Assembly (NCBI GenBank): GCA_001664505.1
Contig: CP011806.1
Span: forward strand, 4,106,177 to 4,170,176
Source: Acidobacteria bacterium Mor1
GTDB taxonomy: Bacteria; Acidobacteriota; Polarisedimenticolia; Polarisedimenticolales; Polarisedimenticolaceae
DNA: 64,000 nucleotides
Direction: 5' to 3'
Part shown: piece by piece, positions 1 through 64,000 of the stretch
How the letters are laid out: every line of letters begins with the position of its first letter
Numbering within the stretch: position 1 is the stretch's first letter
Notes under the pieces: model-generated
Told to the model about the DNA's origin: nothing
The model's input: the letters and a program-made list of their open reading frames with translations, nothing else
Databases searched by the model: none
Translations under genes and position numbers: made by a program

Positions 1-2
1 CC

Positions 3-2135
3 TCGGGTGGGTTCGACGAATCCGACGTTCACGCCGACCTGAAGCTGAGCCCGGGGAAGCACCTGCTGTTCGTCGAGACCGTGTGGCAACCCGGCGACGA
101 CCGGGAGTGGTCGATCGGCGGAGCGCTGGTCGGCGACGAGCAGGAGAGCCCGGCGGCCTTCTCCGACGAGCCCTCCCGCGGGCTGACGATTCACGACATC
201 GTCGACCGGCCGCAGATCAACTCGGTGGCGGTATCGCCCAGCGGCGAGTGGATCGCCCTCGGCGTGCAGCGCTACCTGCCCGGCACGTCGACCCGGGAGA
301 GCTGGATCGAGGTGCGCGCCGCCGAGGACGGCCGGGTGCTCCGTAGCTGGCGTGGCGATTTCGGCATGTCCCGGGTCGCCTGGGCGCCGCGGGGCAGCCG
401 CCTGACCTACGTGACGTCGGGAGACAAGGGTTCGACCCTGTGGCTCGCCGACCTCTCGTCCAACAAAACCCGGGCGCTGTTGCAGAACGTCGAGGACTTC
501 GGCGGCTACCGCTGGTCGCCCGACGCCCAGCTCATCGCCTACACCGTGAGCATCAAGGAAGAGAAGGACAAGCGGGGCGTGAAGCTGATGGAAGGCCTGC
601 GGGATCGCTGGCCGACCTTCCGCAACAAATCGCAGATCCATCTGCTGTCGGTGGAGTCCGGCGCCAAGCGGCGCCTGACCGCCGGATCACAGTCCGCCGA
701 CAGCATGGTCTTTGCACCGGACAGCCGTCGCCTGGCCTTCACCCGCACCGTCGACGACTACGCCACCCGGCCCTACAGCTTCACCCAGATCTGGGAGGTC
801 GACCTGCGGACCTTCGAGGCGAAGCAACTGCGCAAGGGCCGCTGGTGCGCGCTGTTCGGCTATTCCCCGGACGGATCGAAGCTCCTGATCCGCGGCGGCG
901 GAGACGAGTTCGGTGACGCGGGGATCAACGTGCCCGAGGGCATGATCGTCAACGCCTACGACGGGCAGCTCTTCATCTGGGATCCCGCTTCCGGCGAGGT
1001 CGACGCCTTCACCCGGGAGTTCGATCCGTCGATTTCAAGCGGCCACTGGAGCGCCGACGGCAACATCTATTTCCGCGCCGAGGACAAGGACTACGTCCGG
1101 TTGTTCCGCTACGAACCGCAGGCGCGGAGCTTCACGGCGCTCGATACCGGCTTCGAAGTGGTCGGCCGGGTTTCCTGGTCCGAGGAAACGGCGATCGCCG
1201 CGGGAACCGGCAGCTCGCCGTGGAACCCGGGTGGCTTGTGGGTCGCGGACCTCGCCGCAGGTACCCACAAGGTGCTCTACGAGCCGGCAGCCGAGGACTT
1301 CGAGAACATTCGGCGGGGCCGGGTCGAGCCCTGGAACTTCACCGCCGAGAGCGGCCGCGAGATCACCGGCCGGATCTACTACCCGCCGAACTTCGACGCC
1401 GAGAAGAAGTACCCGGCGATCGTCTACTACTACGGCGGAACGAGCCCGACCGAGCGCAGCTTCGGCGGCCGCTATCCGCTGGAGTACTGGGCGGCCCAGG
1501 GTTACGTCGTTTACAACCTGCAGCCCTCGGGGGCGACCGGCTTCGGCCAGGAGTTCGCCGCGTACCACGTCAACGACTGGGGCAAGACCCCGACCCGGGA
1601 GATCGTCGAGGGCACCCGCAAGTTCGTCGAGGCGCATCCGTTCGTCGACGGCGACAAGATCGGCTGCATCGGCGCGTCCTACGGCGGCTTCATGACCATG
1701 TCCCTGGCGGTGATGGAGGGGGCGCCCTTCGCCGCCGCGGTGGCCCATGCCGGGATCTCGTCGCTCTCGTCGTATTGGGGCGAGGGCTACTGGGGTTATC
1801 TCTACAGCGCCCAGGCGACCGCCGACTCTTTCCCCTGGAACCGCAAGGACATCTACGTGGACCAGAGTCCGCTGTTCAATGCCGACAAGGCCCACGTGCC
1901 GCTGCTGCTGACCCACGGCACCGTCGATACCAACGTGCCGCCGGGAGAGAGCGATCAGCTCTACATCGCACTCAAGCTGCTGGGCAAGGAGGTCGAGTAC
2001 CTGCGCATCGACGGCCAGGATCACCACATCCTGGAACACGACAAGCGGGTGCTCTGGTCCCGCAGCATCGTCGCCTGGTTCGATCGCTACCTGAAGGACC
2101 GCCCGCAATGGTGGGACGCGCTCTACAGCGAGTAG
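3..2135 (+). CDS. S9 family (prolyl oligopeptidase-like) peptidase, 5' end cut by window
   Basis: The reading frame is open to the window edge, so the N-terminus is missing; about 710 residues are visible. The first two thirds have the repeating pattern of a WD40/TolB-like beta-propeller, with several 'SPDG/SADG' turns. The last 250 residues are an alpha/beta-hydrolase domain. The nucleophile motif GASYGG is encoded near 1671-1685 (Ser codon 1677-1679), followed by the GTVDTNVP loop that usually holds the Asp and a GQDHHIL segment that supplies the His. Family members cleave short peptides, commonly in the periplasm. The next gene starts 50 bases downstream on the same strand, so co-transcription is possible. 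Family assignment is firm; the substrate is unknown. Confidence 0.92.
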   Translation, partial: SGGFDESDVHADLKLSPGKHLLFVETVWQPGDDREWSIGGALVGDEQESPAAFSDEPSRGLTIHDIVDRPQINSVAVSPSGEWIALGVQRYLPGTSTRESWIEVRAAEDGRVLRSWRGDFGMSRVAWAPRGSRLTYVTSGDKGSTLWLADLSSNKTRALLQNVEDFGGYRWSPDAQLIAYTVSIKEEKDKRGVKLMEGLRDRWPTFRNKSQIHLLSVESGAKRRLTAGSQSADSMVFAPDSRRLAFTRTVDDYATRPYSFTQIWEVDLRTFEAKQLRKGRWCALFGYSPDGSKLLIRGGGDEFGDAGINVPEGMIVNAYDGQLFIWDPASGEVDAFTREFDPSISSGHWSADGNIYFRAEDKDYVRLFRYEPQARSFTALDTGFEVVGRVSWSEETAIAAGTGSSPWNPGGLWVADLAAGTHKVLYEPAAEDFENIRRGRVEPWNFTAESGREITGRIYYPPNFDAEKKYPAIVYYYGGTSPTERSFGGRYPLEYWAAQGYVVYNLQPSGATGFGQEFAAYHVNDWGKTPTREIVEGTRKFVEAHPFVDGDKIGCIGASYGGFMTMSLAVMEGAPFAAAVAHAGISSLSSYWGEGYWGYLYSAQATADSFPWNRKDIYVDQSPLFNADKAHVPLLLTHGTVDTNVPPGESDQLYIALKLLGKEVEYLRIDGQDHHILEHDKRVLWSRSIVAWFDRYLKDRPQWWDALYSE

Positions 2136-2185
2136 CCGGCGGAAGCATCGGGCGAAGCAAAGAACTCTGAACGGGGCAAAGCAAG

Positions 2186-4852
2186 ATGGCCATCAAACCG
2201 GGTGAGAACCTGCTGCACTACCGGCTCGTCGAGCAGATCGGCGAAGGGGGGATGGGGCAGGTCTGGAAAGCGGTCGACTCGTCGCTGGATCGTGACGTGG
2301 CGATCAAGGTCTTGCCCGGGGAGTTCGCCCAGGATCCCGACCGGCTGAGCCGCTTCGAGCGGGAGGCCAAGACCCTGGCCGCGCTCAACCACTCCAACAT
2401 CGCCTCGATCCACGGACTCCACGAGGACGAGGGTCGCCGTTTCCTGGCGATGGAGTACGTCGACGGCGAGGATCTGCGGACCCGGCTGACCCGTTTCGGC
2501 GGAACGCTGCCGGTGGACGACGCTCTGGAGTTCGCCGGTCAGATCGCCGATGCGTTGGAGGCGGCCCACGAAGGGGGAGTGATCCACCGGGACCTCAAGC
2601 CGGCCAACGTGATGGTCACCTCCGGCGAGCAGATCAAGGTGCTCGACTTCGGTCTGGCCAAGGCGGTGGAGAGCCGGGCCGGTTCGGCGTCGGGAACGGC
2701 TCCGACGTTGATGCCCACGGTTACCTCGGCGGGAACCGCGGCCGGCGCGATCCTGGGCACCGCCAACTACATGAGCCCCGAACAGGCCCGGGGCAAGCCG
2801 GTCGATCGCCGTACCGACGTCTGGGCCTTCGGCTGCGTGCTCTACGAGCTCCTGGTCGGGCAGTCCCCCTTCGAGGGGGAGACCGCCACCGACGTGCTCG
2901 CCGCGATCCTGCACAAGGAGCCGGACTACGGCGCGCTCCCCGCGACGGCGCCGGCCCAGGTTCGCACCCTGCTCGAGCGCTGCCTGCGCAAGGATCCGGC
3001 GGACCGGCTGCGGGACATGGGGGACATCGGCGTCTTGCTGCGGGAGACTCCGTCGGCCGCTCCGGTTGCCGAGGCTGCGGAGACCGTCGCGGCACCCCGC
3101 AAACGCAGCTGGCTCTGGCCCGCCGCCGTGGCGTTCCTGGGGTTGATGTTGGTGGCCTCGATCCTGATGAACGATTCCGATCTGCCCGCTTCCCAGGGCA
3201 TCAAGCTGACTCAGCTGACCAACATTCCCGGCCAGCAGATCAACCCGTCGCTGTCGCCGGACGGCCAACAGCTGTTGTTCGTCAGCGTGGACGGAGTGGA
3301 CACCGACATCTTCCTGCAGCGGGTCGGAGGTGAGAAGGCGATCAACCTGACTTCCGACCACGACGGGATCGATGTGCAGCCTGCGTTCTCGCCCGACGGA
3401 GACCGCATCGCGTTCACGTCCAGTCGTGAAGGGGGCGGGATCTTCGTGATGGGGGCCACCGGGGAGTCTCCGCGCCGGGTGAGCGATGACGGCTTCGACC
3501 CCGCCTGGTCCCCCGACGGAACCGAGCTGGTCTACACCACCGAGTTCGTGGTCAATCCGTACTCCCGAAGTTCGACGGCGAATCTGTTCGTCGTCGACGT
3601 GGCCAGTGGTGAAACCCGCAGGCTCGCAGAGATCGACGCCGCAGGGGCCTCCTGGTCTCCGTCGGGGCAGCGCATCGCGTTCTGGACGCACCTGGCCACG
3701 GTCCAGGGGCAGCGGGATCTGTGGACGGTGCCGGCGGCGGGGGGCGACCCGAAGCCGGTGCTGATCGATGCCCACACCGACTGGGACCCGTTCTGGTCCG
3801 ACGACGGCAAGTGGCTCTACTTCCTGAGCGATCGTGGCGGCAATCCGGATCTGTGGCGCATCGCCATCGACGAGCAAAGCGGCGAGGCCCAGGGAGAGCC
3901 GGTGCCGGTGACCGTCAGCACTTCGCCGACCTTCGAGGCTGCGGGTTCGGCGGCGGGTGTCGCCATCGTTGCCTCGCGAGTCGACAATCGCCTGCAGCGG
4001 ATGGATTTCGATCCTGAGCGGCTCGAGGTGGTCGGCACCACCGAGACGCTGTACGAGAGCAATCGCCGGGTGACCCAGGCCAGCGTTTCCCCCGACGACC
4101 GGTTCCTGGCCTACACCGACTCGGCCGAGTTCGAACAGATCCTGACCCTCGACGTCGAGACCGGCGAGCGGCGCAAGATCGTCGGCGATGCTCTGCGCAA
4201 CCGCGGGCCGGTCTTCTCGCCCGATGGTGGCTGGATCGCCTTCTACTCCAATCGCAGCGGCCACTACGACATCTGGGCCGTGCGGACCGACGGGACCGGG
4301 CTGCGACAGCTCACCGACTACCCGGACGTGGATCTCAACCAGCCGGAGTTTCTCGACGAGCGGCGGATTGCCGTGGCCTATCAGATACCGGGCGGCTGGC
4401 AGATGGGAGTGCTGCAGTTGCCCGAGGGCGGGCTGGATGCGGTCACCGAGCCGCTGCGTTTCGAGGGGATTCCTGAATCGGTCGGTTTCCTGATGGACAA
4501 CGTGTCCCGTGGCGGCTCGTTCGCGGCGGGTGCGGTGGTGATCGACGGACGGATCGAAAGCGGGTTCTACGACTTCGAAAAGGGGGCCTCCTTCAGGTAC
4601 CGCACCGCCGAAGGAGAAGTGGTGAGTAACGTCCAGCGCGCCGGCTGGGTTGACGACCGGCGTGCCTTGTTCTGGGATAGCGCCCGGCGGCGAGCCGTGG
4701 TGTGGGAGGCAGGCGCCGGGACGGTGCGTCCGCTGAGCGGAATCCCCGGACCCGCGAGCTACGCGTTGAGCAGCGACGGCCGCACTCTCTACGCCGACGT
4801 GGAAGAATACCGCTCCGACATCTGGCTCGTGAGCTGGGGCGGCGACGAGTAA
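2186..4852 (+). CDS. Membrane-anchored Ser/Thr protein kinase with TolB/PD40 propeller
   Basis: This 888-residue protein has a complete PknB-type kinase domain at residues 12-285: glycine loop GEGGMG at 20-24, catalytic Lys41, HRDLKPAN from 134, DFG at 154-156 and a GTANYMSPEQ activation segment. One transmembrane helix follows at about 309-328. The remaining ~550 residues form repeated PD40 blades (SPDGQ, SPDGD, SPDDR, SPDGG) that should lie outside the cytoplasmic membrane. Kinase-TM-propeller proteins are common in Acidobacteriota and are thought to sense envelope signals. A short unrelated stretch inside the kinase (about 163-188, Thr/Ala rich) is a possible activation-loop phosphorylation region. 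Ligand and targets are unknown. Confidence 0.93.
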   Translation: MAIKPGENLLHYRLVEQIGEGGMGQVWKAVDSSLDRDVAIKVLPGEFAQDPDRLSRFEREAKTLAALNHSNIASIHGLHEDEGRRFLAMEYVDGEDLRTRLTRFGGTLPVDDALEFAGQIADALEAAHEGGVIHRDLKPANVMVTSGEQIKVLDFGLAKAVESRAGSASGTAPTLMPTVTSAGTAAGAILGTANYMSPEQARGKPVDRRTDVWAFGCVLYELLVGQSPFEGETATDVLAAILHKEPDYGALPATAPAQVRTLLERCLRKDPADRLRDMGDIGVLLRETPSAAPVAEAAETVAAPRKRSWLWPAAVAFLGLMLVASILMNDSDLPASQGIKLTQLTNIPGQQINPSLSPDGQQLLFVSVDGVDTDIFLQRVGGEKAINLTSDHDGIDVQPAFSPDGDRIAFTSSREGGGIFVMGATGESPRRVSDDGFDPAWSPDGTELVYTTEFVVNPYSRSSTANLFVVDVASGETRRLAEIDAAGASWSPSGQRIAFWTHLATVQGQRDLWTVPAAGGDPKPVLIDAHTDWDPFWSDDGKWLYFLSDRGGNPDLWRIAIDEQSGEAQGEPVPVTVSTSPTFEAAGSAAGVAIVASRVDNRLQRMDFDPERLEVVGTTETLYESNRRVTQASVSPDDRFLAYTDSAEFEQILTLDVETGERRKIVGDALRNRGPVFSPDGGWIAFYSNRSGHYDIWAVRTDGTGLRQLTDYPDVDLNQPEFLDERRIAVAYQIPGGWQMGVLQLPEGGLDAVTEPLRFEGIPESVGFLMDNVSRGGSFAAGAVVIDGRIESGFYDFEKGASFRYRTAEGEVVSNVQRAGWVDDRRALFWDSARRRAVVWEAGAGTVRPLSGIPGPASYALSSDGRTLYADVEEYRSDIWLVSWGGDE

Positions 4853-4964
4853 GAGTGCAGGGGCTGCGGCCTCCCGAACGATATCTCCCTGAATCCGCGG
4901 TGCGACATCCTGGTCGACGCCGCTACCGAATGCCGCGGGCTCGCGGCCCGAAGGGGGATAGACG

Positions 4965-5639
4965 ATGGCTACTTCACGACGACGTACCGGCCTTGCCTTG
5001 CTGGTCCTTGGCGTCGCGCTCCTGAGCGGCGGTTCCACCGCCGCGTCGGACGGCGCTTCCTGGTTCACCGGGTTCAGCCCGGGACAGTCCAAGTTCAACG
5101 ACTACGAACTGGCCGATCAGGCCAACAGTCTGGACGACACCGATACCGGCTACATGGTGCGCGGCGGCTACCGCTTCCTGGCGGTGTTCGCGGCCTCGGT
5201 CGGCTATGTCGACCTCGGTTCGCTGCGGGCGAGTTCGGGTATCGGCGACTACGTTCCGCCGGGTGAGTTCGACGGACCGGGTGTCGACGGCGATCCGATC
5301 TTCGGCTTCGACGACCGTATCGAGGTGGACGGCTTTGCCGGTTGGGCCCACGGCATCCTGCCGGTGGGTGGCGGCAAGGCGCAGCTGTTCGGTTCTCTGG
5401 GGCTCTTCGCCTGGGACCAGCAGGTGACCTACACCGATCCGGTGGAAGACTTTCGGGGCAGCGCCTCGGGAACCGACCTGGCTTTCGGTGCCGGCGCCAA
5501 CGTGTTCCTCAACAAGAACCTGTCGCTGGAACTGACCTACACCCGCTTCAACGACGTGGGCGACCGCAACGTCACCGGACATCAGAACGACATCGACCTG
5601 ATCTCCGCCGGCGTGGTCTACCACTGGGGCGTCAACTGA
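4965..5639 (+). CDS. Outer-membrane beta-barrel protein (OmpA/OmpW-like porin family)
   Basis: The protein has 224 residues with an N-terminal signal peptide (ALLVLGVALLSG, likely cut after STAA). Alternating hydrophobic/polar strands follow, with aromatic ends, and the last strand closes on a typical barrel signature (LISAGVVYHWGVN). Size and pattern fit small eight-stranded barrels whose role is structural or sensory. The ATG at 4965 is preceded by an AGGGGG ribosome site. The gene converges on lepA with only 12 bases between the stop codons. It is not distinctive enough to name further. Confidence 0.8.
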   Translation: MATSRRRTGLALLVLGVALLSGGSTAASDGASWFTGFSPGQSKFNDYELADQANSLDDTDTGYMVRGGYRFLAVFAASVGYVDLGSLRASSGIGDYVPPGEFDGPGVDGDPIFGFDDRIEVDGFAGWAHGILPVGGGKAQLFGSLGLFAWDQQVTYTDPVEDFRGSASGTDLAFGAGANVFLNKNLSLELTYTRFNDVGDRNVTGHQNDIDLISAGVVYHWGVN

Positions 5640-5651
5640 GTCGGGAGGGGC

Positions 5652-7448
<1,797 letters not shown>

Positions 7449-7523
7449 CGAGACACCGTGGATCTTCCGGCGCGGACTGCGCAGGACGCGACATCATAGC
7501 AACGGCGTGTCCCGGCCGCCCGG

Positions 7524-8219
7524 TCAGCCCTCGACCGCCCTCCGCAGGGCCGCCCGGGCCAGCAGCCGGGTCGAATCCAGGGTGGGCAGGGTCGAGTCCT
7601 TGGGGCCGATCAACAGGGGGATCTCGGTGCAGCCCAGGACCACCCCGTCGCAACCCCGGTCGTGGCGTAGGCGCTCGATCACCCGGGCCACGTAGAAGCG
7701 GGATTCGTCCCGGCACCAGCCGCTGACCAGCTCGTCGAAGATGATGTGGTTGATCCGCTCCCGGTCCTCGGTGGGCGGGGTCTCGTAGCCCAGCTCCCGC
7801 TGGCCGAGATGGCTGCGGTAGACCGGCCCTTCCATCAGGTAACGGGTCCCGAGCACCGCCAGCCGGGTCATGCCCCGGGCCTTGGCCTCGTCGGCGACCC
7901 CGTCGGCGATGTGGATGAAGGGCAGCGGCAAATCGCCGAGCATGTGGTCGAAGGCCTGGTGCACGGTGTTGTCGGGACAGATGATGAAGTCCGCGCCGGC
8001 GCGCTCGAGCACCTCGGCCGAACGGAGCATCAGCGAGGCGACTCCCTTCCAGTCGTCCTCGTAGATCGGTTGCATGTAGTCGCTGAGCGGGATCGTGTGC
8101 ATGGTGATCTCGGGGTGGGCGTGGCGGCCCATGAGCTCCGGTCCCTCGCTACAGATGGTGCGGTAGCAGAGTGCCGCGCCCTCGGCGCTGACGGCCACGA
8201 TCCCGATGTGCTTCGCCAT
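7524..8219 (-). CDS. Aspartate/glutamate racemase family protein
   Basis: This 231-residue protein has the two-cysteine active-site layout of the Asp/Glu/hydantoin racemase fold: CPDNT in the N-terminal half and GCTEIP in the C-terminal half. It therefore probably racemises an acidic amino acid without a cofactor. It ends with TLPTLDSTRLLARAALRRA, which closely matches the end of a second racemase encoded at 48179-48907, so the two are paralogues. It lies between lepA and fabI on the same strand. The specific substrate cannot be read from the sequence. Confidence 0.9.
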   Translation of the reverse strand: MAKHIGIVAVSAEGAALCYRTICSEGPELMGRHAHPEITMHTIPLSDYMQPIYEDDWKGVASLMLRSAEVLERAGADFIICPDNTVHQAFDHMLGDLPLPFIHIADGVADEAKARGMTRLAVLGTRYLMEGPVYRSHLGQRELGYETPPTEDRERINHIIFDELVSGWCRDESRFYVARVIERLRHDRGCDGVVLGCTEIPLLIGPKDSTLPTLDSTRLLARAALRRAVEG

Positions 8220-8308
8220 GGTTCTCTCCCTGTCCGATACCCCCGTGCCCCTGCCCGAACTCGACCCGTTCGCCGGGCGCCCGGCTCGATATGGCGCCTC
8301 TCTTGCGG

Positions 8309-9088
8309 CTAGATGCCCATGATGTTGTAGCCGGCGTCGACGTACAGCGTGTGGCCGGTGATGCCGGTGGACATCGGGCTTGCCAGGAACAGCCCGGCGT
8401 CGCCGACCTCCGACGGTTCGATGTTGCGTCCCAGCGGCGCCTTCTCCCGGTGCAGGGTCGCCATGTTGGAGAAGCCCTTGATGCCCCGGGCCGATAGCGT
8501 GTTGACCGGGCCCGCCGAGATCGTGTTGACCCGGATGTTCTTGGGGCCGAGCTCGAAGGCGAGCTGCCGCACCGCGTGCTCCAGGGCGGCCTTGGCGCTG
8601 CCCATCACGTTGTAGTTGTGGAAGACCCGCTGACTGGCCAGGAAGCTGAGCGCCATGATCGAGCCGCCGGTCTTTTCCATCAGGGGCACGGCGCGCTTGG
8701 TCAGCGACACCAGCGAGTAGGCGCTGATCTCCATCGCCGTGCGCCAGCCGTCCCGGGTGGTCTTGCGGAAGTCGCCTTCAAGGTCTTCCTTCCGGGCGAA
8801 GGCGATGGAGTGAACCATGATGTCCAGCCGGCCTCCCAGCCGTTTCTCGATCGCCGAGAACACGCCGTCGATCTGCTCGGTGCTGTTGACGTCGCAAGAG
8901 AGAATCGGCGCGTCGGGGTATTTCTTCGCCAGTTCGGTCACGTTCTTGTGCAGGCGCTCCCCCTGGTAGGTGAACGCCAGCTGACAGCCGGCCTCGCCCA
9001 GGGCATCGCCGATGGCCCAGGCCAGCGAGCGCTGGTTGGCCACGCCGGTGATCAGAGCCGTTTTGCCCGACAGATCGATCGTTCGCAC
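8309..9088 (-). CDS. fabI: Enoyl-[acyl-carrier-protein] reductase (NADH), FabI
   Basis: This 259-residue SDR-type enoyl reductase catalyses the last reduction of each fatty-acid elongation cycle. It shows the FabI form of the nucleotide site (TGVANQRSLAWAIG) and the FabI catalytic Tyr-x6-Lys motif within NYNVMGSAKAALE. VDAGYNIMGI at the C-terminus is typical of the family. The start is GTG at 9088, preceded by GGGAAGA. It diverges from the SRPBCC-arsR pair. FabI is the target of triclosan-class inhibitors. Confidence 0.97.
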   Translation of the reverse strand: MRTIDLSGKTALITGVANQRSLAWAIGDALGEAGCQLAFTYQGERLHKNVTELAKKYPDAPILSCDVNSTEQIDGVFSAIEKRLGGRLDIMVHSIAFARKEDLEGDFRKTTRDGWRTAMEISAYSLVSLTKRAVPLMEKTGGSIMALSFLASQRVFHNYNVMGSAKAALEHAVRQLAFELGPKNIRVNTISAGPVNTLSARGIKGFSNMATLHREKAPLGRNIEPSEVGDAGLFLASPMSTGITGHTLYVDAGYNIMGI

Positions 9089-9180
9089 GAGTCTTCCCTT
9101 TCGTGGTCATTCGGGGTCCGCCGCCCGCGGACCGCCGGAGCCCCCAAGAGTAACCGGGTCCGAGGGCCGTCCACAATATT

Positions 9181-9214
9181 AAGTCTTGACTTATATAAGC
9201 GATGGCTGTAAAAA
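9181..9214 (+). promoter_or_regulatory. Promoter and likely ArsR-type operator of the SRPBCC-arsR pair
   Basis: A TTGACT -35 hexamer (9186-9191) and a TAAAAA -10 (9209-9214) are separated by 17 bases. The -35 lies inside the dyad TAAGTC-TT-GACTTA (9180-9193), and a short TTATATAA palindrome follows. A dyad covering the -35 box is the usual arrangement for autorepression by small ArsR-family dimers, and the downstream pair encodes one. The promoter also shows that the ATG at 9202 cannot be the translation start. Confidence 0.6.
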
Positions 9215-9249
9215 ATGCATCCCGAAGAAACGAACAAGGAGACCTGGAA

Positions 9250-9903
9250 ATGAAGCAGCCCTTCGACGACGTCCTGGGAGCGGTGGCCCGCACGGTGGAT
9301 TCCACCGAGCGGGACGGCAAGGAGATGCGGATCGTGCGCCTGGCCCGGACCTACGCCACCGACACCGCCGACCTGTGGCATGCGGTCACCGATGCCGAGC
9401 GGCTCTCCCGCTGGTTCGCGCCGGTGAGTGGTGAGTTCGGAGCCGGGGGAACCTTTCAGATCGAAGGGAACGCTTCGGGCAAGATCCTCGCCTGCGAACC
9501 GCCGGCGAACGGTGCGCAGCAGGCACGTCTGGCGATCACCTGGGAGTTCGCCGGCAGCGTGACCTGGGTCGATGTGGCGTTGGCCGCCGCCGAGGGTGGG
9601 CATGCCACCCTGACCCTCGAGCACACCCTTCCCGCCGACGCCCACTGGAAACAGTACGGCCCCGGAGCCACCGGAACCGGTTGGGATCTGGGTTTCGTCG
9701 GGCTGGGGGTCCATCTCGGCAGCGACGACGGGCGTTTCGCCGAAGAAACCTGGATGGCAACCGACGAGGGAAAGGATTTCTTGCGCGCCTCGAGCCATGA
9801 TTGGGGTCGAGCCGACGAGGCCTTCGGCACGGATGCCGAAACCGCCCGGGCCCAGGCCGGCCGCACCGCCGCCTTCTATACCGGAGAGGCGGCCCCAAAG
9901 TGA
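9250..9903 (+). CDS. SRPBCC (AHSA1-like) domain protein
   Basis: This 217-residue protein has the START/Bet v1-like fold pattern of the AHSA1 family: 'ARTYATDTADLWHAVTDAERLSRWFAPVSG' at the N-terminus, a central GWDLGF helix and EETWM further on. Such proteins form a hydrophobic ligand cavity. The ATG at 9250 is chosen because AAGGAG lies 8 bases upstream and because the earlier in-frame ATG (9202) sits inside the promoter. The last codons overlap the GTG start of an ArsR regulator by 4 bases. Coupled AHSA1-ArsR pairs are common; the ligand is usually unknown. Confidence 0.88.
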   Translation: MKQPFDDVLGAVARTVDSTERDGKEMRIVRLARTYATDTADLWHAVTDAERLSRWFAPVSGEFGAGGTFQIEGNASGKILACEPPANGAQQARLAITWEFAGSVTWVDVALAAAEGGHATLTLEHTLPADAHWKQYGPGATGTGWDLGFVGLGVHLGSDDGRFAEETWMATDEGKDFLRASSHDWGRADEAFGTDAETARAQAGRTAAFYTGEAAPK

Positions 9904-10232
9904 GCCACGCCTTCGACATCCTCGGTGTGCCTGTTCGCCGTCGCATTCTCGAGCTGCTCTGCGACGGCGAGCGCAGCGCCGGCGAGGTCAGCGAGGTAGT
10001 GCAGCGAGAGTTCTCGATCACCCAGGCGGCGGTGTCTCAGCATCTGAAGGTGCTGCGGGACAGCGGTTTCGTCAGCGCCCGGGCCGAAGGGGCCCGGCGG
10101 ATCTACGCGGTCGACCCCGCGCCGCTCAAGCAGGTGGACGACTGGCTCGATCCCTTCCGCCGCTTCTGGGAGACGCGACTGGATGCACTGGAGCTGGAGA
10201 TCCGTCGTGGCAAGAAGAAGAGGCGCCCCTGA
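9900..10232 (+). CDS. ArsR-family winged-helix transcriptional regulator
   Basis: This 110-residue protein is a single winged-helix domain. Its recognition region reads FSITQAAVSQHLKVLRDSGFVSARAEGARRIYAVDP, a canonical ArsR signature. It starts at GTG 9900, overlapping the SRPBCC stop as GTGA, which implies translational coupling. No metal-binding cysteine cluster is visible (one Cys only), so it is not a classic metal sensor. It probably represses its own operon through the dyad at 9180-9193 and may respond to the ligand or state of its SRPBCC partner. Confidence 0.9.
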   Translation: MSHAFDILGVPVRRRILELLCDGERSAGEVSEVVQREFSITQAAVSQHLKVLRDSGFVSARAEGARRIYAVDPAPLKQVDDWLDPFRRFWETRLDALELEIRRGKKKRRP

Positions 10233-10250
10233 GGTGCTATCCGCGCGAAC

Positions 10251-10288
10251 GGGGCCGCATCTCAAAATTTTTCTCGAGATGCGGCTCC
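10251..10288. terminator. Bidirectional hairpin terminator
   Basis: A 13-bp stem with one G-U pair (10251-10263 with 10276-10288) encloses an A/T-rich loop. It lies between the convergent ends of arsR and the secreted protein gene at 10300, so it probably ends both transcripts. Neither side has a long U tract. Confidence 0.65.
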
Positions 10289-10299
10289 TTCGGTCTACG

Positions 10300-11427
10300 C
10301 TAGTCGACTGTGAAGCCCCAGTGCACGTGTCGGAGAGCCTTGTCGCGCACCAGCTCCTGCACGTTCTCCACGCCATCATAAGACAGCTCCGCGCTGAAGA
10401 TCGCGTCGTCGATCCGGTACAGCAGTTGGTTGTCCTCAAGGTGCAGGACGTCGGCCTCGACGCCGAGCTCAACCTCGATGCGGCGGCCGGTTTCCAGCTC
10501 GTAGAAGATGAACCGATCCGTCCCAACCGGTGGGCCAGTGGTGTTGAGTTCGAAGTCGGCGCTTGGATGCATCCACCGAACCTGTCCGGCAAGCCAATCG
10601 CCATAGCGTCTCAACCAAGTGTAGTTCCCAGTGACTTCAAACTCGTGCCAGATCCCCGAATCCCGGTCCAAGACTGCTGTTAGCGTTGTCTCAAGGCCGG
10701 TCCGGTAGGGGACCCGCTGCATCACCAAGAATCCTGGATCGAGGGTGACCAAATTCCAACCTCGCGGCGATTCGCGATGCCGCGAGGGATACGGGGTATG
10801 CGAGCCGAACTTCCAGTCGGCACCCTCGAGCCCGATGAGCCGGCCCGAGGCATCGAGCTGGATTTTGTCCAGATCCTGCGAGCGCCCCGGGCCCCGAATT
10901 TCAACGGAAATCTCGCCGTTCGCGAGTGTCGGCGGCGGGCTTACCGGCCGACTGGGCGCAGAGAGCCATCTGAGCTCGACCTGCGACTGGTAAGTCACGG
11001 CGTCAACTCGGGTCAACTCTAATCCGACCGGCCCGCCCCTGGACACCAGGGGCCGTGCCTTCAGAAGAATCGAGTCCGGAGCAGCGAGCTGGAGTTGGGT
11101 GCGCCGCCCTAGATCCGGCCCATGCCGTAGCAGTACGCTATCGACCGCGCCGTTGCCGATTGAAATTGCAATCAGGTCGTGCTCAGGATGAGCTTCAACC
11201 GAACTGACGTGTTGTTCCAGCCGCTCGATCACGGTCAAGGCTCCGTCGCGGTCTACGCAGAGCACGGAGGTCGGCCAGGGTAGCGCTCCAGGAAGTGTCC
11301 ACCCGGGTTCTGCTGAAACCAGGACGGTCCCTTGGTCGCATCGGCTCGTGGGAGCGTCGCCCGCCCAGGGTGACGCCGTCGCAAACACCAACAGCATCGG
11401 CAAGATCATCGCGAGTTGGTTTCTCAT
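10300..11427 (-). CDS. Secreted protein of unknown function next to the RHS-like gene
   Basis: This protein has 375 residues. The start is ATG 11427, which has GGAGGC 8 bases upstream and opens a clear signal peptide (MRNQLAMILPMLLVFATASPWA). The mature part is rich in beta-strand patterns and acidic/aromatic turns without a motif I recognise. It begins 25 bases after the stop codon of the RHS-like gene, so the two probably share a transcript. The same envelope destination and order make it a possible partner or immunity protein for the RHS protein; that is inference only. Base composition is lower in G+C than nearby housekeeping genes. Confidence 0.75.
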   Translation of the reverse strand: MRNQLAMILPMLLVFATASPWAGDAPTSRCDQGTVLVSAEPGWTLPGALPWPTSVLCVDRDGALTVIERLEQHVSSVEAHPEHDLIAISIGNGAVDSVLLRHGPDLGRRTQLQLAAPDSILLKARPLVSRGGPVGLELTRVDAVTYQSQVELRWLSAPSRPVSPPPTLANGEISVEIRGPGRSQDLDKIQLDASGRLIGLEGADWKFGSHTPYPSRHRESPRGWNLVTLDPGFLVMQRVPYRTGLETTLTAVLDRDSGIWHEFEVTGNYTWLRRYGDWLAGQVRWMHPSADFELNTTGPPVGTDRFIFYELETGRRIEVELGVEADVLHLEDNQLLYRIDDAIFSAELSYDGVENVQELVRDKALRHVHWGFTVD

Positions 11428-11452
11428 GTCATTTGCCTCCGATCTATCTCGG

Positions 11453-14400
11453 TCACGGGCACGCCGGCGGCGGCGTGACACTGCAGACTCGATTGACGTA
11501 GTTAAATTGCAGTGCGTTGTTCTGCCTTCGTTCCCACATCCCGCTGGTGTTGTCCCAAACGATGTAGTTACCCCCTGAAGCGCCGTTGAACTGTTTGAGC
11601 GCTACTGGGTCCTCCTGCGTCTGCGGGTGGGTGTCAAGGATGCAATAGTTCGAATCCCTGAACTGGCAGTTCGCCTCGGGCGGCCATGAGGGAATCGGCT
11701 GAGGGACACCTCCATTTGCGGCTGCGGCCTGCGCACGTTGACTGTTCAGCCAGATGACCGATTCGCCGTACTTCACCTGAAGCCAAGCCTTGCCGACATC
11801 CACGTTCTCCATCCAATCCCAAAGAGCTGCGCTCTGCGGTGGATTGGGAATGCCCGTCAGTTGGAAGAGCCCCCAGCCAAGGTCCGGCGACCTGTTCGGC
11901 GTGTGCTGGATATCGGTGTCGATACACGCGATCGCGGACTGCGAAGAATCGTTGAATTGCTGGAGCCCACTCTCGTGTTCTGCAACGTATTTGTCGTACC
12001 AGGTGGTGTTTCCGATATGGGCCAGAATCTGCGCTTCCGTCGGATTCCTCGAGCGCACGCCGAAGGAAAGCTCTTTCCGGAACTCCTGCCCGGCGACCCC
12101 GTAGGTCACGGTCCCTTGGCCGCCGCGTATTTCAGGGCCAAACTGTGCCCTGATATCCAGGCCGCTGGACGCCGCCGCGGTGACCGGCCCTGAGCTAGGA
12201 AAGTCCTCGTTGTCATTGCGACCTCGGGTGAAGGTCATGTTGACCCGCCATTCGATCTGATCGTTCAGTCCGCTTGGCTCGATCACCGCTTCGAGGTCGG
12301 GCATCGACGGTGCTCCATCTGTAGGAGCGTGGTCGAGGTATGCGCAGTTGCCCGGTCCCGAAGTTGGTAGTGGTGCGCCGTTGAGTTGGATCGATGCTTC
12401 GAACGCGACGACGTCAATAGTCTTGGCGACACCACCGCAGCTCGCGGTCAGGGGGTTGGACCCCAAGGTGTCGAAGCTTGCAGAGAGTGTTCCGCCGGAC
12501 CCGCTGGCACCGCCGCTCCACGCCGGTTCGCCAGGCGGGAACGGTGTCGACGTTTCCGCGTTGATCGCCCGGAACGGTACGGACACGCCCCGTGGGATGG
12601 GGAGTCGATCGCCCGCCGGAACCTGCCAGCTGCCTGCGGATTGCTCGTACTCGATGCGGCTTAGGGCGGCGACTCCCAGGGTTGCTGGGGAACTCTCGAT
12701 AGTCTGACCGCACCCTCGCACTACGACGCTGAATGTAGCACCGTCGTCAGCGGCGCTGGGAGTCAGAGTCTCGGACACCTCGGTAGTTCCGAAACCGGGC
12801 AGCGGCAGTTCAGGGCCGAAGGGTGTGCCATTGCGATGCCACTGGTAGGTGTTCCCATTTTCCACCAGGGCAGTCAACTGCGTCGCCGCACCGGCACAAA
12901 CGGTCTGGCTCGAAGGCTGAACCAAGATTGAGGGATCGTTGCAAACCTCGATGTTGAAAGGACCCGAGGTACAGCTGCCGTTGATGCCGCAATCGGCGAG
13001 CTCTACGGAGAGCGTGGCCGAGACGTCGTAGAACCCGGGAGTATCGTATGACGTGCAGAACGAGCTCCCATTACCGGTAGGGGTCGAGCTGCCCGGCGCG
13101 CTCCAGTCAAGGGTCGCACCGGCGGCCAGGGAGTCCGTTGACAGGCAAACGGTTTCCCCAGTGTCGACGATCGAGTCTCCCTGAATCGAGGCGCACTGTA
13201 CCTCGAAGTAGTTGAAAGACTGTGCTTGGCTATCTCCTGCAACGTTGACCGAGATGGCCTTGAGCCCCGTGCTGGAATAGGCGGTCTGGAAGGTGCTGCC
13301 GCTGCCGAATCGAGGGCACGCTCCGGTGTCCTGGGCGTTGAACGAGTAGGGTGCGCAGTTTGGGGTCGGCGTTGCGGTAATGATTTCGCCGATCCGCCTT
13401 ACCGGGGGCGTGATCAGCGTGGAGTAGGCGCAGGGAAGCGAAGGCTGCTGAACGACGGTGGTCGTCGAGCGTATCCGGCCGCCCCAGCTTGCCGTGATCG
13501 TGCGGGCTCCCGGCGTAGAGAATGCAAAGATGGCCGGGCCGCCGTTTGCAACGGTTTGGGACTCACCCGAGGAGGCCGTGTAGGTGACAGGCCCGCCGCA
13601 GGTCCCAGAGGGCGATAGCACCGTGTAGACTGCTGGCTCACCCACCTCGACCTGTCCCGGGCCGCTCAGCGCGAAGAGGCACGGAAATGGATCCCCCCCG
13701 CCGGGTGGATCCAGAGACGGGTAGCAGAACAGGATCTCCGTATCCCAGCACTCGGGATCGCTCGGCGGAATCAGACAGGCCGGTTCGCTGTCGGCAAGCC
13801 CGCCACTGGTCTCTGGCCACATCTGAATGTGGACGATGACGGCGCATTCGGTGCCCGACGGGGTCGCGTTTCCGCTGTGAGGATCATAAGACTCCACTTC
13901 GGAGATTGCCTCAGGGCCGAAGCCTTCGTGGAAGCCGGGCGGCCGCAGTGCGGAGACCGGCTCTGGCCGAGAGAGGTAGACGTCTCCCGGCGTCGTCTGC
14001 CAGTCGGACCGGGAGGTGTCTTGATACTCCACGATCAGCGGTCTGCCCGTCAGTAGGCGCGTGTCGTACTTGGCTAAGCCCTGGTCGATGGGTGTCGGGT
14101 TGATCGAGCTGGTCAACGGCTTGCCGTTCAGCTCCTCGAGCAGCGCGACGAGATCATTGCCGTCGGTCGTCGCACCACCATCGAGCTCGAGGGCCAACAC
14201 ATCACCTCCTCGTGTACGCAGCGAAGACACCGCGTGGGACGTGTCGTAGCCGACGATGGCGGTGAGCCCGTCCTGGTCGACCAGCTGGGTCAATCGCCCG
14301 TTCTGGTAGGTGTAGTCGACGAAATCAGAGCTGCCCTTGTACAAGGTGGCGACATTGCCGTTTGCATCGAAGTCCCGAGAGACAGTCGCATCTGGGGTCT

Positions 14401-15400
14401 TGATCTCGGTGGTGCGGCCCTGTGCATCGTAGGTGTACGCGATGAATCCGTCGTAGTCGTCGAGGGCCACGGTTTGGTTCCATTGGGGTTGGTAATGGAA
14501 CGTAGTCGAACCGAGGAAACGCGTGGTGCGCTGCACCCGAAGGGGGCCCCCTGCGGGGTCGGAGTAATCGTAGATGATGAAAGGCGAGCCCGCGACGCGG
14601 AGCTCCCGGATCAACCAGCCGTGCTGATCCGATTTCGAGTGAACAAACTCGTACACCTGCCCTGATGGAAAAGTGATCGAGGACAGAGACGCGCCGGCGT
14701 AGGTGAAACTCGTCGTATGGGCCGGGGAGGTCTGAAGTGACGTGAGCCTCCCGTCGGTGTAGTGAAGCAGGACTCCTTCGCCCGACGGATTGACGACCTT
14801 GCGCACCTCGCTTCCGGCGCGCGTTATCGTCAAGATTGTCCCGTCGCTTTGCTGAACCTGGGTCAGGTACCAGGGTTCCATGGCTGCAGATCGGGTATAG
14901 GTCTTGATGACCCCACCGCGGTAGGACTCTTCCACCGTCAGGGAGTTGACCAGGGTTAGCTGCAGATGGGTTTTCTCGCCCGGCTGGGCTGGCAGATAGG
15001 GGCCGGACTTGCCGGGCTTCAAGAAGACGACTCTCCTCCCCTGGTCATCGGTGAGTTCGAGGTCCCCGTTCGGTTGCTCGTGAACACGATCGGTGAACCC
15101 AAGAATCCAGCTCGCGTCGATACGGCCGACCCCATCGTCCGAAGCCGTGGAGTTGAAAGTCAACGGGAGAGAGACCCCGCGATTCCAATCGCCGCTGAGT
15201 CCAAGATCGATGGCGAAACGCAAGCTCCCGTCGGTCGTGTTGACGAACTGGTCGTAGACGACATACTCGTCAGCATGCTCGGGGAGTTGCGCCATCACCC
15301 GCATGCGATGGGCGGGATCCTGGGCAACTGCCGCGAAGCTCGCGGCTATCGCGACGGTCAGGCCGACCGAAACGCGCACTATCCAACGAAGACGATCCAT
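11453..15400 (-). CDS. Large secreted RHS/YD-repeat and Ig-like protein with a transglycosylase-like C-terminus
   Basis: This protein has 1315 residues. The start ATG 15400 is preceded by AGGAGG and opens a signal peptide (LTVAIAASFAAVAQ). Residues ~35-420 resemble RHS/YD repeats (YDAQGRTTEIKTPD, RDFDANGNVATLYKG, YTYQNGRLTQLVDQDG). Then come Pro/Gly-rich and Ig-like or PKD-like segments, one reading QPSSQTVCAGAATQLTA and QWHRNGTPFG. The last ~190 residues contain AEHESGLQQF and, further on, GWGLFQLTG. That Glu-Ser plus Gly-x-x-x-Gln spacing recalls lytic transglycosylases and lysozyme-like folds (Glu codon 11972-11974). RHS proteins commonly carry variable toxin C-termini. The gene is less G+C-rich than its surroundings, which suggests acquisition. 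The enzymatic assignment of the C-terminus is tentative. Confidence 0.85.
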   Translation of the reverse strand: MDRLRWIVRVSVGLTVAIAASFAAVAQDPAHRMRVMAQLPEHADEYVVYDQFVNTTDGSLRFAIDLGLSGDWNRGVSLPLTFNSTASDDGVGRIDASWILGFTDRVHEQPNGDLELTDDQGRRVVFLKPGKSGPYLPAQPGEKTHLQLTLVNSLTVEESYRGGVIKTYTRSAAMEPWYLTQVQQSDGTILTITRAGSEVRKVVNPSGEGVLLHYTDGRLTSLQTSPAHTTSFTYAGASLSSITFPSGQVYEFVHSKSDQHGWLIRELRVAGSPFIIYDYSDPAGGPLRVQRTTRFLGSTTFHYQPQWNQTVALDDYDGFIAYTYDAQGRTTEIKTPDATVSRDFDANGNVATLYKGSSDFVDYTYQNGRLTQLVDQDGLTAIVGYDTSHAVSSLRTRGGDVLALELDGGATTDGNDLVALLEELNGKPLTSSINPTPIDQGLAKYDTRLLTGRPLIVEYQDTSRSDWQTTPGDVYLSRPEPVSALRPPGFHEGFGPEAISEVESYDPHSGNATPSGTECAVIVHIQMWPETSGGLADSEPACLIPPSDPECWDTEILFCYPSLDPPGGGDPFPCLFALSGPGQVEVGEPAVYTVLSPSGTCGGPVTYTASSGESQTVANGGPAIFAFSTPGARTITASWGGRIRSTTTVVQQPSLPCAYSTLITPPVRRIGEIITATPTPNCAPYSFNAQDTGACPRFGSGSTFQTAYSSTGLKAISVNVAGDSQAQSFNYFEVQCASIQGDSIVDTGETVCLSTDSLAAGATLDWSAPGSSTPTGNGSSFCTSYDTPGFYDVSATLSVELADCGINGSCTSGPFNIEVCNDPSILVQPSSQTVCAGAATQLTALVENGNTYQWHRNGTPFGPELPLPGFGTTEVSETLTPSAADDGATFSVVVRGCGQTIESSPATLGVAALSRIEYEQSAGSWQVPAGDRLPIPRGVSVPFRAINAETSTPFPPGEPAWSGGASGSGGTLSASFDTLGSNPLTASCGGVAKTIDVVAFEASIQLNGAPLPTSGPGNCAYLDHAPTDGAPSMPDLEAVIEPSGLNDQIEWRVNMTFTRGRNDNEDFPSSGPVTAAASSGLDIRAQFGPEIRGGQGTVTYGVAGQEFRKELSFGVRSRNPTEAQILAHIGNTTWYDKYVAEHESGLQQFNDSSQSAIACIDTDIQHTPNRSPDLGWGLFQLTGIPNPPQSAALWDWMENVDVGKAWLQVKYGESVIWLNSQRAQAAAANGGVPQPIPSWPPEANCQFRDSNYCILDTHPQTQEDPVALKQFNGASGGNYIVWDNTSGMWERRQNNALQFNYVNRVCSVTPPPACP

Positions 15401-15553
15401 GCTCAACCTCCTGGATGCGACGGGCAGGTTTCTGCCCTTCCCGGAGGAATGGTCGTGGCCCGAACCGGCAGGGTTCACTGCGCCCCGTCAAAATTTCATC
15501 TTTTTGGGGTGCTCTTCGTCGTTCTGGATCCTGGGGAAGGCGCCGGCCTCGAT

Positions 15554-16357
15554 TCAGCTCACTTCGAATCCGACCTGAACGATGAAGTCGACCACCGACA
15601 CCGGTTCACCGTCCCGTGTCGGCGGTTCGTAGCGCCACTGGGAGACGGCCTCGATCGCTTTCTGCTCGAATCCGTAGCCGGGCTTCGTGCAGCGATCGAC
15701 CTTGATGTCGCTCACGCTGCCGTCGGTCTCGATTCGGATCTTGAGCAGCACGATCCCTCCCACTCGCTCTCTTCTCGCCTTCTCCGGGAAGGGCGGCTCG
15801 ACCTTGCTCTCCGGGATCAGTCGCAGCCCCCCTTGGCCCGGCGTCCAGACCCATTCGCCTTCGGACCGGCCCGCCCGCGCCGGTTTCCGCGCGGGGCGCC
15901 CTCGTTTCTCGAAGGCGTCAGCGAGGCTCGCCAGTTCCCAGTAGCCGTCATCGGCGTCGTCGATCCAGCCCTCGAACCAGCTGCGGGCGGTGCCTCCTGC
16001 GCCGTCGCACCGATCGGGGCAGCGGTCCTTCAGCTCCACCAGTAGCGGCTTGCCGTCGGAGCGTGGCCACCAGACCGCGCCGACCATGCCCCGCTGCCCC
16101 CGGCTGAAGAAGCCGAGCAGCTCGGTCCGGTCGGGCACGGCCTCGGAGGCGAATCGGGCGATCCCCGGTTCGACCACCGTGGCGGTCTGCTCGAACAGCA
16201 CCTCGGAGTCTTCCGACAGGGCGATCATCCCCAGCGTCGCGACTTCGGCGGGGTCGGCATTGTCGGGTAGGTGAACTTCGATCCGGGCCGCGGCGGCCAG
16301 GGACAGCAGAGTGGCGCCGAGCCAGACGGTAAGCATGGCGATGAGCTTCGCATTCAT
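15554..16357 (-). CDS. Secreted protein with C-terminal TonB domain
   Basis: This 267-residue protein begins with a signal peptide (LIAMLTVWLGATLLSLAAAA). The last ~90 residues are a TonB C-terminal domain: IPESKVEPPFPEKARR, then RCTKPGYGFEQKAIEAVSQWRYEPPTRDGEPV. This segment is strikingly similar to the TonB encoded at 34923-35633. Unlike true TonB it has no N-terminal membrane anchor for ExbB/ExbD and no proline-rich spacer. It may therefore be a soluble periplasmic TonB-C protein or adaptor rather than an energy transducer. A CPDRC pair occurs mid-protein. Confidence 0.85.
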   Translation of the reverse strand: MNAKLIAMLTVWLGATLLSLAAAARIEVHLPDNADPAEVATLGMIALSEDSEVLFEQTATVVEPGIARFASEAVPDRTELLGFFSRGQRGMVGAVWWPRSDGKPLLVELKDRCPDRCDGAGGTARSWFEGWIDDADDGYWELASLADAFEKRGRPARKPARAGRSEGEWVWTPGQGGLRLIPESKVEPPFPEKARRERVGGIVLLKIRIETDGSVSDIKVDRCTKPGYGFEQKAIEAVSQWRYEPPTRDGEPVSVVDFIVQVGFEVS

Positions 16358-16545
16358 GGAGCGCGGCTCCTTGTCGATTGGGGCATCCCGTATGACCCGA
16401 GTCTACCCCGACTCTCCCGGGAGCCGCATCCGCCGGGGCAGGGGGCGCGCCCGCAAATGAGCGTGCGCCACTTCGGCGATTGCCGGTTTCTGGCCCCGGT
16501 TGCGCCGTTTGCAGCGAGAGGTTTCATCTCCACGGCGAGGACGCT

Positions 16546-17082
16546 ATGAGCCGACCATCGACCGAGGCATGTGAACGCACCGACGAAAACCTCGCGGCGC
16601 CGGCGTTGCACCCCAAGGTCTACGCCTACCTCCGCAGGCGCCTGCCGCCGGAGCTCGCCGGGCAGGCGGAGGATCTCGCGCAGCAGACCGTGATGGTCGC
16701 CCTGCAGGCGCGCCGCAAGGGGACCGCGCGGCGGGGTTCGGTGCTGCGCTATGCCTACGGCGTCGCCCGCAATCAGCTCTGTTCCATGCTGCGGCGGCGA
16801 GGTGTCGAGCGTCCGGTAACTCTGGACGAGGGCCTGGCCGGCCGCCTACCCGACCGCTCCCCGCGGGTTCGCGGGTTGGAGGAGCAGGAGCGGCAAGCCC
16901 GCATCGCCCTTGCGATGGAGAGCCTGAGCGCGCTGGAGCGCGCGATCCTGCATCTGCGCTGCGTGGACGGCGTGACCAACCGGCAGGCGGCCGCGACCCT
17001 CGGAATCGCGCCGGAGTACTGCAGCAGCCTCAAGTACCGGGCGCTTTGCAAGCTACGCAGCGAGCTGACGGCGCCGGGCTGA
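16546..17082 (+). CDS. ECF-type RNA polymerase sigma factor
   Basis: This protein has 178 residues. A region-2-like segment (VYAYLRRRLPPELAGQAEDLAQQTVMVALQ) is followed by a region-4 helix-turn-helix (LSALERAILHLRCVDGVTNRQAAATLG). The ATG at 16546 has GCGAGGA upstream and replaces a longer in-frame TTG at 16480 that lacks a ribosome site. No anti-sigma factor is adjacent. The next gene (17209) encodes a secreted PD40 protein and is a possible target. Confidence 0.85.
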   Translation: MSRPSTEACERTDENLAAPALHPKVYAYLRRRLPPELAGQAEDLAQQTVMVALQARRKGTARRGSVLRYAYGVARNQLCSMLRRRGVERPVTLDEGLAGRLPDRSPRVRGLEEQERQARIALAMESLSALERAILHLRCVDGVTNRQAAATLGIAPEYCSSLKYRALCKLRSELTAPG

Positions 17083-17208
17083 GTCGGCCTATTCTTCGAG
17101 GGGCGGCCCGAAAGCGTTTTCGCCGGTAACCTGTGAGGCTCGAGGGGCGTTGAGTACGTCGGTGCTCCGGTCGCCGGTGTTCCGGACCCCTATTTCGAGG
17201 AGGTAACG

Positions 17209-18069
17209 ATGCGCGGTTTGCTCTGCCTGCTGATCCTGTCCTGCTTCACCGTGACGCAAGGCCAGGCCGCAGCCCGGACCGGGAACGACAGTCCCGAGGT
17301 GCCGGAGATCCTGGGAGAAGGGACCGTCTCCATGCCCGACCGCCACGAGTTCTGTTCCACCATGAGCCGCGACCGGCAGACGATCTACATCGGTATCGAG
17401 CACGGCCAGTGGCAGTCCGTCGTTTCCTACGAGTGGACCGGGTCCGAGTGGAAAGGGCCGCGGGAGATCATCGGTACCCCCGAGCTCACCGCCCACGACC
17501 CCTATCTTTCCTTCGACGAGGAGCGTCTTTACTTCACCACCGCCGTGAACGGCAATGCGGAGCTGGCCTTTCTGGAGCGGGACGGAGACGGCTGGGGAGA
17601 GCCGGTGATGCTGAAGGCGCCGGTAAACAGTGAGGGCAACGAGTACTACACCTCCTTCACCCGGCGCGGCGATCTGGTCTTCGCCTCCGATCGAGCCGGC
17701 AGTTTCGACCTCTATATCGCCCGTTGGGACGGCGATGCCTTTCGGGCCGCCGAGCCCTTTCCCGATGGGATCAACACGCCGGGTTACGAGGCCGATCCAT
17801 TCATCGATCCGGATGGACGCTATCTGATCTTCTCGTCGGTGCGGAAGGGAGGCCGTGGCCGGGGTGACCTCTATATCAGCCACGCGACGCCCGAGGGGGA
17901 GTGGAGCGCTCCCGAGGCACTGGGCAACGCGTTCAATACCTCCGACCACCAGCTCTGCCCGATGATGAGCGCCGACGGAGCCTCGTTCCTCTTCACGAGC
18001 CGCGGCGATATCTATCACGTCGAGGCATCGACGATGTTGAAAGGCGCCTCCTCCGGGAAACGAGAGTAG
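17209..18069 (+). CDS. Secreted PD40 (WD40-like) beta-propeller protein
   Basis: This 286-residue protein starts with a signal peptide (MRGLLCLLILSCFTVTQGQAA). It contains repeated PD40 blades such as YLSFDEERLYFTT, YYTSFTRRGDLVFASDR and PFIDPDGRYLIFSS. The order and wording of the blades match the lipoprotein encoded at 49073-50020, so the two are paralogues. GAGGAGGTAACG precedes the ATG. PD40 propellers bind ligands or partner proteins in the periplasm; no catalytic residues are evident. Confidence 0.85.
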   Translation: MRGLLCLLILSCFTVTQGQAAARTGNDSPEVPEILGEGTVSMPDRHEFCSTMSRDRQTIYIGIEHGQWQSVVSYEWTGSEWKGPREIIGTPELTAHDPYLSFDEERLYFTTAVNGNAELAFLERDGDGWGEPVMLKAPVNSEGNEYYTSFTRRGDLVFASDRAGSFDLYIARWDGDAFRAAEPFPDGINTPGYEADPFIDPDGRYLIFSSVRKGGRGRGDLYISHATPEGEWSAPEALGNAFNTSDHQLCPMMSADGASFLFTSRGDIYHVEASTMLKGASSGKRE

Positions 18070-18107
18070 GGGCCGCAAAAAGAGGCCCCGGACTGCAACC
18101 AGGGGCC
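18069..18107 (+). terminator. Alternating GGGGCC/GGCCCC hairpins
   Basis: GGGGCC (18069-18074) can pair with GGCCCC (18084-18089), which can instead pair with a second GGGGCC (18102-18107). The two hairpins exclude each other. They lie at the stop codon of the PD40 gene and 50 bases before the DUF1028 gene. This may be a simple weak terminator or an attenuation-like switch; no U tract follows. Confidence 0.35.
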
Positions 18108-18156
18108 CGGGTCCCGTGTCTGGTGGTGTGAACTTCACACTCTCGGAGGGGCCTCC

Positions 18157-18903
18157 ATGCTTTCGATCTCGCGGCTCGCACTGCTTCTGGTTCTCTGCTT
18201 CATCTGCACAACCCCCAGCTTCGCCACCTGGTCGATCCTCGCCGTCGACCGGGAGACCGGCCAGGTCGGAGCGGCCGGAGCCTCCTGCACCTGGTGCGTC
18301 TACGGAATCGCGACCATCCGGCCCGGCCTGGGCGGCGTGGTGGTCCAGGCGATGAGCAACGGGGACGCCCGGGAGAAAGGCATCCAGATGCTGCGCGAGG
18401 GGGCCGGTGCGAAGGAAGCGTTGGCGGCCATGCGTGCCCCGGAGTTCGATCCGGAGAATCAGCAGTACGCGGTGGTCGCCCTGAAGTCCGGCCCGGTCGC
18501 TGTATACACCGGCAAGGAGAACAGCGGGTTCGCCGGTCAAATCATCCGGGACGGCGTCAGCGTCCAGGGCAACATCCTGGTCAGCGAGAAGGTCCTCACG
18601 GCCGCGATGGATGCATTCCAGGCGGCCGCCGACCAGCCGCTGCCGGACCGGTTGATGGCGGCGCTCGAAGCGGGGGCGAAGGCCGGCGGCGATTCCCGCT
18701 GCGGTGAGCAACTCGCACGTTCCGCGTTCGTCACGGTGTTCGACAAGGACAACGCCCGCGCGGAACCGTACGTGGATATCGTCTACTACGGGATTCCCGA
18801 GGGTGGAGATCCCGCGGTCGCGAAGCTCGCGGCCGAGTTTGCCAAGTGGAAGAAGGACGGGGCGCAGCTGAGAAGTACCCGCCGGTACATCGTGCAGGAG
18901 TAG
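18157..18903 (+). CDS. DUF1028 family secreted protein
   Basis: This 248-residue protein has a signal peptide (LALLLVLCFICTTPSFA). The DUF1028 hallmark follows directly: TWSILAVDRETGQVGAAGASCTWCVYG. Members adopt an Ntn-hydrolase-like fold, and the first mature Thr (TWS) fits an N-terminal nucleophile exposed by signal-peptide cleavage. That suggests, without proof, a secreted amidohydrolase. The family is widespread but poorly characterised. The ATG lies in GGAGGGGCCTCC, which doubles as the ribosome site. Confidence 0.9.
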   Translation: MLSISRLALLLVLCFICTTPSFATWSILAVDRETGQVGAAGASCTWCVYGIATIRPGLGGVVVQAMSNGDAREKGIQMLREGAGAKEALAAMRAPEFDPENQQYAVVALKSGPVAVYTGKENSGFAGQIIRDGVSVQGNILVSEKVLTAAMDAFQAAADQPLPDRLMAALEAGAKAGGDSRCGEQLARSAFVTVFDKDNARAEPYVDIVYYGIPEGGDPAVAKLAAEFAKWKKDGAQLRSTRRYIVQE

Positions 18904-19013
18904 GTCTTCCCTCCCGTTCGGCATCGATCCAGCGGGTGGTCTGCGGGAAGACCAAAAAAATACCGTGCGGCGTGGGACAATGAACGGTAGGACAGAGTCG
19001 GGAGGGAACGACC

Positions 19014-20141
19014 ATGACGCTCCGCGCTGCGCTCTGTTTCGCGGTTCTCGCGCTCGGCGCGCCATCCACGGCCGGGGAGCCGGGGGCCAGATTCTACGTG
19101 CTAGATGCCGTCGCCGTCCCCACAGATATCAACGGCGACGCATCTCTGATCGTGGGTCGGTTCGCCAACGGCGAGAGTTTCGCCTGGAGCCTCGAGAGGG
19201 GGCTCGAGTCGTTGGGTGGTGGATGTTCTTATTCGAACTTCACGCAAGGAGGGCCGACCAGCGTGTCCGCCGACGGCAACGTGATCGTCGGTTGCGACCT
19301 GAACGGGGGACGGCCTCACGCCGCGCACCGGCTCTCCGGTTCGAGTTGGTGGCCGCTCTCGCTGCAAAGCTACAGTCGGGCGTGCGGGTTGTACAACAAC
19401 GCGGTCTATGACCTGAATGCTGAGGGCAACCTCGCGGTCGGGAGCAGCATCGAGGATGGCGGGTGCCGAGCAACGGCCTGGGACTTCGAGATCTGGTGGA
19501 CACCCCGGGTGCTACCGTCCGTCGGCTTTTCGCGGGCCAACGCCGTTTCGAGGGATGGCCGCACGATCGTCGGGTTTGAGACACCGTTCTGGAGGCGCGG
19601 CGTGGCCTGGGTCGATGGCGAGCCGATGCCGCTACTCCGCGACGATGGGGGACGACTGGGCGAGGCGCGAGCCGTCAACGCTGACGGCACCGTAGTCACC
19701 GGGAGTCACTACGACCCCCGGGACTCGGTGAACGGTGGGTTTGGATGGATCTGGCGTCGAGGAATCGGAGCCCAACGAATCGGGAGTTCCGGTTTCATCT
19801 CTCCTGTGAACGGCGCGACCTTCCCCGCCAATACGCTGCCCAATTCGATCTCCGACGATGGCACCGTCGTCGTGGGGACATTCGCCAGGCTTATCGGCGG
19901 CACCGTGTCGACGCATTACCATGCCTTCGTCTGGACTCCGTCCCACGGCTACGAACGCATCGGAACCTTGTTGCATCGCTACGGAGCCCAGGTTCCCGAT
20001 TGGGATTTCCGCGAGGCAACCGCCGTCAGTGCCGATGGCCGGGTGATCGTCGGTTGGGGGGCGCCGGAAGGTGGCGGGCTGAGCGGCTGGGTCATCGTTC
20101 TCGACCGGCCCGCCGCAGAGGAAACGTCTGGCGCTCGGTAG
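19014..20141 (+). CDS. Secreted HAF-type repeat protein
   Basis: This protein has 375 residues with a signal peptide (LRAALCFAVLALGAPSTA). At least five repeats share the pattern (S/N)-x-DG-x-x-(V/I)-(V/I)-G: SADGNVIVG, SRDGRTIVG, NADGTVVTG, SDDGTVVVG and SADGRVIVG. These match the extracellular HAF repeat family, which builds a beta-propeller-like exported protein. The ATG has GGGAGG eight bases upstream. No enzyme motif is seen. Function is unknown. Confidence 0.82.
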   Translation: MTLRAALCFAVLALGAPSTAGEPGARFYVLDAVAVPTDINGDASLIVGRFANGESFAWSLERGLESLGGGCSYSNFTQGGPTSVSADGNVIVGCDLNGGRPHAAHRLSGSSWWPLSLQSYSRACGLYNNAVYDLNAEGNLAVGSSIEDGGCRATAWDFEIWWTPRVLPSVGFSRANAVSRDGRTIVGFETPFWRRGVAWVDGEPMPLLRDDGGRLGEARAVNADGTVVTGSHYDPRDSVNGGFGWIWRRGIGAQRIGSSGFISPVNGATFPANTLPNSISDDGTVVVGTFARLIGGTVSTHYHAFVWTPSHGYERIGTLLHRYGAQVPDWDFREATAVSADGRVIVGWGAPEGGGLSGWVIVLDRPAAEETSGAR

Positions 20142-20195
20142 CCGGACTCGACTTCAGGTCGCGATCCGAGACTCGCGCCGTTGAGAGGTTTGGTC

Positions 20196-20522
20196 ATGGA
20201 GAAGGACGATTCGATCAAGCACCTCCTGCAGTGGCTGCGCCTCGACGAGCGTGGGTGGGTCCTGGCTGACCATTGGGACGCGGATCTCGGCGCCACCGGA
20301 ATTGCTCACCGTGACCATCCGCGTCGGCTGGTCTACGTCTCATCGTTCCAAAATGACTTCGGGCGGTACTACTACGAGTGCGAGGTTCCCGCCGGGGACG
20401 AGCCCACCGACTACAAGGTGACGGCCACCGGCGAGAATCTGAGTCGCGAGGAACTGCTTGCTGTCCTCGAAAGGCACCTCACGCCCAAGCCCGGTGAATC
20501 TGCAGAGGAGAAGCAACAATAA
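20196..20522 (+). CDS. Small hypothetical protein, 108 residues
   Basis: The ATG at 20196 has AGAGG upstream and gives MEKDDSIKHLLQWLRLDERGWVL. A TTG at 20181 is an in-frame alternative. The protein is soluble and charged, with no signal peptide, and ends in a Glu/Lys-rich tail. I do not recognise the family. It sits between the HAF-repeat and CPBP genes on the same strand. Codon use looks like that of its neighbours, which supports it as a real gene. Confidence 0.6.
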   Translation: MEKDDSIKHLLQWLRLDERGWVLADHWDADLGATGIAHRDHPRRLVYVSSFQNDFGRYYYECEVPAGDEPTDYKVTATGENLSREELLAVLERHLTPKPGESAEEKQQ

Positions 20523-20603
20523 GTTCGCCCTCTTCGTAGAAACGAGGGAGTTCTGGTCTTCGGAGCCGTGTGCGGCAACGGAGTGCCCGAACGGGGAGGC
20601 GAA

Positions 20604-21467
20604 ATGGCTTCGAGCGAGCCCCTGCCGGAAAGAGCACGCGGCTCAGCGCTGCTTTTCATTGTCCTGACCTTCGGTTGGAGCTGGCTATGGTGGGTTCCGA
20701 TTGCTCGCCTCCCGGCCGGTGCAGATCTGGGTGACGTTCCGCCGTGGAAGCTGCTGTGCATGCTAGCGGGTGCCTACGGCCCGTCACTTGTCGGCCTCTT
20801 GCTCACGGGAAGGGCTCATGGCGCCCGGGAAGTGAAGCGGCAGCTGCGAAGCCTGTTCGCGTTTCGCGCAACCGGGCGATGGACTCTGGTCGCGCTCTCG
20901 GTTCCATGGCTCGTGCTCGCCGGTGGAGTGCTCATCGCCTGGTTTCGCGGAGAGCAACTGGGGCCGCCGACATGGTCACGCTTGGCGCTACTTCCCGTGG
21001 CGGTGCTCGCGGCGATCCCCTTCGGCCCGCTAGGCGAGGAGTTCGGCTGGAGAGGATTTCTGCAGCCGCTTCTCCTGCGCAGGAGCAACGGCTTGATCGC
21101 CAGCGTGGTGATCGGCGTCCTCTGGATGTTCTGGCACCTGCCGCTCTTCTGGGCGCCCGCCGGGTCGACGTTGTCCGGCGGTCCGATCACCCTGGTGACC
21201 GTGGGGGCCTACACCCTCGCGCTCGTCGCCATGTCCTGCCTGGCGACCTGGTTGATGGATCGCGTAGGCCACCTGCTGCTGCCCGCCGTCGCCATGCATG
21301 TGGGATTCAACGTGGATGCGGCGTTGATGCCGTTTCGCCAGTCGAGCGAGGCGGCGGATCAGGCGGTCGCGGTCGCTTCGGCGTCTGGGGCGGTTGTGTT
21401 GATCGTGGTGCTGGCGCCGAAGCTCTTGAACATGAGGGTTCGCCAACCCCCGATTAGATCAGACTGA
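20604..21467 (+). CDS. CPBP family intramembrane metalloprotease (Abi/CAAX-like)
   Basis: This protein has 287 residues with about seven hydrophobic helices. The family signature is complete: GEEFGWRGFLQPLL (EExxxR motif) and then MFWHLPLFW (FxxxH motif). A later HVGFN segment supplies the last conserved His/Asn region. Members cleave within membranes or act in bacteriocin self-protection. The ATG at 20604 with GGGAGG upstream is preferred over the GTG at 20568. Confidence 0.9.
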   Translation: MASSEPLPERARGSALLFIVLTFGWSWLWWVPIARLPAGADLGDVPPWKLLCMLAGAYGPSLVGLLLTGRAHGAREVKRQLRSLFAFRATGRWTLVALSVPWLVLAGGVLIAWFRGEQLGPPTWSRLALLPVAVLAAIPFGPLGEEFGWRGFLQPLLLRRSNGLIASVVIGVLWMFWHLPLFWAPAGSTLSGGPITLVTVGAYTLALVAMSCLATWLMDRVGHLLLPAVAMHVGFNVDAALMPFRQSSEAADQAVAVASASGAVVLIVVLAPKLLNMRVRQPPIRSD

Positions 21468-21594
21468 TCCTGAAGACGTGCCGTGCCGGCTCATCGGGCT
21501 GGACGCAGGGCGCGGGCACAAAGCGCTCACCGGCTTTGAACCCTGCCCGGAAATCTCCGACATGAACTCGAGAAACTCATGAAGGAGACACACC

Positions 21595-22650
21595 ATGATT
21601 CCGAGACAGAAAGTGATGCCCAGGATCTTGCTTGGGCTGGGGGCCCTGTTGGCCCTGCTTCCAGGCTACGCTCTCGTCGAGATCGAGCCTCCGCCGGAGT
21701 ATTTCGTCGTTATCGGCCCTGACCTCTACTACGCGAACTTCACCTATCAGAACAGCTCGGAGGAAACGCCGCGCTACTTCACCGTCGAGATCAAGCGGGC
21801 CATTTTCGCGGACTCGGCGCCGGAGCCCTACAACGCGGCACTCCTGGAGCTGGAGAATCCGCCCACTTTCGGCTGCGAACGCCTCGCGACCTGTTTGCTG
21901 AAGATTCGTCGAGACCAGTCCGAGATTGAGCTCTGGCGGCATCTGTCGCGGTCGACCCACGAACTGACTGACGATTGGTTCCGCTTCAAGCTGGAAACCG
22001 ACGATGATTTCTTCGAGGTCGAAGGGAATATAGCGTCGACGGATCTGGATCCGGCGACCAAGGGAAGTGCCGACGAAGTGTCCTACTCCTCGACTTTCAG
22101 CTCGGTGACGGTGGACGAAGATGATCTCATCGAGTTCGATGAGTTCGGCGGCCGTGGGACCACTCGGTTGGAAGATCAACTCTCCTTGCTCGAGGATCAG
22201 TTTGTCCACGCTGCCGCGTTCGAACTCATCGTAAAGGGGACCGCCCGGTTCTTGATGGAAGTTCCCGACGCTCCGATCGTCGTCGACGGGTCCGACTGTG
22301 ATCTGTCCTGTGCCCTGTGCGACGCGCACGCCATCAATGCAGGTGTGAGCTATGTGAACATCCAGCAGTGCGAAGGCATTATTTGTCAGGCAATTCACGG
22401 AGGAGCGGGCGCCTACTCCGGGTATCAGGCCTGGAACAACTGCCGCGAGTGCCGGATTTGCCGGGGGGACGGCAGCAACGATCCCCCGAATACAGGGGAG
22501 TGTGCTCCCGAGTGGATTCCCTGCCCGGACGAGATCTCCTGCTGTCCGGTGCTGCATTGTCCCGAGGGTTCCGCGCCATGCAATGGCTTCAATGACTGTT
22601 GCCCGACCGAGTGCGATCCCGACGATTGGAACCCGCTGCTGGGCTGCTGA
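21595..22650 (+). CDS. Secreted protein with Cys-rich C-terminus, unknown function
   Basis: This protein has 351 residues with a signal peptide (ILLGLGALLALLPGYALV). The first ~215 residues are acidic and beta-rich (EYFVVIGPDLYYANFTYQNSS). The last ~130 contain more than twenty cysteines in pairs and clusters such as CDLSCALC, CRECRIC, ISCCPVLHC and NDCCPTEC, implying dense disulphides outside the cytoplasm. GAAGGAGACACACC precedes the ATG. It ends shortly before a strong hairpin. I do not recognise the family. Confidence 0.75.
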   Translation: MIPRQKVMPRILLGLGALLALLPGYALVEIEPPPEYFVVIGPDLYYANFTYQNSSEETPRYFTVEIKRAIFADSAPEPYNAALLELENPPTFGCERLATCLLKIRRDQSEIELWRHLSRSTHELTDDWFRFKLETDDDFFEVEGNIASTDLDPATKGSADEVSYSSTFSSVTVDEDDLIEFDEFGGRGTTRLEDQLSLLEDQFVHAAAFELIVKGTARFLMEVPDAPIVVDGSDCDLSCALCDAHAINAGVSYVNIQQCEGIICQAIHGGAGAYSGYQAWNNCRECRICRGDGSNDPPNTGECAPEWIPCPDEISCCPVLHCPEGSAPCNGFNDCCPTECDPDDWNPLLGC

Positions 22651-22666
22651 ACGAATGGAGGACGGA

Positions 22667-22694
22667 CTGGCCCCGAGTGTCCGCTCGGGGCCAG
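22667..22694. terminator. Perfect 11-bp hairpin terminator
   Basis: CTGGCCCCGAG (22667-22677) pairs perfectly with CTCGGGGCCAG (22684-22694) across a 6-base loop. It lies between the Cys-rich protein gene and the convergent tsaD gene. It lacks a U tract but is well placed to stop both transcripts. Confidence 0.7.
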
Positions 22695-22749
22695 CGTTAG
22701 CGGCCTTCATTTCGGTGCGGATGGGCTCGGTATGTGGGCGTCTTTCCGC

Positions 22750-23771
<1,022 letters not shown>

Positions 23772-23775
<4 letters not shown>

Positions 23776-24815
23776 GCGTCGAACAACGCGGCGAGAGAAT
23801 CGGTGTAAGGCGGCCGGGCGATCCCCTTGTCGGTGACGATCGCCTTGACGTAGCTCGCCGGCGTCACGTCGAAGGCAGGATTCTTCACACCGACCCCTTC
23901 CGGCGCCACCGGGGTGCCGTGGAACTCGGTGACCTCCTTGGGATCGCGCTCCTCGATCGGGATCGAGTCGCCGTCGGGGCAGTTGCGGTCGATGGTGGAA
24001 AGGGGCGCCGCCACATAGAACGGGATGTCGTGTTCCTTGGCCAGCACCGCGACGTTGTAGGTTCCGATCTTGTTGGCGATGTCGCCGTTGGCGGCGATGC
24101 GGTCGGAGCCGACCACCACCAGGTCGATCTCGCCCCGGCGCATCAGGCTGCCGCTCATGCCGTCGGTGATCAGCACGGTGTCGATGCCGTCCTTCATCAG
24201 TTCCCACGAGGTCAATCGCGAGCCTTGCAGGAACGGCCGGGTCTCGTCGGCCAGCACCGTGAGCTTCTTCCCTGCCTCGACCGCGCCACGCACGACACCG
24301 AGTGCGGTGCCGTAGCCCGCGGTGGCCAGGCCTCCGGCGTTGCAATGGGTCAGCAGTCGCGAGCCGTCGGCGACCAGCTCCGCGCCGAAGCGGCCGATCG
24401 CCTTGCAGGACTCGAGGTCCTCGTCGTGGATCTGCTGGGCTTCATGTTCCAGCCGGGCGGCGATGCCCTTGTTGTCCATGCCGCCGCTGCGGGCCTCGCC
24501 CGCGACCTGCTTCATCCGCTCGATGGCCCAGAACAGGTTGACCGCCGTCGGCCGCGCCGCGGCCATGCGGGTGTAGTGCTGCTCCATGACCTGGTCGAAG
24601 CCGGCCGGGTCCCGCTCGACGGCGTCGCTGGCGCCCATGGCCAGGCCGAAGGCTGCGGAGACACCGATGGCGGGAGCGCCGCGCACGACCATCTCGCGGA
24701 TCGCGTCGGCGACCTCGCCGGGGGAGCGCAGCATCAGATACTTCTCGGTCGAGGGGAGCAGCCGCTGATCCAGCATGCGCACACCCTCGGAGGTGCGTTC
24801 GACGGTGATGAACAT
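23772..24815 (-). CDS. mtnA: S-methyl-5-thioribose-1-phosphate isomerase MtnA
   Basis: This 347-residue protein is full length. It converts methylthioribose-1-phosphate to methylthioribulose-1-phosphate in methionine salvage. Visible signatures include RGAPAIGVSAAFG, LTHCNAGGLATAGYGTALG (catalytic Cys region), ITDGMSGSLMRRGEIDLVVVGSDRIAANGD (conserved Asp) and KIGTYNVAVLAKEHDIPFYVAAP. The last 4 bases overlap tsaD. No other salvage genes are nearby. Confidence 0.97.
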
Positions 24816-24923
24816 GCCCGGGATTATAGAGGGCGCGGCGCGCTTCGGCCGCAGTCAGGCTGGGTTCGGGGCAGGGCGGGAGTGCGGCGGCGCGTTTCGG
24901 GCGCGCCCGCGCCTCTGTCGGGG

Positions 24924-25682
24924 CTACGCCCGCAGGTCGTCGGAAGGCTCCTCGTCGACCGGAGCCTCCTCCAGTTCCGGGGCCACTTCCTCTTCCGGCG
25001 ACCAGGCGTCGTCGGTGACCGCCCGGAAGTAGGACAGTCTCTGGCGGCCGAGCCAGTCGTAGAAGTCCGCGGCCTCGGCCGGGGTGTCGCCGACGCCGAA
25101 GCTGCGGCGGCTGTCGTTCATCTGGGCGGTGCGCTCCAGCAGCTCCTCGACGTTCTCGGTCAGGGTGCGGATCAGCGCCGTATCGTCGAAGGCGCCGTCG
25201 TAGCCGGTCTCCACCAGTACCACGCCGTCGTGGCCGAACATCAGGTATTCGAGGGTCACCAGCTTGTTGCCGCCTCCGGCCTGTACCCGCTTGAAGGCCA
25301 GCGCTTCCCAGCCGTTCCAGGCCCAGGAGGGGTCGGTCAGCGACTCGGGCAGGGTGCCCAGCTCCAGCAGCAGCGAACCCTTGCTCTCTTCATCCTGGTA
25401 GTCGTAGCGGGAGATCAGTACCGGCAGCGCAGACGAGCGGGTATCTCCGGTGACGCAGCTCTGGTCGGCGGGATCGCCGGAGTAGTCCCAGCATTCCGGC
25501 CGCGGGATCTGCATGCCCGCGGGGCCTTCTTCCACCACCCACTGCTCGCTTTCGCAAGGGAGGGTCAAGGAGCTCGAGGCCAGAGCGCCGCTCATGTAGG
25601 ACCCGACCTGGCTGAATCGCACGACCAGCACCAGGGCGGAAACAGCGGCTGCAACGATGATCGCATTCTTGAGTTTGAACAA
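24924..25682 (-). CDS. Membrane-anchored protein of unknown function
   Basis: I take TTG 25682 as the start (LFKLKNAII), which gives 252 residues and has GGGGGA upstream. The frame stays open to 25856, but that extra part translates a dispersed intergenic repeat and is unlikely to be protein. A transmembrane helix (AIIVAAAVSALVLVV) comes first. A domain with conserved cysteines and aromatic residues follows (CWDYSGDPADQSC, WAWNGWEALAFKRV), and then a Glu/Pro-rich acidic tail. The pattern recalls exosortase-linked EpsI-like domains only weakly; I do not assign a family. Confidence 0.6.
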   Translation of the reverse strand: MFKLKNAIIVAAAVSALVLVVRFSQVGSYMSGALASSSLTLPCESEQWVVEEGPAGMQIPRPECWDYSGDPADQSCVTGDTRSSALPVLISRYDYQDEESKGSLLLELGTLPESLTDPSWAWNGWEALAFKRVQAGGGNKLVTLEYLMFGHDGVVLVETGYDGAFDDTALIRTLTENVEELLERTAQMNDSRRSFGVGDTPAEAADFYDWLGRQRLSYFRAVTDDAWSPEEEVAPELEEAPVDEEPSDDLRA

Positions 25683-25685
25683 GGC

Positions 25686-25790
25686 GTCCCCCGAGTTGTC
25701 CTCCCCACGACCCTCTACGAATGAGGGGTCACCCTTGAAGCAATGGCGGGAGGGCCTGCCCTCCGTAGCCTTGGCGAAGGAGAGTACTGG
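25686..25790. repeat. Intergenic palindromic repeat
   Basis: The segment contains a perfect GGAGGGC-CT-GCCCTCC dyad (25749-25764) and an imperfect GACCCTC/GAGGGGTC dyad near 25710-25731. Between and around them are stem-forming stretches with 'cttggcgaagga'. Its dense palindromes and intergenic position suggest a REP-like dispersed element. Only one copy is in this window, so its repeat status rests on structure. Confidence 0.4.
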
Positions 25791-25895
25791 GGGAGTTACG
25801 GGAGGATTACGCCGCTGCAACCGCCGATCCCGCCCGGCCGGCGGGGGTTTCCGCACTCGCGGTGATATCGTGTCCGGTCACACAGGAGGCGATCC

Positions 25896-27542
25896 ATGTC
25901 CGGCGATCGAAGCAACTGGGAAGACAAGGTGCGCCGCGCCCTGGAACGGGCGCCGGAACGTCGCGAGCGTTTCGAGACCACCTCGAGCGAAGTGGACCCG
26001 CTCTACACCGCGGAGAACCTGGAAAGCCACGACCCTTCGCGGGATCTCGGCTACCCCGGGTTGTACCCGTTTACCCGCGGCGTGCAGCCGACCATGTACC
26101 GCAGCCGCTTCTGGACCATGCGCCAGTACGCCGGCTTCGGCACCGCCGAGGCGACCAACGAGCGCTACCGCTACCTGCTGGAACAAGGGCAGACCGGGCT
26201 ATCGGTCGCCTTCGACCTGCCGACCCAGATGGGGTTCGACTCGGATCATCCGATGGCGGAAGGGGAGGTCGGCAAGTCCGGCGTCGCCATCTCGTCGTTG
26301 GCCGATATGGAAGTGCTGCTCGACGGGATCCCGCTGGACAAGGTCTCGACGTCGATGACGATCAACTCGACCGCCCCGGTGCTGCTGGCGCTTTACGTCG
26401 CCGTGGCCCGCAAGCAGGGGGTCGATCCGGCGGTGCTCTCGGGCACGGTGCAGAACGATCTACTCAAGGAGTACATCGCCCGGGGCACCTACATCTATCC
26501 GCCGGAACCGTCGATCCGTTTGATCGTCGACATCATGGATTACTGCAACACCAACCTGCCCCGCTGGAACACCATCTCGATCTCCGGCTACCACATGCGT
26601 GAGGCGGGTTCGACGGCAGTGCAAGAGGTCGCCTTCACCCTGGCCAACGGGATCGCCTATACCGAGGCGGCGCTGGCCCGCGGCCTTCCCTTCGAACGCT
26701 TCGGCGGCCGGCTGTCCTTCTTTTTCAACGGCCACTCCAACTTCTTCGAAGAGGCGGCGAAGTTCCGGGCGGCCCGCCGGCTGTGGGCGCGGATTTGCCG
26801 CGAGCGCTTCAAGGTCGAGCGGGACGATCTCTGCCGCCTGCGCTTCCACACCCAGACCGCAGGCTCGACCCTCACCGCGCAACAGCCCCAGGTCAATCTG
26901 GTGCGCACCGCGCTGGAAGCGCTCTCTGCCGTGCTCGGCGGGACCCAGTCGCTCCACACCAACTCGATGGACGAGGCGCTGGGCCTTCCCTCGGAGGAGG
27001 CGGCGCTGTTGGCGCTGCGCACCCAGCAGGTGATCGCATACGAGTCCGGTGTCGCCGATACCGTCGATCCGTTGGCCGGCTCCTACTACGTCGAGTCGTT
27101 GACCGACCAGATCGAGCAGGGCGCCCGGGAGTACATCGAAAAGATCGATGAACTCGGCGGTTCGGTCCGCGCCATCGATCTCGGTTTCCAGCAGCGGGAA
27201 ATCCATGACGCGGCCTACCAGTACCAGAAGCGGGTCGAGAGCGGGGATGCCGTGGTGGTCGGGGTCAACCGCTTCACCTCGGGCGAGGGCGCCAAGCCGG
27301 AACTGTTCCGGGTCGACGAGGCGCTCTACCGCACCCGCAGCGAACGCCTGGCGGCGTTGCGCGAACGCAGGGACGCGGCCGCCGTCGAGGCGGCGCTAGG
27401 CGCGCTGGAACAGGGCGCCCGGGGCGATGCCAACCTGATGCCGCTGATCCTCGATGCCGTCGAGGCATACGCGACCCTGGGCGAGATCTCCGACCGGCTG
27501 CGGCAGGTGTTCGGCACCTACCGGGAGTCCTTCGCGGTCTGA
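25896..27542 (+). CDS. Acyl-CoA mutase (methylmalonyl-CoA mutase type) large catalytic subunit, split form
   Basis: This 548-residue protein is the substrate-binding TIM-barrel part of a B12-dependent acyl-CoA mutase. Motifs include [58 protein letters not shown] and [17 protein letters not shown]. It ends without the C-terminal cobalamin domain (DxHxxG), so the B12 subunit must be encoded elsewhere, as in archaeal-type or isobutyryl-CoA-type mutases. Substrate (methylmalonyl versus another acyl-CoA) is uncertain: TMRQYAGFG is the methylmalonyl-like form. ACAGGAGG precedes the ATG. Confidence 0.92.
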
Positions 27543-27544
27543 TT

Positions 27545-27612
27545 CGACCGTTCGGATCGCCGGACAGGTGTCCGAAAACGAACAGCCTTCGTCACAACAC
27601 GGTAAACGGTCG
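27545..27612 (+). terminator. Possible terminator after the mutase gene
   Basis: CGACCGTT (27545-27552) can pair with AACGGTCG (27605-27612), which is followed by GTTTT. A smaller CGGAC/GTCCG hairpin is nested inside. It sits between the mutase stop codon and the oppD-like gene. The large loop keeps confidence low. Confidence 0.35.
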
Positions 27613-27669
27613 GTTTTGGTCGATGGGCGGAGCGCGAAGAAGGCCCGGCGCAGCCTATACTAGGGCGCC

Positions 27670-28665
27670 ATGGGCGTTCTGCTTCAGATCCGCGATCTAA
27701 AGGTGCACTACGACGGTCCCGAAGGACCGGTCCGCGCCGTCGACGGGGTTTCCCTCGACGTGCAGCGTGGTGAGACCTACGCCCTGGTCGGCGAGTCCGG
27801 CTGCGGCAAGACCGCGACGGCTCTCTCGGTCTCGCGCCTGGTCGAGCCCGGCCGCATCGTCGGTGGATCGATTCGCTTCGACGGCGACAACCTGCTCGCC
27901 CTGACCGAGAAGCAGATGTGCGGCATCCGCGGTGCACGGATCGGCATGGTGTTTCAGGAAGCCGCGGCGGCGCTCAATCCGGTGATGCGTATCGGCAGCC
28001 AGGTCTCGGAATCGCTGCGGCTGCATCAAGGCCTCAGCCGGCAAGAGGGGATGAAGCGGGCGGTCGAGTTGCTGAGCATGGTGGCGCTCCCCGATCCCGA
28101 GCGTCAGGCCCGGGCCTATCCTCACGAACTCTCCGGCGGCATGAAGCAGCGGGTGATGCTGGCGATCGCGCTCAGCTGCAAACCGGACCTGGTGATTGCC
28201 GACGAACCGACTACCGCCCTCGACGTCACCGTTCAGGCGCAGATCCTGGAACTGCTGCGCCGGCTCAAGCAGGAGCTGTCGCTGACGGTCTTGCTGATCA
28301 CCCACGACCTGGGAGTCGTGGCCGAGAACGCCGACCGGGTCGGCGTGATGTACGCGGGAAAACTGGTCGAGGAAGCTCCGGTGCACGATCTGTTCGACGC
28401 GCCGGCGCATCCTTACACCCGCGGCCTGATGCGGGCGCTACCCGGCCGGGAACCCGCCGCGCACCGGCGCCTGCCGACCCTGGCCGGTTCGGTTCCCGAT
28501 CCCACCGCGCCTCCGCCGGGTTGCCGTTTCCACCCCCGCTGTCCCGAGGCGTTCGAGCCCTGCGCCACCCGGGAGCCGGCCGAGATCGAGACCGCCGAGA
28601 ATCGTCGCAGCGCCTGTTTCCTCCACGACCCGCGCCACGTCTCCGTCGGGGAGGGCAGCGCGTGA
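27670..28665 (+). CDS. Oligopeptide/dipeptide ABC transporter ATP-binding protein (OppD/DppD-like)
   Basis: This 331-residue protein has a Walker A GESGCGKT, a Q loop ([14 protein letters not shown]), an ABC signature LSGGMKQR, Walker B LVIADEPT and the His-loop LLITHDLG. The C-terminal oligopeptide-transport extension [11 protein letters not shown], with its Fe-S-type cysteines, is present. It powers uptake (or export) of peptides or related solutes. Its stop overlaps the next ATPase start as GTGA. No permease or binding-protein genes are in the window. Confidence 0.93.
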
Positions 28666-29654
28666 GCGAGACACTGGTCAGCGCCCGCGGATTGGTCAAA
28701 CGCTTCCGGACCCGGGGAGGTTGGTTGGGCCGCAGCGGTCCGGACCTCAAGGCGGTGGACGGCGTGGACCTCGACGTGCGGGCCGGGGAGACCCTGGGCC
28801 TGGTCGGTGAGTCCGGTTCGGGCAAGTCGACTCTGGGGCGCCTGCTGATCCGGCTGATCGAACCCGACGCCGGAAACGTGCGCTTCGAGGACCAGGAGTT
28901 GACCGCCCTGCCCGCCGGCGAGCTGCGCCGGATGCGGCGGCACTTCCAGATCATCTTTCAGGACCCGTACGGTTCGCTGAACCCGCGGATGCGGGTCGGG
29001 TCCATCATCGCGGAGCCGCTGACGATCCACAGGATCGGCGCCGACCGCAAGGCGCGCCGGGAAAAGGTGTTGGAGCTTCTGGACCAGGTCGGTCTCGAGG
29101 CCTCGGCGGTCGACAAGTACCCCCACGAGTTCTCCGGCGGCCAGCGGCAGCGGATCGGGATCGCCCGGGCGATCGCCTGCGGCCCCCGCTTCGTGGTGGC
29201 CGACGAGCCGGTTTCGGCGCTGGATCCACCGGTTCAGGCGCAGATCCTCAATCTGTTGATGGACCTCCAGGATTCCCTGGGGCTGGCCTACCTGTTCATC
29301 GCCCACGACTTGCGGCTGGTCGAGCACCTCTGCGACCGGGTGGCGGTGATGTACCAGGGGCGCATCGTCGAGCAGGCACCGACGGCGGAGTTGTTCCGGG
29401 AGCCGAAACACCCCTATACCCGGGCACTTCTGGACTCCACCCCCTCGATCCGGCCCGGCGAACCGACCCCGCCGGCAGTGGAGGGGGACCCGCCGTCGCC
29501 TACGGCACCGCCCCCGGGCTGCCGCTTCCACCCCCGCTGTCCGGTGGCGGTGGATCTCTGTTCCGAGAAACAACCCGGGTTGCTTCCTGAGGAGGCAACC
29601 CATCGGGTGGCATGTCACGTTGCCCATGAAACCAATTCGAGGGTCCGAGCGTAG
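28662..29654 (+). CDS. Oligopeptide/dipeptide ABC transporter ATP-binding protein (OppF/DppF-like)
   Basis: This 330-residue protein starts at GTG 28662 inside the oppD stop. It shows Walker [25 protein letters not shown], signature [10 protein letters not shown], Walker [13 protein letters not shown] and the same C-terminal [11 protein letters not shown] cysteine extension. OppD and OppF form the heterodimeric motor of peptide transporters. The gap between the two genes is negative, so they are coupled. Permeases must be encoded elsewhere. Confidence 0.93.
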
Positions 29655-29696
29655 TTAGCCACCGAACCACTCATCCGTGTTCGACTGGAGGAGGCT

Positions 29697-31259
29697 GTGA
29701 TCTCTCAGCGTGTCAGACAGTGTTGCAACTACGGGCTGCTCATCGCGGTCCTGTTTGCCGGGGGAGCCGTCTCCGCCGAGGACAGCGTCGATCGCGGTCC
29801 GACCAAGGCGCTCTCATTAACGGACTGCCTCAGGATGGCCCTGGCCAACAACCTGGACCTGGTCAGCGCCCGGCAGGATCCGATGATCTCCGAACAGAAC
29901 GTGATGAACGCCGACGCGGCGTTCGACATGGCGCTGACGGCGGACTACACCCGCAGCGAGTCGGAACAGGAACTGTCCAACCAGTTCTCGCTGGACAGCA
30001 GCACCGACGACACCGCCAACGTCGGGATCACCAAGCAGCTCGGGTTCGGTGGTAGCTACACCGTCAACCTGCGCGACTCCCGATCGATCCAGACCGGTCC
30101 GCTGGTCGTCGTCGACACCAGCTACCGTTCGTCGCTGACCGGTCAGTTCGACATGCCGCTGATGCGGGGCTTCGGTTCCGAGACCGCCCAGGAACAGCTG
30201 AAGCTGGCCGAGGGCAACCTCGAGATCAGCAAGGAGCAACTGCGGGTCCAGGCCAACAGCACCCTCGAGTCGGTGGAGGCCGCCTACTGGGATGTCGCCG
30301 CGGCGATTCGCGCCCTGGGCGTCTCCGATCGCAAGCTGACCCGGGCCGAGGAATTGCTCGAGCTCAACCGCAAGAAGGTCGAGGTCGGCACCCTGGCGCC
30401 GATCGAGATCACCCAGGCCGAAGCCGAGGTCGCCTCCAACCAGGAGAGCCTGATCGTCGCCGAGGTCACCCTGGAGAACGCCGAGGACGAACTGCTGCGC
30501 CTGTTGGCGGTGCCTGAGTCGGACAACCTCTGGGCCATGGCCATCGACACCGTCGACGAACCGACCTTCGACTTCCGCGAGATCGACCTGCCCCAGGTCA
30601 TCCGCACGGCGCTGGATCGCCGTCCGGAAATGAAGAACGCCAAGCAGACACTGATCAACAACGAGCTCAGCGAGCGGGTTGCCCGGCAAAACGTGCGGCC
30701 GCAACTCGACCTCAGCGTTTCCTACACCGCGACCGGTAACAACTTCGAACTGGGCGCCGGCCCCGACGGCATTCCGGGCACCCCCGACGACATGACCGTG
30801 ACCATGGGCGCGCTCAGCGAGGCGCTGTCGGAGATTCCCGACAACGACAACTTCAACTGGTCGGCGGGGGTCAACTTCCGCTACCCGCTGCGCAACCGCG
30901 CGGCCAAGGCCAGCTACGCCATCGCCCAGCTCAACCGTGAGAAGTCGGCGATCGACGTCAAGAACCAGGAACAGACCATTCGGGTCGAGGTGCGCCGCGC
31001 GGTGCGCGACGTCGAGTCCGGAAAGAAGCGCGTGGACGCCGCCCGGGCCAACGTGGTGCTGCAGCGCAAGAAGCTCGAGGCCGAACAGAAGAAGTTCGAG
31101 AACGGCATGAGCACTTCGTTCGAGGTGTTGACCTTCCAGAACGACCTGGCCGACGCCGAGCTCGCCGAGATCCGCGCGTTGATCGACTACAACAAGGCGC
31201 TCGTGGCGCTGGAACGGGTCAAGGGCACGCTGCTCGAGGCCCGGGGCCTGACGCTCTAG
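29697..31259 (+). CDS. TolC family outer-membrane efflux protein
   Basis: This 520-residue protein starts at GTG 29697 after GGAGGAGG. A signal peptide (LLIAVLFAGGAVSA) precedes two repeats of the outer membrane efflux protein domain with long coiled-coil helices (VEAAYWDVAAAIRALGVSDRKLTRAEELLELNRKKVEVGTLAP; VRRAVRDVESGKKRV). Members form trimeric exit ducts for tripartite pumps or type I secretion. The genes that follow are a membrane protein and a MacB-type ATPase, without an adaptor or permease. A PDGIPGTPDD insert in the middle is unusual. Confidence 0.92.
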   Translation: MISQRVRQCCNYGLLIAVLFAGGAVSAEDSVDRGPTKALSLTDCLRMALANNLDLVSARQDPMISEQNVMNADAAFDMALTADYTRSESEQELSNQFSLDSSTDDTANVGITKQLGFGGSYTVNLRDSRSIQTGPLVVVDTSYRSSLTGQFDMPLMRGFGSETAQEQLKLAEGNLEISKEQLRVQANSTLESVEAAYWDVAAAIRALGVSDRKLTRAEELLELNRKKVEVGTLAPIEITQAEAEVASNQESLIVAEVTLENAEDELLRLLAVPESDNLWAMAIDTVDEPTFDFREIDLPQVIRTALDRRPEMKNAKQTLINNELSERVARQNVRPQLDLSVSYTATGNNFELGAGPDGIPGTPDDMTVTMGALSEALSEIPDNDNFNWSAGVNFRYPLRNRAAKASYAIAQLNREKSAIDVKNQEQTIRVEVRRAVRDVESGKKRVDAARANVVLQRKKLEAEQKKFENGMSTSFEVLTFQNDLADAELAEIRALIDYNKALVALERVKGTLLEARGLTL

Positions 31260-31260
31260 T

Positions 31261-32208
31261 TTGCGCTCGGTGGCCCTTTCCGTCCCCCATGGGTTCGGCG
31301 TGCAGCGCGCCTTCGGTGCGCTTTTGTGGCCGAGAACCACCATGGGGGACGTGGTGCGCCACCCGGACTGGCAGGTGCCGCTCCTGCTGGTGATCGTCGC
31401 CGCGATTCTGTTTCACACCGTCTACGTGGCGCGGGCCGACCTGGTCACGGTGGAAACCACCGCGATGAGCGAAGCCTGGCTGTTCCAGTTCGAGGACGAG
31501 GCGACCCGGCTGTCGATCCTCGACGACTATCGCCGCCGCCTCCAGGAAACCCCGGCGCTTGCCTTTCATCTGGACGGCTGGATCCGCGCCGCCGTGTCCC
31601 ACGTCACGGCACTCCAGGGGTTGACCCTGATGCTGGCCGGCCTCTTCTGGTGGGCCGGCCACCGCACCCTCCCGCTGCGGCGGGGCGCGATGAATCTGCT
31701 GTTTTCCATGAGCCTGCTGGCCCTGGTCTGGATCAGCTACACCCTGCTCGGTTGGCTGTTGGCGGACTATCCGCTGCTGGCCAGTTTTCTGACCCTGATT
31801 GCCACGGGACTGTTGCTATTTCCCTGGCTCAACGCGCTCTCGTTCCTGGGCCAGGACCCGGAGTACGGGGCGCTTCTCGGGGTAGTGGCCCACGGGATGA
31901 TGGTCTGGGTGCCGGTGCATCTGATCGGCACCCTGGTGGCCGCGGCCCACGGCGGGCTGCTGACCCCGATGGATCAGGTGGCGCCGACCTCGCTGGGAGC
32001 GCTCTTCTGGGCGCCGGGCGAGGGCGGGGCGCTGGCGGCCTTGCTTCAGGCGCCGGACCTGGCGTGGCTCTGGTTCTGGGTGCTGGTGGTCGCCGGGCTG
32101 CGGCAGCTCACCGGCTGGGATACGACCAAGATCTGGGTTCTGGCGGCCAGCCCCTGGGTGGCGTGGACGCTGATCACCACGGTATTCTCGATGGCAACGG
32201 CGAGGTAG
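31261..32208 (+). CDS. YIP1-like multi-pass membrane protein
   Basis: This 315-residue protein starts at TTG 31261, one base after the tolC stop; GTG 31270 is an alternative. It has five or six hydrophobic helices ([58 protein letters not shown] and others). The layout, with an N-terminal cytoplasmic [16 protein letters not shown] segment, is typical of YIP1-domain proteins. These are often encoded with MacB-like transporters in Acidobacteriota. Exact role unknown; probably part of the same export system as its neighbours. Confidence 0.75.
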
Positions 32209-32213
32209 ACAAG

Positions 32214-32966
32214 ATGCTGATTTCGCTGACCGACATTCGCAAGACCTACGACATGGGCCCGGTGCAGGTCACCGCCCTGGCCGGCGTGACCCTCGGTATC
32301 GAAGAGGGGGACTACGTCGCGATCATGGGGCCCTCGGGTTCGGGCAAGTCCACGTTGATGAACGTGATCGGCTGCCTGGACACCCCGAGCGCCGGCTCCT
32401 ACAAGCTGAAACAGCGCGAAATCGCACAGATGGACGACGACGCCCTGGCCGAGATCCGGAACGGCGAGATCGGGTTCATCTTTCAGACCTTCAACCTGCT
32501 GCCCCGCACCGATGCCGTGGAAAACGTCGAGTTGCCGCTGGTTTACTCCGGAATCAGCCGGGCCGAGCGGCGCCGGCGGGCCGAAAAAGCCCTGCAGATC
32601 GTGGGGCTCGGCGAACGGATGCACCACAAGCCCAACGAGATGTCGGGCGGTCAGCGCCAGCGGGTCGCCATCGCCCGGGCGCTGGTCAACGAGCCCTCGA
32701 TCGTGCTTGCGGACGAACCGACCGGAAACCTGGACAGCAAGACCGGCGAGGAGATCATGAACCTGATCGATGACCTCCACGCCAAGGGGAACACCATCAT
32801 TCTGGTGACCCACGAGGAAGAGCTGGCCGAACGGGCCTCCCGGGTGCTGCGGCTGCGGGACGGCGTGGTGGTGTCCGACGAGCGCAACGCCGGGTCGACC
32901 TTCACGCCCCCGGGAGGAGCCGGGAAAGAACGGTCGTCCTCGCCGGAGATTCAGCCGGGAGCGTAA
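32214..32966 (+). CDS. MacB/LolD-type ABC transporter ATP-binding protein
   Basis: This 250-residue protein starts at ATG 32214, five bases after the previous stop. Walker A is GPSGSGKST, the signature is [38 protein letters not shown], and the Q-loop is [21 protein letters not shown], all in the form found in MacB/LolD ATPases. These drive mechanotransmission-type export across the envelope. A MacB-type permease (FtsX fold) and an HlyD-like adaptor would be expected next but are absent; the next genes are exbB/exbD. Confidence 0.93.
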
Positions 32967-33334
32967 CGGCGTTTTCGCTCGACGTTTCCCTCTGTCCAGG
33001 TCGTCGAATCGGCGGCCGGAAGCCCGGTCTACGTCTTGACTCTCCCCATGTTCGGAGCGGTCCACACCCCACGCGGTAACCGCTCCGCAACCCTTCTGAC
33101 GCTTCCTTGACACCCTATAGGGGCTGGCGTACCATCCGAGGTTGCCAGCGGTAGACTTCGTAAATCCAGCGTATTGAGCAGATACCGCCGCTCACGAAGC
33201 CGGTTATTCTTTACGCGGGATCGACGAAGCGGTCCGGTGTCGGAATGGCAGCCGGTGCCGGAACGTTAGAGGTCAAACAGAGATTGCCCAACGGGCCTAG
33301 GCGCCCAACACAAACCGGGCGCGGAGGAGATGAC
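32967..33334. other. Intergenic region upstream of exbB
   Basis: This 368-base gap between the ATPase and exbB holds a strong promoter (33107-33135) and a ~200-base leader. No gene is evident. An ATG-like extension of exbB to 33245 lacks a ribosome site. I see no recognisable riboswitch. Confidence 0.5.
33107..33135 (+). promoter_or_regulatory. Sigma-70-type promoter of the exbB-exbD-exbD-tonB operon
   Basis: A perfect TTGACA -35 (33107-33112) lies 17 bases from a TACCAT -10 (33130-33135). Transcription would start near 33142 and give a leader of about 190 bases before exbB. This is the best consensus promoter in the window outside the tmRNA region. Confidence 0.7.
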
Positions 33335-33994
33335 GTGTTAGCAGCTCTTGCAGATGCACCGACCCAGCTGTTGCAGTACTACAAAGACGGCGGGATTACG
33401 ATGCACTTCATTTCGGTCCTGTCGGTCATTTCGCTGACCACGATCGTCTACAAGCTCTTGGCCTTCTGGCGAGTCAAGACCAACCTCAACGACTTCATCG
33501 CGAAGGTGCGCGCCGCGCTGCTCAAGGGCAACGTGAAGAACGCCATCACCGTCTGCGAGGAGTTCCGCGGTCCCGTCGCGGCGATCACCAAGGCCGGCCT
33601 GCTCAAGTACGGCTCGCCCAAGGAAGAGATCGAGAAGACGATGGAGAACGCGGCGATTCACGAGGTCGCGTACCTCGAGAAGTACCTGACGGTTCTCGCC
33701 ACCATCACCGCCATCGCCCCGCTGCTCGGCTTCCTCGGAACCGTCGTCGGGATGATCCTGTCCTTCGACGTCATCGCCGAGCAGGGCCTCAACAACCCCG
33801 CCGAGGTGGCAAAGGGTATCTCGGTTGCGCTTCTGACCACCGCATACGGTCTGATCGTGGCCTTCTTCACCCAGCCGTTCTACAACTACTTCACCTCCAA
33901 GGTGGCCTCGCACACCCGTGAGATGGAGACCGCGTCCAACATTCTCTTCGAGACCTTCGACGAGATGGACCGCATGAACAAGGCGTCGGCGTGA
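33335..33994 (+). CDS. exbB: ExbB/TolQ/MotA family proton channel protein
   Basis: This protein has 219 residues, starting at GTG 33335 after GGAGGAG. Three transmembrane regions are visible: FISVLSVISLTTIVYKLLAF, VLATITAIAPLLGFLGTVVGMILSF and GISVALLTTAYGLIVAF. The conserved ExbB segment APLLGFLGTVVGMI and its downstream Thr/Pro residues line the proton pathway. With ExbD and TonB it powers outer-membrane uptake. It overlaps the first exbD by four bases. Confidence 0.93.
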   Translation: MLAALADAPTQLLQYYKDGGITMHFISVLSVISLTTIVYKLLAFWRVKTNLNDFIAKVRAALLKGNVKNAITVCEEFRGPVAAITKAGLLKYGSPKEEIEKTMENAAIHEVAYLEKYLTVLATITAIAPLLGFLGTVVGMILSFDVIAEQGLNNPAEVAKGISVALLTTAYGLIVAFFTQPFYNYFTSKVASHTREMETASNILFETFDEMDRMNKASA

Positions 33995-34431
33995 AGACTC
34001 CCCGCATGAAGACGGCCGAGGCGGCTATCCCCACGGCCTCGATGGCGGACATTGCGTTCCTGCTCATCATCTTCTTCATGGTCACCACCGTGCACGAGCT
34101 CGACCGCACCACGGTCAACGCTCCGAAGGCGCAGAACTTCGAGGAAGCCGAAAAGGGCGCGGCAATCGTCGTGATCCACCGGCAGCCGACCGGCGAGCTC
34201 ATCTACAAGTGGTCCGACGGCGAAGAGATGAGTGACGTGCGCAACGGGCCCGGAGACATCTACCTCGAAGCGTCCCGGATCGCCTACGACAACCCGAACA
34301 AGCAGTTCCTGATCAAGTCCGATGGCGACATCGAGTTTCGCTACATCGACGAGCTGATGGACGAGTTACGCAAAGCGGGCGTCAAGCGCCTGCTGCTGCT
34401 GACCAGTCCCGGCGAGGCGGAGATGGGCTGA
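33991..34431 (+). CDS. exbD: ExbD/TolR family protein (first copy)
   Basis: This 146-residue protein has the typical short cytoplasmic start and TM helix carrying the functional Asp (PTASMADIAFLLIIFFMVTT), followed by a periplasmic domain. The start is GTG 33991 inside the exbB stop; ATG 34006 is an alternative. The Asp in MADIAF is the proton-carrying residue of the ExbB-ExbD motor. The stop overlaps the start of a second exbD. Confidence 0.92.
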   Translation: MKTPRMKTAEAAIPTASMADIAFLLIIFFMVTTVHELDRTTVNAPKAQNFEEAEKGAAIVVIHRQPTGELIYKWSDGEEMSDVRNGPGDIYLEASRIAYDNPNKQFLIKSDGDIEFRYIDELMDELRKAGVKRLLLLTSPGEAEMG

Positions 34432-34901
34432 TGAAGCTCAAGAAGAAAAAGAGCGACTCCGAGATCCCGACCTCGTCGATGGCGGATATCGCCTTCCTGT
34501 TGATCATCTTCTTCATGGTCACCTCGGTGTTCTCTTCGACCAAGGGGCTGGAATTCAAGCTGCCCCAGGAAGAAGAGCAGGCACCGGCCGAGGAAGAAGA
34601 GGCGATCTTCATCCAGGTCTTCCCGGATATGTCGGTCTCGATCGACTGCAAGCCGACCAGCCTCGGTGAGCTCCTGGACTACATGGAACCGAAGTTGACC
34701 CGCAACGCCGAGAAGCCGGTGATCATCTATTCCGATCCCGACGCGCCGTATCAGGCGATGATCGCCGTCTACGACGTGCTGATCGCCGCCGAGGATACCC
34801 GCGGCTTCCCGGTCAAGAACATCTCGGTTCCGACCCAAAAAGACATCGGGGATTACACCGTGATGTTCGGAGTGAACCCCTTTGAAGTCCGCTGTAATTA
34901 G
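34431..34901 (+). CDS. exbD: ExbD/TolR family protein (second copy)
   Basis: This 156-residue protein has the same signature as the first (PTSSMADIAFLLIIFFMVTS) but a different periplasmic domain containing QEEEQAPAEEEEAIF. Two consecutive ExbD copies are common in Acidobacteriota, Bacteroidota and Myxococcota, where they may form a heterodimeric stator partner. Its ATG is the base after the adenine of the previous TGA (TGATGAAG), so translation is coupled. Confidence 0.92.
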   Translation: MKLKKKKSDSEIPTSSMADIAFLLIIFFMVTSVFSSTKGLEFKLPQEEEQAPAEEEEAIFIQVFPDMSVSIDCKPTSLGELLDYMEPKLTRNAEKPVIIYSDPDAPYQAMIAVYDVLIAAEDTRGFPVKNISVPTQKDIGDYTVMFGVNPFEVRCN

Positions 34902-34922
34902 TTTGGGGGCTGGAGGACACGC

Positions 34923-35633
34923 ATGAGTGAACAAGAAGTCCTCAAGTTGGACGACAAGGTCAAGGCGACCGATGCCCTGTACGCGACGATGTTGCGTGAG
35001 GACGAGCCCTGGACCAAGTGGGTCGGCTTCGCCGTGGCGGCTTTGGTCCACATCGTCGTCCTCGTCGTAACCCTGCCGGAAGCGAATACGTTCATTCCGG
35101 ACAAGGAACCGGCGAAGATCGTCACGGTCAAGAAGTACGTGCCGCCGCCGCCGCCCGTTGAGCGGAAGAAGATCGAGCGCAAGCAGATCACCAAGAAGGT
35201 GGCCGTACCGGATCCGACTCCCGACGAGCCGGAACCGATCCGTGAGCCGGAGCCGGAGATCGATCCCGAGCCGCTGCCGCCGGACGTCGAGATCGTGATC
35301 GGCGATACCGAGCCGCCGCCGCCGTCGGGTCCGCTGATGGCCGGTGTGGGCGACGTCACCAACCCGGTGCTGATTCCCGAGTCGAAGGTCGAGCCGCCCT
35401 TCCCGGAAATCGCGCGCCGCGCCCGGTTGACCGGTAACGTCATCCTGCAGGCGATCATCTACAAGGACGGAACCGTCGGTGACGTCGAGGTGCTGCGCTG
35501 CACCCGGCCCAACGTCGGATTCGAAGAAGAAGCCGTGAAAGCGGTGGAGCAGTGGCGCTACCAGCCGGCTACCCAGAACGGCCGCCCCGTGGACGTCTAC
35601 TTCACGATTCAGGTTTCGTTCGAGCTGAACTAG
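34923..35633 (+). CDS. tonB: TonB family energy transducer
   Basis: This 236-residue protein has a cytoplasmic tail and then a TM helix (WVGFAVAALVHIVVLVVTLP) with the conserved His used to engage ExbB/ExbD. A Pro/Glu/Lys-rich spacer (VPPPPPVERKK, EPEPIREPEPEIDPEPLPP) follows, and then a C-terminal TonB domain (IPESKVEPPFPEIARRARL ... VEQWRYQPATQNGRPV). It is the last gene of the exb operon. A secreted TonB-C paralogue is encoded at 15554-16357. Confidence 0.95.
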   Translation: MSEQEVLKLDDKVKATDALYATMLREDEPWTKWVGFAVAALVHIVVLVVTLPEANTFIPDKEPAKIVTVKKYVPPPPPVERKKIERKQITKKVAVPDPTPDEPEPIREPEPEIDPEPLPPDVEIVIGDTEPPPPSGPLMAGVGDVTNPVLIPESKVEPPFPEIARRARLTGNVILQAIIYKDGTVGDVEVLRCTRPNVGFEEEAVKAVEQWRYQPATQNGRPVDVYFTIQVSFELN

Positions 35634-35842
35634 TCCGATTTCAGGGATGGTCGGAGATCTGTCCCCTTTGTGTGACAAAACGGCACACTTGGGACGATTT
35701 TCCGGCCATTTCGGCCGAATGCGCGTAGGTTGAAGCGCGAATCGGTGGATGTACCGGGCCGGTCCGCATCTTGCACTACTCAAGGGCGGGCGGAGCCACA
35801 CGGGACATTGTTACGTCCCCCTAGCCACGAGAAGGAGCGACC

Positions 35843-37090
35843 ATGACTCACACCCACGGTCGAAAGATGTTGATCATCCTGGCAATGGTGGTTGCCGTGG
35901 CCTCTGCGTCTGCGGTCCACGCCGGTTATCAGGAAGGTCTCGACTACTACAAGTCCGGCAAGTACGTCGAAGCAGCCGCCGAGTTCCAGGCGCTGGTCGA
36001 CCAGTCGCCCGAGTACGACTCCGGCTACTACCTGCTGGGTATCTGCTTCCTGCAGCTCAAGAAGCTGGAGGATGCCGAGAAGAACTTCCGCAAGGCCATC
36101 GAGCTGAACGGCGACAAGTTCGATTACCACCACAAGCTGGCGACGGTGATGCAGAAGCGTCGCAAGAACGCCGACGTGGTCAAGATCATGAACGCCGCCG
36201 AGGGCCTGGCCGCCGACAACAAGACCAAGAACCAGCTCCACGTGATGCGCGGTTTTGCCTACGCCGGCCAGAAGAAGTGGTCGGAGACGATCGACGATCT
36301 TGAAAAGGCCAACCGGATCAAGCCGGCCGTTTCGGTCCAGACCCAGCTGGCCAAGGCTTACTACTCGCTGAACCAGAGCGACAAGGCGGTCAGCTACTTC
36401 GAGAAGGTCCTGGCCAAGGACTCGAAGAACGCCGAACTTCAGCGCCTGATGGCGGAGTCGTCGATCAAACTGGGTCTCCAGGCCCGTGACGACGCTTCCA
36501 AGAAAAAGCACTACGGTCGCGCCATGCAGGCGGCCGAGCGCTTCAAGACCCTCAAGCCGGGTACCGACGGGGACAACCTGATCGGCAAGGCGGCCCTGGG
36601 TGCCAAGCAGTATCCCAAGGCGGTCGAGGCGTTCACCGCGGTCGTCAGCAAGGACCGCAAGAACTGCTACGCCATGGTGAACCTGGGCAAGACCTACATC
36701 GCCATGAACCAGTTCGACAACGCCGAGAAGCCGCTCAAGGACGCCGCCGCCTGTGCGCCGCGGATGTCCACGGTCTACGAAAGCCTGGGCCTGATCTACC
36801 AGAAGCGTGGCAAGGCGTCGCAGGAAAAAGAAGACGCCAACAGCGCCTTCGCCCACTACGACACGGCGAAGAAGTACTACAACCAGGCCTCCGGCATTAA
36901 GTCGACCAGCTTCATCGCTCAGGCCATCAGCTCGATCGACCAGAACATCGAGGTCATCAAGCACAACATGGACCAGGATGCGATCAAGGCGGCTGAAGAT
37001 GCGGCGATCGCCGCCGAGCTCGCGCGCCAGAAGGAAGAAGAAGCCAAGCGCGCCGAGTGGGAAAAGAAGAAGGGTGGCGGCCGTCCTTAA
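35843..37090 (+). CDS. Secreted TPR-repeat protein
   Basis: This 415-residue protein has a signal peptide (MLIILAMVVAVASASAVHAG). About nine tetratricopeptide-like helical pairs follow, for example GLDYYKSGKYVEAAAEFQALVDQSPEYDSGYYLLGICFLQLKKLEDAEKNFRKAIEL. The C-terminus is a basic/acidic coiled coil (EDAAIAAELARQKEEEAKRAEWEKKK). It follows the exb-ton operon by 209 bases and precedes a strong terminator. TPR proteins next to ExbB/TonB genes are typical in Acidobacteriota and probably scaffold the envelope complex. Confidence 0.88.
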   Translation: MTHTHGRKMLIILAMVVAVASASAVHAGYQEGLDYYKSGKYVEAAAEFQALVDQSPEYDSGYYLLGICFLQLKKLEDAEKNFRKAIELNGDKFDYHHKLATVMQKRRKNADVVKIMNAAEGLAADNKTKNQLHVMRGFAYAGQKKWSETIDDLEKANRIKPAVSVQTQLAKAYYSLNQSDKAVSYFEKVLAKDSKNAELQRLMAESSIKLGLQARDDASKKKHYGRAMQAAERFKTLKPGTDGDNLIGKAALGAKQYPKAVEAFTAVVSKDRKNCYAMVNLGKTYIAMNQFDNAEKPLKDAAACAPRMSTVYESLGLIYQKRGKASQEKEDANSAFAHYDTAKKYYNQASGIKSTSFIAQAISSIDQNIEVIKHNMDQDAIKAAEDAAIAAELARQKEEEAKRAEWEKKKGGGRP

Positions 37091-37117
37091 GCCTCCTTCC
37101 GTTAGTTGAGTCAGCGA

Positions 37118-37143
37118 AAAGGCGGGCCCTCGGGCCCGCCTTT
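37118..37143 (+). terminator. Rho-independent terminator after the TPR gene
   Basis: AAAGGCGGGCCC is followed by GGGCCCGCCTTT, giving a GC-rich stem flanked by A and T runs (37118-37143). It ends the exb-ton-TPR transcription unit. Confidence 0.85.
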
Positions 37144-37202
37144 CTAGTATGGTGCGTCGTTCAGTCCACTGGATTCGATCCAACCGCTTGGAGTAACGGA
37201 CC

Positions 37203-37667
37203 GTGGCTCCACTGGCTCTCCAGAAGCCCCTGGTGCGCGTCGGCCTCGAGGCCGTCGACCGGCTCGGTCTGTTCCGCGCCCTGGTCGGCGATCTGGCCGC
37301 CCGGGAGGAGTTCCAGAACCAGCAGGCGGTTTTCGACGCGGTGGTCCACCGGGAGGGGCAGCGCTCCACCGCGGTGGGCGAGGGCTTCGCCTTGCCTCAC
37401 GCCACCTCCGAGCACGTCCCCGGCCTCCTGATGGCCGCCGCCCGCCTGGCCCGGCCCATCGAATTCGAGGCGCCCGACAAGGAGCCGGTGGACCTGGTGT
37501 TCCTGGTGCTGGCCCCGCCGGCCGAGATGGCCCCCTTCCTGGTGCTCCTGGGCCGCCTGGCCCGGGTGGTCAGCCGCAAGGACGTGGCCTCGGATCTCCG
37601 CTCCGCGCCCGACGAAGAGTCCTTCGAGGCCAAGCTTCAAGAACTCATAGACGCCTTTTTGTTGTAA
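37203..37667 (+). CDS. PTS EIIA-like protein (PtsN/fructose-type)
   Basis: This 154-residue protein starts at GTG 37203. It has the EIIA-fructose/mannitol fold pattern: FQNQQAVFDAVVHREGQRSTAVGEGFALPHA, where His in ALPHA is the phosphorylated residue, then PVDLVFLVLAPPAE. Such proteins regulate nitrogen or potassium metabolism or serve a sugar PTS. No other PTS genes are nearby. The product ends at a hairpin that spans its stop codon. Confidence 0.85.
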   Translation: MAPLALQKPLVRVGLEAVDRLGLFRALVGDLAAREEFQNQQAVFDAVVHREGQRSTAVGEGFALPHATSEHVPGLLMAAARLARPIEFEAPDKEPVDLVFLVLAPPAEMAPFLVLLGRLARVVSRKDVASDLRSAPDEESFEAKLQELIDAFLL

Positions 37668-37676
37668 CAAAAGGCG
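37652..37676. terminator. Hairpin across the end of the EIIA-like gene
   Basis: CGCCTTTT (37652-37659) can pair with AAAAGGCG (37669-37676). The hairpin covers the stop codon. In the plus direction no U tract follows, so it is a moderate candidate terminator. Confidence 0.45.
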
Positions 37677-37823
37677 TTGCTGCAACCGGATAATGGCTGG
37701 CCCGCGTCCGGGGCCCGCCGTAGATGTTCGGGTGCAATCGAGGGCGGTGCTGCGAGATAGTAGGGGGATCTCGTGGCGCTGCCCTTTTGCATTTTCTCCG
37801 CTGGCCCCAAATCCGTGGCCACC

Positions 37824-37852
37824 TTGACACACCCGGCAGCGATGTTAACTAT
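37824..37852 (+). promoter_or_regulatory. Probable tmRNA gene promoter
   Basis: A perfect TTGACA -35 (37824-37829) is followed at a suitable distance by an A/T-rich TTAACTAT segment (37845-37852) that can serve as -10. The mature tmRNA would begin 39 bases later, leaving a short leader that RNase P would remove. Confidence 0.5.
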
Positions 37853-37890
37853 GGAAAGTACGCCCGTTCCCGGGCGCCCCACCAAGGTAT

Positions 37891-38238
37891 GGGGGCGATT
37901 TGGATTCGACGGGAAGGCAGAGGCGTAGGAAGCACGTCGAGGTCCACTCCTCGTTAATCCGTGGAACAAAAGTACTTGGCAACAACCAGTACGCCCTCGC
38001 TGCTTAAGTAGCGACGTTTCCCGAGTTGCCCGCCCGAGGCGGCTCGTGGAAGCGCCGATAATTCGGGCTAGCTCAACGGTGATGCCTGTAACCGACGAGC
38101 GAAATTTACAGGCTGGCCTTCCGATTGTTTGCCGCTCAGTGGTCGGAATGGCGAGATAAAAAGCCGAGCAGGCTAAGCGTGTAGAAACTTACGTACGAAC
38201 CTTTTCGGACGCGGGTTCGATTCCCGCCGCCTCCACCA
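37891..38238 (+). ncRNA. ssrA: tmRNA (SsrA), one-piece
   Basis: The 5' end GGGGGCGATTTGGATTCGACGGG and the 3' T-arm/acceptor GGGTTCGATTCCCGCCGCCTCCACCA are diagnostic of tmRNA. The two ends can pair as the acceptor stem, and the CCA is encoded. The tag frame reads GNNQYALAA followed by TAA (37978-38007), a normal degradation tag ending in ALAA with a Gly resume codon. The molecule rescues stalled ribosomes. Its length, about 348 bases, is normal. An acquired island abuts its 3' end. Confidence 0.95.
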
Positions 38239-38366
38239 TTCGACTCGCGCATAGGGCGCTCGCTCATGGCAGGCTACTCTTCGCGAGTCGAATGGTGCCC
38301 TGAGCGAGCAACGCGAGCCGAAGGGCTCTCTCAGGTCTCGCACCGCCTCCACACGGTGCTCCCATG
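38236..38366. repeat. Left copy of palindromic island-boundary repeat
   Basis: This ~130-base element begins inside the tmRNA CCA end and stops at the ATG of a truncated GIY-YIG gene. It contains a perfect 14-bp inverted repeat (38236-38249 with 38282-38295) and the palindrome-like stretch 'ccctgagcgagc...gagccgaaggg'. An imperfect second copy lies at 45396-45521, in the same orientation. The pair brackets the whole accessory island. Confidence 0.75.
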
Positions 38367-38412
38367 TACCACGTGTACATTCTGCGCTGTTCTGACGGCT
38401 CCCTCTACGTCG
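38364..38412 (+). pseudogene. GIY-YIG nuclease gene remnant (N-terminus only)
   Basis: The ATG at 38364 opens MYHVYILRCSDGSLYV, the unmistakable start of a YhbQ/UPF0213-type GIY-YIG protein. The match stops just before the expected Gly (the ..YVG.. of the motif), and the following residues are unrelated. It is therefore a truncated gene of about 16 codons. The boundary repeat runs directly into its ATG, so the repeat may be the leader of a mobile GIY-YIG cassette. Confidence 0.7.
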
Positions 38413-38634
38413 CTCCGAGAACTCGAGCAGCTGGTGGCTGGCGGGCCGATGGACGGCATCATCGAGTGCTTCATTGGGTTTGCCGCCGACTGTCAAGATC
38501 AGGTTCTTGTCGCCGTGACAGAGTGGCTGATCGAACAGAGCAACGCCTCGACGGTCAGGAGAGGACTCCGGAAGGTCTCGATCCGTGCTGTGCCGCCACT
38601 GATTCTTGAGCTTCTGAGAACGCATACGGCTTGA
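38410..38634 (+). CDS. Possible fragment of a hypothetical protein
   Basis: After the GIY-YIG break a different frame stays open to TGA at 38634. It has protein-like content (LVAGGPMDGIIECFIGFAADCQDQVLVAVTEWLIEQSNASTVRRGLRKVSIR) but no start codon with a ribosome site. It is best read as the C-terminal remnant of an unknown gene joined to the repeat by recombination. Confidence 0.3.
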   Translation, partial: SLRELEQLVAGGPMDGIIECFIGFAADCQDQVLVAVTEWLIEQSNASTVRRGLRKVSIRAVPPLILELLRTHTA

Positions 38635-38644
38635 GTGGGTACCG

Positions 38645-38830
38645 ATGACGAATACGCTACGCTGGGAGTTTGTTGGCGGCTCGACGGTCGAGCCGTTGCA
38701 GCAGATCTTGGACGGTCCACACTTGAATGCACGGCCTCAGGACACCGAATCCTGGGGCCCATTCCAGGCAACGGCCCGACTGGGGTATCGTAGGGTGGCA
38801 TTAAAGAGCGACGACCTGTCGATGACGTGA
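38645..38830 (+). CDS. Small hypothetical protein, 61 residues
   Basis: This ATG-started frame encodes MTNTLRWEFVGGSTVEPLQQILDG and ends at 38830. It lies 10 bases after the preceding fragment. No recognisable domain, and the ribosome site is weak. It may be a fragment inside the degraded left edge of the island. Confidence 0.25.
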   Translation: MTNTLRWEFVGGSTVEPLQQILDGPHLNARPQDTESWGPFQATARLGYRRVALKSDDLSMT

Positions 38831-38887
38831 AATACCTCGACCTTCTCCCCAACTGCTCGGTTCAGCGAGCCTCCACAAGAGCTACGG

Positions 38888-40705
38888 TCAGCCTCCGTCT
38901 GTGCCGAGGGACCACCACCAGGACTCTAACTCCCTTATCCCCTTAGGTAGCGAGCCTAGGACTGTTCCTTCGACCACGAGTGAGAGAGCCAGCCGTGCTC
39001 TGGATACACCCACGTACAACTCGGTTTCCTGGAGACTTCCCCTGCAGAAGAGCATCGTGGCGTCCGCCTCTAGGCCTTTGAACTCGGACACCTCATAAAC
39101 CGGGATGGCGCCTTCACTCCTAGCTTGGTCATGTCGAGCGAAGTTGAATGTCTGGGTGGGCGGCAGATCTTTGGCCCAATCCCGTGTGAAGAACTCTATT
39201 ATCTCAAGTCCCCATATTCGCGCCTGTTTGTAGGGTCGATTAAGTTGGAGCTCTCCGCCTTGAAGAGTCCACGCCCAAGTTCCGTAGAGATGTGGGTTTT
39301 TCTCAAACTGCCGACGCCGGTTCCTATCTAGCCGGATGGAGCGCGCAACGTTGTTGACGAGAGCGAGGTCATCTCGCGTGGGCGTGACCTCCCCACTCAG
39401 CTCTGCAAGACGATCAAAAACTCCCTTCTCTCCCCCAGAAGGTAGAGTGACGCCCGTCCGATCATACAGCCGAAGTGCTTTCTCAAACTCACGCCGAGTT
39501 GCGGTCCTCCACTCAGGGGCGTCTGTAGGAGGTAGAGAGCCCCGAGCAAAGGGAGAACTCTCGTACGTCATGGGGCTCGTGAGCAGCACGACCGGCGTCT
39601 CGAGGTTGCAGGCTTGGATTAATTGCCTCAAGCCCTTGCGAATAGCTGCGGTCTCGCCCCCAACATCGTAGGCCCATGCGAACACAGCCCCCAACTCGGC
39701 TAGGTCCGATTCAGGCGCCGGCGTATTCTGCCGGAGTCTCCTGACTACGTCGTAGATTCGCCCCGCATTTCTGCAGTTCCGAGAAAGATCGATCAAAGGC
39801 TGTTTCACCGGATAGTCTGAGCGGTACGGAAGAAGGGCTTGCTGGTCGTCGCAGAAGATGTAGAGGACGCCCGCACCGGGATTGGCCAACGCTGCATCAA
39901 CGACCGCCCACCACTCGCTGCGAAAGTCTTGCCCCTCGTCAACTACGACCGCATCGTAGTACGCGTCGCACTCAGTGAGCAGATCAAACGCCCGGTCCAA
40001 GTCTTGCTGCCTGGGCTCATGGAAATGCGACCAGGCTTCGTTAGTGTCGTCCTGCCGTGCTGCCGTAATGGCTTTCACCCAAGCAGCGAAGGAGATTGCG
40101 TGAACGCCCGAGCCCATTGTAAGGGCCCGCAAGTGTTCCGCAAGGAGCGGGCTGTGGCACAAGAACAGAGTCGTCAAGCCAGCGTTTGAAAGCCGAATCG
40201 CTTTCTCCGCGGCAACAAGCGTCTTTCCCGATCCTGCACATCCTGTTACTCGAACGCGACTCTGCCCGCGAAGCTGTAGAATCACCCGAAACTGGTCTCT
40301 CGTGAGCCGTTCGACACCGCGCCGTAGAGTAGCCATGTGGTTCTTCACCGACGCTGCGAACAGATCGTCTTCACGTTCATAGATCGGCTTGGCTATGGAG
40401 GTTGGTTTGGCGGGAGGATGCTGCGCTAGTTCACGATACAGATGATCCCGGTATGCCGTGAGCTCGCCCGTAGTGAGGCCCTTGCTCTGGCTCGTCACCG
40501 AGTCGTACTGATCGTGGTGCTCAAGGCAAAGATAAACGAGATTGTCGAGTGATGATTTCGTAGCATCTCGATCAATATGCGCGATCTGGCCCTGGCGCTT
40601 GATGCCCATGTCGAAATTTAGCCCAAAGCAGAGTGCGCACCTACGTCTGGAGGTGAGAAGGATCTGAGTTTCAGTTGCTTGGCTTACTCGTTTTCGTGCC
40701 GCCAC
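38888..40705 (-). CDS. HNH nuclease-SF1 (UvrD-like) helicase fusion
   Basis: This 605-residue protein starts at GTG 40705 with AGGAG seven bases upstream. Residues 1-95 form an HNH module: zinc ligands C23-x2-C26 and C60-x2-H63, plus catalytic-type H43, N55 and H64. Residues 130-600 form an SF1 helicase core: Walker A GCAGSGKT (155-162), Walker B VVVDEGQDF (253-261), motif III YIFCDDQQ (282-289), EFKGLEAD and VGVSRARLAL (motif VI). Nuclease-helicase fusions of this kind are frequent in anti-phage systems. The gene is the last of the leftward island genes. A 21-bp G tract and a ribosome-site hairpin precede it. No known named system is recognised. Confidence 0.88.
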   Translation of the reverse strand: MAARKRVSQATETQILLTSRRRCALCFGLNFDMGIKRQGQIAHIDRDATKSSLDNLVYLCLEHHDQYDSVTSQSKGLTTGELTAYRDHLYRELAQHPPAKPTSIAKPIYEREDDLFAASVKNHMATLRRGVERLTRDQFRVILQLRGQSRVRVTGCAGSGKTLVAAEKAIRLSNAGLTTLFLCHSPLLAEHLRALTMGSGVHAISFAAWVKAITAARQDDTNEAWSHFHEPRQQDLDRAFDLLTECDAYYDAVVVDEGQDFRSEWWAVVDAALANPGAGVLYIFCDDQQALLPYRSDYPVKQPLIDLSRNCRNAGRIYDVVRRLRQNTPAPESDLAELGAVFAWAYDVGGETAAIRKGLRQLIQACNLETPVVLLTSPMTYESSPFARGSLPPTDAPEWRTATRREFEKALRLYDRTGVTLPSGGEKGVFDRLAELSGEVTPTRDDLALVNNVARSIRLDRNRRRQFEKNPHLYGTWAWTLQGGELQLNRPYKQARIWGLEIIEFFTRDWAKDLPPTQTFNFARHDQARSEGAIPVYEVSEFKGLEADATMLFCRGSLQETELYVGVSRARLALSLVVEGTVLGSLPKGIRELESWWWSLGTDGG

Positions 40706-40728
40706 CTGGGACTCCTGTTGTCCCGACT
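40706..40728 (-). promoter_or_regulatory. Ribosome-site hairpin before the HNH-helicase start
   Basis: Read on the minus strand, GGGAC-AACAGGA-GTCCC places the AGGAG ribosome site in the loop and 3' stem edge of a small hairpin just before the GTG. It could limit translation, and it lies next to the G tract. Confidence 0.35.
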
Positions 40729-40749
40729 CCCCCCCCCCCCCCCCCCCCC
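40729..40749. repeat. 21-base homopolymer (C on plus, G on minus strand)
   Basis: An uninterrupted run of 21 C lies 24-44 bases upstream of the HNH-helicase start codon, between that gene and the TM-TIR-like gene. Runs this long slip readily and are the hallmark of phase-variable promoters or leaders. The exact length could also be affected by sequencing or assembly error. Confidence 0.9.
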
Positions 40750-40828
40750 GAAGGAGATTCAGGCACTAATCATTGGGAGGCAGATTGCCTGACCGAGGCG
40801 GAGTTCACTGAAGAAGAGTCCGGTCCTG

Positions 40829-42496
40829 CTAGTCCAAGCTTGCTGTGGTTGTTCGCAAGCCGGGAAGGTCCCGCTCTAGCCACTCTGCTATCCGTTGGTT
40901 CACGGTTGTCTCGAGATTGTACCCGTCGATATCCTTGTACAATCGCCCGCAAACGTCGGTTGGGAGGCGCGGCATCCGTTTGTCTTTGAGCAGCAAACAA
41001 GGCTTGCCGAGGCTCACCATATAGCCAAGTTCGAGAGATACATTGGGGTTAAATTCGCGCTCTTCGAACTCCTCAAAAACGCAAATGCCTATGTCGCAAG
41101 CATGCATGTAGACACGAATATTGGCCCACAAATCTTCGTGCCAATTCTGGTCTTTCGCAAAATGCGCGGTGTAGCCATGTTCCGCGCAACTCCGACGAAT
41201 CGATTGATCGAGTCGACGGAACACCTCAGTGTCTCGATACCGAACCATGATGAACACGTTGTTCGAACCAAGATGAGACCGCCGAAAAGCGTCTAGCTGT
41301 CTAGCGATTTCCGGGGCAGAATGGGGTTCCGGTCCGGACTCCTCTGCCCCTTGGTGAGCAGATGCAATTCGAACTACGCCCACGTTGGCGACTAGGACGA
41401 ATCCACACACCGCCACGAGCAGGAGCATCGTAAAGAGGACTATGTAGACAATAGCCATCTTGCTTTGAAGCATGGGATCGATGGCAATCACGTGATAGCG
41501 ACTGTCAACGAAATACAACACCAGGTAATAGACGAGGCATCCCGCGACGAATCCTGAGGTAGCTACTACTACCGATCGGTAGCCTCTTCGGATCGGGCCA
41601 GCGGCACGATCCTCCGGCGGGCGCAGAGCGATGTTTCGCTTGAGCAACCGCAGGCGCGCAACCAAAGGACTGCTGATGCCGAATCCGAGTGGGAGCACTA
41701 GGATCGCGATGGCTCCTGGACCGATCCAAAGCCACCATTGGCTTGGCTTCGTGATCATCCAATGAGCAGCAGCTGGTAGGTACACGATTGCGAAAGTCGC
41801 GAGCTGACCGGGAAGCGCCCGGGGTCCTAGGATAGATCGAACGTCGGTCGCAGCCGCGTGGGCCCTTGGAAGGAATACGGCGAGCACAAAGCAAGCGGCA
41901 GCGGCCGTGAGTATCTTGTCTGGTATCTCGATATAGAGTTTCGACTCAACGGCTGTCAGGTAGAGGTCACGCGATGATTCTAGGACCGTTTGCCGACCTG
42001 CAATCGCATCAAAAAGCCGCTGGTTGAGCTCTTGCAGTGCATGCTGAGGTTCATCTAGAACGAAGAAGGTAACAACCGGTGCAATGGCAATCGACACGAA
42101 GGCGCCCAGTAGGCCCGCGGCGGTGCAAAAACCGACGATCTCCTTTATCGAGCATCCGGCAGCCAGCGTGCGTGGCAGCAAGAATCTTCCAAGGTATCCC
42201 CAGCCTATTGCGAGGAATGCGTTCAACACAGCGTAGTAGTTGTACGTGTGGTCGAACCCCGGTGTCGCGCTCGCGAGCAAAGTTGATGAGATGCCTACCG
42301 TCGCAGCCCACCAAGGACCGAGAGCGAAAGCTGCAAGGGCTGTACCTATTGTGTCGAGAAAAATAATCCCCTTGGTCAAGGGGTAGAGAGTAGTACCACC
42401 GAGGTTCAGCATTATCGCGATTGCGCTGAGTGCAATCAGATCGCTCGCCCGGAACTCGGTGGAGTCTCGCAGCCAAGAAGTGAATCCCGGCCTCAT
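40829..42496 (-). CDS. Multi-pass membrane protein with C-terminal TIR/deoxyribosyltransferase-like domain
   Basis: This protein has 555 residues. Residues 1-390 contain about eight hydrophobic helices. The first part (SAIAIMLNLGGTTLYPLTKGIIFLDTIGTALAAFALGPWWAATVG) resembles substrate-binding S components of ECF transporters. Residues 412-530 are soluble, with the Rossmann-like pattern NNVFIMVRYRD ... DIGICVFEE ... NPNVSLELGYMVSLGKPCLLLKDK. The NPNVxxE motif (E489) is the conserved acidic site of TIR-like and nucleoside deoxyribosyltransferase-like enzymes that cleave N-glycosidic bonds. Its ATG overlaps the cytidine deaminase stop as ATGA. A membrane-anchored nucleotide-cleaving effector is plausible. 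It is A+T-richer than the chromosome. Confidence 0.82.
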   Translation of the reverse strand: MRPGFTSWLRDSTEFRASDLIALSAIAIMLNLGGTTLYPLTKGIIFLDTIGTALAAFALGPWWAATVGISSTLLASATPGFDHTYNYYAVLNAFLAIGWGYLGRFLLPRTLAAGCSIKEIVGFCTAAGLLGAFVSIAIAPVVTFFVLDEPQHALQELNQRLFDAIAGRQTVLESSRDLYLTAVESKLYIEIPDKILTAAAACFVLAVFLPRAHAAATDVRSILGPRALPGQLATFAIVYLPAAAHWMITKPSQWWLWIGPGAIAILVLPLGFGISSPLVARLRLLKRNIALRPPEDRAAGPIRRGYRSVVVATSGFVAGCLVYYLVLYFVDSRYHVIAIDPMLQSKMAIVYIVLFTMLLLVAVCGFVLVANVGVVRIASAHQGAEESGPEPHSAPEIARQLDAFRRSHLGSNNVFIMVRYRDTEVFRRLDQSIRRSCAEHGYTAHFAKDQNWHEDLWANIRVYMHACDIGICVFEEFEEREFNPNVSLELGYMVSLGKPCLLLKDKRMPRLPTDVCGRLYKDIDGYNLETTVNQRIAEWLERDLPGLRTTTASLD

Positions 42497-42927
42497 GCGT
42501 CGGTACGGTCGTCCTTGATCAAGCTGGGAGAGAATGACTCTGGGAGAAGTTCATCCAATTGCATGATCTTCCTACTACCGTCCAGGTTTGCCATGACCAC
42601 TGAGCACGACGGCCCAAACTCCACCATTACTTGACGACAGAACCCGCATGGCGGACAAGGGGTCGTTGTGTTCGCGACGATCGCGACTGCCAGCAGACGC
42701 CTCGAGCCCTCAGATACGGCCTTGAACAACGCAACTCGTTCAGCGCAGACCGTCCCGCCGAGCGAGGCGTTCTCAACATTGCAGCCCGAGTAGACTCCCT
42801 TCTCGGTTAGGACGGAGGCGCCAACGGCGAAGCTGGAATACGGTGCGTAGGCGCTCTTTCGTGCCTTCGTCGCCAGCTCAATCAGTTCGTCGATTCTCAA
42901 CTTACTAGTTGCAGGTTTCGACGGCAC
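42493..42927 (-). CDS. Cytidine deaminase
   Basis: This protein has 144 residues. I chose GTG 42927 because GGGAGG precedes it by eight bases and the length then matches free cytidine deaminases; the frame is open further upstream without homology. The active site is complete: TVCAERVAL (zinc ligand C61, proton-shuttle E63) and PCPPCGFCRQV (C94, C97). It deaminates cytidine or deoxycytidine to uridine or deoxyuridine. Unlike a housekeeping cdd, it sits in an acquired island and is translationally coupled by a 4-base overlap to the TM-TIR-like gene. A joint role in nucleotide depletion or alarm signalling is inferred. Confidence 0.9.
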   Translation of the reverse strand: MPSKPATSKLRIDELIELATKARKSAYAPYSSFAVGASVLTEKGVYSGCNVENASLGGTVCAERVALFKAVSEGSRRLLAVAIVANTTTPCPPCGFCRQVMVEFGPSCSVVMANLDGSRKIMQLDELLPESFSPSLIKDDRTDA

Positions 42928-43353
42928 AAAAGGGGCCTCCCAGATCCGCGCCCAAGAACAACTCCTGAGGAGAGCCGCGGACTCTCTACACAACACCGAA
43001 ATCCAACTGAAGGACTCCCGTACTCCAAAGTTGATTGTGTTCTTAACATGACAGCCGCGAAAGTGCAAGGGGTGACGCGGGTCAGCAATAGCGGGCTCAC
43101 TGCAACGTGCTGCAAGCGACAGCACTCGATTGTCAACCCCGGGAACGCCCCACGAACACCGAAACGAACGACATGACGCGTACGGTTGGTAGCACCGATC
43201 TCGCGCTTGGATTCGTCCCCTGATCAAACCCAGTCTGTCTGCGGGGTTGGGGCGCAGGCCTGTGTTCTGTCCGGCTATGCCTGGCAGAGGCGTCGAATCG
43301 CTTCGCCGTCCCTGCTGCTAGAGATGAAAGTGCATCATCGGCGCCTTGCTCGA
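42928..43353. other. Intergenic region between methyltransferase and cytidine deaminase genes
   Basis: This is 426 bases. It must contain the leftward promoter of the deaminase-TIR pair, but I see no clear -35/-10. A small GAGAG/CTCTC hairpin lies at 42970-42986. A minus-strand open frame (43133-43402) overlaps the methyltransferase end and has no protein-like pattern, so I do not call it. No integron attC structure is evident. Confidence 0.4.
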
Positions 43354-44115
43354 CTAGCCAAGCTTCTGCCAGCGCAAGGCGATGAACCGAGGGAACTCCC
43401 ATGGATTAGGGTACATTGATTGAATATCAGCGGCAGGCAGTGGCTCCAGCGCGGCTTGAAGTGCAAAGCCTACTTTGGAGAGAGCCTCCAAATACCTGCG
43501 CAGCGGTCGGTGTATGTGCGTCGTTTGAATGTCCGTGCGACATCGAGAGATCGCGAACGGGGCTTCAACAAAGATCTCAGCATCGTACTGGAACCATGGC
43601 TCTCGCTCATACCCGGAGTACCTTGGCCAGAAGCATGGGTGTGTTAGCACTGCGATGAATTGGGAGCCCCCTGCGAGCAGTTGTGCAAGGCGGTTTGCAA
43701 GAGCGTCTAGATCGGGCGCCGTCATTAGACTCATGACCGCGACGGCTGCGGTAGCGGTTTCGCACCGGAACTGCGGCCCGAGTTCCTCTAGCGACGATTC
43801 GATGAATCGGACATTGACGGCCTCGCGACAGACCCTACGCGCAACAGCGATACTCTCATGGGAAGGGTCAATTGCGACTACTTGCTGGGCCGCATCGGCC
43901 AACTCTTTGGTGAAGTCTCCCGTTCCGCAACCGATGTCGAGAACAACCCTGTTGTTTGCACCCGCGAGTAGTTTTCGCACCGATGGCACCACCACATGCG
44001 TGAAGCTAAGGTCCTCTCCACTCGCGATTTGGCGGTGACGCTCAGCAGCCAATTCATCCCATTGTTTCGCGAGGTAGGAGTGAGTCTTTGAGGAAACGGC
44101 CCGAATCTGCCCCAT
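43354..44115 (-). CDS. Class I SAM-dependent methyltransferase
   Basis: This protein has 253 residues. The ATG at 44115 has AAGGGCTGAG upstream and starts two bases after the stop of the preceding gene. Motif I is VVLDIGCGTGDF (about residues 57-68), followed by VVAIDPSHESIAVA (acidic ribose-binding end of strand 2) and AVAVMSLMTAPDLDALANRLAQLL. It resembles small-molecule or ubiquinone/biotin-type methyltransferases rather than DNA methylases: no NPPF/DPPY motif. Its substrate is unknown. It is paired with a 2TM protein gene in the island. Confidence 0.88.
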   Translation of the reverse strand: MGQIRAVSSKTHSYLAKQWDELAAERHRQIASGEDLSFTHVVVPSVRKLLAGANNRVVLDIGCGTGDFTKELADAAQQVVAIDPSHESIAVARRVCREAVNVRFIESSLEELGPQFRCETATAAVAVMSLMTAPDLDALANRLAQLLAGGSQFIAVLTHPCFWPRYSGYEREPWFQYDAEIFVEAPFAISRCRTDIQTTHIHRPLRRYLEALSKVGFALQAALEPLPAADIQSMYPNPWEFPRFIALRWQKLG

Positions 44116-44117
44116 GC

Positions 44118-44756
44118 TCAGCCCTTGGCTTTGCTGATCGAGCGTACGAGATTCATTAGATCGTTCGCTAGATGGAACGCCGGATGCTGGCCTGAGCAAA
44201 ACTCGTCAACTGCGTGCAGATCACCCTGGGTCCTACCAACCGCGACACGTGAGCCATCCCTCCCAAACGAGACGATGGTGAACCGAGAATCGGGGGCCTC
44301 AAGGTTGCCAGCTCCGTACGCGCAGACTTCAGCGCCTGCTGCCGCTAGTTCCTCGGCTAGAGCATTTGTCTCCGGCATACACACGATGAGTTCGTTTCGA
44401 CCAGCCTTCTCTGCAAGGAGAGCGCGGGTCTCGTCGTTCTGTGCCCAGCTCAGGTCCCTAGACCAAATTGCGACTCTACCCCCGTGTTGAATCCACTTGT
44501 GCATGTAATCCCGGATCCCGCGCTCATCGTCTCTTTTGAACACTCGTCGTTCCCGATTCTCGTTGACTTCGCGGATCACCAGAATGCCTAGGAAAACAAC
44601 CGCAATCGTCAATAGAGTGACGGCCCACCATGGCAACTCGTTGGACGGAGGTAGAAAGCAAAACAGGAGACCAGCAAGAGACGCGAAAGATGCGAAAAGA
44701 GCGAGGAGCTTCTTGATCAGGCTTCCCCACAACTTCCACCAGACAGGAACGCGCAT
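44118..44756 (-). CDS. Two-transmembrane protein with soluble PLD/TrmB-C-like domain
   Basis: This protein has 212 residues. The ATG at 44756 has AGAGGA upstream. Two TM helices come first (LLALFASFASLAGLLFCFL; WWAVTLLTIAVVFLGILVI), then a ~140-residue soluble domain with GGRVAIWSRDLSW, RNELIVCMPETNALAEELAAAGAEVCAYG and SRFTIVSFGRDGSRVAVGR. That alternation resembles phospholipase D-fold or TrmB C-terminal sensor domains, but no HKD catalytic motif is present. 2TM-plus-sensor architectures are common in bacterial conflict systems. It is the first gene of the leftward island set. Confidence 0.75.
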   Translation of the reverse strand: MRVPVWWKLWGSLIKKLLALFASFASLAGLLFCFLPPSNELPWWAVTLLTIAVVFLGILVIREVNENRERRVFKRDDERGIRDYMHKWIQHGGRVAIWSRDLSWAQNDETRALLAEKAGRNELIVCMPETNALAEELAAAGAEVCAYGAGNLEAPDSRFTIVSFGRDGSRVAVGRTQGDLHAVDEFCSGQHPAFHLANDLMNLVRSISKAKG

Positions 44757-44962
44757 GGTAGGTCCTCTTGTGGGCCGCAGATAGTGGGTGGTCGGACCAG
44801 GTAGCAGACAGCTCTCCCGATCCATCAGGACTTCCGAGCGGCTCAGCTCAGGTGAAGGTAGCTCATTGCCGCTTGAAATCCCAGCCCCCTTGGATGGAGT
44901 GCGAAATGACAACGGGTCTGTGTTCGTGCCTGTCAGTCGGAGGCCTATTTGTGGAGTTCCCT

Positions 44963-45379
44963 GATGATGCGAGGCTACCCGACCTTGATCGTGGACGACA
45001 ATGGCCCCGAACTTGCGAGCAAGGCGCCGAACAAATGGGCGTAACTGCGCGACGTCGAGCGCACTTCATCGAATCGGGCACGCCAAACCCAAGTGCCTTG
45101 ATCGAGTCTATCCACGGCCGCTTCCGCGACGAGTCCCTCAACGAACACTGGTTTCGGGACCTGGCGGATGCCCAGGAGAAGATCGGGGCGTGGCGCCACG
45201 ACTACAACCACCGTAGGGGCAGAAAGGGCGCCGGCTGCAAGACACCGGCCGAGGTGGCCTCGGCGGCGTGGTCGGCGGAACTCCAGTCGCGTCCGGCACC
45301 TTACCGTCCGCCGACCGATGGCCCGGAGCTCATGCTGGCTCAGCAGGATAGGGACAATCGGACACTACAGGTGGACTGA
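44963..45379 (+). pseudogene. IS3-family transposase (OrfB) remnant
   Basis: The conserved integrase-core pieces survive in two frames. RGYPTLIVDDNGPELASKAPNKWA (from 44969) is followed by a stop. The next frame resumes with HFIESGTPNPSALIESIHGRFRDESLNEHWFRDLADAQEKIGAWRHDYNHRRG and TPAEVASAAW (to 45379). These are the DNG, ESF-like and LNEHxF segments of IS3/IS407-type OrfB. The N-terminus, orfA and terminal repeats are missing and the frame is broken. It marks the right edge of the island. Confidence 0.8.
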
Positions 45380-45395
45380 CTTGGGGAAGGTCGCC

Positions 45396-45521
45396 ACCAT
45401 CGACTCGCACCCAAGGCGCTCATGGCGAAGCTACTCTTCGCGACTCGAATGGTGCCCTGAGCGAGCAAAGCGAGCCGAAGGGCTCTCCCAGGTCTCGCAT
45501 CGCTCCAGACGGTGCCCCATG
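45396..45521. repeat. Right copy of palindromic island-boundary repeat
   Basis: It is homologous to 38236-38366 along its length, starting with CCATCGACTCGC and including 'ctcttcgcgactcgaatgg' and 'ccctgagcgagc...cgagccgaaggg', and it likewise ends at an ATG (45519-45521). The sequence after that ATG is unrelated to GIY-YIG. The copy starts with CCACCAT, as at the tmRNA 3' end. Confidence 0.75.
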
Positions 45522-45634
45522 ATCCTTGTCTCCTCCGCGGCAATCATCCGTGTTCGGCTCCACTATGAACTCCTGACTGTTTACCAGGCGGTCTGCGAGG
45601 CGTTGTTCCGGGGTGAGTCCTATGGAGGTGCCCC

Positions 45635-46933
45635 ATGCGCTGCTTGGTGTTGGTGGTTTCCGTGTTCCTGCTCAGCCTGCCGGCCTGTGCGGGTGAGCTC
45701 AAGCCGGCGAAGTGGCAGAAGGATCTCCGGGAGCTGAAGGAGCAACTAGTCGAGCGCCACGTCGACCCGTTCCACAGCGTCTCCCGGGAGGAGTTCGAGG
45801 CAGCCGCGTCGGACCTCGAGGAGCGGATCCCGACCCTGACGCAACCGGAGATCCTGGTCGGCATCGCCCAGTTGGTCGCAATGGTGGGCGACGGCCACAC
45901 TTCCTTCTATCCCGGTAATCAGAAGAAGAAGTGGTTTCGCTTCTATCCGATCCAGCTCTGGTCCTTCTCCGACGGAATCTACGTGATTGCGACGACACCG
46001 GAGCACTCGGATCTGTATGGCAAGCGACTGGTCCGTATAGGCGATACGCCGATCGAGGAGGCGTACCGCCGGATCAGCACCACCATCGGCGCGGACAACG
46101 CGATGGAATACGAATACTCGGCTCCGTACCAGATGAACCGCCCGGAGCTGCTTCACGCTCTCAGGATCGCCCAGTCGGCCGACCGGGCCGATTTTCACTT
46201 CGAGGGCGGTACACGGAAGACCTTTCGCCCGCTGTCGCTCAAGGAGTATCGAGCGCAGAAACGGACGACGGCCAATGAGCTTTACGGGGGCGAGTTTCCA
46301 CCGAGCCTGCGCCTGGAGTTCCTGTTCGCCACCCCGCTGGTTCTCGAGCATCTGAAGCAGCGGAAGTACTACTGGTTCACCTGGATTCCCGAAGAGCGGG
46401 CGCTGTTCTTTCAGTACAACGCCTGCTGGAATCAGAAGGACCGGCCGACGTTTGCGGATATCTCCGACGAGCTGTTTCGCGCGATGGAGGAGCGACCGGT
46501 CGAGAGGCTAGTCATCGACCTTCGGCAAAATACCGGCGGGGAACCGTTGATCGCGAAGCCGCTGATCGAGGGCCTCGCAGGCCGATCCGAGTTTGCCGAT
46601 GAGGGCCGGCTCTTCGTGCTGGTCGGAAGGCGGACGTTTTCCGCGGCATTGACCAATGCTGCCGAGCTGCGCAGTCGCGCAGGTGCACGAATCGTCGGTG
46701 AGGCTCCGCGCGGCAAGCCGAACAGTCCGAGCGAGGGGCGGGATATCGAGTTGAAGCGCACGAAGATCTGGCTGTCCGTGTCGACGCAGTTCGTCGAACG
46801 GGATGCGGAGCTAGGCGATGCGGAGTTCCTGCCCGTGGAGATCGAGGCGCCGCTCTCCTTCGAGCAGTTCCGCAAGGGCCAGGATCCTGCCCTCGAGGCC
46901 GCGCTTTCCGCAGAGCTGTATTTGGTAGAGTAG
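45635..46933 (+). CDS. S41 family (C-terminal processing type) peptidase, exported
   Basis: This 432-residue protein has a signal peptide (LVLVVSVFLLSLPACAG; a weak lipobox Cys is possible). It carries a short N-terminal helical region with LVAMVGDGHTSFYPG, a PDZ-like middle, and a peptidase core with VIDLRQNTGGEP and LVGRRTFSAALTNAAELR. The Ser in TFSAA is the expected nucleophile. It lacks a strong Lys-dyad form and resembles the tricorn-like S41B/C groups. GGAGG precedes the ATG. It is the first ordinary chromosomal gene after the island. Confidence 0.87.
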   Translation: MRCLVLVVSVFLLSLPACAGELKPAKWQKDLRELKEQLVERHVDPFHSVSREEFEAAASDLEERIPTLTQPEILVGIAQLVAMVGDGHTSFYPGNQKKKWFRFYPIQLWSFSDGIYVIATTPEHSDLYGKRLVRIGDTPIEEAYRRISTTIGADNAMEYEYSAPYQMNRPELLHALRIAQSADRADFHFEGGTRKTFRPLSLKEYRAQKRTTANELYGGEFPPSLRLEFLFATPLVLEHLKQRKYYWFTWIPEERALFFQYNACWNQKDRPTFADISDELFRAMEERPVERLVIDLRQNTGGEPLIAKPLIEGLAGRSEFADEGRLFVLVGRRTFSAALTNAAELRSRAGARIVGEAPRGKPNSPSEGRDIELKRTKIWLSVSTQFVERDAELGDAEFLPVEIEAPLSFEQFRKGQDPALEAALSAELYLVE

Positions 46934-46940
46934 CGACACC

Positions 46941-47360
46941 ATGTACGCCACGACGCACGATACGGTCCTCGTCGTCACGCAGGTGGCGGCCGTCCTGATT
47001 CTCATCTTGATCTTCTTCGCAGCCCACCAGGCTCGGATGAAGCGGAAGCACGAGATCTCGAAGCGATTGCTCGGGAAGATGAGCTCCGAGCAGTTCCTCG
47101 AACTGCTCCAGTCTGCGGAGGGCCGGCGATCCATCGAGCGACTGCTGGGCACGTCTCGATCGGCCGGCGAGTGGGTCACCGATGCGATCCGGCGGGCGAC
47201 CCTGCTCCTGTTCGTGGGGCCGGCGTTTCTGCTCGTCTTCGCTCTCGTGGACTTCAGCGGGCAGGAGATATTCCTTGCGCTGGGAGCTCTCTCGATCGCC
47301 ATCGGGGTCGGGTACCTGGTCGCCGCCGCCCTGACTCGAGGGCGCGCGGGTCAGCCGTGA
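46941..47360 (+). CDS. Small membrane protein of unknown function
   Basis: This 139-residue protein has an N-terminal TM helix (VLVVTQVAAVLILILIFFAA), a charged helical middle (RMKRKHEISKRLLGKMSSEQFLELL) and two C-terminal hydrophobic segments (LLLFVGPAFLLVFALV; IFLALGALSIAIGVGYLVAAAL). It starts seven bases after the S41 peptidase and ends four bases before a sigma factor gene. Position and topology suggest a membrane regulator of that sigma factor. No family recognised. Confidence 0.7.
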   Translation: MYATTHDTVLVVTQVAAVLILILIFFAAHQARMKRKHEISKRLLGKMSSEQFLELLQSAEGRRSIERLLGTSRSAGEWVTDAIRRATLLLFVGPAFLLVFALVDFSGQEIFLALGALSIAIGVGYLVAAALTRGRAGQP

Positions 47361-47364
47361 CTCG

Positions 47365-47844
47365 ATGGATCCAGCGGATTTCCGTCGGTGGTACGAAGCG
47401 GTCTCGGACGATTTGTACCGGTACATCAGGCGACTCGCGGACAGCGTCGACGAGGCCGACGATCTGTTCCAGTCGACGCTGGCGCGTTATCTCGGCTCGG
47501 GGTTTGACTCGAACGACCCGACCGAATGCCGACGCTACCTCTTCCGCATCGCGACGAATCTCTATCGCGACCGCAAGCGGTGGACTCGACGCTGGTCACT
47601 GGGATCCCTCTTTGAACGCGGAAGCGAATCTCCGGAGGAGCAGTACGGGGAGCGCATCGACGTCCGGCGTGCGCTGGCTCGGCTGCCTCCGCGTTCGCGA
47701 GCGCTGCTGTGGCTGGCCTATGCCCAGGGCATGGAGCACAAGGAGATCGCGGAGGTCCTTGATGTTGCGCCGGCCAGCGTCCGCGTGCTGCTTGCCCGAG
47801 CACGCAAGAAGTTCTTGTCCTACCTCGAGGGGGGCGCCAAGTGA
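47365..47844 (+). CDS. ECF-family RNA polymerase sigma factor
   Basis: This 159-residue protein has region 2 (RRLADSVDEADDLFQSTLARYL, with CRRYLFRIATNLYRDRKR) and region 4 (LPPRSRALLWLAYAQGMEHKEIAEVLDVAPASVRVLLARARKKF), both full ECF signatures. It overlaps the next gene by four bases (GTGA) and lies in a tight set of small genes. It probably responds to an envelope signal through the flanking membrane proteins. Confidence 0.92.
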   Translation: MDPADFRRWYEAVSDDLYRYIRRLADSVDEADDLFQSTLARYLGSGFDSNDPTECRRYLFRIATNLYRDRKRWTRRWSLGSLFERGSESPEEQYGERIDVRRALARLPPRSRALLWLAYAQGMEHKEIAEVLDVAPASVRVLLARARKKFLSYLEGGAK

Positions 47845-48182
47845 GTCGATCCGCTGACGAACAAAGGATCACCCGGCTGCTGGCCTGTCCGGAGTTCAGG
47901 GAGCAGGCTCCACCGGCCGACGATGCGTACTGGCAGGCCCGAGTGCGGCTGGTGCTGCACGAGGAACAGCGCCGCCGACAGAATGCTCTGCGCCCAATGC
48001 GGACCCTGCACATCGCAGCAGGTCTGGGAGTGCTCGCGACGGGGTTGGCTCTCGTGCCCTTCTCCCCGGCGCTCGGGCTCTTTGCTGGGCCCTCGATTCT
48101 AACTGCCGTCGCCCTTGGCGCACGGCTGCTCTTCGAGGCGCCGTCAGGGCAGGTTTCTCATTCAATCGGAGAAGGCGCGTGA
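47841..48182 (+). CDS. Anti-sigma-like small membrane protein
   Basis: This 113-residue protein starts at GTG 47841 inside the sigma factor stop. It has a soluble N-terminal ~50 residues (RITRLLACPEFREQAPPADDAYWQARVRL), as in zinc-less anti-sigma domains, and then two hydrophobic segments (LHIAAGLGVLATGLALVPF; LGLFAGPSILTAVALGA). The position after an ECF sigma gene supports an anti-sigma role. The last codons overlap the racemase start by four bases. Direct homology is not recognised. Confidence 0.65.
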   Translation: MSRSADEQRITRLLACPEFREQAPPADDAYWQARVRLVLHEEQRRRQNALRPMRTLHIAAGLGVLATGLALVPFSPALGLFAGPSILTAVALGARLLFEAPSGQVSHSIGEGA

Positions 48183-48907
48183 ACACGATCGGAATCGTCG
48201 CGCACAGTGCGGAAGGAGCGACCCTGTGTTTCAACACCGTTTGCCGCGAGGGCGCGAAACGGTTGGGTCCGCACATGCACCCGCAGGTCGCCTTGAGTGC
48301 CATACCGATGGGGCTGAGCATGGCGGGCTGGGAGTCGGGAGAGCACGACACCATCAAACGGCACCTTCTCGACGGCATCGAGATGGTTGGCGCCGCGGGT
48401 GCGGGCTTCTTTGTCTGCCCCGACAATACCGCGCACATCGTGCTGGAGAAAATCGAACGTGAGTTCTCGATTCCAGGCCTTCACATTGCCGACGCGGTCT
48501 GCAAAGAGATCGCGGATCACGGTTGGATCCGGGTCGGAGTGCTGGGCACCAAGTGGACCATGAACGAGGGTATCTACGACACGGCACTCGCGCGGCTGGG
48601 ATTCACGAAGCTCGTTCCGGAGGAACCGGAGAGAGACGCCATCAACACCGCAATCTTCGACAAACTGTGTGTCGGGATCTTCGATTCGAATACAACGAAG
48701 CTCTTCGAGGATGCTATCTCGAAGTTGGCGACTCGGGGAGCCGAGTGCGTCGTCCTCGGGTGCACCGAGATTCCCCTGATCGTCGATTCGAGCAACTCCG
48801 AACTACCGACCCTCGACTCGACACGACTCCTTGCCAGATATGCCGTCGAACACGCGATCGACAATTCTGGACAAAAGGGTGAGGGGGCTTGGCTCCGTCT
48901 AGGTTGA
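48179..48907 (+). CDS. Aspartate/glutamate racemase family protein (second copy)
   Basis: This 242-residue protein starts at GTG 48179 inside the previous stop. It has the paired active-site cysteines in CPDNTAH and GCTEIPLIV and the C-terminal STRLLARYAVEHAID. It matches the racemase at 7524-8219 along its length, including the shared N-terminal IGIVAHSAEGATLCFNT pattern. Coupling to a sigma/anti-sigma pair suggests regulated D-amino-acid production, perhaps for cell-wall remodelling; this is inference. Confidence 0.9.
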   Translation: MNTIGIVAHSAEGATLCFNTVCREGAKRLGPHMHPQVALSAIPMGLSMAGWESGEHDTIKRHLLDGIEMVGAAGAGFFVCPDNTAHIVLEKIEREFSIPGLHIADAVCKEIADHGWIRVGVLGTKWTMNEGIYDTALARLGFTKLVPEEPERDAINTAIFDKLCVGIFDSNTTKLFEDAISKLATRGAECVVLGCTEIPLIVDSSNSELPTLDSTRLLARYAVEHAIDNSGQKGEGAWLRLG

Positions 48908-48944
48908 TCTCCCCGTGGGCGGCAACCGCTCGTTCCGTGCCCAA

Positions 48945-48972
48945 TGGCAGCATATCGCCGTGAAATGGCAGC
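48945..48972 (+). promoter_or_regulatory. FtrA/AraC-type operator, copy 1
   Basis: TGGCAGC is repeated with a 21-base start-to-start spacing around CATATCGCCG. The same layout occurs at 57008-57035 beside the ftrA-like gene. A TCTAAT -10-like hexamer follows at 48994-48999, placing the operator over or beside the -35 position, as for an activator. It precedes the PD40 lipoprotein gene (49073). Confidence 0.6.
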
Positions 48973-49072
48973 CCTTGACCGCCTGCTGTGCGCTCTAATG
49001 CCTGTATTGAGATTCCTTGACTCAACGCAGTGTGCGCGACCAAGAGACGAGAGAAGCACAGAGGGAGTCAGC

Positions 49073-50020
49073 ATGCTCGAGCGTTCTGGCCGAGGTTGGA
49101 TTCGAGGCGCCTTTCCGATTGGATGGGCGCTGCTGGCTGCGTGCGGCGTATTGAGTGGATGCGAGAGCACCCCCGAAACGGACACGCCCGGCGCCCTTCT
49201 GTATCTCCAGCAGACTCCTCCTGGGCAGGTTCCCGAGGTGTTTGCCCCGGGCAAGATCTCCTTGGCGAACAGGGGTGAGTTTGCTTCGGTATTCTCCGCG
49301 GACGGCAGGGAGTTCATCTTCGGTGTGAGCGGCGACGATCGGGCCGAGGTTTTCTCCACGAGGTTGGTCGGTGACACCTGGTCCGAACCTCGGGCGGTTG
49401 TCTCCCACGAACGCTACAGCTACATGGATGCCGCTCTTTCGCCGAATGAAGATCGGATGTACTTCATCTCAAATCAGCCCCTAGACGGCGAGGGGGAACC
49501 GAAAGACCCTGACCTTTGGTTTTCCACCCGAACGGAAGGCGGCTGGGGACCTCCCCAGAACGCCGGCCCGGTCCTCAACTCCGGTCGACCCGAGTACTAC
49601 GTCTCATTCACCGATGAGGGCACGCTTTACTTTACGTCGAGTCGAGCGGCTGAGGTGGGTGATGAAATGAACTTCGATATCCATGCATCCCGGGCGGTCG
49701 ATGGCGTGTTCCAGCGGCCGGCCCGACTCGGAGATGCCGTGAACTCGGAGGGGTACGACGGAGATGTCTTTGTGGCTCCAGATGAGTCCTATCTGATCTT
49801 CTCTTCCGGTCGGCCAGGCGGCTTCGGAGGAGGGGATCTCTACGTGAGCTTCCGAACCGAAGACGGTGGCTGGACCGAGGCGAAGAACATGGGCTCCACG
49901 ATCAACACGGACGGTCAGGACTATTGCCCGTTTGTTACTCGGGACGGTCGCTACTTCTTCTTCTCGAGTAACCGGGATATCTACTGGGTCGACGCATCCA
50001 TCCTGGACACGTATCGGTAG
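49073..50020 (+). CDS. PD40 propeller lipoprotein
   Basis: This protein has 315 residues. The ATG at 49073 has GAGGGAG upstream and opens a signal peptide ending in the lipobox VLSGC. PD40 blades follow: SPNEDRMYFISN, YYVSFTDEGTLYFTSSRAAE, VAPDESYLIFSSGRPG, DYCPFVTRDGRYFFFSSNRD. It is a paralogue of 17209-18069 with a lipid anchor added. The AraC-type operator upstream implies control by the ftrA-like regulator. Ligand unknown. Confidence 0.85.
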   Translation: MLERSGRGWIRGAFPIGWALLAACGVLSGCESTPETDTPGALLYLQQTPPGQVPEVFAPGKISLANRGEFASVFSADGREFIFGVSGDDRAEVFSTRLVGDTWSEPRAVVSHERYSYMDAALSPNEDRMYFISNQPLDGEGEPKDPDLWFSTRTEGGWGPPQNAGPVLNSGRPEYYVSFTDEGTLYFTSSRAAEVGDEMNFDIHASRAVDGVFQRPARLGDAVNSEGYDGDVFVAPDESYLIFSSGRPGGFGGGDLYVSFRTEDGGWTEAKNMGSTINTDGQDYCPFVTRDGRYFFFSSNRDIYWVDASILDTYR

Positions 50021-50025
50021 AGCTG

Positions 50026-50041
50026 CCGGCAGGAGGTCCTG
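50026..50041. terminator. Short hairpin between two lipoprotein genes
   Basis: GGCAGG-AGGT-CCTGCC forms a 6-bp stem just after the PD40 lipoprotein stop codon. No U tract follows; it may be a weak terminator. Confidence 0.3.
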
Positions 50042-50109
50042 CCCCGCGCCGCGGCGTGGGTTTCTGAAGGGCGGCCGCAACTTTCTGCCGGCTCCGCCGT
50101 TCCGGGTTC

Positions 50110-51033
50110 ATGAAAACGAGAGCATCGGTCCTGGTGTGGCTGGTCTGTTTCGGAACCCTCGTCGGCTGTGGCGGTCCTCCGGAACCCGGCGAACGCTTCC
50201 GGGATTGCCCCGAGTGCCCGGAGATGGTCGTCATCCCCGGAGGCGACCTGTTGTTCGGATCTCCCGACAGCGAAGAGGGCCGCTCTGCCGACGAGGGCCC
50301 TCAGCTGGCGCTGACGATCCAACCCTTCGCCGCCGGCCGCTTCCCGGTAACCCGCGGCGAGTACGCCGCCTTCATCGCAGAAACCGAGCGAGACGGCGCT
50401 GCGGGGGCAACAGTTCAACCGGGCTGTTTCGTGATGCAGGACAACGGGAGCTGGGGCTTCGACCCCGAGCGGCGCTGGGACGATCCGGACTTCGAACAGG
50501 GGGACGATCATCCGGTGGTCTGCGTGAGCTGGGACGAGGCTCAGGACTACGTCGCCTGGCTCAACGCCCGGGTCGAAGGCGCGCCCTACCGGCTGTTGAC
50601 CGAGGCCGAATGGGAGTACGCGGCGAGGGCCGGCAGTACGACTCCCTACTGGTGGGGAGATGCTCAGGCAGAGTTCTGCGGTTACACCAACGGTGCCGGC
50701 GCCGAAGCTGCCGAGATCTACGGGGGGTGGGAGCGAGCGGGGACCTGCGACGATGGCTTCATCTACACGGCCCCCGTCGGCCACTACCGGCAACCCAACG
50801 GATTCGGCCTCGAGGACATGGTGGGCAACGCCTGGGAGTGGGTTTCCGACTGCTACGTCGACCGTATCGAGGCTCCGGCGAACACCCAAACCGACGGCGA
50901 CTGCGAAAAGCGCGTACTGCGCGGCGGAGGATGGGACTACAGCCCGCTGTACCTGCGCACGGCGTATCGCGGGGCTTGGCCTGCAGAGGGGCGCTTCGCC
51001 AATTTCGGTTTTCGCGTGGCGCGCGACCGCTGA
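50110..51033 (+). CDS. SUMF1/FGE-sulfatase-domain lipoprotein
   Basis: This 307-residue protein has a signal peptide with the lipobox TLVGC. The body is a SUMF1 domain: PEMVVIPGGDLLFGSPDSE, PVTRGEYAAFI, HPVVCVSWDEAQDYVAWLNAR, YRLLTEAEWEYAARAG, NGFGLEDMVGNAWEWVSDCY and LRGGGWDYSPLYLRTAYRG. The last motif lacks the cysteines found in true formylglycine-generating enzymes, so it is probably a binding/structural or otherwise non-FGE member. The stop faces the Cys-rich gene across a terminator. Confidence 0.88.
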   Translation: MKTRASVLVWLVCFGTLVGCGGPPEPGERFRDCPECPEMVVIPGGDLLFGSPDSEEGRSADEGPQLALTIQPFAAGRFPVTRGEYAAFIAETERDGAAGATVQPGCFVMQDNGSWGFDPERRWDDPDFEQGDDHPVVCVSWDEAQDYVAWLNARVEGAPYRLLTEAEWEYAARAGSTTPYWWGDAQAEFCGYTNGAGAEAAEIYGGWERAGTCDDGFIYTAPVGHYRQPNGFGLEDMVGNAWEWVSDCYVDRIEAPANTQTDGDCEKRVLRGGGWDYSPLYLRTAYRGAWPAEGRFANFGFRVARDR

Positions 51034-51048
51034 GGCGGGGATTCAAAA

Positions 51049-51081
51049 CGGCTCCACCCCACGCAGCGCGAGGTGGAGCCG
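51049..51081 (-). terminator. Terminator of the Cys-rich exported protein gene
   Basis: CGGCTCCACC (51049-51058) pairs perfectly with GGTGGAGCCG (51072-51081). Read on the minus strand, the hairpin is followed by TTTTGAATCC, a fair U tract. It may also stop the converging SUMF1 gene. Confidence 0.75.
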
Positions 51082-51086
51082 AGATC

Positions 51087-51524
51087 CTATCTGCAGTCGA
51101 ACAGAACCTGCGAGTTGCAGGTGGGGCTGCACGCCCCGAGGGGATCCTGGCTGCAGGTGCAAGTCTGCTTGTGCCAGGTCTTCCCGCTGAGGCATGAGTA
51201 GTTGTTGCCGCCGGTGGAACAGACGGTTTCGCCGGTGTCCTGCCAGCCGGAGCACGCCGGCGGCGGCCCGATGATGTTGCAGACGCCGCAGCCGGAATCA
51301 CAGGCGACCGGGGTGCAATCCAGCGTTGCGCTGGTGGATGCGGTGAGCGTTGCACCCTTTTTCTCGGCCCACTCCTGCGGCGTCATCAGTTGCGTGGAAA
51401 GGGCACCACACTGACCATCCTGAGGGGGCGCCACATCCAGGACAAGGTTGACCAGGGGGGCCTCCTCGGTTGCGCCGACGGTCAGGCAGGTGAAAAGGGC
51501 GAGGAGCGCGAGTAGGGCTCTCAT
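51087..51524 (-). CDS. Small Cys-rich exported protein
   Basis: This protein has 145 residues. The ATG at 51524 has GGAGG upstream and opens a signal peptide (MRALLALLALFTCLTVGA). About half of the mature protein is a dense cysteine region (CTPVACDSGCGVCNIIG, CSTGGNNYSC, KQTCTCSQDPLGACSPTC), implying several disulphides outside the cytoplasm. The cysteine spacing loosely recalls the C-terminus of the 21595-22650 protein, but I see no alignable identity. Function unknown. Confidence 0.72.
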   Translation of the reverse strand: MRALLALLALFTCLTVGATEEAPLVNLVLDVAPPQDGQCGALSTQLMTPQEWAEKKGATLTASTSATLDCTPVACDSGCGVCNIIGPPPACSGWQDTGETVCSTGGNNYSCLSGKTWHKQTCTCSQDPLGACSPTCNSQVLFDCR

Positions 51525-51668
51525 AGTGCCTCCGAGGGTTGAGGCCATCCTTTGCCCAAGGACTACGTCGGTTCGATGAGCCGCGCAACGACAAGGCGTT
51601 GTGGTGGCGCAACGTGTGAGTGATTCGTTGAGATCCCCGGCTTTCTTTTTCTCGCCGCCCGGACGGCC

Positions 51669-52829
51669 TCAGGGTTCGGCCAGCGCTTCGGCCAGCGAGG
51701 CCAGGAACGCCATGCGGTGGCGCGAGAGCTCGCGCCCCGTCGCTTCCGGCCAGGCGCTGTGCATCGCGATCACGATGTCCCGCTGCGGGTCGATCCAGAT
51801 CGTCTGGCCGAAGATACCGATCGCTGCGTAGGTCCCACCTCCGAGCAGCCACCAGTAGTAGCCGTACTGGTCGGCGGCCGGCGAGGGTGTCGTGGACTGG
51901 GTCATCCAGCCTTCGGGCAATACCCGGGTTCCGTCGGGCAGCACGCCGTCTCGCACGGCGAACCGGCCGATGCGGGCATAGTCACGCAAGGTGGCGTTGA
52001 GACAGCAGCCGCCGAGTTCCTCGCCTCGCGGCCGGTCCAGGGTCCAGGCCGCGTCGGACTCCATGCCGAACGGGCGCCAGATCTTGTCTTCGAGGTAAAC
52101 CGAGAGGTTGTTACCGATCGCCGCACGCAGCAGGGCGCCCGCGACGTTGGTTTCCCCGGTGCTGTAGTTGAAGCGCTTCCCCGGAGCCGCCTCTGCGGGC
52201 AGCCCTCGCATGTAGTCGAAAAGCGCGACCGAGCCGAGGGGGGCCCGGGACAGATCGGAAGTCTCGTCGGTGTAGTCCTCGTTCCAGCCCACCCCGGAGG
52301 CCATCTGCAGCACCTGCCGAATCGTGACCTCGTCGTACGCGGAGCCCTTCAGTCGCGGCAGATAGTCGACCACGCGGTCGTCCACGCTCTCGATGTAGCC
52401 GTCCTGTATCGCCGCGCCGATCAGCATGCTCGTGACCGACTTGGTCACCGAGAACGAGAGCCAGCGACTCGATGCGTCGTTGCCCAGGGCGTAGCGCTCC
52501 AGCAGGACCCGGTCACCCTTGAGCGCGATCACCCCCGCCACCCGCATCTCGCGGATGTAGTCGTCGACGGTGAGCTCGCGGTCCTGGAAACGGTAGCGGA
52601 ACGTGCTCCAGTCCCGGAGATCGGGAAGCAGCGGATAGGCGAGGGTGCCTCGTGATACCTCCCGGGTCGGGGAGAGCCGGTCGATGGCGCGGTAGCCCGC
52701 GACCTGCCGGGGCGGCGACCAGGTCAGGATCTCGGCCGAAGGGGGCTCGAGATCACGCTCCTGCGCGGTGGCCGGTGCTGCGAGACCGAGTGCAGCGATC
52801 AGGATGGCGGCTACGTGGAAGTGTTTCAT
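51669..52829 (-). CDS. Exported serine hydrolase (class C beta-lactamase/esterase family)
   Basis: This protein has 386 residues. The ATG at 52829 has GGAGG upstream and a signal peptide (VAAILIAALGLAAPATA). The SxxK motif is SVTK in WLSFSVTKSVTSMLIG, and the Tyr motif is FNYSTGETN. The C-terminal motif region includes YYWWLLGGGTYAAIGIFGQTIWIDP. Such 6-aminohexanoate hydrolase-like proteins act as esterases, peptidases or resistance enzymes. A longer open frame upstream is not supported by a ribosome site. Confidence 0.9.
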   Translation of the reverse strand: MKHFHVAAILIAALGLAAPATAQERDLEPPSAEILTWSPPRQVAGYRAIDRLSPTREVSRGTLAYPLLPDLRDWSTFRYRFQDRELTVDDYIREMRVAGVIALKGDRVLLERYALGNDASSRWLSFSVTKSVTSMLIGAAIQDGYIESVDDRVVDYLPRLKGSAYDEVTIRQVLQMASGVGWNEDYTDETSDLSRAPLGSVALFDYMRGLPAEAAPGKRFNYSTGETNVAGALLRAAIGNNLSVYLEDKIWRPFGMESDAAWTLDRPRGEELGGCCLNATLRDYARIGRFAVRDGVLPDGTRVLPEGWMTQSTTPSPAADQYGYYWWLLGGGTYAAIGIFGQTIWIDPQRDIVIAMHSAWPEATGRELSRHRMAFLASLAEALAEP

Positions 52830-53195
52830 CGGGCGGTGCCTCCGGGGACTGCAGTTGTGCTTCGCCGCCTCCGTCGCAGTCGCCGGATCTCGGCAGGTTC
52901 CTGGCGGGGGTGGAGTCGGCGGTCGTGGACCTGGGGCCACCGGCGCATTGTAGCGCCGCTGAGGCCCGGGAGACGGGCGCGGCCTGCCGGGCCAAACACG
53001 GGCTCGCGAGCCACCTCGGCCGCCCTCCGCGGGAGCACTCCAGCCCGTGTTTCCTACAGAAAATAGAGGATTTACGGGCCATTGGGGCGGCATCGCGGGC
53101 CATTTCCCGGGGCCCCCCGGCGGGAGGCGCGCCCGCGCGCGGAATGTGCAACTATGTACGCCGCAAATCGGACCCTACAGGAGGAGTGGACGGTA
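52830..53195. other. Intergenic region between serine hydrolase and hppA
   Basis: This 366-base gap separates two divergent genes and must contain both promoters. It is very G+C-rich with an A/T patch near 53058-53075. I see no convincing -35/-10 pair and no gene. An in-frame extension of hppA upstream to 53082 lacks a ribosome site. Confidence 0.4.
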
Positions 53196-55283
<2,088 letters not shown>

Positions 55284-55310
55284 TACGTCAGCTCATTCGG
55301 TTCGCTATGG

Positions 55311-55338
55311 ACGCCCCGGCTTCGGCCGGGGCGTTTTT
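55311..55338 (+). terminator. Rho-independent terminator after hppA
   Basis: ACGCCCCGGC and GCCGGGGCGT form a perfect 10-bp stem closed by a stable TTCG tetraloop (55321-55324), followed by a T run. It is the strongest terminator in the window. Confidence 0.92.
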
Positions 55339-55458
55339 CGTTTGAGCGTGATCTATCATCGGGGGGATGTTCTGCCTGTGATGGAACGGCGTGTCGCTAA
55401 CCTCGAGCGCATGCTGGTGTTTCGCGAGCGGCGAGGCGGTCCGGATAGGGGCTCCGAC

Positions 55459-55968
55459 GTGACGAACTCCAAGGTGACGCTCATCTCGATTCTGTTGCTG
55501 GTGTTCGCGTCTTGCCGGCCGGGGCCGGAACGACTCCCTTTGGACGAGGCCCTGCATCGAATGGTCGGAAGCGACGGGACGACACACCCTTGCATCGTCG
55601 AGATTGAGGCCATCTCCAACCGGATACTTCTCCCCTTTCCGATCGCTCCGGGGGAAGATTTCGACAAGAGGCTGGAGGGCCCGGGGAAGCCGGCTTTCCG
55701 GCTACAGCTGCGAAACTCAGCGCTGGTCAAAGAAGCCTTGAGGGCACTGGCGGATAAGCGTTTCACAAGCAGCGAGGGGCGACCTTCCAGTCTACTGAGG
55801 TCCCGACTTTCGGTGCGATGCGAAGATCATGAGGTCAAGGTTTATTCGAACGAGGCAGGCGAGATCGGGTTTCCCGATGGGCAACTGTGGATTCCAGATG
55901 ATGCCGACTGGCTTGACGAGGTGATCGATGTTGCGAGCCGCGGCACGAAGGCCTACGAATTCCGATAG
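55459..55968 (+). CDS. Lipoprotein of unknown function
   Basis: I chose GTG 55459, which opens a signal peptide ending in the lipobox VFASC; it gives 169 residues. The frame extends upstream to 55342, but that part is not signal-like and overlaps the hppA terminator. The mature protein is mixed alpha/beta (CIVEIEAISNRILLPFPIAPGEDFDKRLEG). No family recognised. It converges with the ftrA-like gene 12 bases away. Confidence 0.65.
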   Translation: MTNSKVTLISILLLVFASCRPGPERLPLDEALHRMVGSDGTTHPCIVEIEAISNRILLPFPIAPGEDFDKRLEGPGKPAFRLQLRNSALVKEALRALADKRFTSSEGRPSSLLRSRLSVRCEDHEVKVYSNEAGEIGFPDGQLWIPDDADWLDEVIDVASRGTKAYEFR

Positions 55969-55979
55969 ATCGGCTTGTG

Positions 55980-56966
55980 TTAGATCCTTTGTGAGTGTGC
56001 TTCGCGGTACTGCTTCGGGCTCCCTTCGCCCGACTCGCGAAAAAGGCGTCGCAACGATCCGCTCGACGCGAAGCCGCAAGCCTCGGTGATCTCGTCGATG
56101 TTCAGGTCGGTCTCGCGGAGTAGCTTCCTGGCTCGCTCCAGTCGTCGCTGGGATGTCCAGGCGCCGTAGGTCTCGCCGGTATGCGCCTGGAACTTGCGAT
56201 GGAACGTGCGCTCGCTCATGCCGATTTCCCGGGCCGCGGCGGCGCCGGTAAAGGGTGTCGCCAGGTCCGCCTTCAGGCGGAGCAGGAAGTCCGCGAATCT
56301 CTGGTCCCTGGTCTCGGGGACCAGATTGTCCGGGCTGCGCTGGGAATGATCTCCCCCGCGTAGAGGAGGGGTGACCAGGCGGCGGGCGACCCGGTCGGCG
56401 ATCTCGCTGCCGTAGTCGCTACGGACGATGTGCAGGCAGAGGTCGATCCCGGCGGCGCTTCCGGCGGAGGTGAGGATACGGTCCTCAACGCAGTAGAGCG
56501 GCGTGCGATCTACGCGAACATCGGGGTTCTGGCTGATGAGCTCATCGAGGAAACGCCAGTGGGTCGTGGCCCGCCGGTTCGACAGCAAGCCGGTGGCGGC
56601 CAGGACGAACACGCCGCCACAGATACCGACGATCCGGGCGCCCCGCTCATGGGCTCGAACGATCGCGGCGGAGAGGTCCGCTGGAGGGCGTTGCCGGGGA
56701 TCCCGCCAACCCGGAACGACCACGATGTCGGCCTGATCCAATGCTTCGAGTCCGGCGTCTACGCACAGGTGAACGCCGCCGACGGCAAGCACCCGCTGCC
56801 CCTCCGCCGAACAGACCTGGAACCGGTACCAGTCCCTTCCCAGCTCCGGCCGGGCCAGGCCGAACACCTCCACGGCGATGCCGAACTCGAAGGTGCACAG
56901 CTCGCTGTAGGTGACCACGACCACCCGCGGGCCGGTCAGCTGATTCTTGCCAGTTCGATTCTTCAT
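55980..56966 (-). CDS. ftrA: FtrA/GlxA-type transcriptional regulator (DJ-1/PfpI domain + AraC HTH)
   Basis: This 328-residue protein has an N-terminal PfpI/DJ-1-like domain (VVVVTYSELCTFEFGIAVEVFGLARPELG, VVPGWRDP, IVGICGGVFVLAATGLL, THWRFLDEL, TSAGSAAGIDLCLHIVR). A C-terminal AraC-type double helix-turn-helix follows (AAAAREIGMSERTFHRKFQAHTGETYGAW; EACGFASSGSLRRLFRESG). The wording matches the FtrA subgroup. It is divergent from a decarboxylase-SDR pair, with a direct-repeat operator in between. Regulators of this type usually control small catabolic or stress genes in response to a ligand. Confidence 0.92.
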   Translation of the reverse strand: MKNRTGKNQLTGPRVVVVTYSELCTFEFGIAVEVFGLARPELGRDWYRFQVCSAEGQRVLAVGGVHLCVDAGLEALDQADIVVVPGWRDPRQRPPADLSAAIVRAHERGARIVGICGGVFVLAATGLLSNRRATTHWRFLDELISQNPDVRVDRTPLYCVEDRILTSAGSAAGIDLCLHIVRSDYGSEIADRVARRLVTPPLRGGDHSQRSPDNLVPETRDQRFADFLLRLKADLATPFTGAAAAREIGMSERTFHRKFQAHTGETYGAWTSQRRLERARKLLRETDLNIDEITEACGFASSGSLRRLFRESGEGSPKQYREAHSQRI

Positions 56967-57007
56967 CTCTCAACAATAGCGCGGGAAAGACGGGTGCTAG
57001 TAGGTGT

Positions 57008-57035
57008 TGGCAGCATATCGCCGATATCTGGCAGC
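57008..57035 (+). promoter_or_regulatory. FtrA/AraC-type operator, copy 2
   Basis: TGGCAGC repeats 21 bases apart with ATATC-GCC-GATAT between them. It lies 41 bases upstream of the ftrA-like start codon and 77 upstream of the decarboxylase start. The spacing of two helical turns and the divergent gene layout fit an AraC-family dimer site. Confidence 0.65.
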
Positions 57036-57112
57036 CGATGCGCCTGCGCCGAGGCTCGGCCGATCCTAGGATTGAGGGGGTCGCAAGAAACCTCCGAACC
57101 CGTGGAAGCCGG

Positions 57113-58480
57113 ATGAGCCGATCAACCCGCGAACTGCTCCAGATCACCTCCGAGCTGGCCAATCGCTACATCGAGGAGCTGGGCCGGAGAGAGGTCGTGC
57201 CCGGCGCGGAGGCCGTCCAGGGGCTTCAGGAGTTTCACGAGCCGATGCCCGTGGACGGGACCAGCCCCGAGCAGGTGATTCGCCGGCTCGACCGCTTCGG
57301 CTCACCCGCCACCGTGGCTACCACCGGCGGCCGTTACTACGGCTTCGTCGTCGGGGGCGCCTTGCCGGTCTCGGTCGCGGCCAACTGGTTGGCCACAACC
57401 TGGGATCAAAACGCCGGCGCCTGGGCACTGGCTCCGGTAGCCGCGGAACTCGAGACGGTGGCTGCCGGATGGTTGCTCGAGATCCTGGACCTGCCGCGGA
57501 ACGCGGCCGTGGGGTTCGTCACCGGCTCCACCATGGGCACCTTTTCGGGCCTCGCCTGCGCCCGGGCGGACCTGCTGGCCCGCCTCGGCTACGACGTCAA
57601 ACGGCGGGGTCTCGCCAACGCGCCGCAGCTGCGCATCGTCGTGAGCCGGGAGATCCACCCGACGAATCTGCTCACCCTCTCGTACCTGGGCTTCGGTCTC
57701 GGCGACATCGAGTACAGCGCCACCGACGAGGAGGGGCGCATCATTCCCGAGCAGATGCCGGTGCTCGATTCCCGGACGATCGTCCTGCTCCAGGCAGGCA
57801 ACATCAACTCGGGCTCCTTCGACGACTTCGAACAGATCTGCCGCGAGGCCAGGGCTGCAGGAGCGTGGGTTCACGTGGACGGTGCCTTCGGACTGTGGGC
57901 TCGCGCTTCCTCGTCCAAGAAGCATCTGACCCGCGGGATAGAGAAGGCTCATTCCTGGAGCGTCGACGGTCACAAGTGGCTCAACCTACCCCAGGATTCC
58001 GCCATCTACGCCTGCCGCAAACCGAAGGTGGTCGAGGAGGTGTTCGGGGTCAACGCGACCTACCTCATGCGGGATGGGCGCCGACAGCCCAACAACCTGG
58101 TGCCCGAGCTCAGCCGCCGCGCCCGGGGCGTGGAGTTCTGGGCGGCGCTCAAGAGTCTCGGCAAGCGGGGCGTGGAGGAACTCGTGAACCGATCCTGTGC
58201 CCACGCCCGCCGCTTCGCCGAGGGCCTCGCCGACGCGGGATACGAGGTGCTCAACGATGTCGTGCTCAACCAGGTGGTCTTCGCCTGCCGCGACGAAACC
58301 GCGACCCGGGACGCCCTCGCAAGGATTCAGGCCAGCGGCGTGACCTGGCTCGGGCCCACCACCTGGAAGGGACGTCTCTGCATGCGCATCAGTGTTTCTT
58401 CCTGGGCCACCACCGACGAAGATGTCCAACGATCCCTGGCGGTCATGGAACGCGCCATCCAAGGAGAGGTTCTGAAATGA
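57113..58480 (+). CDS. PLP-dependent group II amino acid decarboxylase/aminotransferase-like protein
   Basis: This protein has 455 residues. The ATG at 57113 has GGAAG upstream. Signatures include GFVTGSTMGTFSGLACARADLL, AGNINSGSFDDFEQIC, AWVHVDGAFGLWA and the Schiff-base Lys in HSWSVDGHKWLNLPQDSAIY. These belong to the DOPA/diaminobutyrate/glutamate decarboxylase family. Its substrate is unknown. The end overlaps the next SDR gene by four bases, so a two-step reaction on an amine or amino acid is plausible. Confidence 0.9.
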   Translation: MSRSTRELLQITSELANRYIEELGRREVVPGAEAVQGLQEFHEPMPVDGTSPEQVIRRLDRFGSPATVATTGGRYYGFVVGGALPVSVAANWLATTWDQNAGAWALAPVAAELETVAAGWLLEILDLPRNAAVGFVTGSTMGTFSGLACARADLLARLGYDVKRRGLANAPQLRIVVSREIHPTNLLTLSYLGFGLGDIEYSATDEEGRIIPEQMPVLDSRTIVLLQAGNINSGSFDDFEQICREARAAGAWVHVDGAFGLWARASSSKKHLTRGIEKAHSWSVDGHKWLNLPQDSAIYACRKPKVVEEVFGVNATYLMRDGRRQPNNLVPELSRRARGVEFWAALKSLGKRGVEELVNRSCAHARRFAEGLADAGYEVLNDVVLNQVVFACRDETATRDALARIQASGVTWLGPTTWKGRLCMRISVSSWATTDEDVQRSLAVMERAIQGEVLK

Positions 58481-59178
58481 AAGACAAGGTCGCCATCATC
58501 ACCGCCGCCGGTCGAGGGATGGGCGCTGCAACGGCCCGCCGCCTGCACGCCGAGGGCTACCGGCTGGCCCTGATGTCTCCCTCCGGTTCCGCCCGCGCCC
58601 TTGCCGACGACCTGGGCGCCGTCGGGATCGACGGCTCGGTCACGGACCCCGAAGACACCGCCCGCCTGGTGGACACGTGCATGTCGACCTACGGCCGCAT
58701 CGACGCTCTGGTCAACAACACCGGGCATCCCGCTTCCGGCCCCATGCTGGAACTTTCGGAGCAGGATTGGACCCAGGGGTTCGAGTTGATCCTGCTCAGC
58801 ATGATCCGCGCCTGCACCGCAGTGGTCCCGATCATGCAGAAACAAGGGACCGGAGCGATCGTCACCGTGTCGACCTTCGGTGCCTTCGAGCCCAGCGCCC
58901 GTTTCCCGATCTCGAGCACCCTCCGGGCCGCCGTGGCCTCCTACTCGAAGCTGTTGAGCGACCAATACGCAAGCGCCGGGATCCGCGTCAACTCCGTGCT
59001 GCCCGGCATGATCGATAGCTACCCCGAGGAGAGCGAGATCGTGAAGACCATCCCGCTGTCGCGCTACGGCCGGGTGGAGGAGGTTGCCGACACCATCGCT
59101 TTTCTGCTGTCGGACCGTGCGGGCTTCATCACCGGCCAGGGTCTGCGTGTCGACGGGGGGATGACCCGCGCGGTCTAG
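58477..59178 (+). CDS. SDR family oxidoreductase (atypical active site)
   Basis: This 233-residue protein starts inside the decarboxylase stop (ATGA). It has the dinucleotide site TAAGRGMGAATARRL, NNTGHP and the C-terminal GQGLRVDGGMT. Where classical SDRs have YxxxK, this protein reads RFPISSTLRAAVASYSK, so Tyr and Lys are replaced by Ser and Arg. A distinct SDR subgroup shares this ISSxxRA form. It is probably still a Rossmann-fold protein, but with altered or unusual catalysis. Confidence 0.88.
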   Translation: MKDKVAIITAAGRGMGAATARRLHAEGYRLALMSPSGSARALADDLGAVGIDGSVTDPEDTARLVDTCMSTYGRIDALVNNTGHPASGPMLELSEQDWTQGFELILLSMIRACTAVVPIMQKQGTGAIVTVSTFGAFEPSARFPISSTLRAAVASYSKLLSDQYASAGIRVNSVLPGMIDSYPEESEIVKTIPLSRYGRVEEVADTIAFLLSDRAGFITGQGLRVDGGMTRAV

Positions 59179-59242
59179 CGTCGACGCGCCCTCCTCGCCT
59201 TCGAGCGTGATATCGTCTCGATTCTCCTGAAGGAGGGCTGCC

Positions 59243-59905
59243 GTGTCCCGTTCGGCGACGTATCCCGCGACATTCTGCCTCGTAGCCTTTGTGCTGCTGC
59301 TGTCGGTGCCGCCGGCTGCCGAGTCATCGGATCCGCCGGGCGAGGCTCCGCCGATGGTCGTCTTCCGGCCGCCGTCGTCGGAGGAACTGGCCGCCATCAC
59401 GAAGCCGGACCTCCGCATGGAGTTGCTGCGGTTGGCCGCGGCGGACCAGCAGGCTCGGCTGGTCGGAGGCTGCGGCGACGAGAAGGCGGACGTCGAAGAG
59501 GCCGCCGCCAACGTCGACGCCGTGGATCAGGCCAACACCGCCCGGATCCGCCGGATCGTCGAAGAACATGGCTGGCCCACGGTAGCCATGGTCGGAAGCG
59601 ACGGGGCCCGGGCGGCATGGTTGCTGGTGCAGCACGCCGACCACGAGCTGGAGTTTCAGCAGCACAGCCTGGAGTTGATGGCGTCTCACGCCGAGAACGA
59701 CCAGGCCGATCGAATCGACGTGGCCTATCTGACCGATCGAGTCCGGGTCAACGAAGGCCGTCCCCAGCTCTACGGGACCCAGTTCTACTGGGCCGACGAC
59801 AAGCGTGTCCCGCAGCCGATCGAGGATCCGGATAACGTCGACGAGCGGCGCAAGGGCCTGGGCATGCGCACCCTCCGGTCCTATTCGAAGTTCGTCAACA
59901 CGTGA
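59243..59905 (+). CDS. DUF6624-like exported protein
   Basis: This 220-residue protein has a signal peptide (FCLVAFVLLLSVPPAAES). The family pattern is clear: RIRRIVEEHGWPTVAMVGSDGARAAWLLVQHADHELEFQQ, then AYLTDRVRVNEGRPQLYGTQFYW. Members are small secreted proteins of unknown function. Its stop overlaps the GTG start of the next gene. Confidence 0.8.
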   Translation: MSRSATYPATFCLVAFVLLLSVPPAAESSDPPGEAPPMVVFRPPSSEELAAITKPDLRMELLRLAAADQQARLVGGCGDEKADVEEAAANVDAVDQANTARIRRIVEEHGWPTVAMVGSDGARAAWLLVQHADHELEFQQHSLELMASHAENDQADRIDVAYLTDRVRVNEGRPQLYGTQFYWADDKRVPQPIEDPDNVDERRKGLGMRTLRSYSKFVNT

Positions 59906-61113
59906 GCCGGCCAACGGTTGCCGGGCGGCGACTAGGTGTTGGCGCAGTGACTCCCTCGATTGTCTTGACCGGCCTCGACCGGGCTCATGAGGAGAGTTTT
60001 CGAGAGGCTCTCGGCGGATCGCCGCGCAGGTTCTTCATTCGCGCCCAGCGCATCGTCTGGGGGATCAGCCAGTCCGATCTGATCCAGGTCGACGTGGCGA
60101 AGCAGTGCCGGGAACTCGTGCGGCGCTACCCCGAGACCCCGGCCAGTCACCTGCTCGATGCCTATCGCCTCCGGGCAGAGGAGGACCCGGCTGCGGACGA
60201 GGCATTGGCCCGGGCGCGAACCCTGGCAGCCGGCGGGCACCCCCTCGACTTTCTCTTGCCCAGCGACGATGAGTGGGCCTGCGTCGTGCCGCAACAGAAA
60301 CTGCACAACGTGGTGCCCGATCGGGTCTGGCGGGTTTCCGCCAACTACCCGATGCGCGGATGTTCTCTGCCGTCCCAGTCGACCTCGACGATCATTCGCA
60401 GCGAGAAGGGCGAGCTCGTCATCGTCAATCCGCTTCCCTACGAACCCGGGATTCGAACCGAGATCGACAGCCTCGGGCCGGTTACGGCCCTGGCGGTTCA
60501 GGGGAAGGCGCACAGCAAGCACGTGGAGTCCTCGGCCGCGAGTTTTCCCGGAGCCAAGGTGTTCGGCAGCCGCGGGCACCTGACCCACCCTCCCGCGGCT
60601 CATCTGCGTTTCGACAGCATCCTGGCCGAAGACGGCCCGGCTCTTTCCGACGAGATCGAGGAGATTCTCGTCGACGGTTCCGCCCTCGAAGAGGTTCTGC
60701 TGCTGCATCGCCCCTCGGGGTTGCTCATCGTGCAGGACATCTTCGCCGCCAACCTGCCGAACCAGAAGGGGCGGCCCTTTCTCGGACGGCTGTACTACTT
60801 CTCCTTCGGCCTGATGGACCGGATCGGATGCCTCGCCTACATGCCGATGATGTGGAGCGATCTCCCCCGTTTCCAGAGTCGTCTGCGGCGGGTGCTCGAG
60901 TCCGGATACCGGAATGTCGTCGGCGCCCACTGGGGACCGAAACTCCTGACCGAGGAACAGGTCGAGGAATTCTCGGGAGTGCTGCGCTGGATCGTGGGCC
61001 TCGGAGGCCTGGCCCACAAGACCCTGTTGGCCCGCTACTTCACGGCCCAGCCGACCTTTTTACGGGACCTGATCCGCTACAAGCGAGCCCTGCGAAAGGC
61101 TGGGCAGGTCTAG
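59902..61113 (+). CDS. DUF4336/metallo-hydrolase-like protein
   Basis: This 403-residue protein starts at GTG 59902 inside the previous stop. Residues ~155-390 follow the DUF4336 pattern: VNPLPYEPGIRTEIDSLGPVTALAVQGKAHSKHVESSAASFPGAKVFG and LIVQDIFAAN. This is a metallo-beta-lactamase-like fold with a divergent metal site. The N-terminal ~140 residues are different and helical. Function unknown; probably acts with its coupled DUF6624 neighbour. It overlaps the convergent HDOD gene by four bases. Confidence 0.7.
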   Translation: MSRPTVAGRRLGVGAVTPSIVLTGLDRAHEESFREALGGSPRRFFIRAQRIVWGISQSDLIQVDVAKQCRELVRRYPETPASHLLDAYRLRAEEDPAADEALARARTLAAGGHPLDFLLPSDDEWACVVPQQKLHNVVPDRVWRVSANYPMRGCSLPSQSTSTIIRSEKGELVIVNPLPYEPGIRTEIDSLGPVTALAVQGKAHSKHVESSAASFPGAKVFGSRGHLTHPPAAHLRFDSILAEDGPALSDEIEEILVDGSALEEVLLLHRPSGLLIVQDIFAANLPNQKGRPFLGRLYYFSFGLMDRIGCLAYMPMMWSDLPRFQSRLRRVLESGYRNVVGAHWGPKLLTEEQVEEFSGVLRWIVGLGGLAHKTLLARYFTAQPTFLRDLIRYKRALRKAGQV

Positions 61114-62189
61114 TTCGCGGGTTGCCGGCGATCCGGTTCGCTACGGATTTCAAGCAGGTCCGTCGCCGCGGTATCTCGGCATTCACCCTTCCCGGGTGAA
61201 CAGCCCGCGCATTGCCGGGAACCCTCCGGGCAACACATCGAGAGGTACTGCTGCGGGGCGTCGTTCTGACTGTCATAGATGCCCAGCAGGACGTCGCCCT
61301 GGAGACGGGCCCGTTCGGCGATCTCTTCGAATCCGTCCTGATCGAGCGTAAGAGTGTCGCGGAAACGGTCGGCATCGGGGACCGGGCGAGGGGCGTGCCC
61401 GCACACGCAGTGGCACGAGATCGCGGCCGATGCCCGGATCAACGCAGCGAGCTTTTCGGCCCGAGAGTCCTGGGTGGCCGCTTGACGTCGATGCTGTTCG
61501 AGGGCGACGCCCAGGATCGCAGGAAGCTTCCAGCGTTCCACCAGGATCTTGGCGGCCACCGGCGTGAGCGGATCGATCGCGGCGTGTAGATCCGATGGGT
61601 TCGGCCGCGCCACGATCCCGTTTTCGATCAAGGCCTCGATGCCGACTACCAGCACCGGCTCGCCGATCGTATGCATCAAGCCGGCGAGGTGCCCGAGTTC
61701 CGGCCTGGCATCTGCGTATGGCGCAAGCAGCTCGCCGGCCGCGGCGGCGTACACGGACTTCTTCCAACAAGAGCGCAAGAGCGCGTGATACTCGTCGTCG
61801 GTCGACCGAAAGGTCTTCTCGCTTGCGCTTCCGATGGTGAACGAAGCCACCATCTCGACGCCGAGCCGGGTCACGGCCCTATCGGTCCCGTAGATCGGGT
61901 ACTTGCCCCGATAGGTCGGGCTGTTGCTCAGTAGCTCCAGCTTCGCCGCGAGTTCGGGTTCGCGTTCGACCACTTTCGCCAGATCGGGTCCCGTGGTTGC
62001 CAGCTGGGACGACAGCCACAGAAGGCGCGTCGCAATCTCTTCGAGGACCGGAAGTTCAATCAGGCCCGCTTCGAGCCGCTCGCAGACTCGTCTCCTGAGT
62101 TCGACGAGGGCAGGGTCCTGAACCGGGGCGCACCGATGTCCTTCGATTGCGATGCCGCATGAGCAGGGAGTGGAGTCGAAGGTAGGCAT
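61110..62189 (-). CDS. HDOD domain protein
   Basis: This 359-residue protein has the HDOD (HD-related output) pattern: LPVLEEIATRLLWL, LAKVVEREPELAAKLELLSNSP, AVTRLGVEMVASFTIGSAS, HLAGLMHTIGEPVL, and LPAILGVALEQHRRQ. Such domains are usually signalling outputs without nucleotide phosphodiesterase activity. Short Cys-rich segments occur near both ends (TPCSCGIAIEGHRC; SMCCPEGSRQCAGC), which may bind metal. No signal peptide. Confidence 0.85.
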   Translation of the reverse strand: MPTFDSTPCSCGIAIEGHRCAPVQDPALVELRRRVCERLEAGLIELPVLEEIATRLLWLSSQLATTGPDLAKVVEREPELAAKLELLSNSPTYRGKYPIYGTDRAVTRLGVEMVASFTIGSASEKTFRSTDDEYHALLRSCWKKSVYAAAAGELLAPYADARPELGHLAGLMHTIGEPVLVVGIEALIENGIVARPNPSDLHAAIDPLTPVAAKILVERWKLPAILGVALEQHRRQAATQDSRAEKLAALIRASAAISCHCVCGHAPRPVPDADRFRDTLTLDQDGFEEIAERARLQGDVLLGIYDSQNDAPQQYLSMCCPEGSRQCAGCSPGKGECRDTAATDLLEIRSEPDRRQPAN

Positions 62190-62348
62190 GTTGTCGAGAG
62201 CATGGGGCTCCCTCGCGACCTACGCCAGCAGTCGCGCGCCCGGAAACAGGAGTGAATCGGTACGTAGTCTCGCAGCAGCACGCAGAAAGCGCGCGAAATG
62301 AAGCCTTGAGTCAAGTTTGCCGGCACCGGCGCGTGGTAAAAAGAGCCC

Positions 62349-64000
62349 TTGTCCCGACGCCGACACAGCTTGTTGTTTCTGCTGATTGCCGTTGCGACGG
62401 CTTGCGGCACCGAGTCGTCACCGCCGGCGAGCCCGGCTGCCACGCTGGGGCAACCGGACATCCGGCCCAGGCTCGCGGAGCCCGCGGTGCCATACGTTGC
62501 ACCCGGATCCGATTGGGAGCGTTTTCGCGTCCTCATCTGGCAGCGGCGCACCCGCGTGCGGGACGATCTGGAGCTGTACCGCAGCCTGGGTTTCGACGCC
62601 TTCCACATCGACCGGGGCGGCGACCGGGCGTCGGACGTCGCCTTCGCCCGCGAGCAGGGGCTTCCTTACTACGTGGATCACGCCGCGGACAAGGGGTGGC
62701 TGCATCTGACCGATCGCCACGGGCGCGCGCGGATCATGGGCAAGCGTGAGGTGCTGAGCCGGCCTCACAGCCTGGCCGATCCCGCTACCCTCGAAACCCT
62801 CGAGGGGTTTCTCCGGGCCAATGTCGAGGTGACCCGCAACGGCCCGGTGCTGGCCTATGCCTTCGACGATGAACCCAGTTTGGGGTCGTTCACCTCTCCG
62901 GTCGAGGTGGACGGCTCGGCGCGCTCGGTCGCCGGCTATCGGAAATGGCTGCAAAGCCGCTACGGGAGCATCGAGAGCCTGAATCGTTCATGGGGCACGG
63001 AGCTTGCGGCCTTCTCCGAGGTCTGGCCCCGTTCCTTCGGACAGGTGCGTCCCACCAACGCTCCCTTTGCCCAGTGGAACCTGGCGCCCTGGTGCGACTG
63101 GCGCAGCTACATGGACGATCAGTTCGCGGCGACCATGGCGCGGTTGACCCGCTTCACCAACGGGCTCGATCCGAATACTCCCGCGGGCTTCGTCGGCGGA
63201 CAGCAGCCGGCGCCCTACGGCGGCTACGACTACGCGAAGCTCGCCCGGTCGGTCCAGTGGATCGAGTCCTACGACATCGGCGGCACCAACGAGATCCTGC
63301 GTTCGCTCTGGCGTCACCCCGAGCGGCGGCCCCACGTCCAGACCTGGTTCAGCAGCGGCGACGCTCGGCGGGACGGGTGGTTTCTCTGGTACTACCTGCT
63401 TCACGGCAATCGTGGGGTGATCGCCTGGCCCGAGCATGACCGGCGTTCCTGGTTCCGCTACGGCGACGACGGCAGGCCCGCTCCGTTCATACGCGACAAT
63501 GTCGAGACGATCCGCGAGGTCCAGAGCGAGCTGTCACGACACATCCTCGACCCGGATCTTCGTTTCGACGCCGACCCGGTCGCGGTGCTCTACTCCCACC
63601 CGTCGGTGCAGGTGAGCTGGGCGATGGATGCTACTGCTCACGGCAACAGCTGGCACCGCCGCTTCAGCCGCATCGACAACCGCTGCCAGTCGGCGGGCAA
63701 GAACCGGGTCGCCTGGTTCAAACTACTGGAGGATGCCGGCTTCCAGTACGAGGTGATCACCGGCGAACAGGTTGCCGCGGGAGGGTTGAGCGACGGCGGT
63801 TACCGGGTGCTGGTGCTCAACCGGGCGGTCGCGCTCTCCGCTGCCGAGGCCGAGGCGATCCGCGGGTTCGTCAACCGGGGAGGCACGGTGATCGCCGATC
63901 ACCTCACCGGCCTGTTCGATGAATCGGGTCGCGGCCGGCCTGAGGGTGGCGTTCTCGACGATCTGTTCGGTCTCCGGCGCGACGAGGCCCGCGGCTATCT
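62349..64000 (+). CDS. GH42-like glycoside hydrolase lipoprotein, 3' end outside window
   Basis: At least 550 residues are visible. The only start between an upstream in-frame stop (62337) and the domain is TTG 62349. It opens a signal peptide with the lipobox VATAC. The catalytic-domain pattern (LGFDAFHIDRGG, FAREQGLPYYVDH, LAYAFDDEPSLGSF, YRKWLQSRYGSIESLNRSWGTELAAFSEV, WFLWYYLLHGNRGV) is that of GH42 beta-galactosidase-like enzymes, with a likely acid/base Glu in DDEPS. The gene continues past the window end. Confidence 0.85.
   Translation, partial: MSRRRHSLLFLLIAVATACGTESSPPASPAATLGQPDIRPRLAEPAVPYVAPGSDWERFRVLIWQRRTRVRDDLELYRSLGFDAFHIDRGGDRASDVAFAREQGLPYYVDHAADKGWLHLTDRHGRARIMGKREVLSRPHSLADPATLETLEGFLRANVEVTRNGPVLAYAFDDEPSLGSFTSPVEVDGSARSVAGYRKWLQSRYGSIESLNRSWGTELAAFSEVWPRSFGQVRPTNAPFAQWNLAPWCDWRSYMDDQFAATMARLTRFTNGLDPNTPAGFVGGQQPAPYGGYDYAKLARSVQWIESYDIGGTNEILRSLWRHPERRPHVQTWFSSGDARRDGWFLWYYLLHGNRGVIAWPEHDRRSWFRYGDDGRPAPFIRDNVETIREVQSELSRHILDPDLRFDADPVAVLYSHPSVQVSWAMDATAHGNSWHRRFSRIDNRCQSAGKNRVAWFKLLEDAGFQYEVITGEQVAAGGLSDGGYRVLVLNRAVALSAAEAEAIRGFVNRGGTVIADHLTGLFDESGRGRPEGGVLDDLFGLRRDEARGY

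Follow-up and report, generated by a model that had tools for sequence, protein, structure and literature searches.

Leader G tracts of the length described here are classical substrates of slipped-strand variation, and phase variation by repeat tracts has been studied mainly in pathogens. Changes in the length of a pglX G tract switch Pgl phage defence in Streptomyces coelicolor (PMC4365076), and the length of promoter poly-G tracts controls the tpr genes of Treponema as well as porA and opc of Neisseria (PMC7864442). In E. coli, an RNA G-quadruplex in the 5' untranslated region (5'UTR) changes translation and can raise it (PMC11087576). The locus analysed here shares with pglX a mononucleotide G tract on a phage-defence gene (here a probable one), but the pglX tract consists of 8 Gs inside the open reading frame (ORF) and acts by frameshifting, whereas the present one comprises 21 Gs and lies outside the ORF, in the leader. 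With the poly-G/C tracts of Treponema tpr and tp0126 and of Neisseria porA and opc it has in common a position upstream of the start codon, from which tract length affects expression level in those bacteria (PMC7864442). Those tracts are shorter and sit in mapped promoters of surface proteins, whereas this one is longer, lies in no mapped promoter and belongs to a nuclease-helicase gene.

The tract is an uninterrupted run of 21 Cs on the forward strand (40729 to 40749; G on the coding, reverse strand), 24 to 44 nucleotides upstream of the GTG start at 40705 and separated from it by 23 nucleotides, exactly where the earlier note had placed it. The remark in that note that the window (the whole 64,000-nucleotide stretch of DNA analysed) holds no other homopolymer of similar size was borne out as well, the next longest being 7. 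In the 5.985-Mb (5,985,000-base) single-contig genome, a G14 pattern search matched this locus alone, and a G9 search returned 8 further G/C runs of at least 9, the longest of them 10. With expected counts computed from window composition and genome-wide counts taken from pattern searches, 9 G/C runs of at least 9 stand against 129 (Markov) to 291 (independent bases) expected, i.e., a 14- to 32-fold depletion. By chance, 5.985 Mb would hold a run of at least 21 about 3e-4 times under independent bases or 4e-5 times under a first-order Markov model. Avoidance of long G runs in this genome makes the 21-mer an extreme outlier. Both its purity, together with a length far above the genome background, and its placement in the leader or promoter region are traits of simple-sequence-repeat phase-variable loci. 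That this is the sole long G/C run in a genome avoiding such runs argues for a slippage-prone tract. Our leading explanation, to which we assign a probability of roughly 0.45, is a genuine poly-G leader tract that is prone to slippage and probably tunes expression of a defence-type HNH-SF1-helicase whose gene belongs to a small tmRNA-locus island.

Misassembly or sequencing error, whether as a miscounted tract or as sequences wrongly joined at poly-G, appears quite unlikely. Poly-G artefacts are frequent in assemblies of the phylum. G runs of at least 15 occur in 80 of 396 Acidobacteriota genomes; many of these tracts lie at contig ends or within G/C junk, where they are probably artefacts, and one (L026) adjoins an Illumina P7 adapter-like sequence. 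Assignment of these genomes to Acidobacteriota follows from L014, one of their loci, which appears to be identical to the Aminicenantes sequence L168, each yielding a 456-amino-acid protein and having an A8 at +11. The present tract, however, sits in the interior of one 5.985-Mb contig, its flanks are single-copy in the genome on both sides, the surrounding genes form one plausible co-directional row, and the assembly contains no other such tract. The unique flanks, the gene order and the single contig thus argue for a genuine tract; the exact count of 21, which is known from one genome, may be off by a few. Poly-C/G runs at contig-end loci of public genomes (L019, L024, L026 and L043) probably represent assembly artefacts. 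No second copies or alleles of the leader were found in viral contigs, and the flank was rejected as a repeated element because the genome holds no repeat copies of it. Its resemblance to the G-tract element TGATCAGTGGGCGCTTAGATTC-Gn that recurs in genus g89 was not significant (p about 0.10 to 0.20). In that genus, an intergenic element of the form TGATCAG(T/C)GGGCGCTTAGATTC/TTCC, followed directly by G18-27 and then TA, recurs in four copies in two genomes (L061, L063, L068 and L070).

The leader reads AGTCGGGACAACAGGAGTCCCAG-GTG, with a Shine-Dalgarno (SD) sequence AGGAG at 40716 to 40712. A hairpin at the ribosome site had been proposed earlier; the inverted repeat GGGAC-AACAGGA-GTCCC is indeed present around the SD (40724 to 40708, reverse strand), and its GGGAC and GTCCC arms can pair around AACAGGA, but 3% of shuffled versions of the 23-nucleotide leader and 8% of 23-mers drawn at random from the window contain comparable 5-bp hairpins, so its occurrence does not exceed chance. 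Folding of the leader with 0 to 27 Gs gave SD accessibilities of 0.41 to 0.8, constant at 0.79 to 0.80 for 14 to 27 Gs, and a G-quadruplex joined the predicted minimum from 12 Gs upward. The hairpin was rejected as a switch on account of its chance-level frequency and of this independence of length. Since accessibility is flat over 14 to 27 Gs, no simple on/off masking is predicted, and any effect would operate via the quadruplex or at the DNA level. No sigma-70-like promoter was found near the tract. The remaining intergenic leader (40750 to 40828, reverse strand), which is single-copy in the genome, contains neither a long ORF nor a sigma-70-like site. Promoter spacing of the porA type was rejected because no sigma-70-like pair lies nearby and 21 nucleotides exceed a normal spacer. 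A search for known RNA families in the vicinity retrieved tmRNA alone.

The position of the tract outside the ORF means that a change in its length cannot frameshift the protein. In-ORF frameshifting of the HNH-helicase gene was accordingly rejected, as frames are closed around the tract and the HNH module begins at the downstream GTG; no open frame runs from the upstream gene through the tract into the helicase. A translational frame switch, in which an upstream GTG (GTGCCTGAATCTCCTTC...) would be fused in frame via the tract to the helicase at some lengths, is highly improbable. Inspection of the leader yields such a fusion at n = 20 or 23 (n = 2 mod 3), but the upstream GTG lacks a preceding SD, the HNH family starts at the downstream start, which has a good SD, and at n = 21 a TAG upstream of the tract closes the helicase frame.

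The gene behind the leader (38888 to 40705, reverse strand, GTG start) is an intact ORF of 605 codons. Its designation as an HNH-helicase gene proved correct: the 605-amino-acid product joins an HNH nuclease module (CxxC...H...N...CxxHH) to an SF1/UvrD-like helicase (GCAGSGKT, DEGQD and VGVSRA), and the motifs of both are intact. Alignment with three relatives delimits the HNH module to residues 1 to 96, with C23, C26, H43, N55, C60, H63 and H64 invariant, which is the pattern of HNH family A1; Pfam gave no match on this module. The SF1/UvrD-like part extends from about residue 116 and matches the helicase part of PADLOC NERD-helicases and helicase proteins of the phylum. It has the SF1 core of the NERD-UvrD subgroup (PADLOC C3a187 / RTasNERD-Hel), to whose helicase half it is homologous, with 36 to 37% identity to L010-L012. 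Unlike those proteins, it carries the HNH module in place of the NERD nuclease: an N-terminal NERD domain was not found, the profile match starting only at residue 116 to 129. A further difference from RTasNERD-Hel is that the neighbouring genes that were scanned include no recognisable reverse transcriptase. The other 395 phylum genomes searched contain no full-length homologue. Relatives of the HNH module number 69 (67 bacterial and archaeal ones and a further two from the phylum), and their C-terminal parts are different or absent; as none of the 69 bears a NERD-type SF1 helicase, the fusion looks unusual. Sequence searches returned no relatives of solved structure. The protein is probably a virus-defence-type enzyme.

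The HNH-helicase gene resides in a presumed integrated island of about 7.2 kb (38233 to 45503) behind the tmRNA gene (37891 to 38238, forward strand), at whose 3' end it starts. The island is bounded by direct repeats of about 110 bp (38233-38346 and 45394-45503, 87% identical), of which the genome holds just two full-length copies and which include only the last few tmRNA bases; such repeats bounding an insert at the tmRNA 3' end are what a tmRNA-site island would show. The helicase gene is preceded on its strand by a gene encoding an ECF-S-like membrane domain and a nucleoside 2-deoxyribosyltransferase-like domain (40829 to 42496, reverse strand) and, further upstream, by co-directional genes for a cytidine deaminase, a SAM methyltransferase and a 264-amino-acid membrane protein (42493 to 44912, reverse strand). 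The ECF-S-like/deoxyribosyltransferase-like fusion gene overlaps the cytidine deaminase gene (42493 to 43227), an odd nucleotide-related pair. Among the island ORFs scanned (small ORFs in part), no intact integrase was recognised, but only an IS407/IS3 transposase remnant (44912 to 45379). Two family members (L117 and L118) share the gene order of the pre-tmRNA side (exbD-tonB-TPR-PTS IIA), and in L116 and L117 the tmRNA is followed by additional copies of its 3' end. This synteny and these extra copies fit a recurrent insertion site at the tmRNA locus, a comparison that covers the pre-tmRNA side only.

Comparable G tracts were sought around relatives of the gene and in related genomes. None precedes any of the 69 HNH relatives, where the maximum is a G9 at -163; the helicase loci L010-L015 have no G/C run of at least 8, and the five genomes of the family that were searched have no G run of at least 15. 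The idea of a tract conserved among relatives was rejected on these grounds: by sequence comparison, the gene family does not share it. This absence is compatible with neutral expansion, i.e., a real, length-variable tract produced by slippage in noncoding island DNA with no selected effect on the gene, which we regard as nearly as likely as a tuning role. Other acidobacteria provide parallels in the form of solitary internal and unique tracts of at least 15, intergenic and often adjoining ordinary genes (e.g., L046, L047, L049 and L056). An island with a broken IS element and no recognised intact integrase, and a leader with neither a predicted promoter nor a predicted folding switch, also suit a neutral origin. 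Against it stands the location of the tract, 24 nucleotides ahead of a defence-type gene whose genome carries 14- to 32-fold fewer G runs of at least 9 than expected; so close to a ribosome site, a G tract would probably have some effect.

Expression tuning by a slippage-prone tract is suggested by the end of the tract 23 nucleotides before a GTG with a good SD and by the intact HNH and helicase motifs of the gene. It also draws on precedents, namely, the g89 methyltransferase tracts described below, pglX, the Treponema and Neisseria tracts and 5'UTR quadruplexes. Slipped-strand mispairing, as in known systems, would alter tract length and create a population of mixed lengths. Tract length could then change gene output in a graded manner rather than by frameshifting, by way of a structure that the G tract forms either adjacent to the ribosome site or within the promoter-leader region, namely, a G-quadruplex in DNA or RNA, which folding predicts once about 12 Gs are present. 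The outcome would be random cell-to-cell variation in the amount of nuclease-helicase. A more specific version, a leader-type phase switch in which tract length sets, through a G-quadruplex by the ribosome site, the dose of the HNH-SF1-helicase in a graded, non-frameshifting way, is doubtful. Several observations speak against tuning: the tract is missing from the 69 HNH relatives and, at 15 Gs or more, from the five family genomes; no sigma-70-like promoter is near, and SD accessibility stays at 0.79 to 0.80 for 14 to 27 Gs; a lone tract is unlike a genome that routinely switches genes by such tracts; and the solitary long tracts of other phylum members also adjoin ordinary genes. On/off or level switching, as the earlier note had proposed, stands in part. 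A defence-type gene, a slippage-type tract and same-phylum precedents favour it, but the lack of a nearby promoter-like site, the unchanged SD accessibility and the missing conservation weigh against it, and graded modulation is more plausible than on/off switching.

The notion that long G tracts occur in phase-variable restriction genes found support within the same phylum. In genus g89, N6_N4_Mtase (type III Mod-like) genes belonging to two groups of orthologues have in-ORF G/C tracts at matching sites (L069, L070, L187-L189; L203, L206, L207, L210-L213). Tract lengths are 19 and 31 in the first group, with 10 in a third species, and 9, 13, 17, 18 and 27 in the second. In the latter, n = 17 keeps a frame of about 926 codons joined to a C-terminal frame of about 212 codons, and 9, 13, 18 and 27 break it. 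By their sequences, these tracts look like classical frame-switching phase-variable restriction in an environmental phylum, and interspecies comparison shows that Acidobacteriota keep long G tracts, whose lengths differ from species to species. In L062, also of genus g89, a ResIII-type helicase gene follows the methyltransferase gene.

Type III Mod phasevarions, including the acidobacterial ones (L069/L070/L189; L203-L213), resemble the present locus in having G/C tracts (9 to 31) on restriction-type genes in the same phylum; they differ in switching by in-ORF frameshift and in encoding a methyltransferase, unlike the leader tract of the HNH-helicase. If control of a defence nuclease by a leader tract were verified in this environmental phylum, it would, together with the frame-switching methyltransferases of relatives, indicate that poly-G tracts randomly tune phage defence more widely than assumed. 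Repeat-tract phase variation is a kind of system already known, and the present locus is a further candidate.
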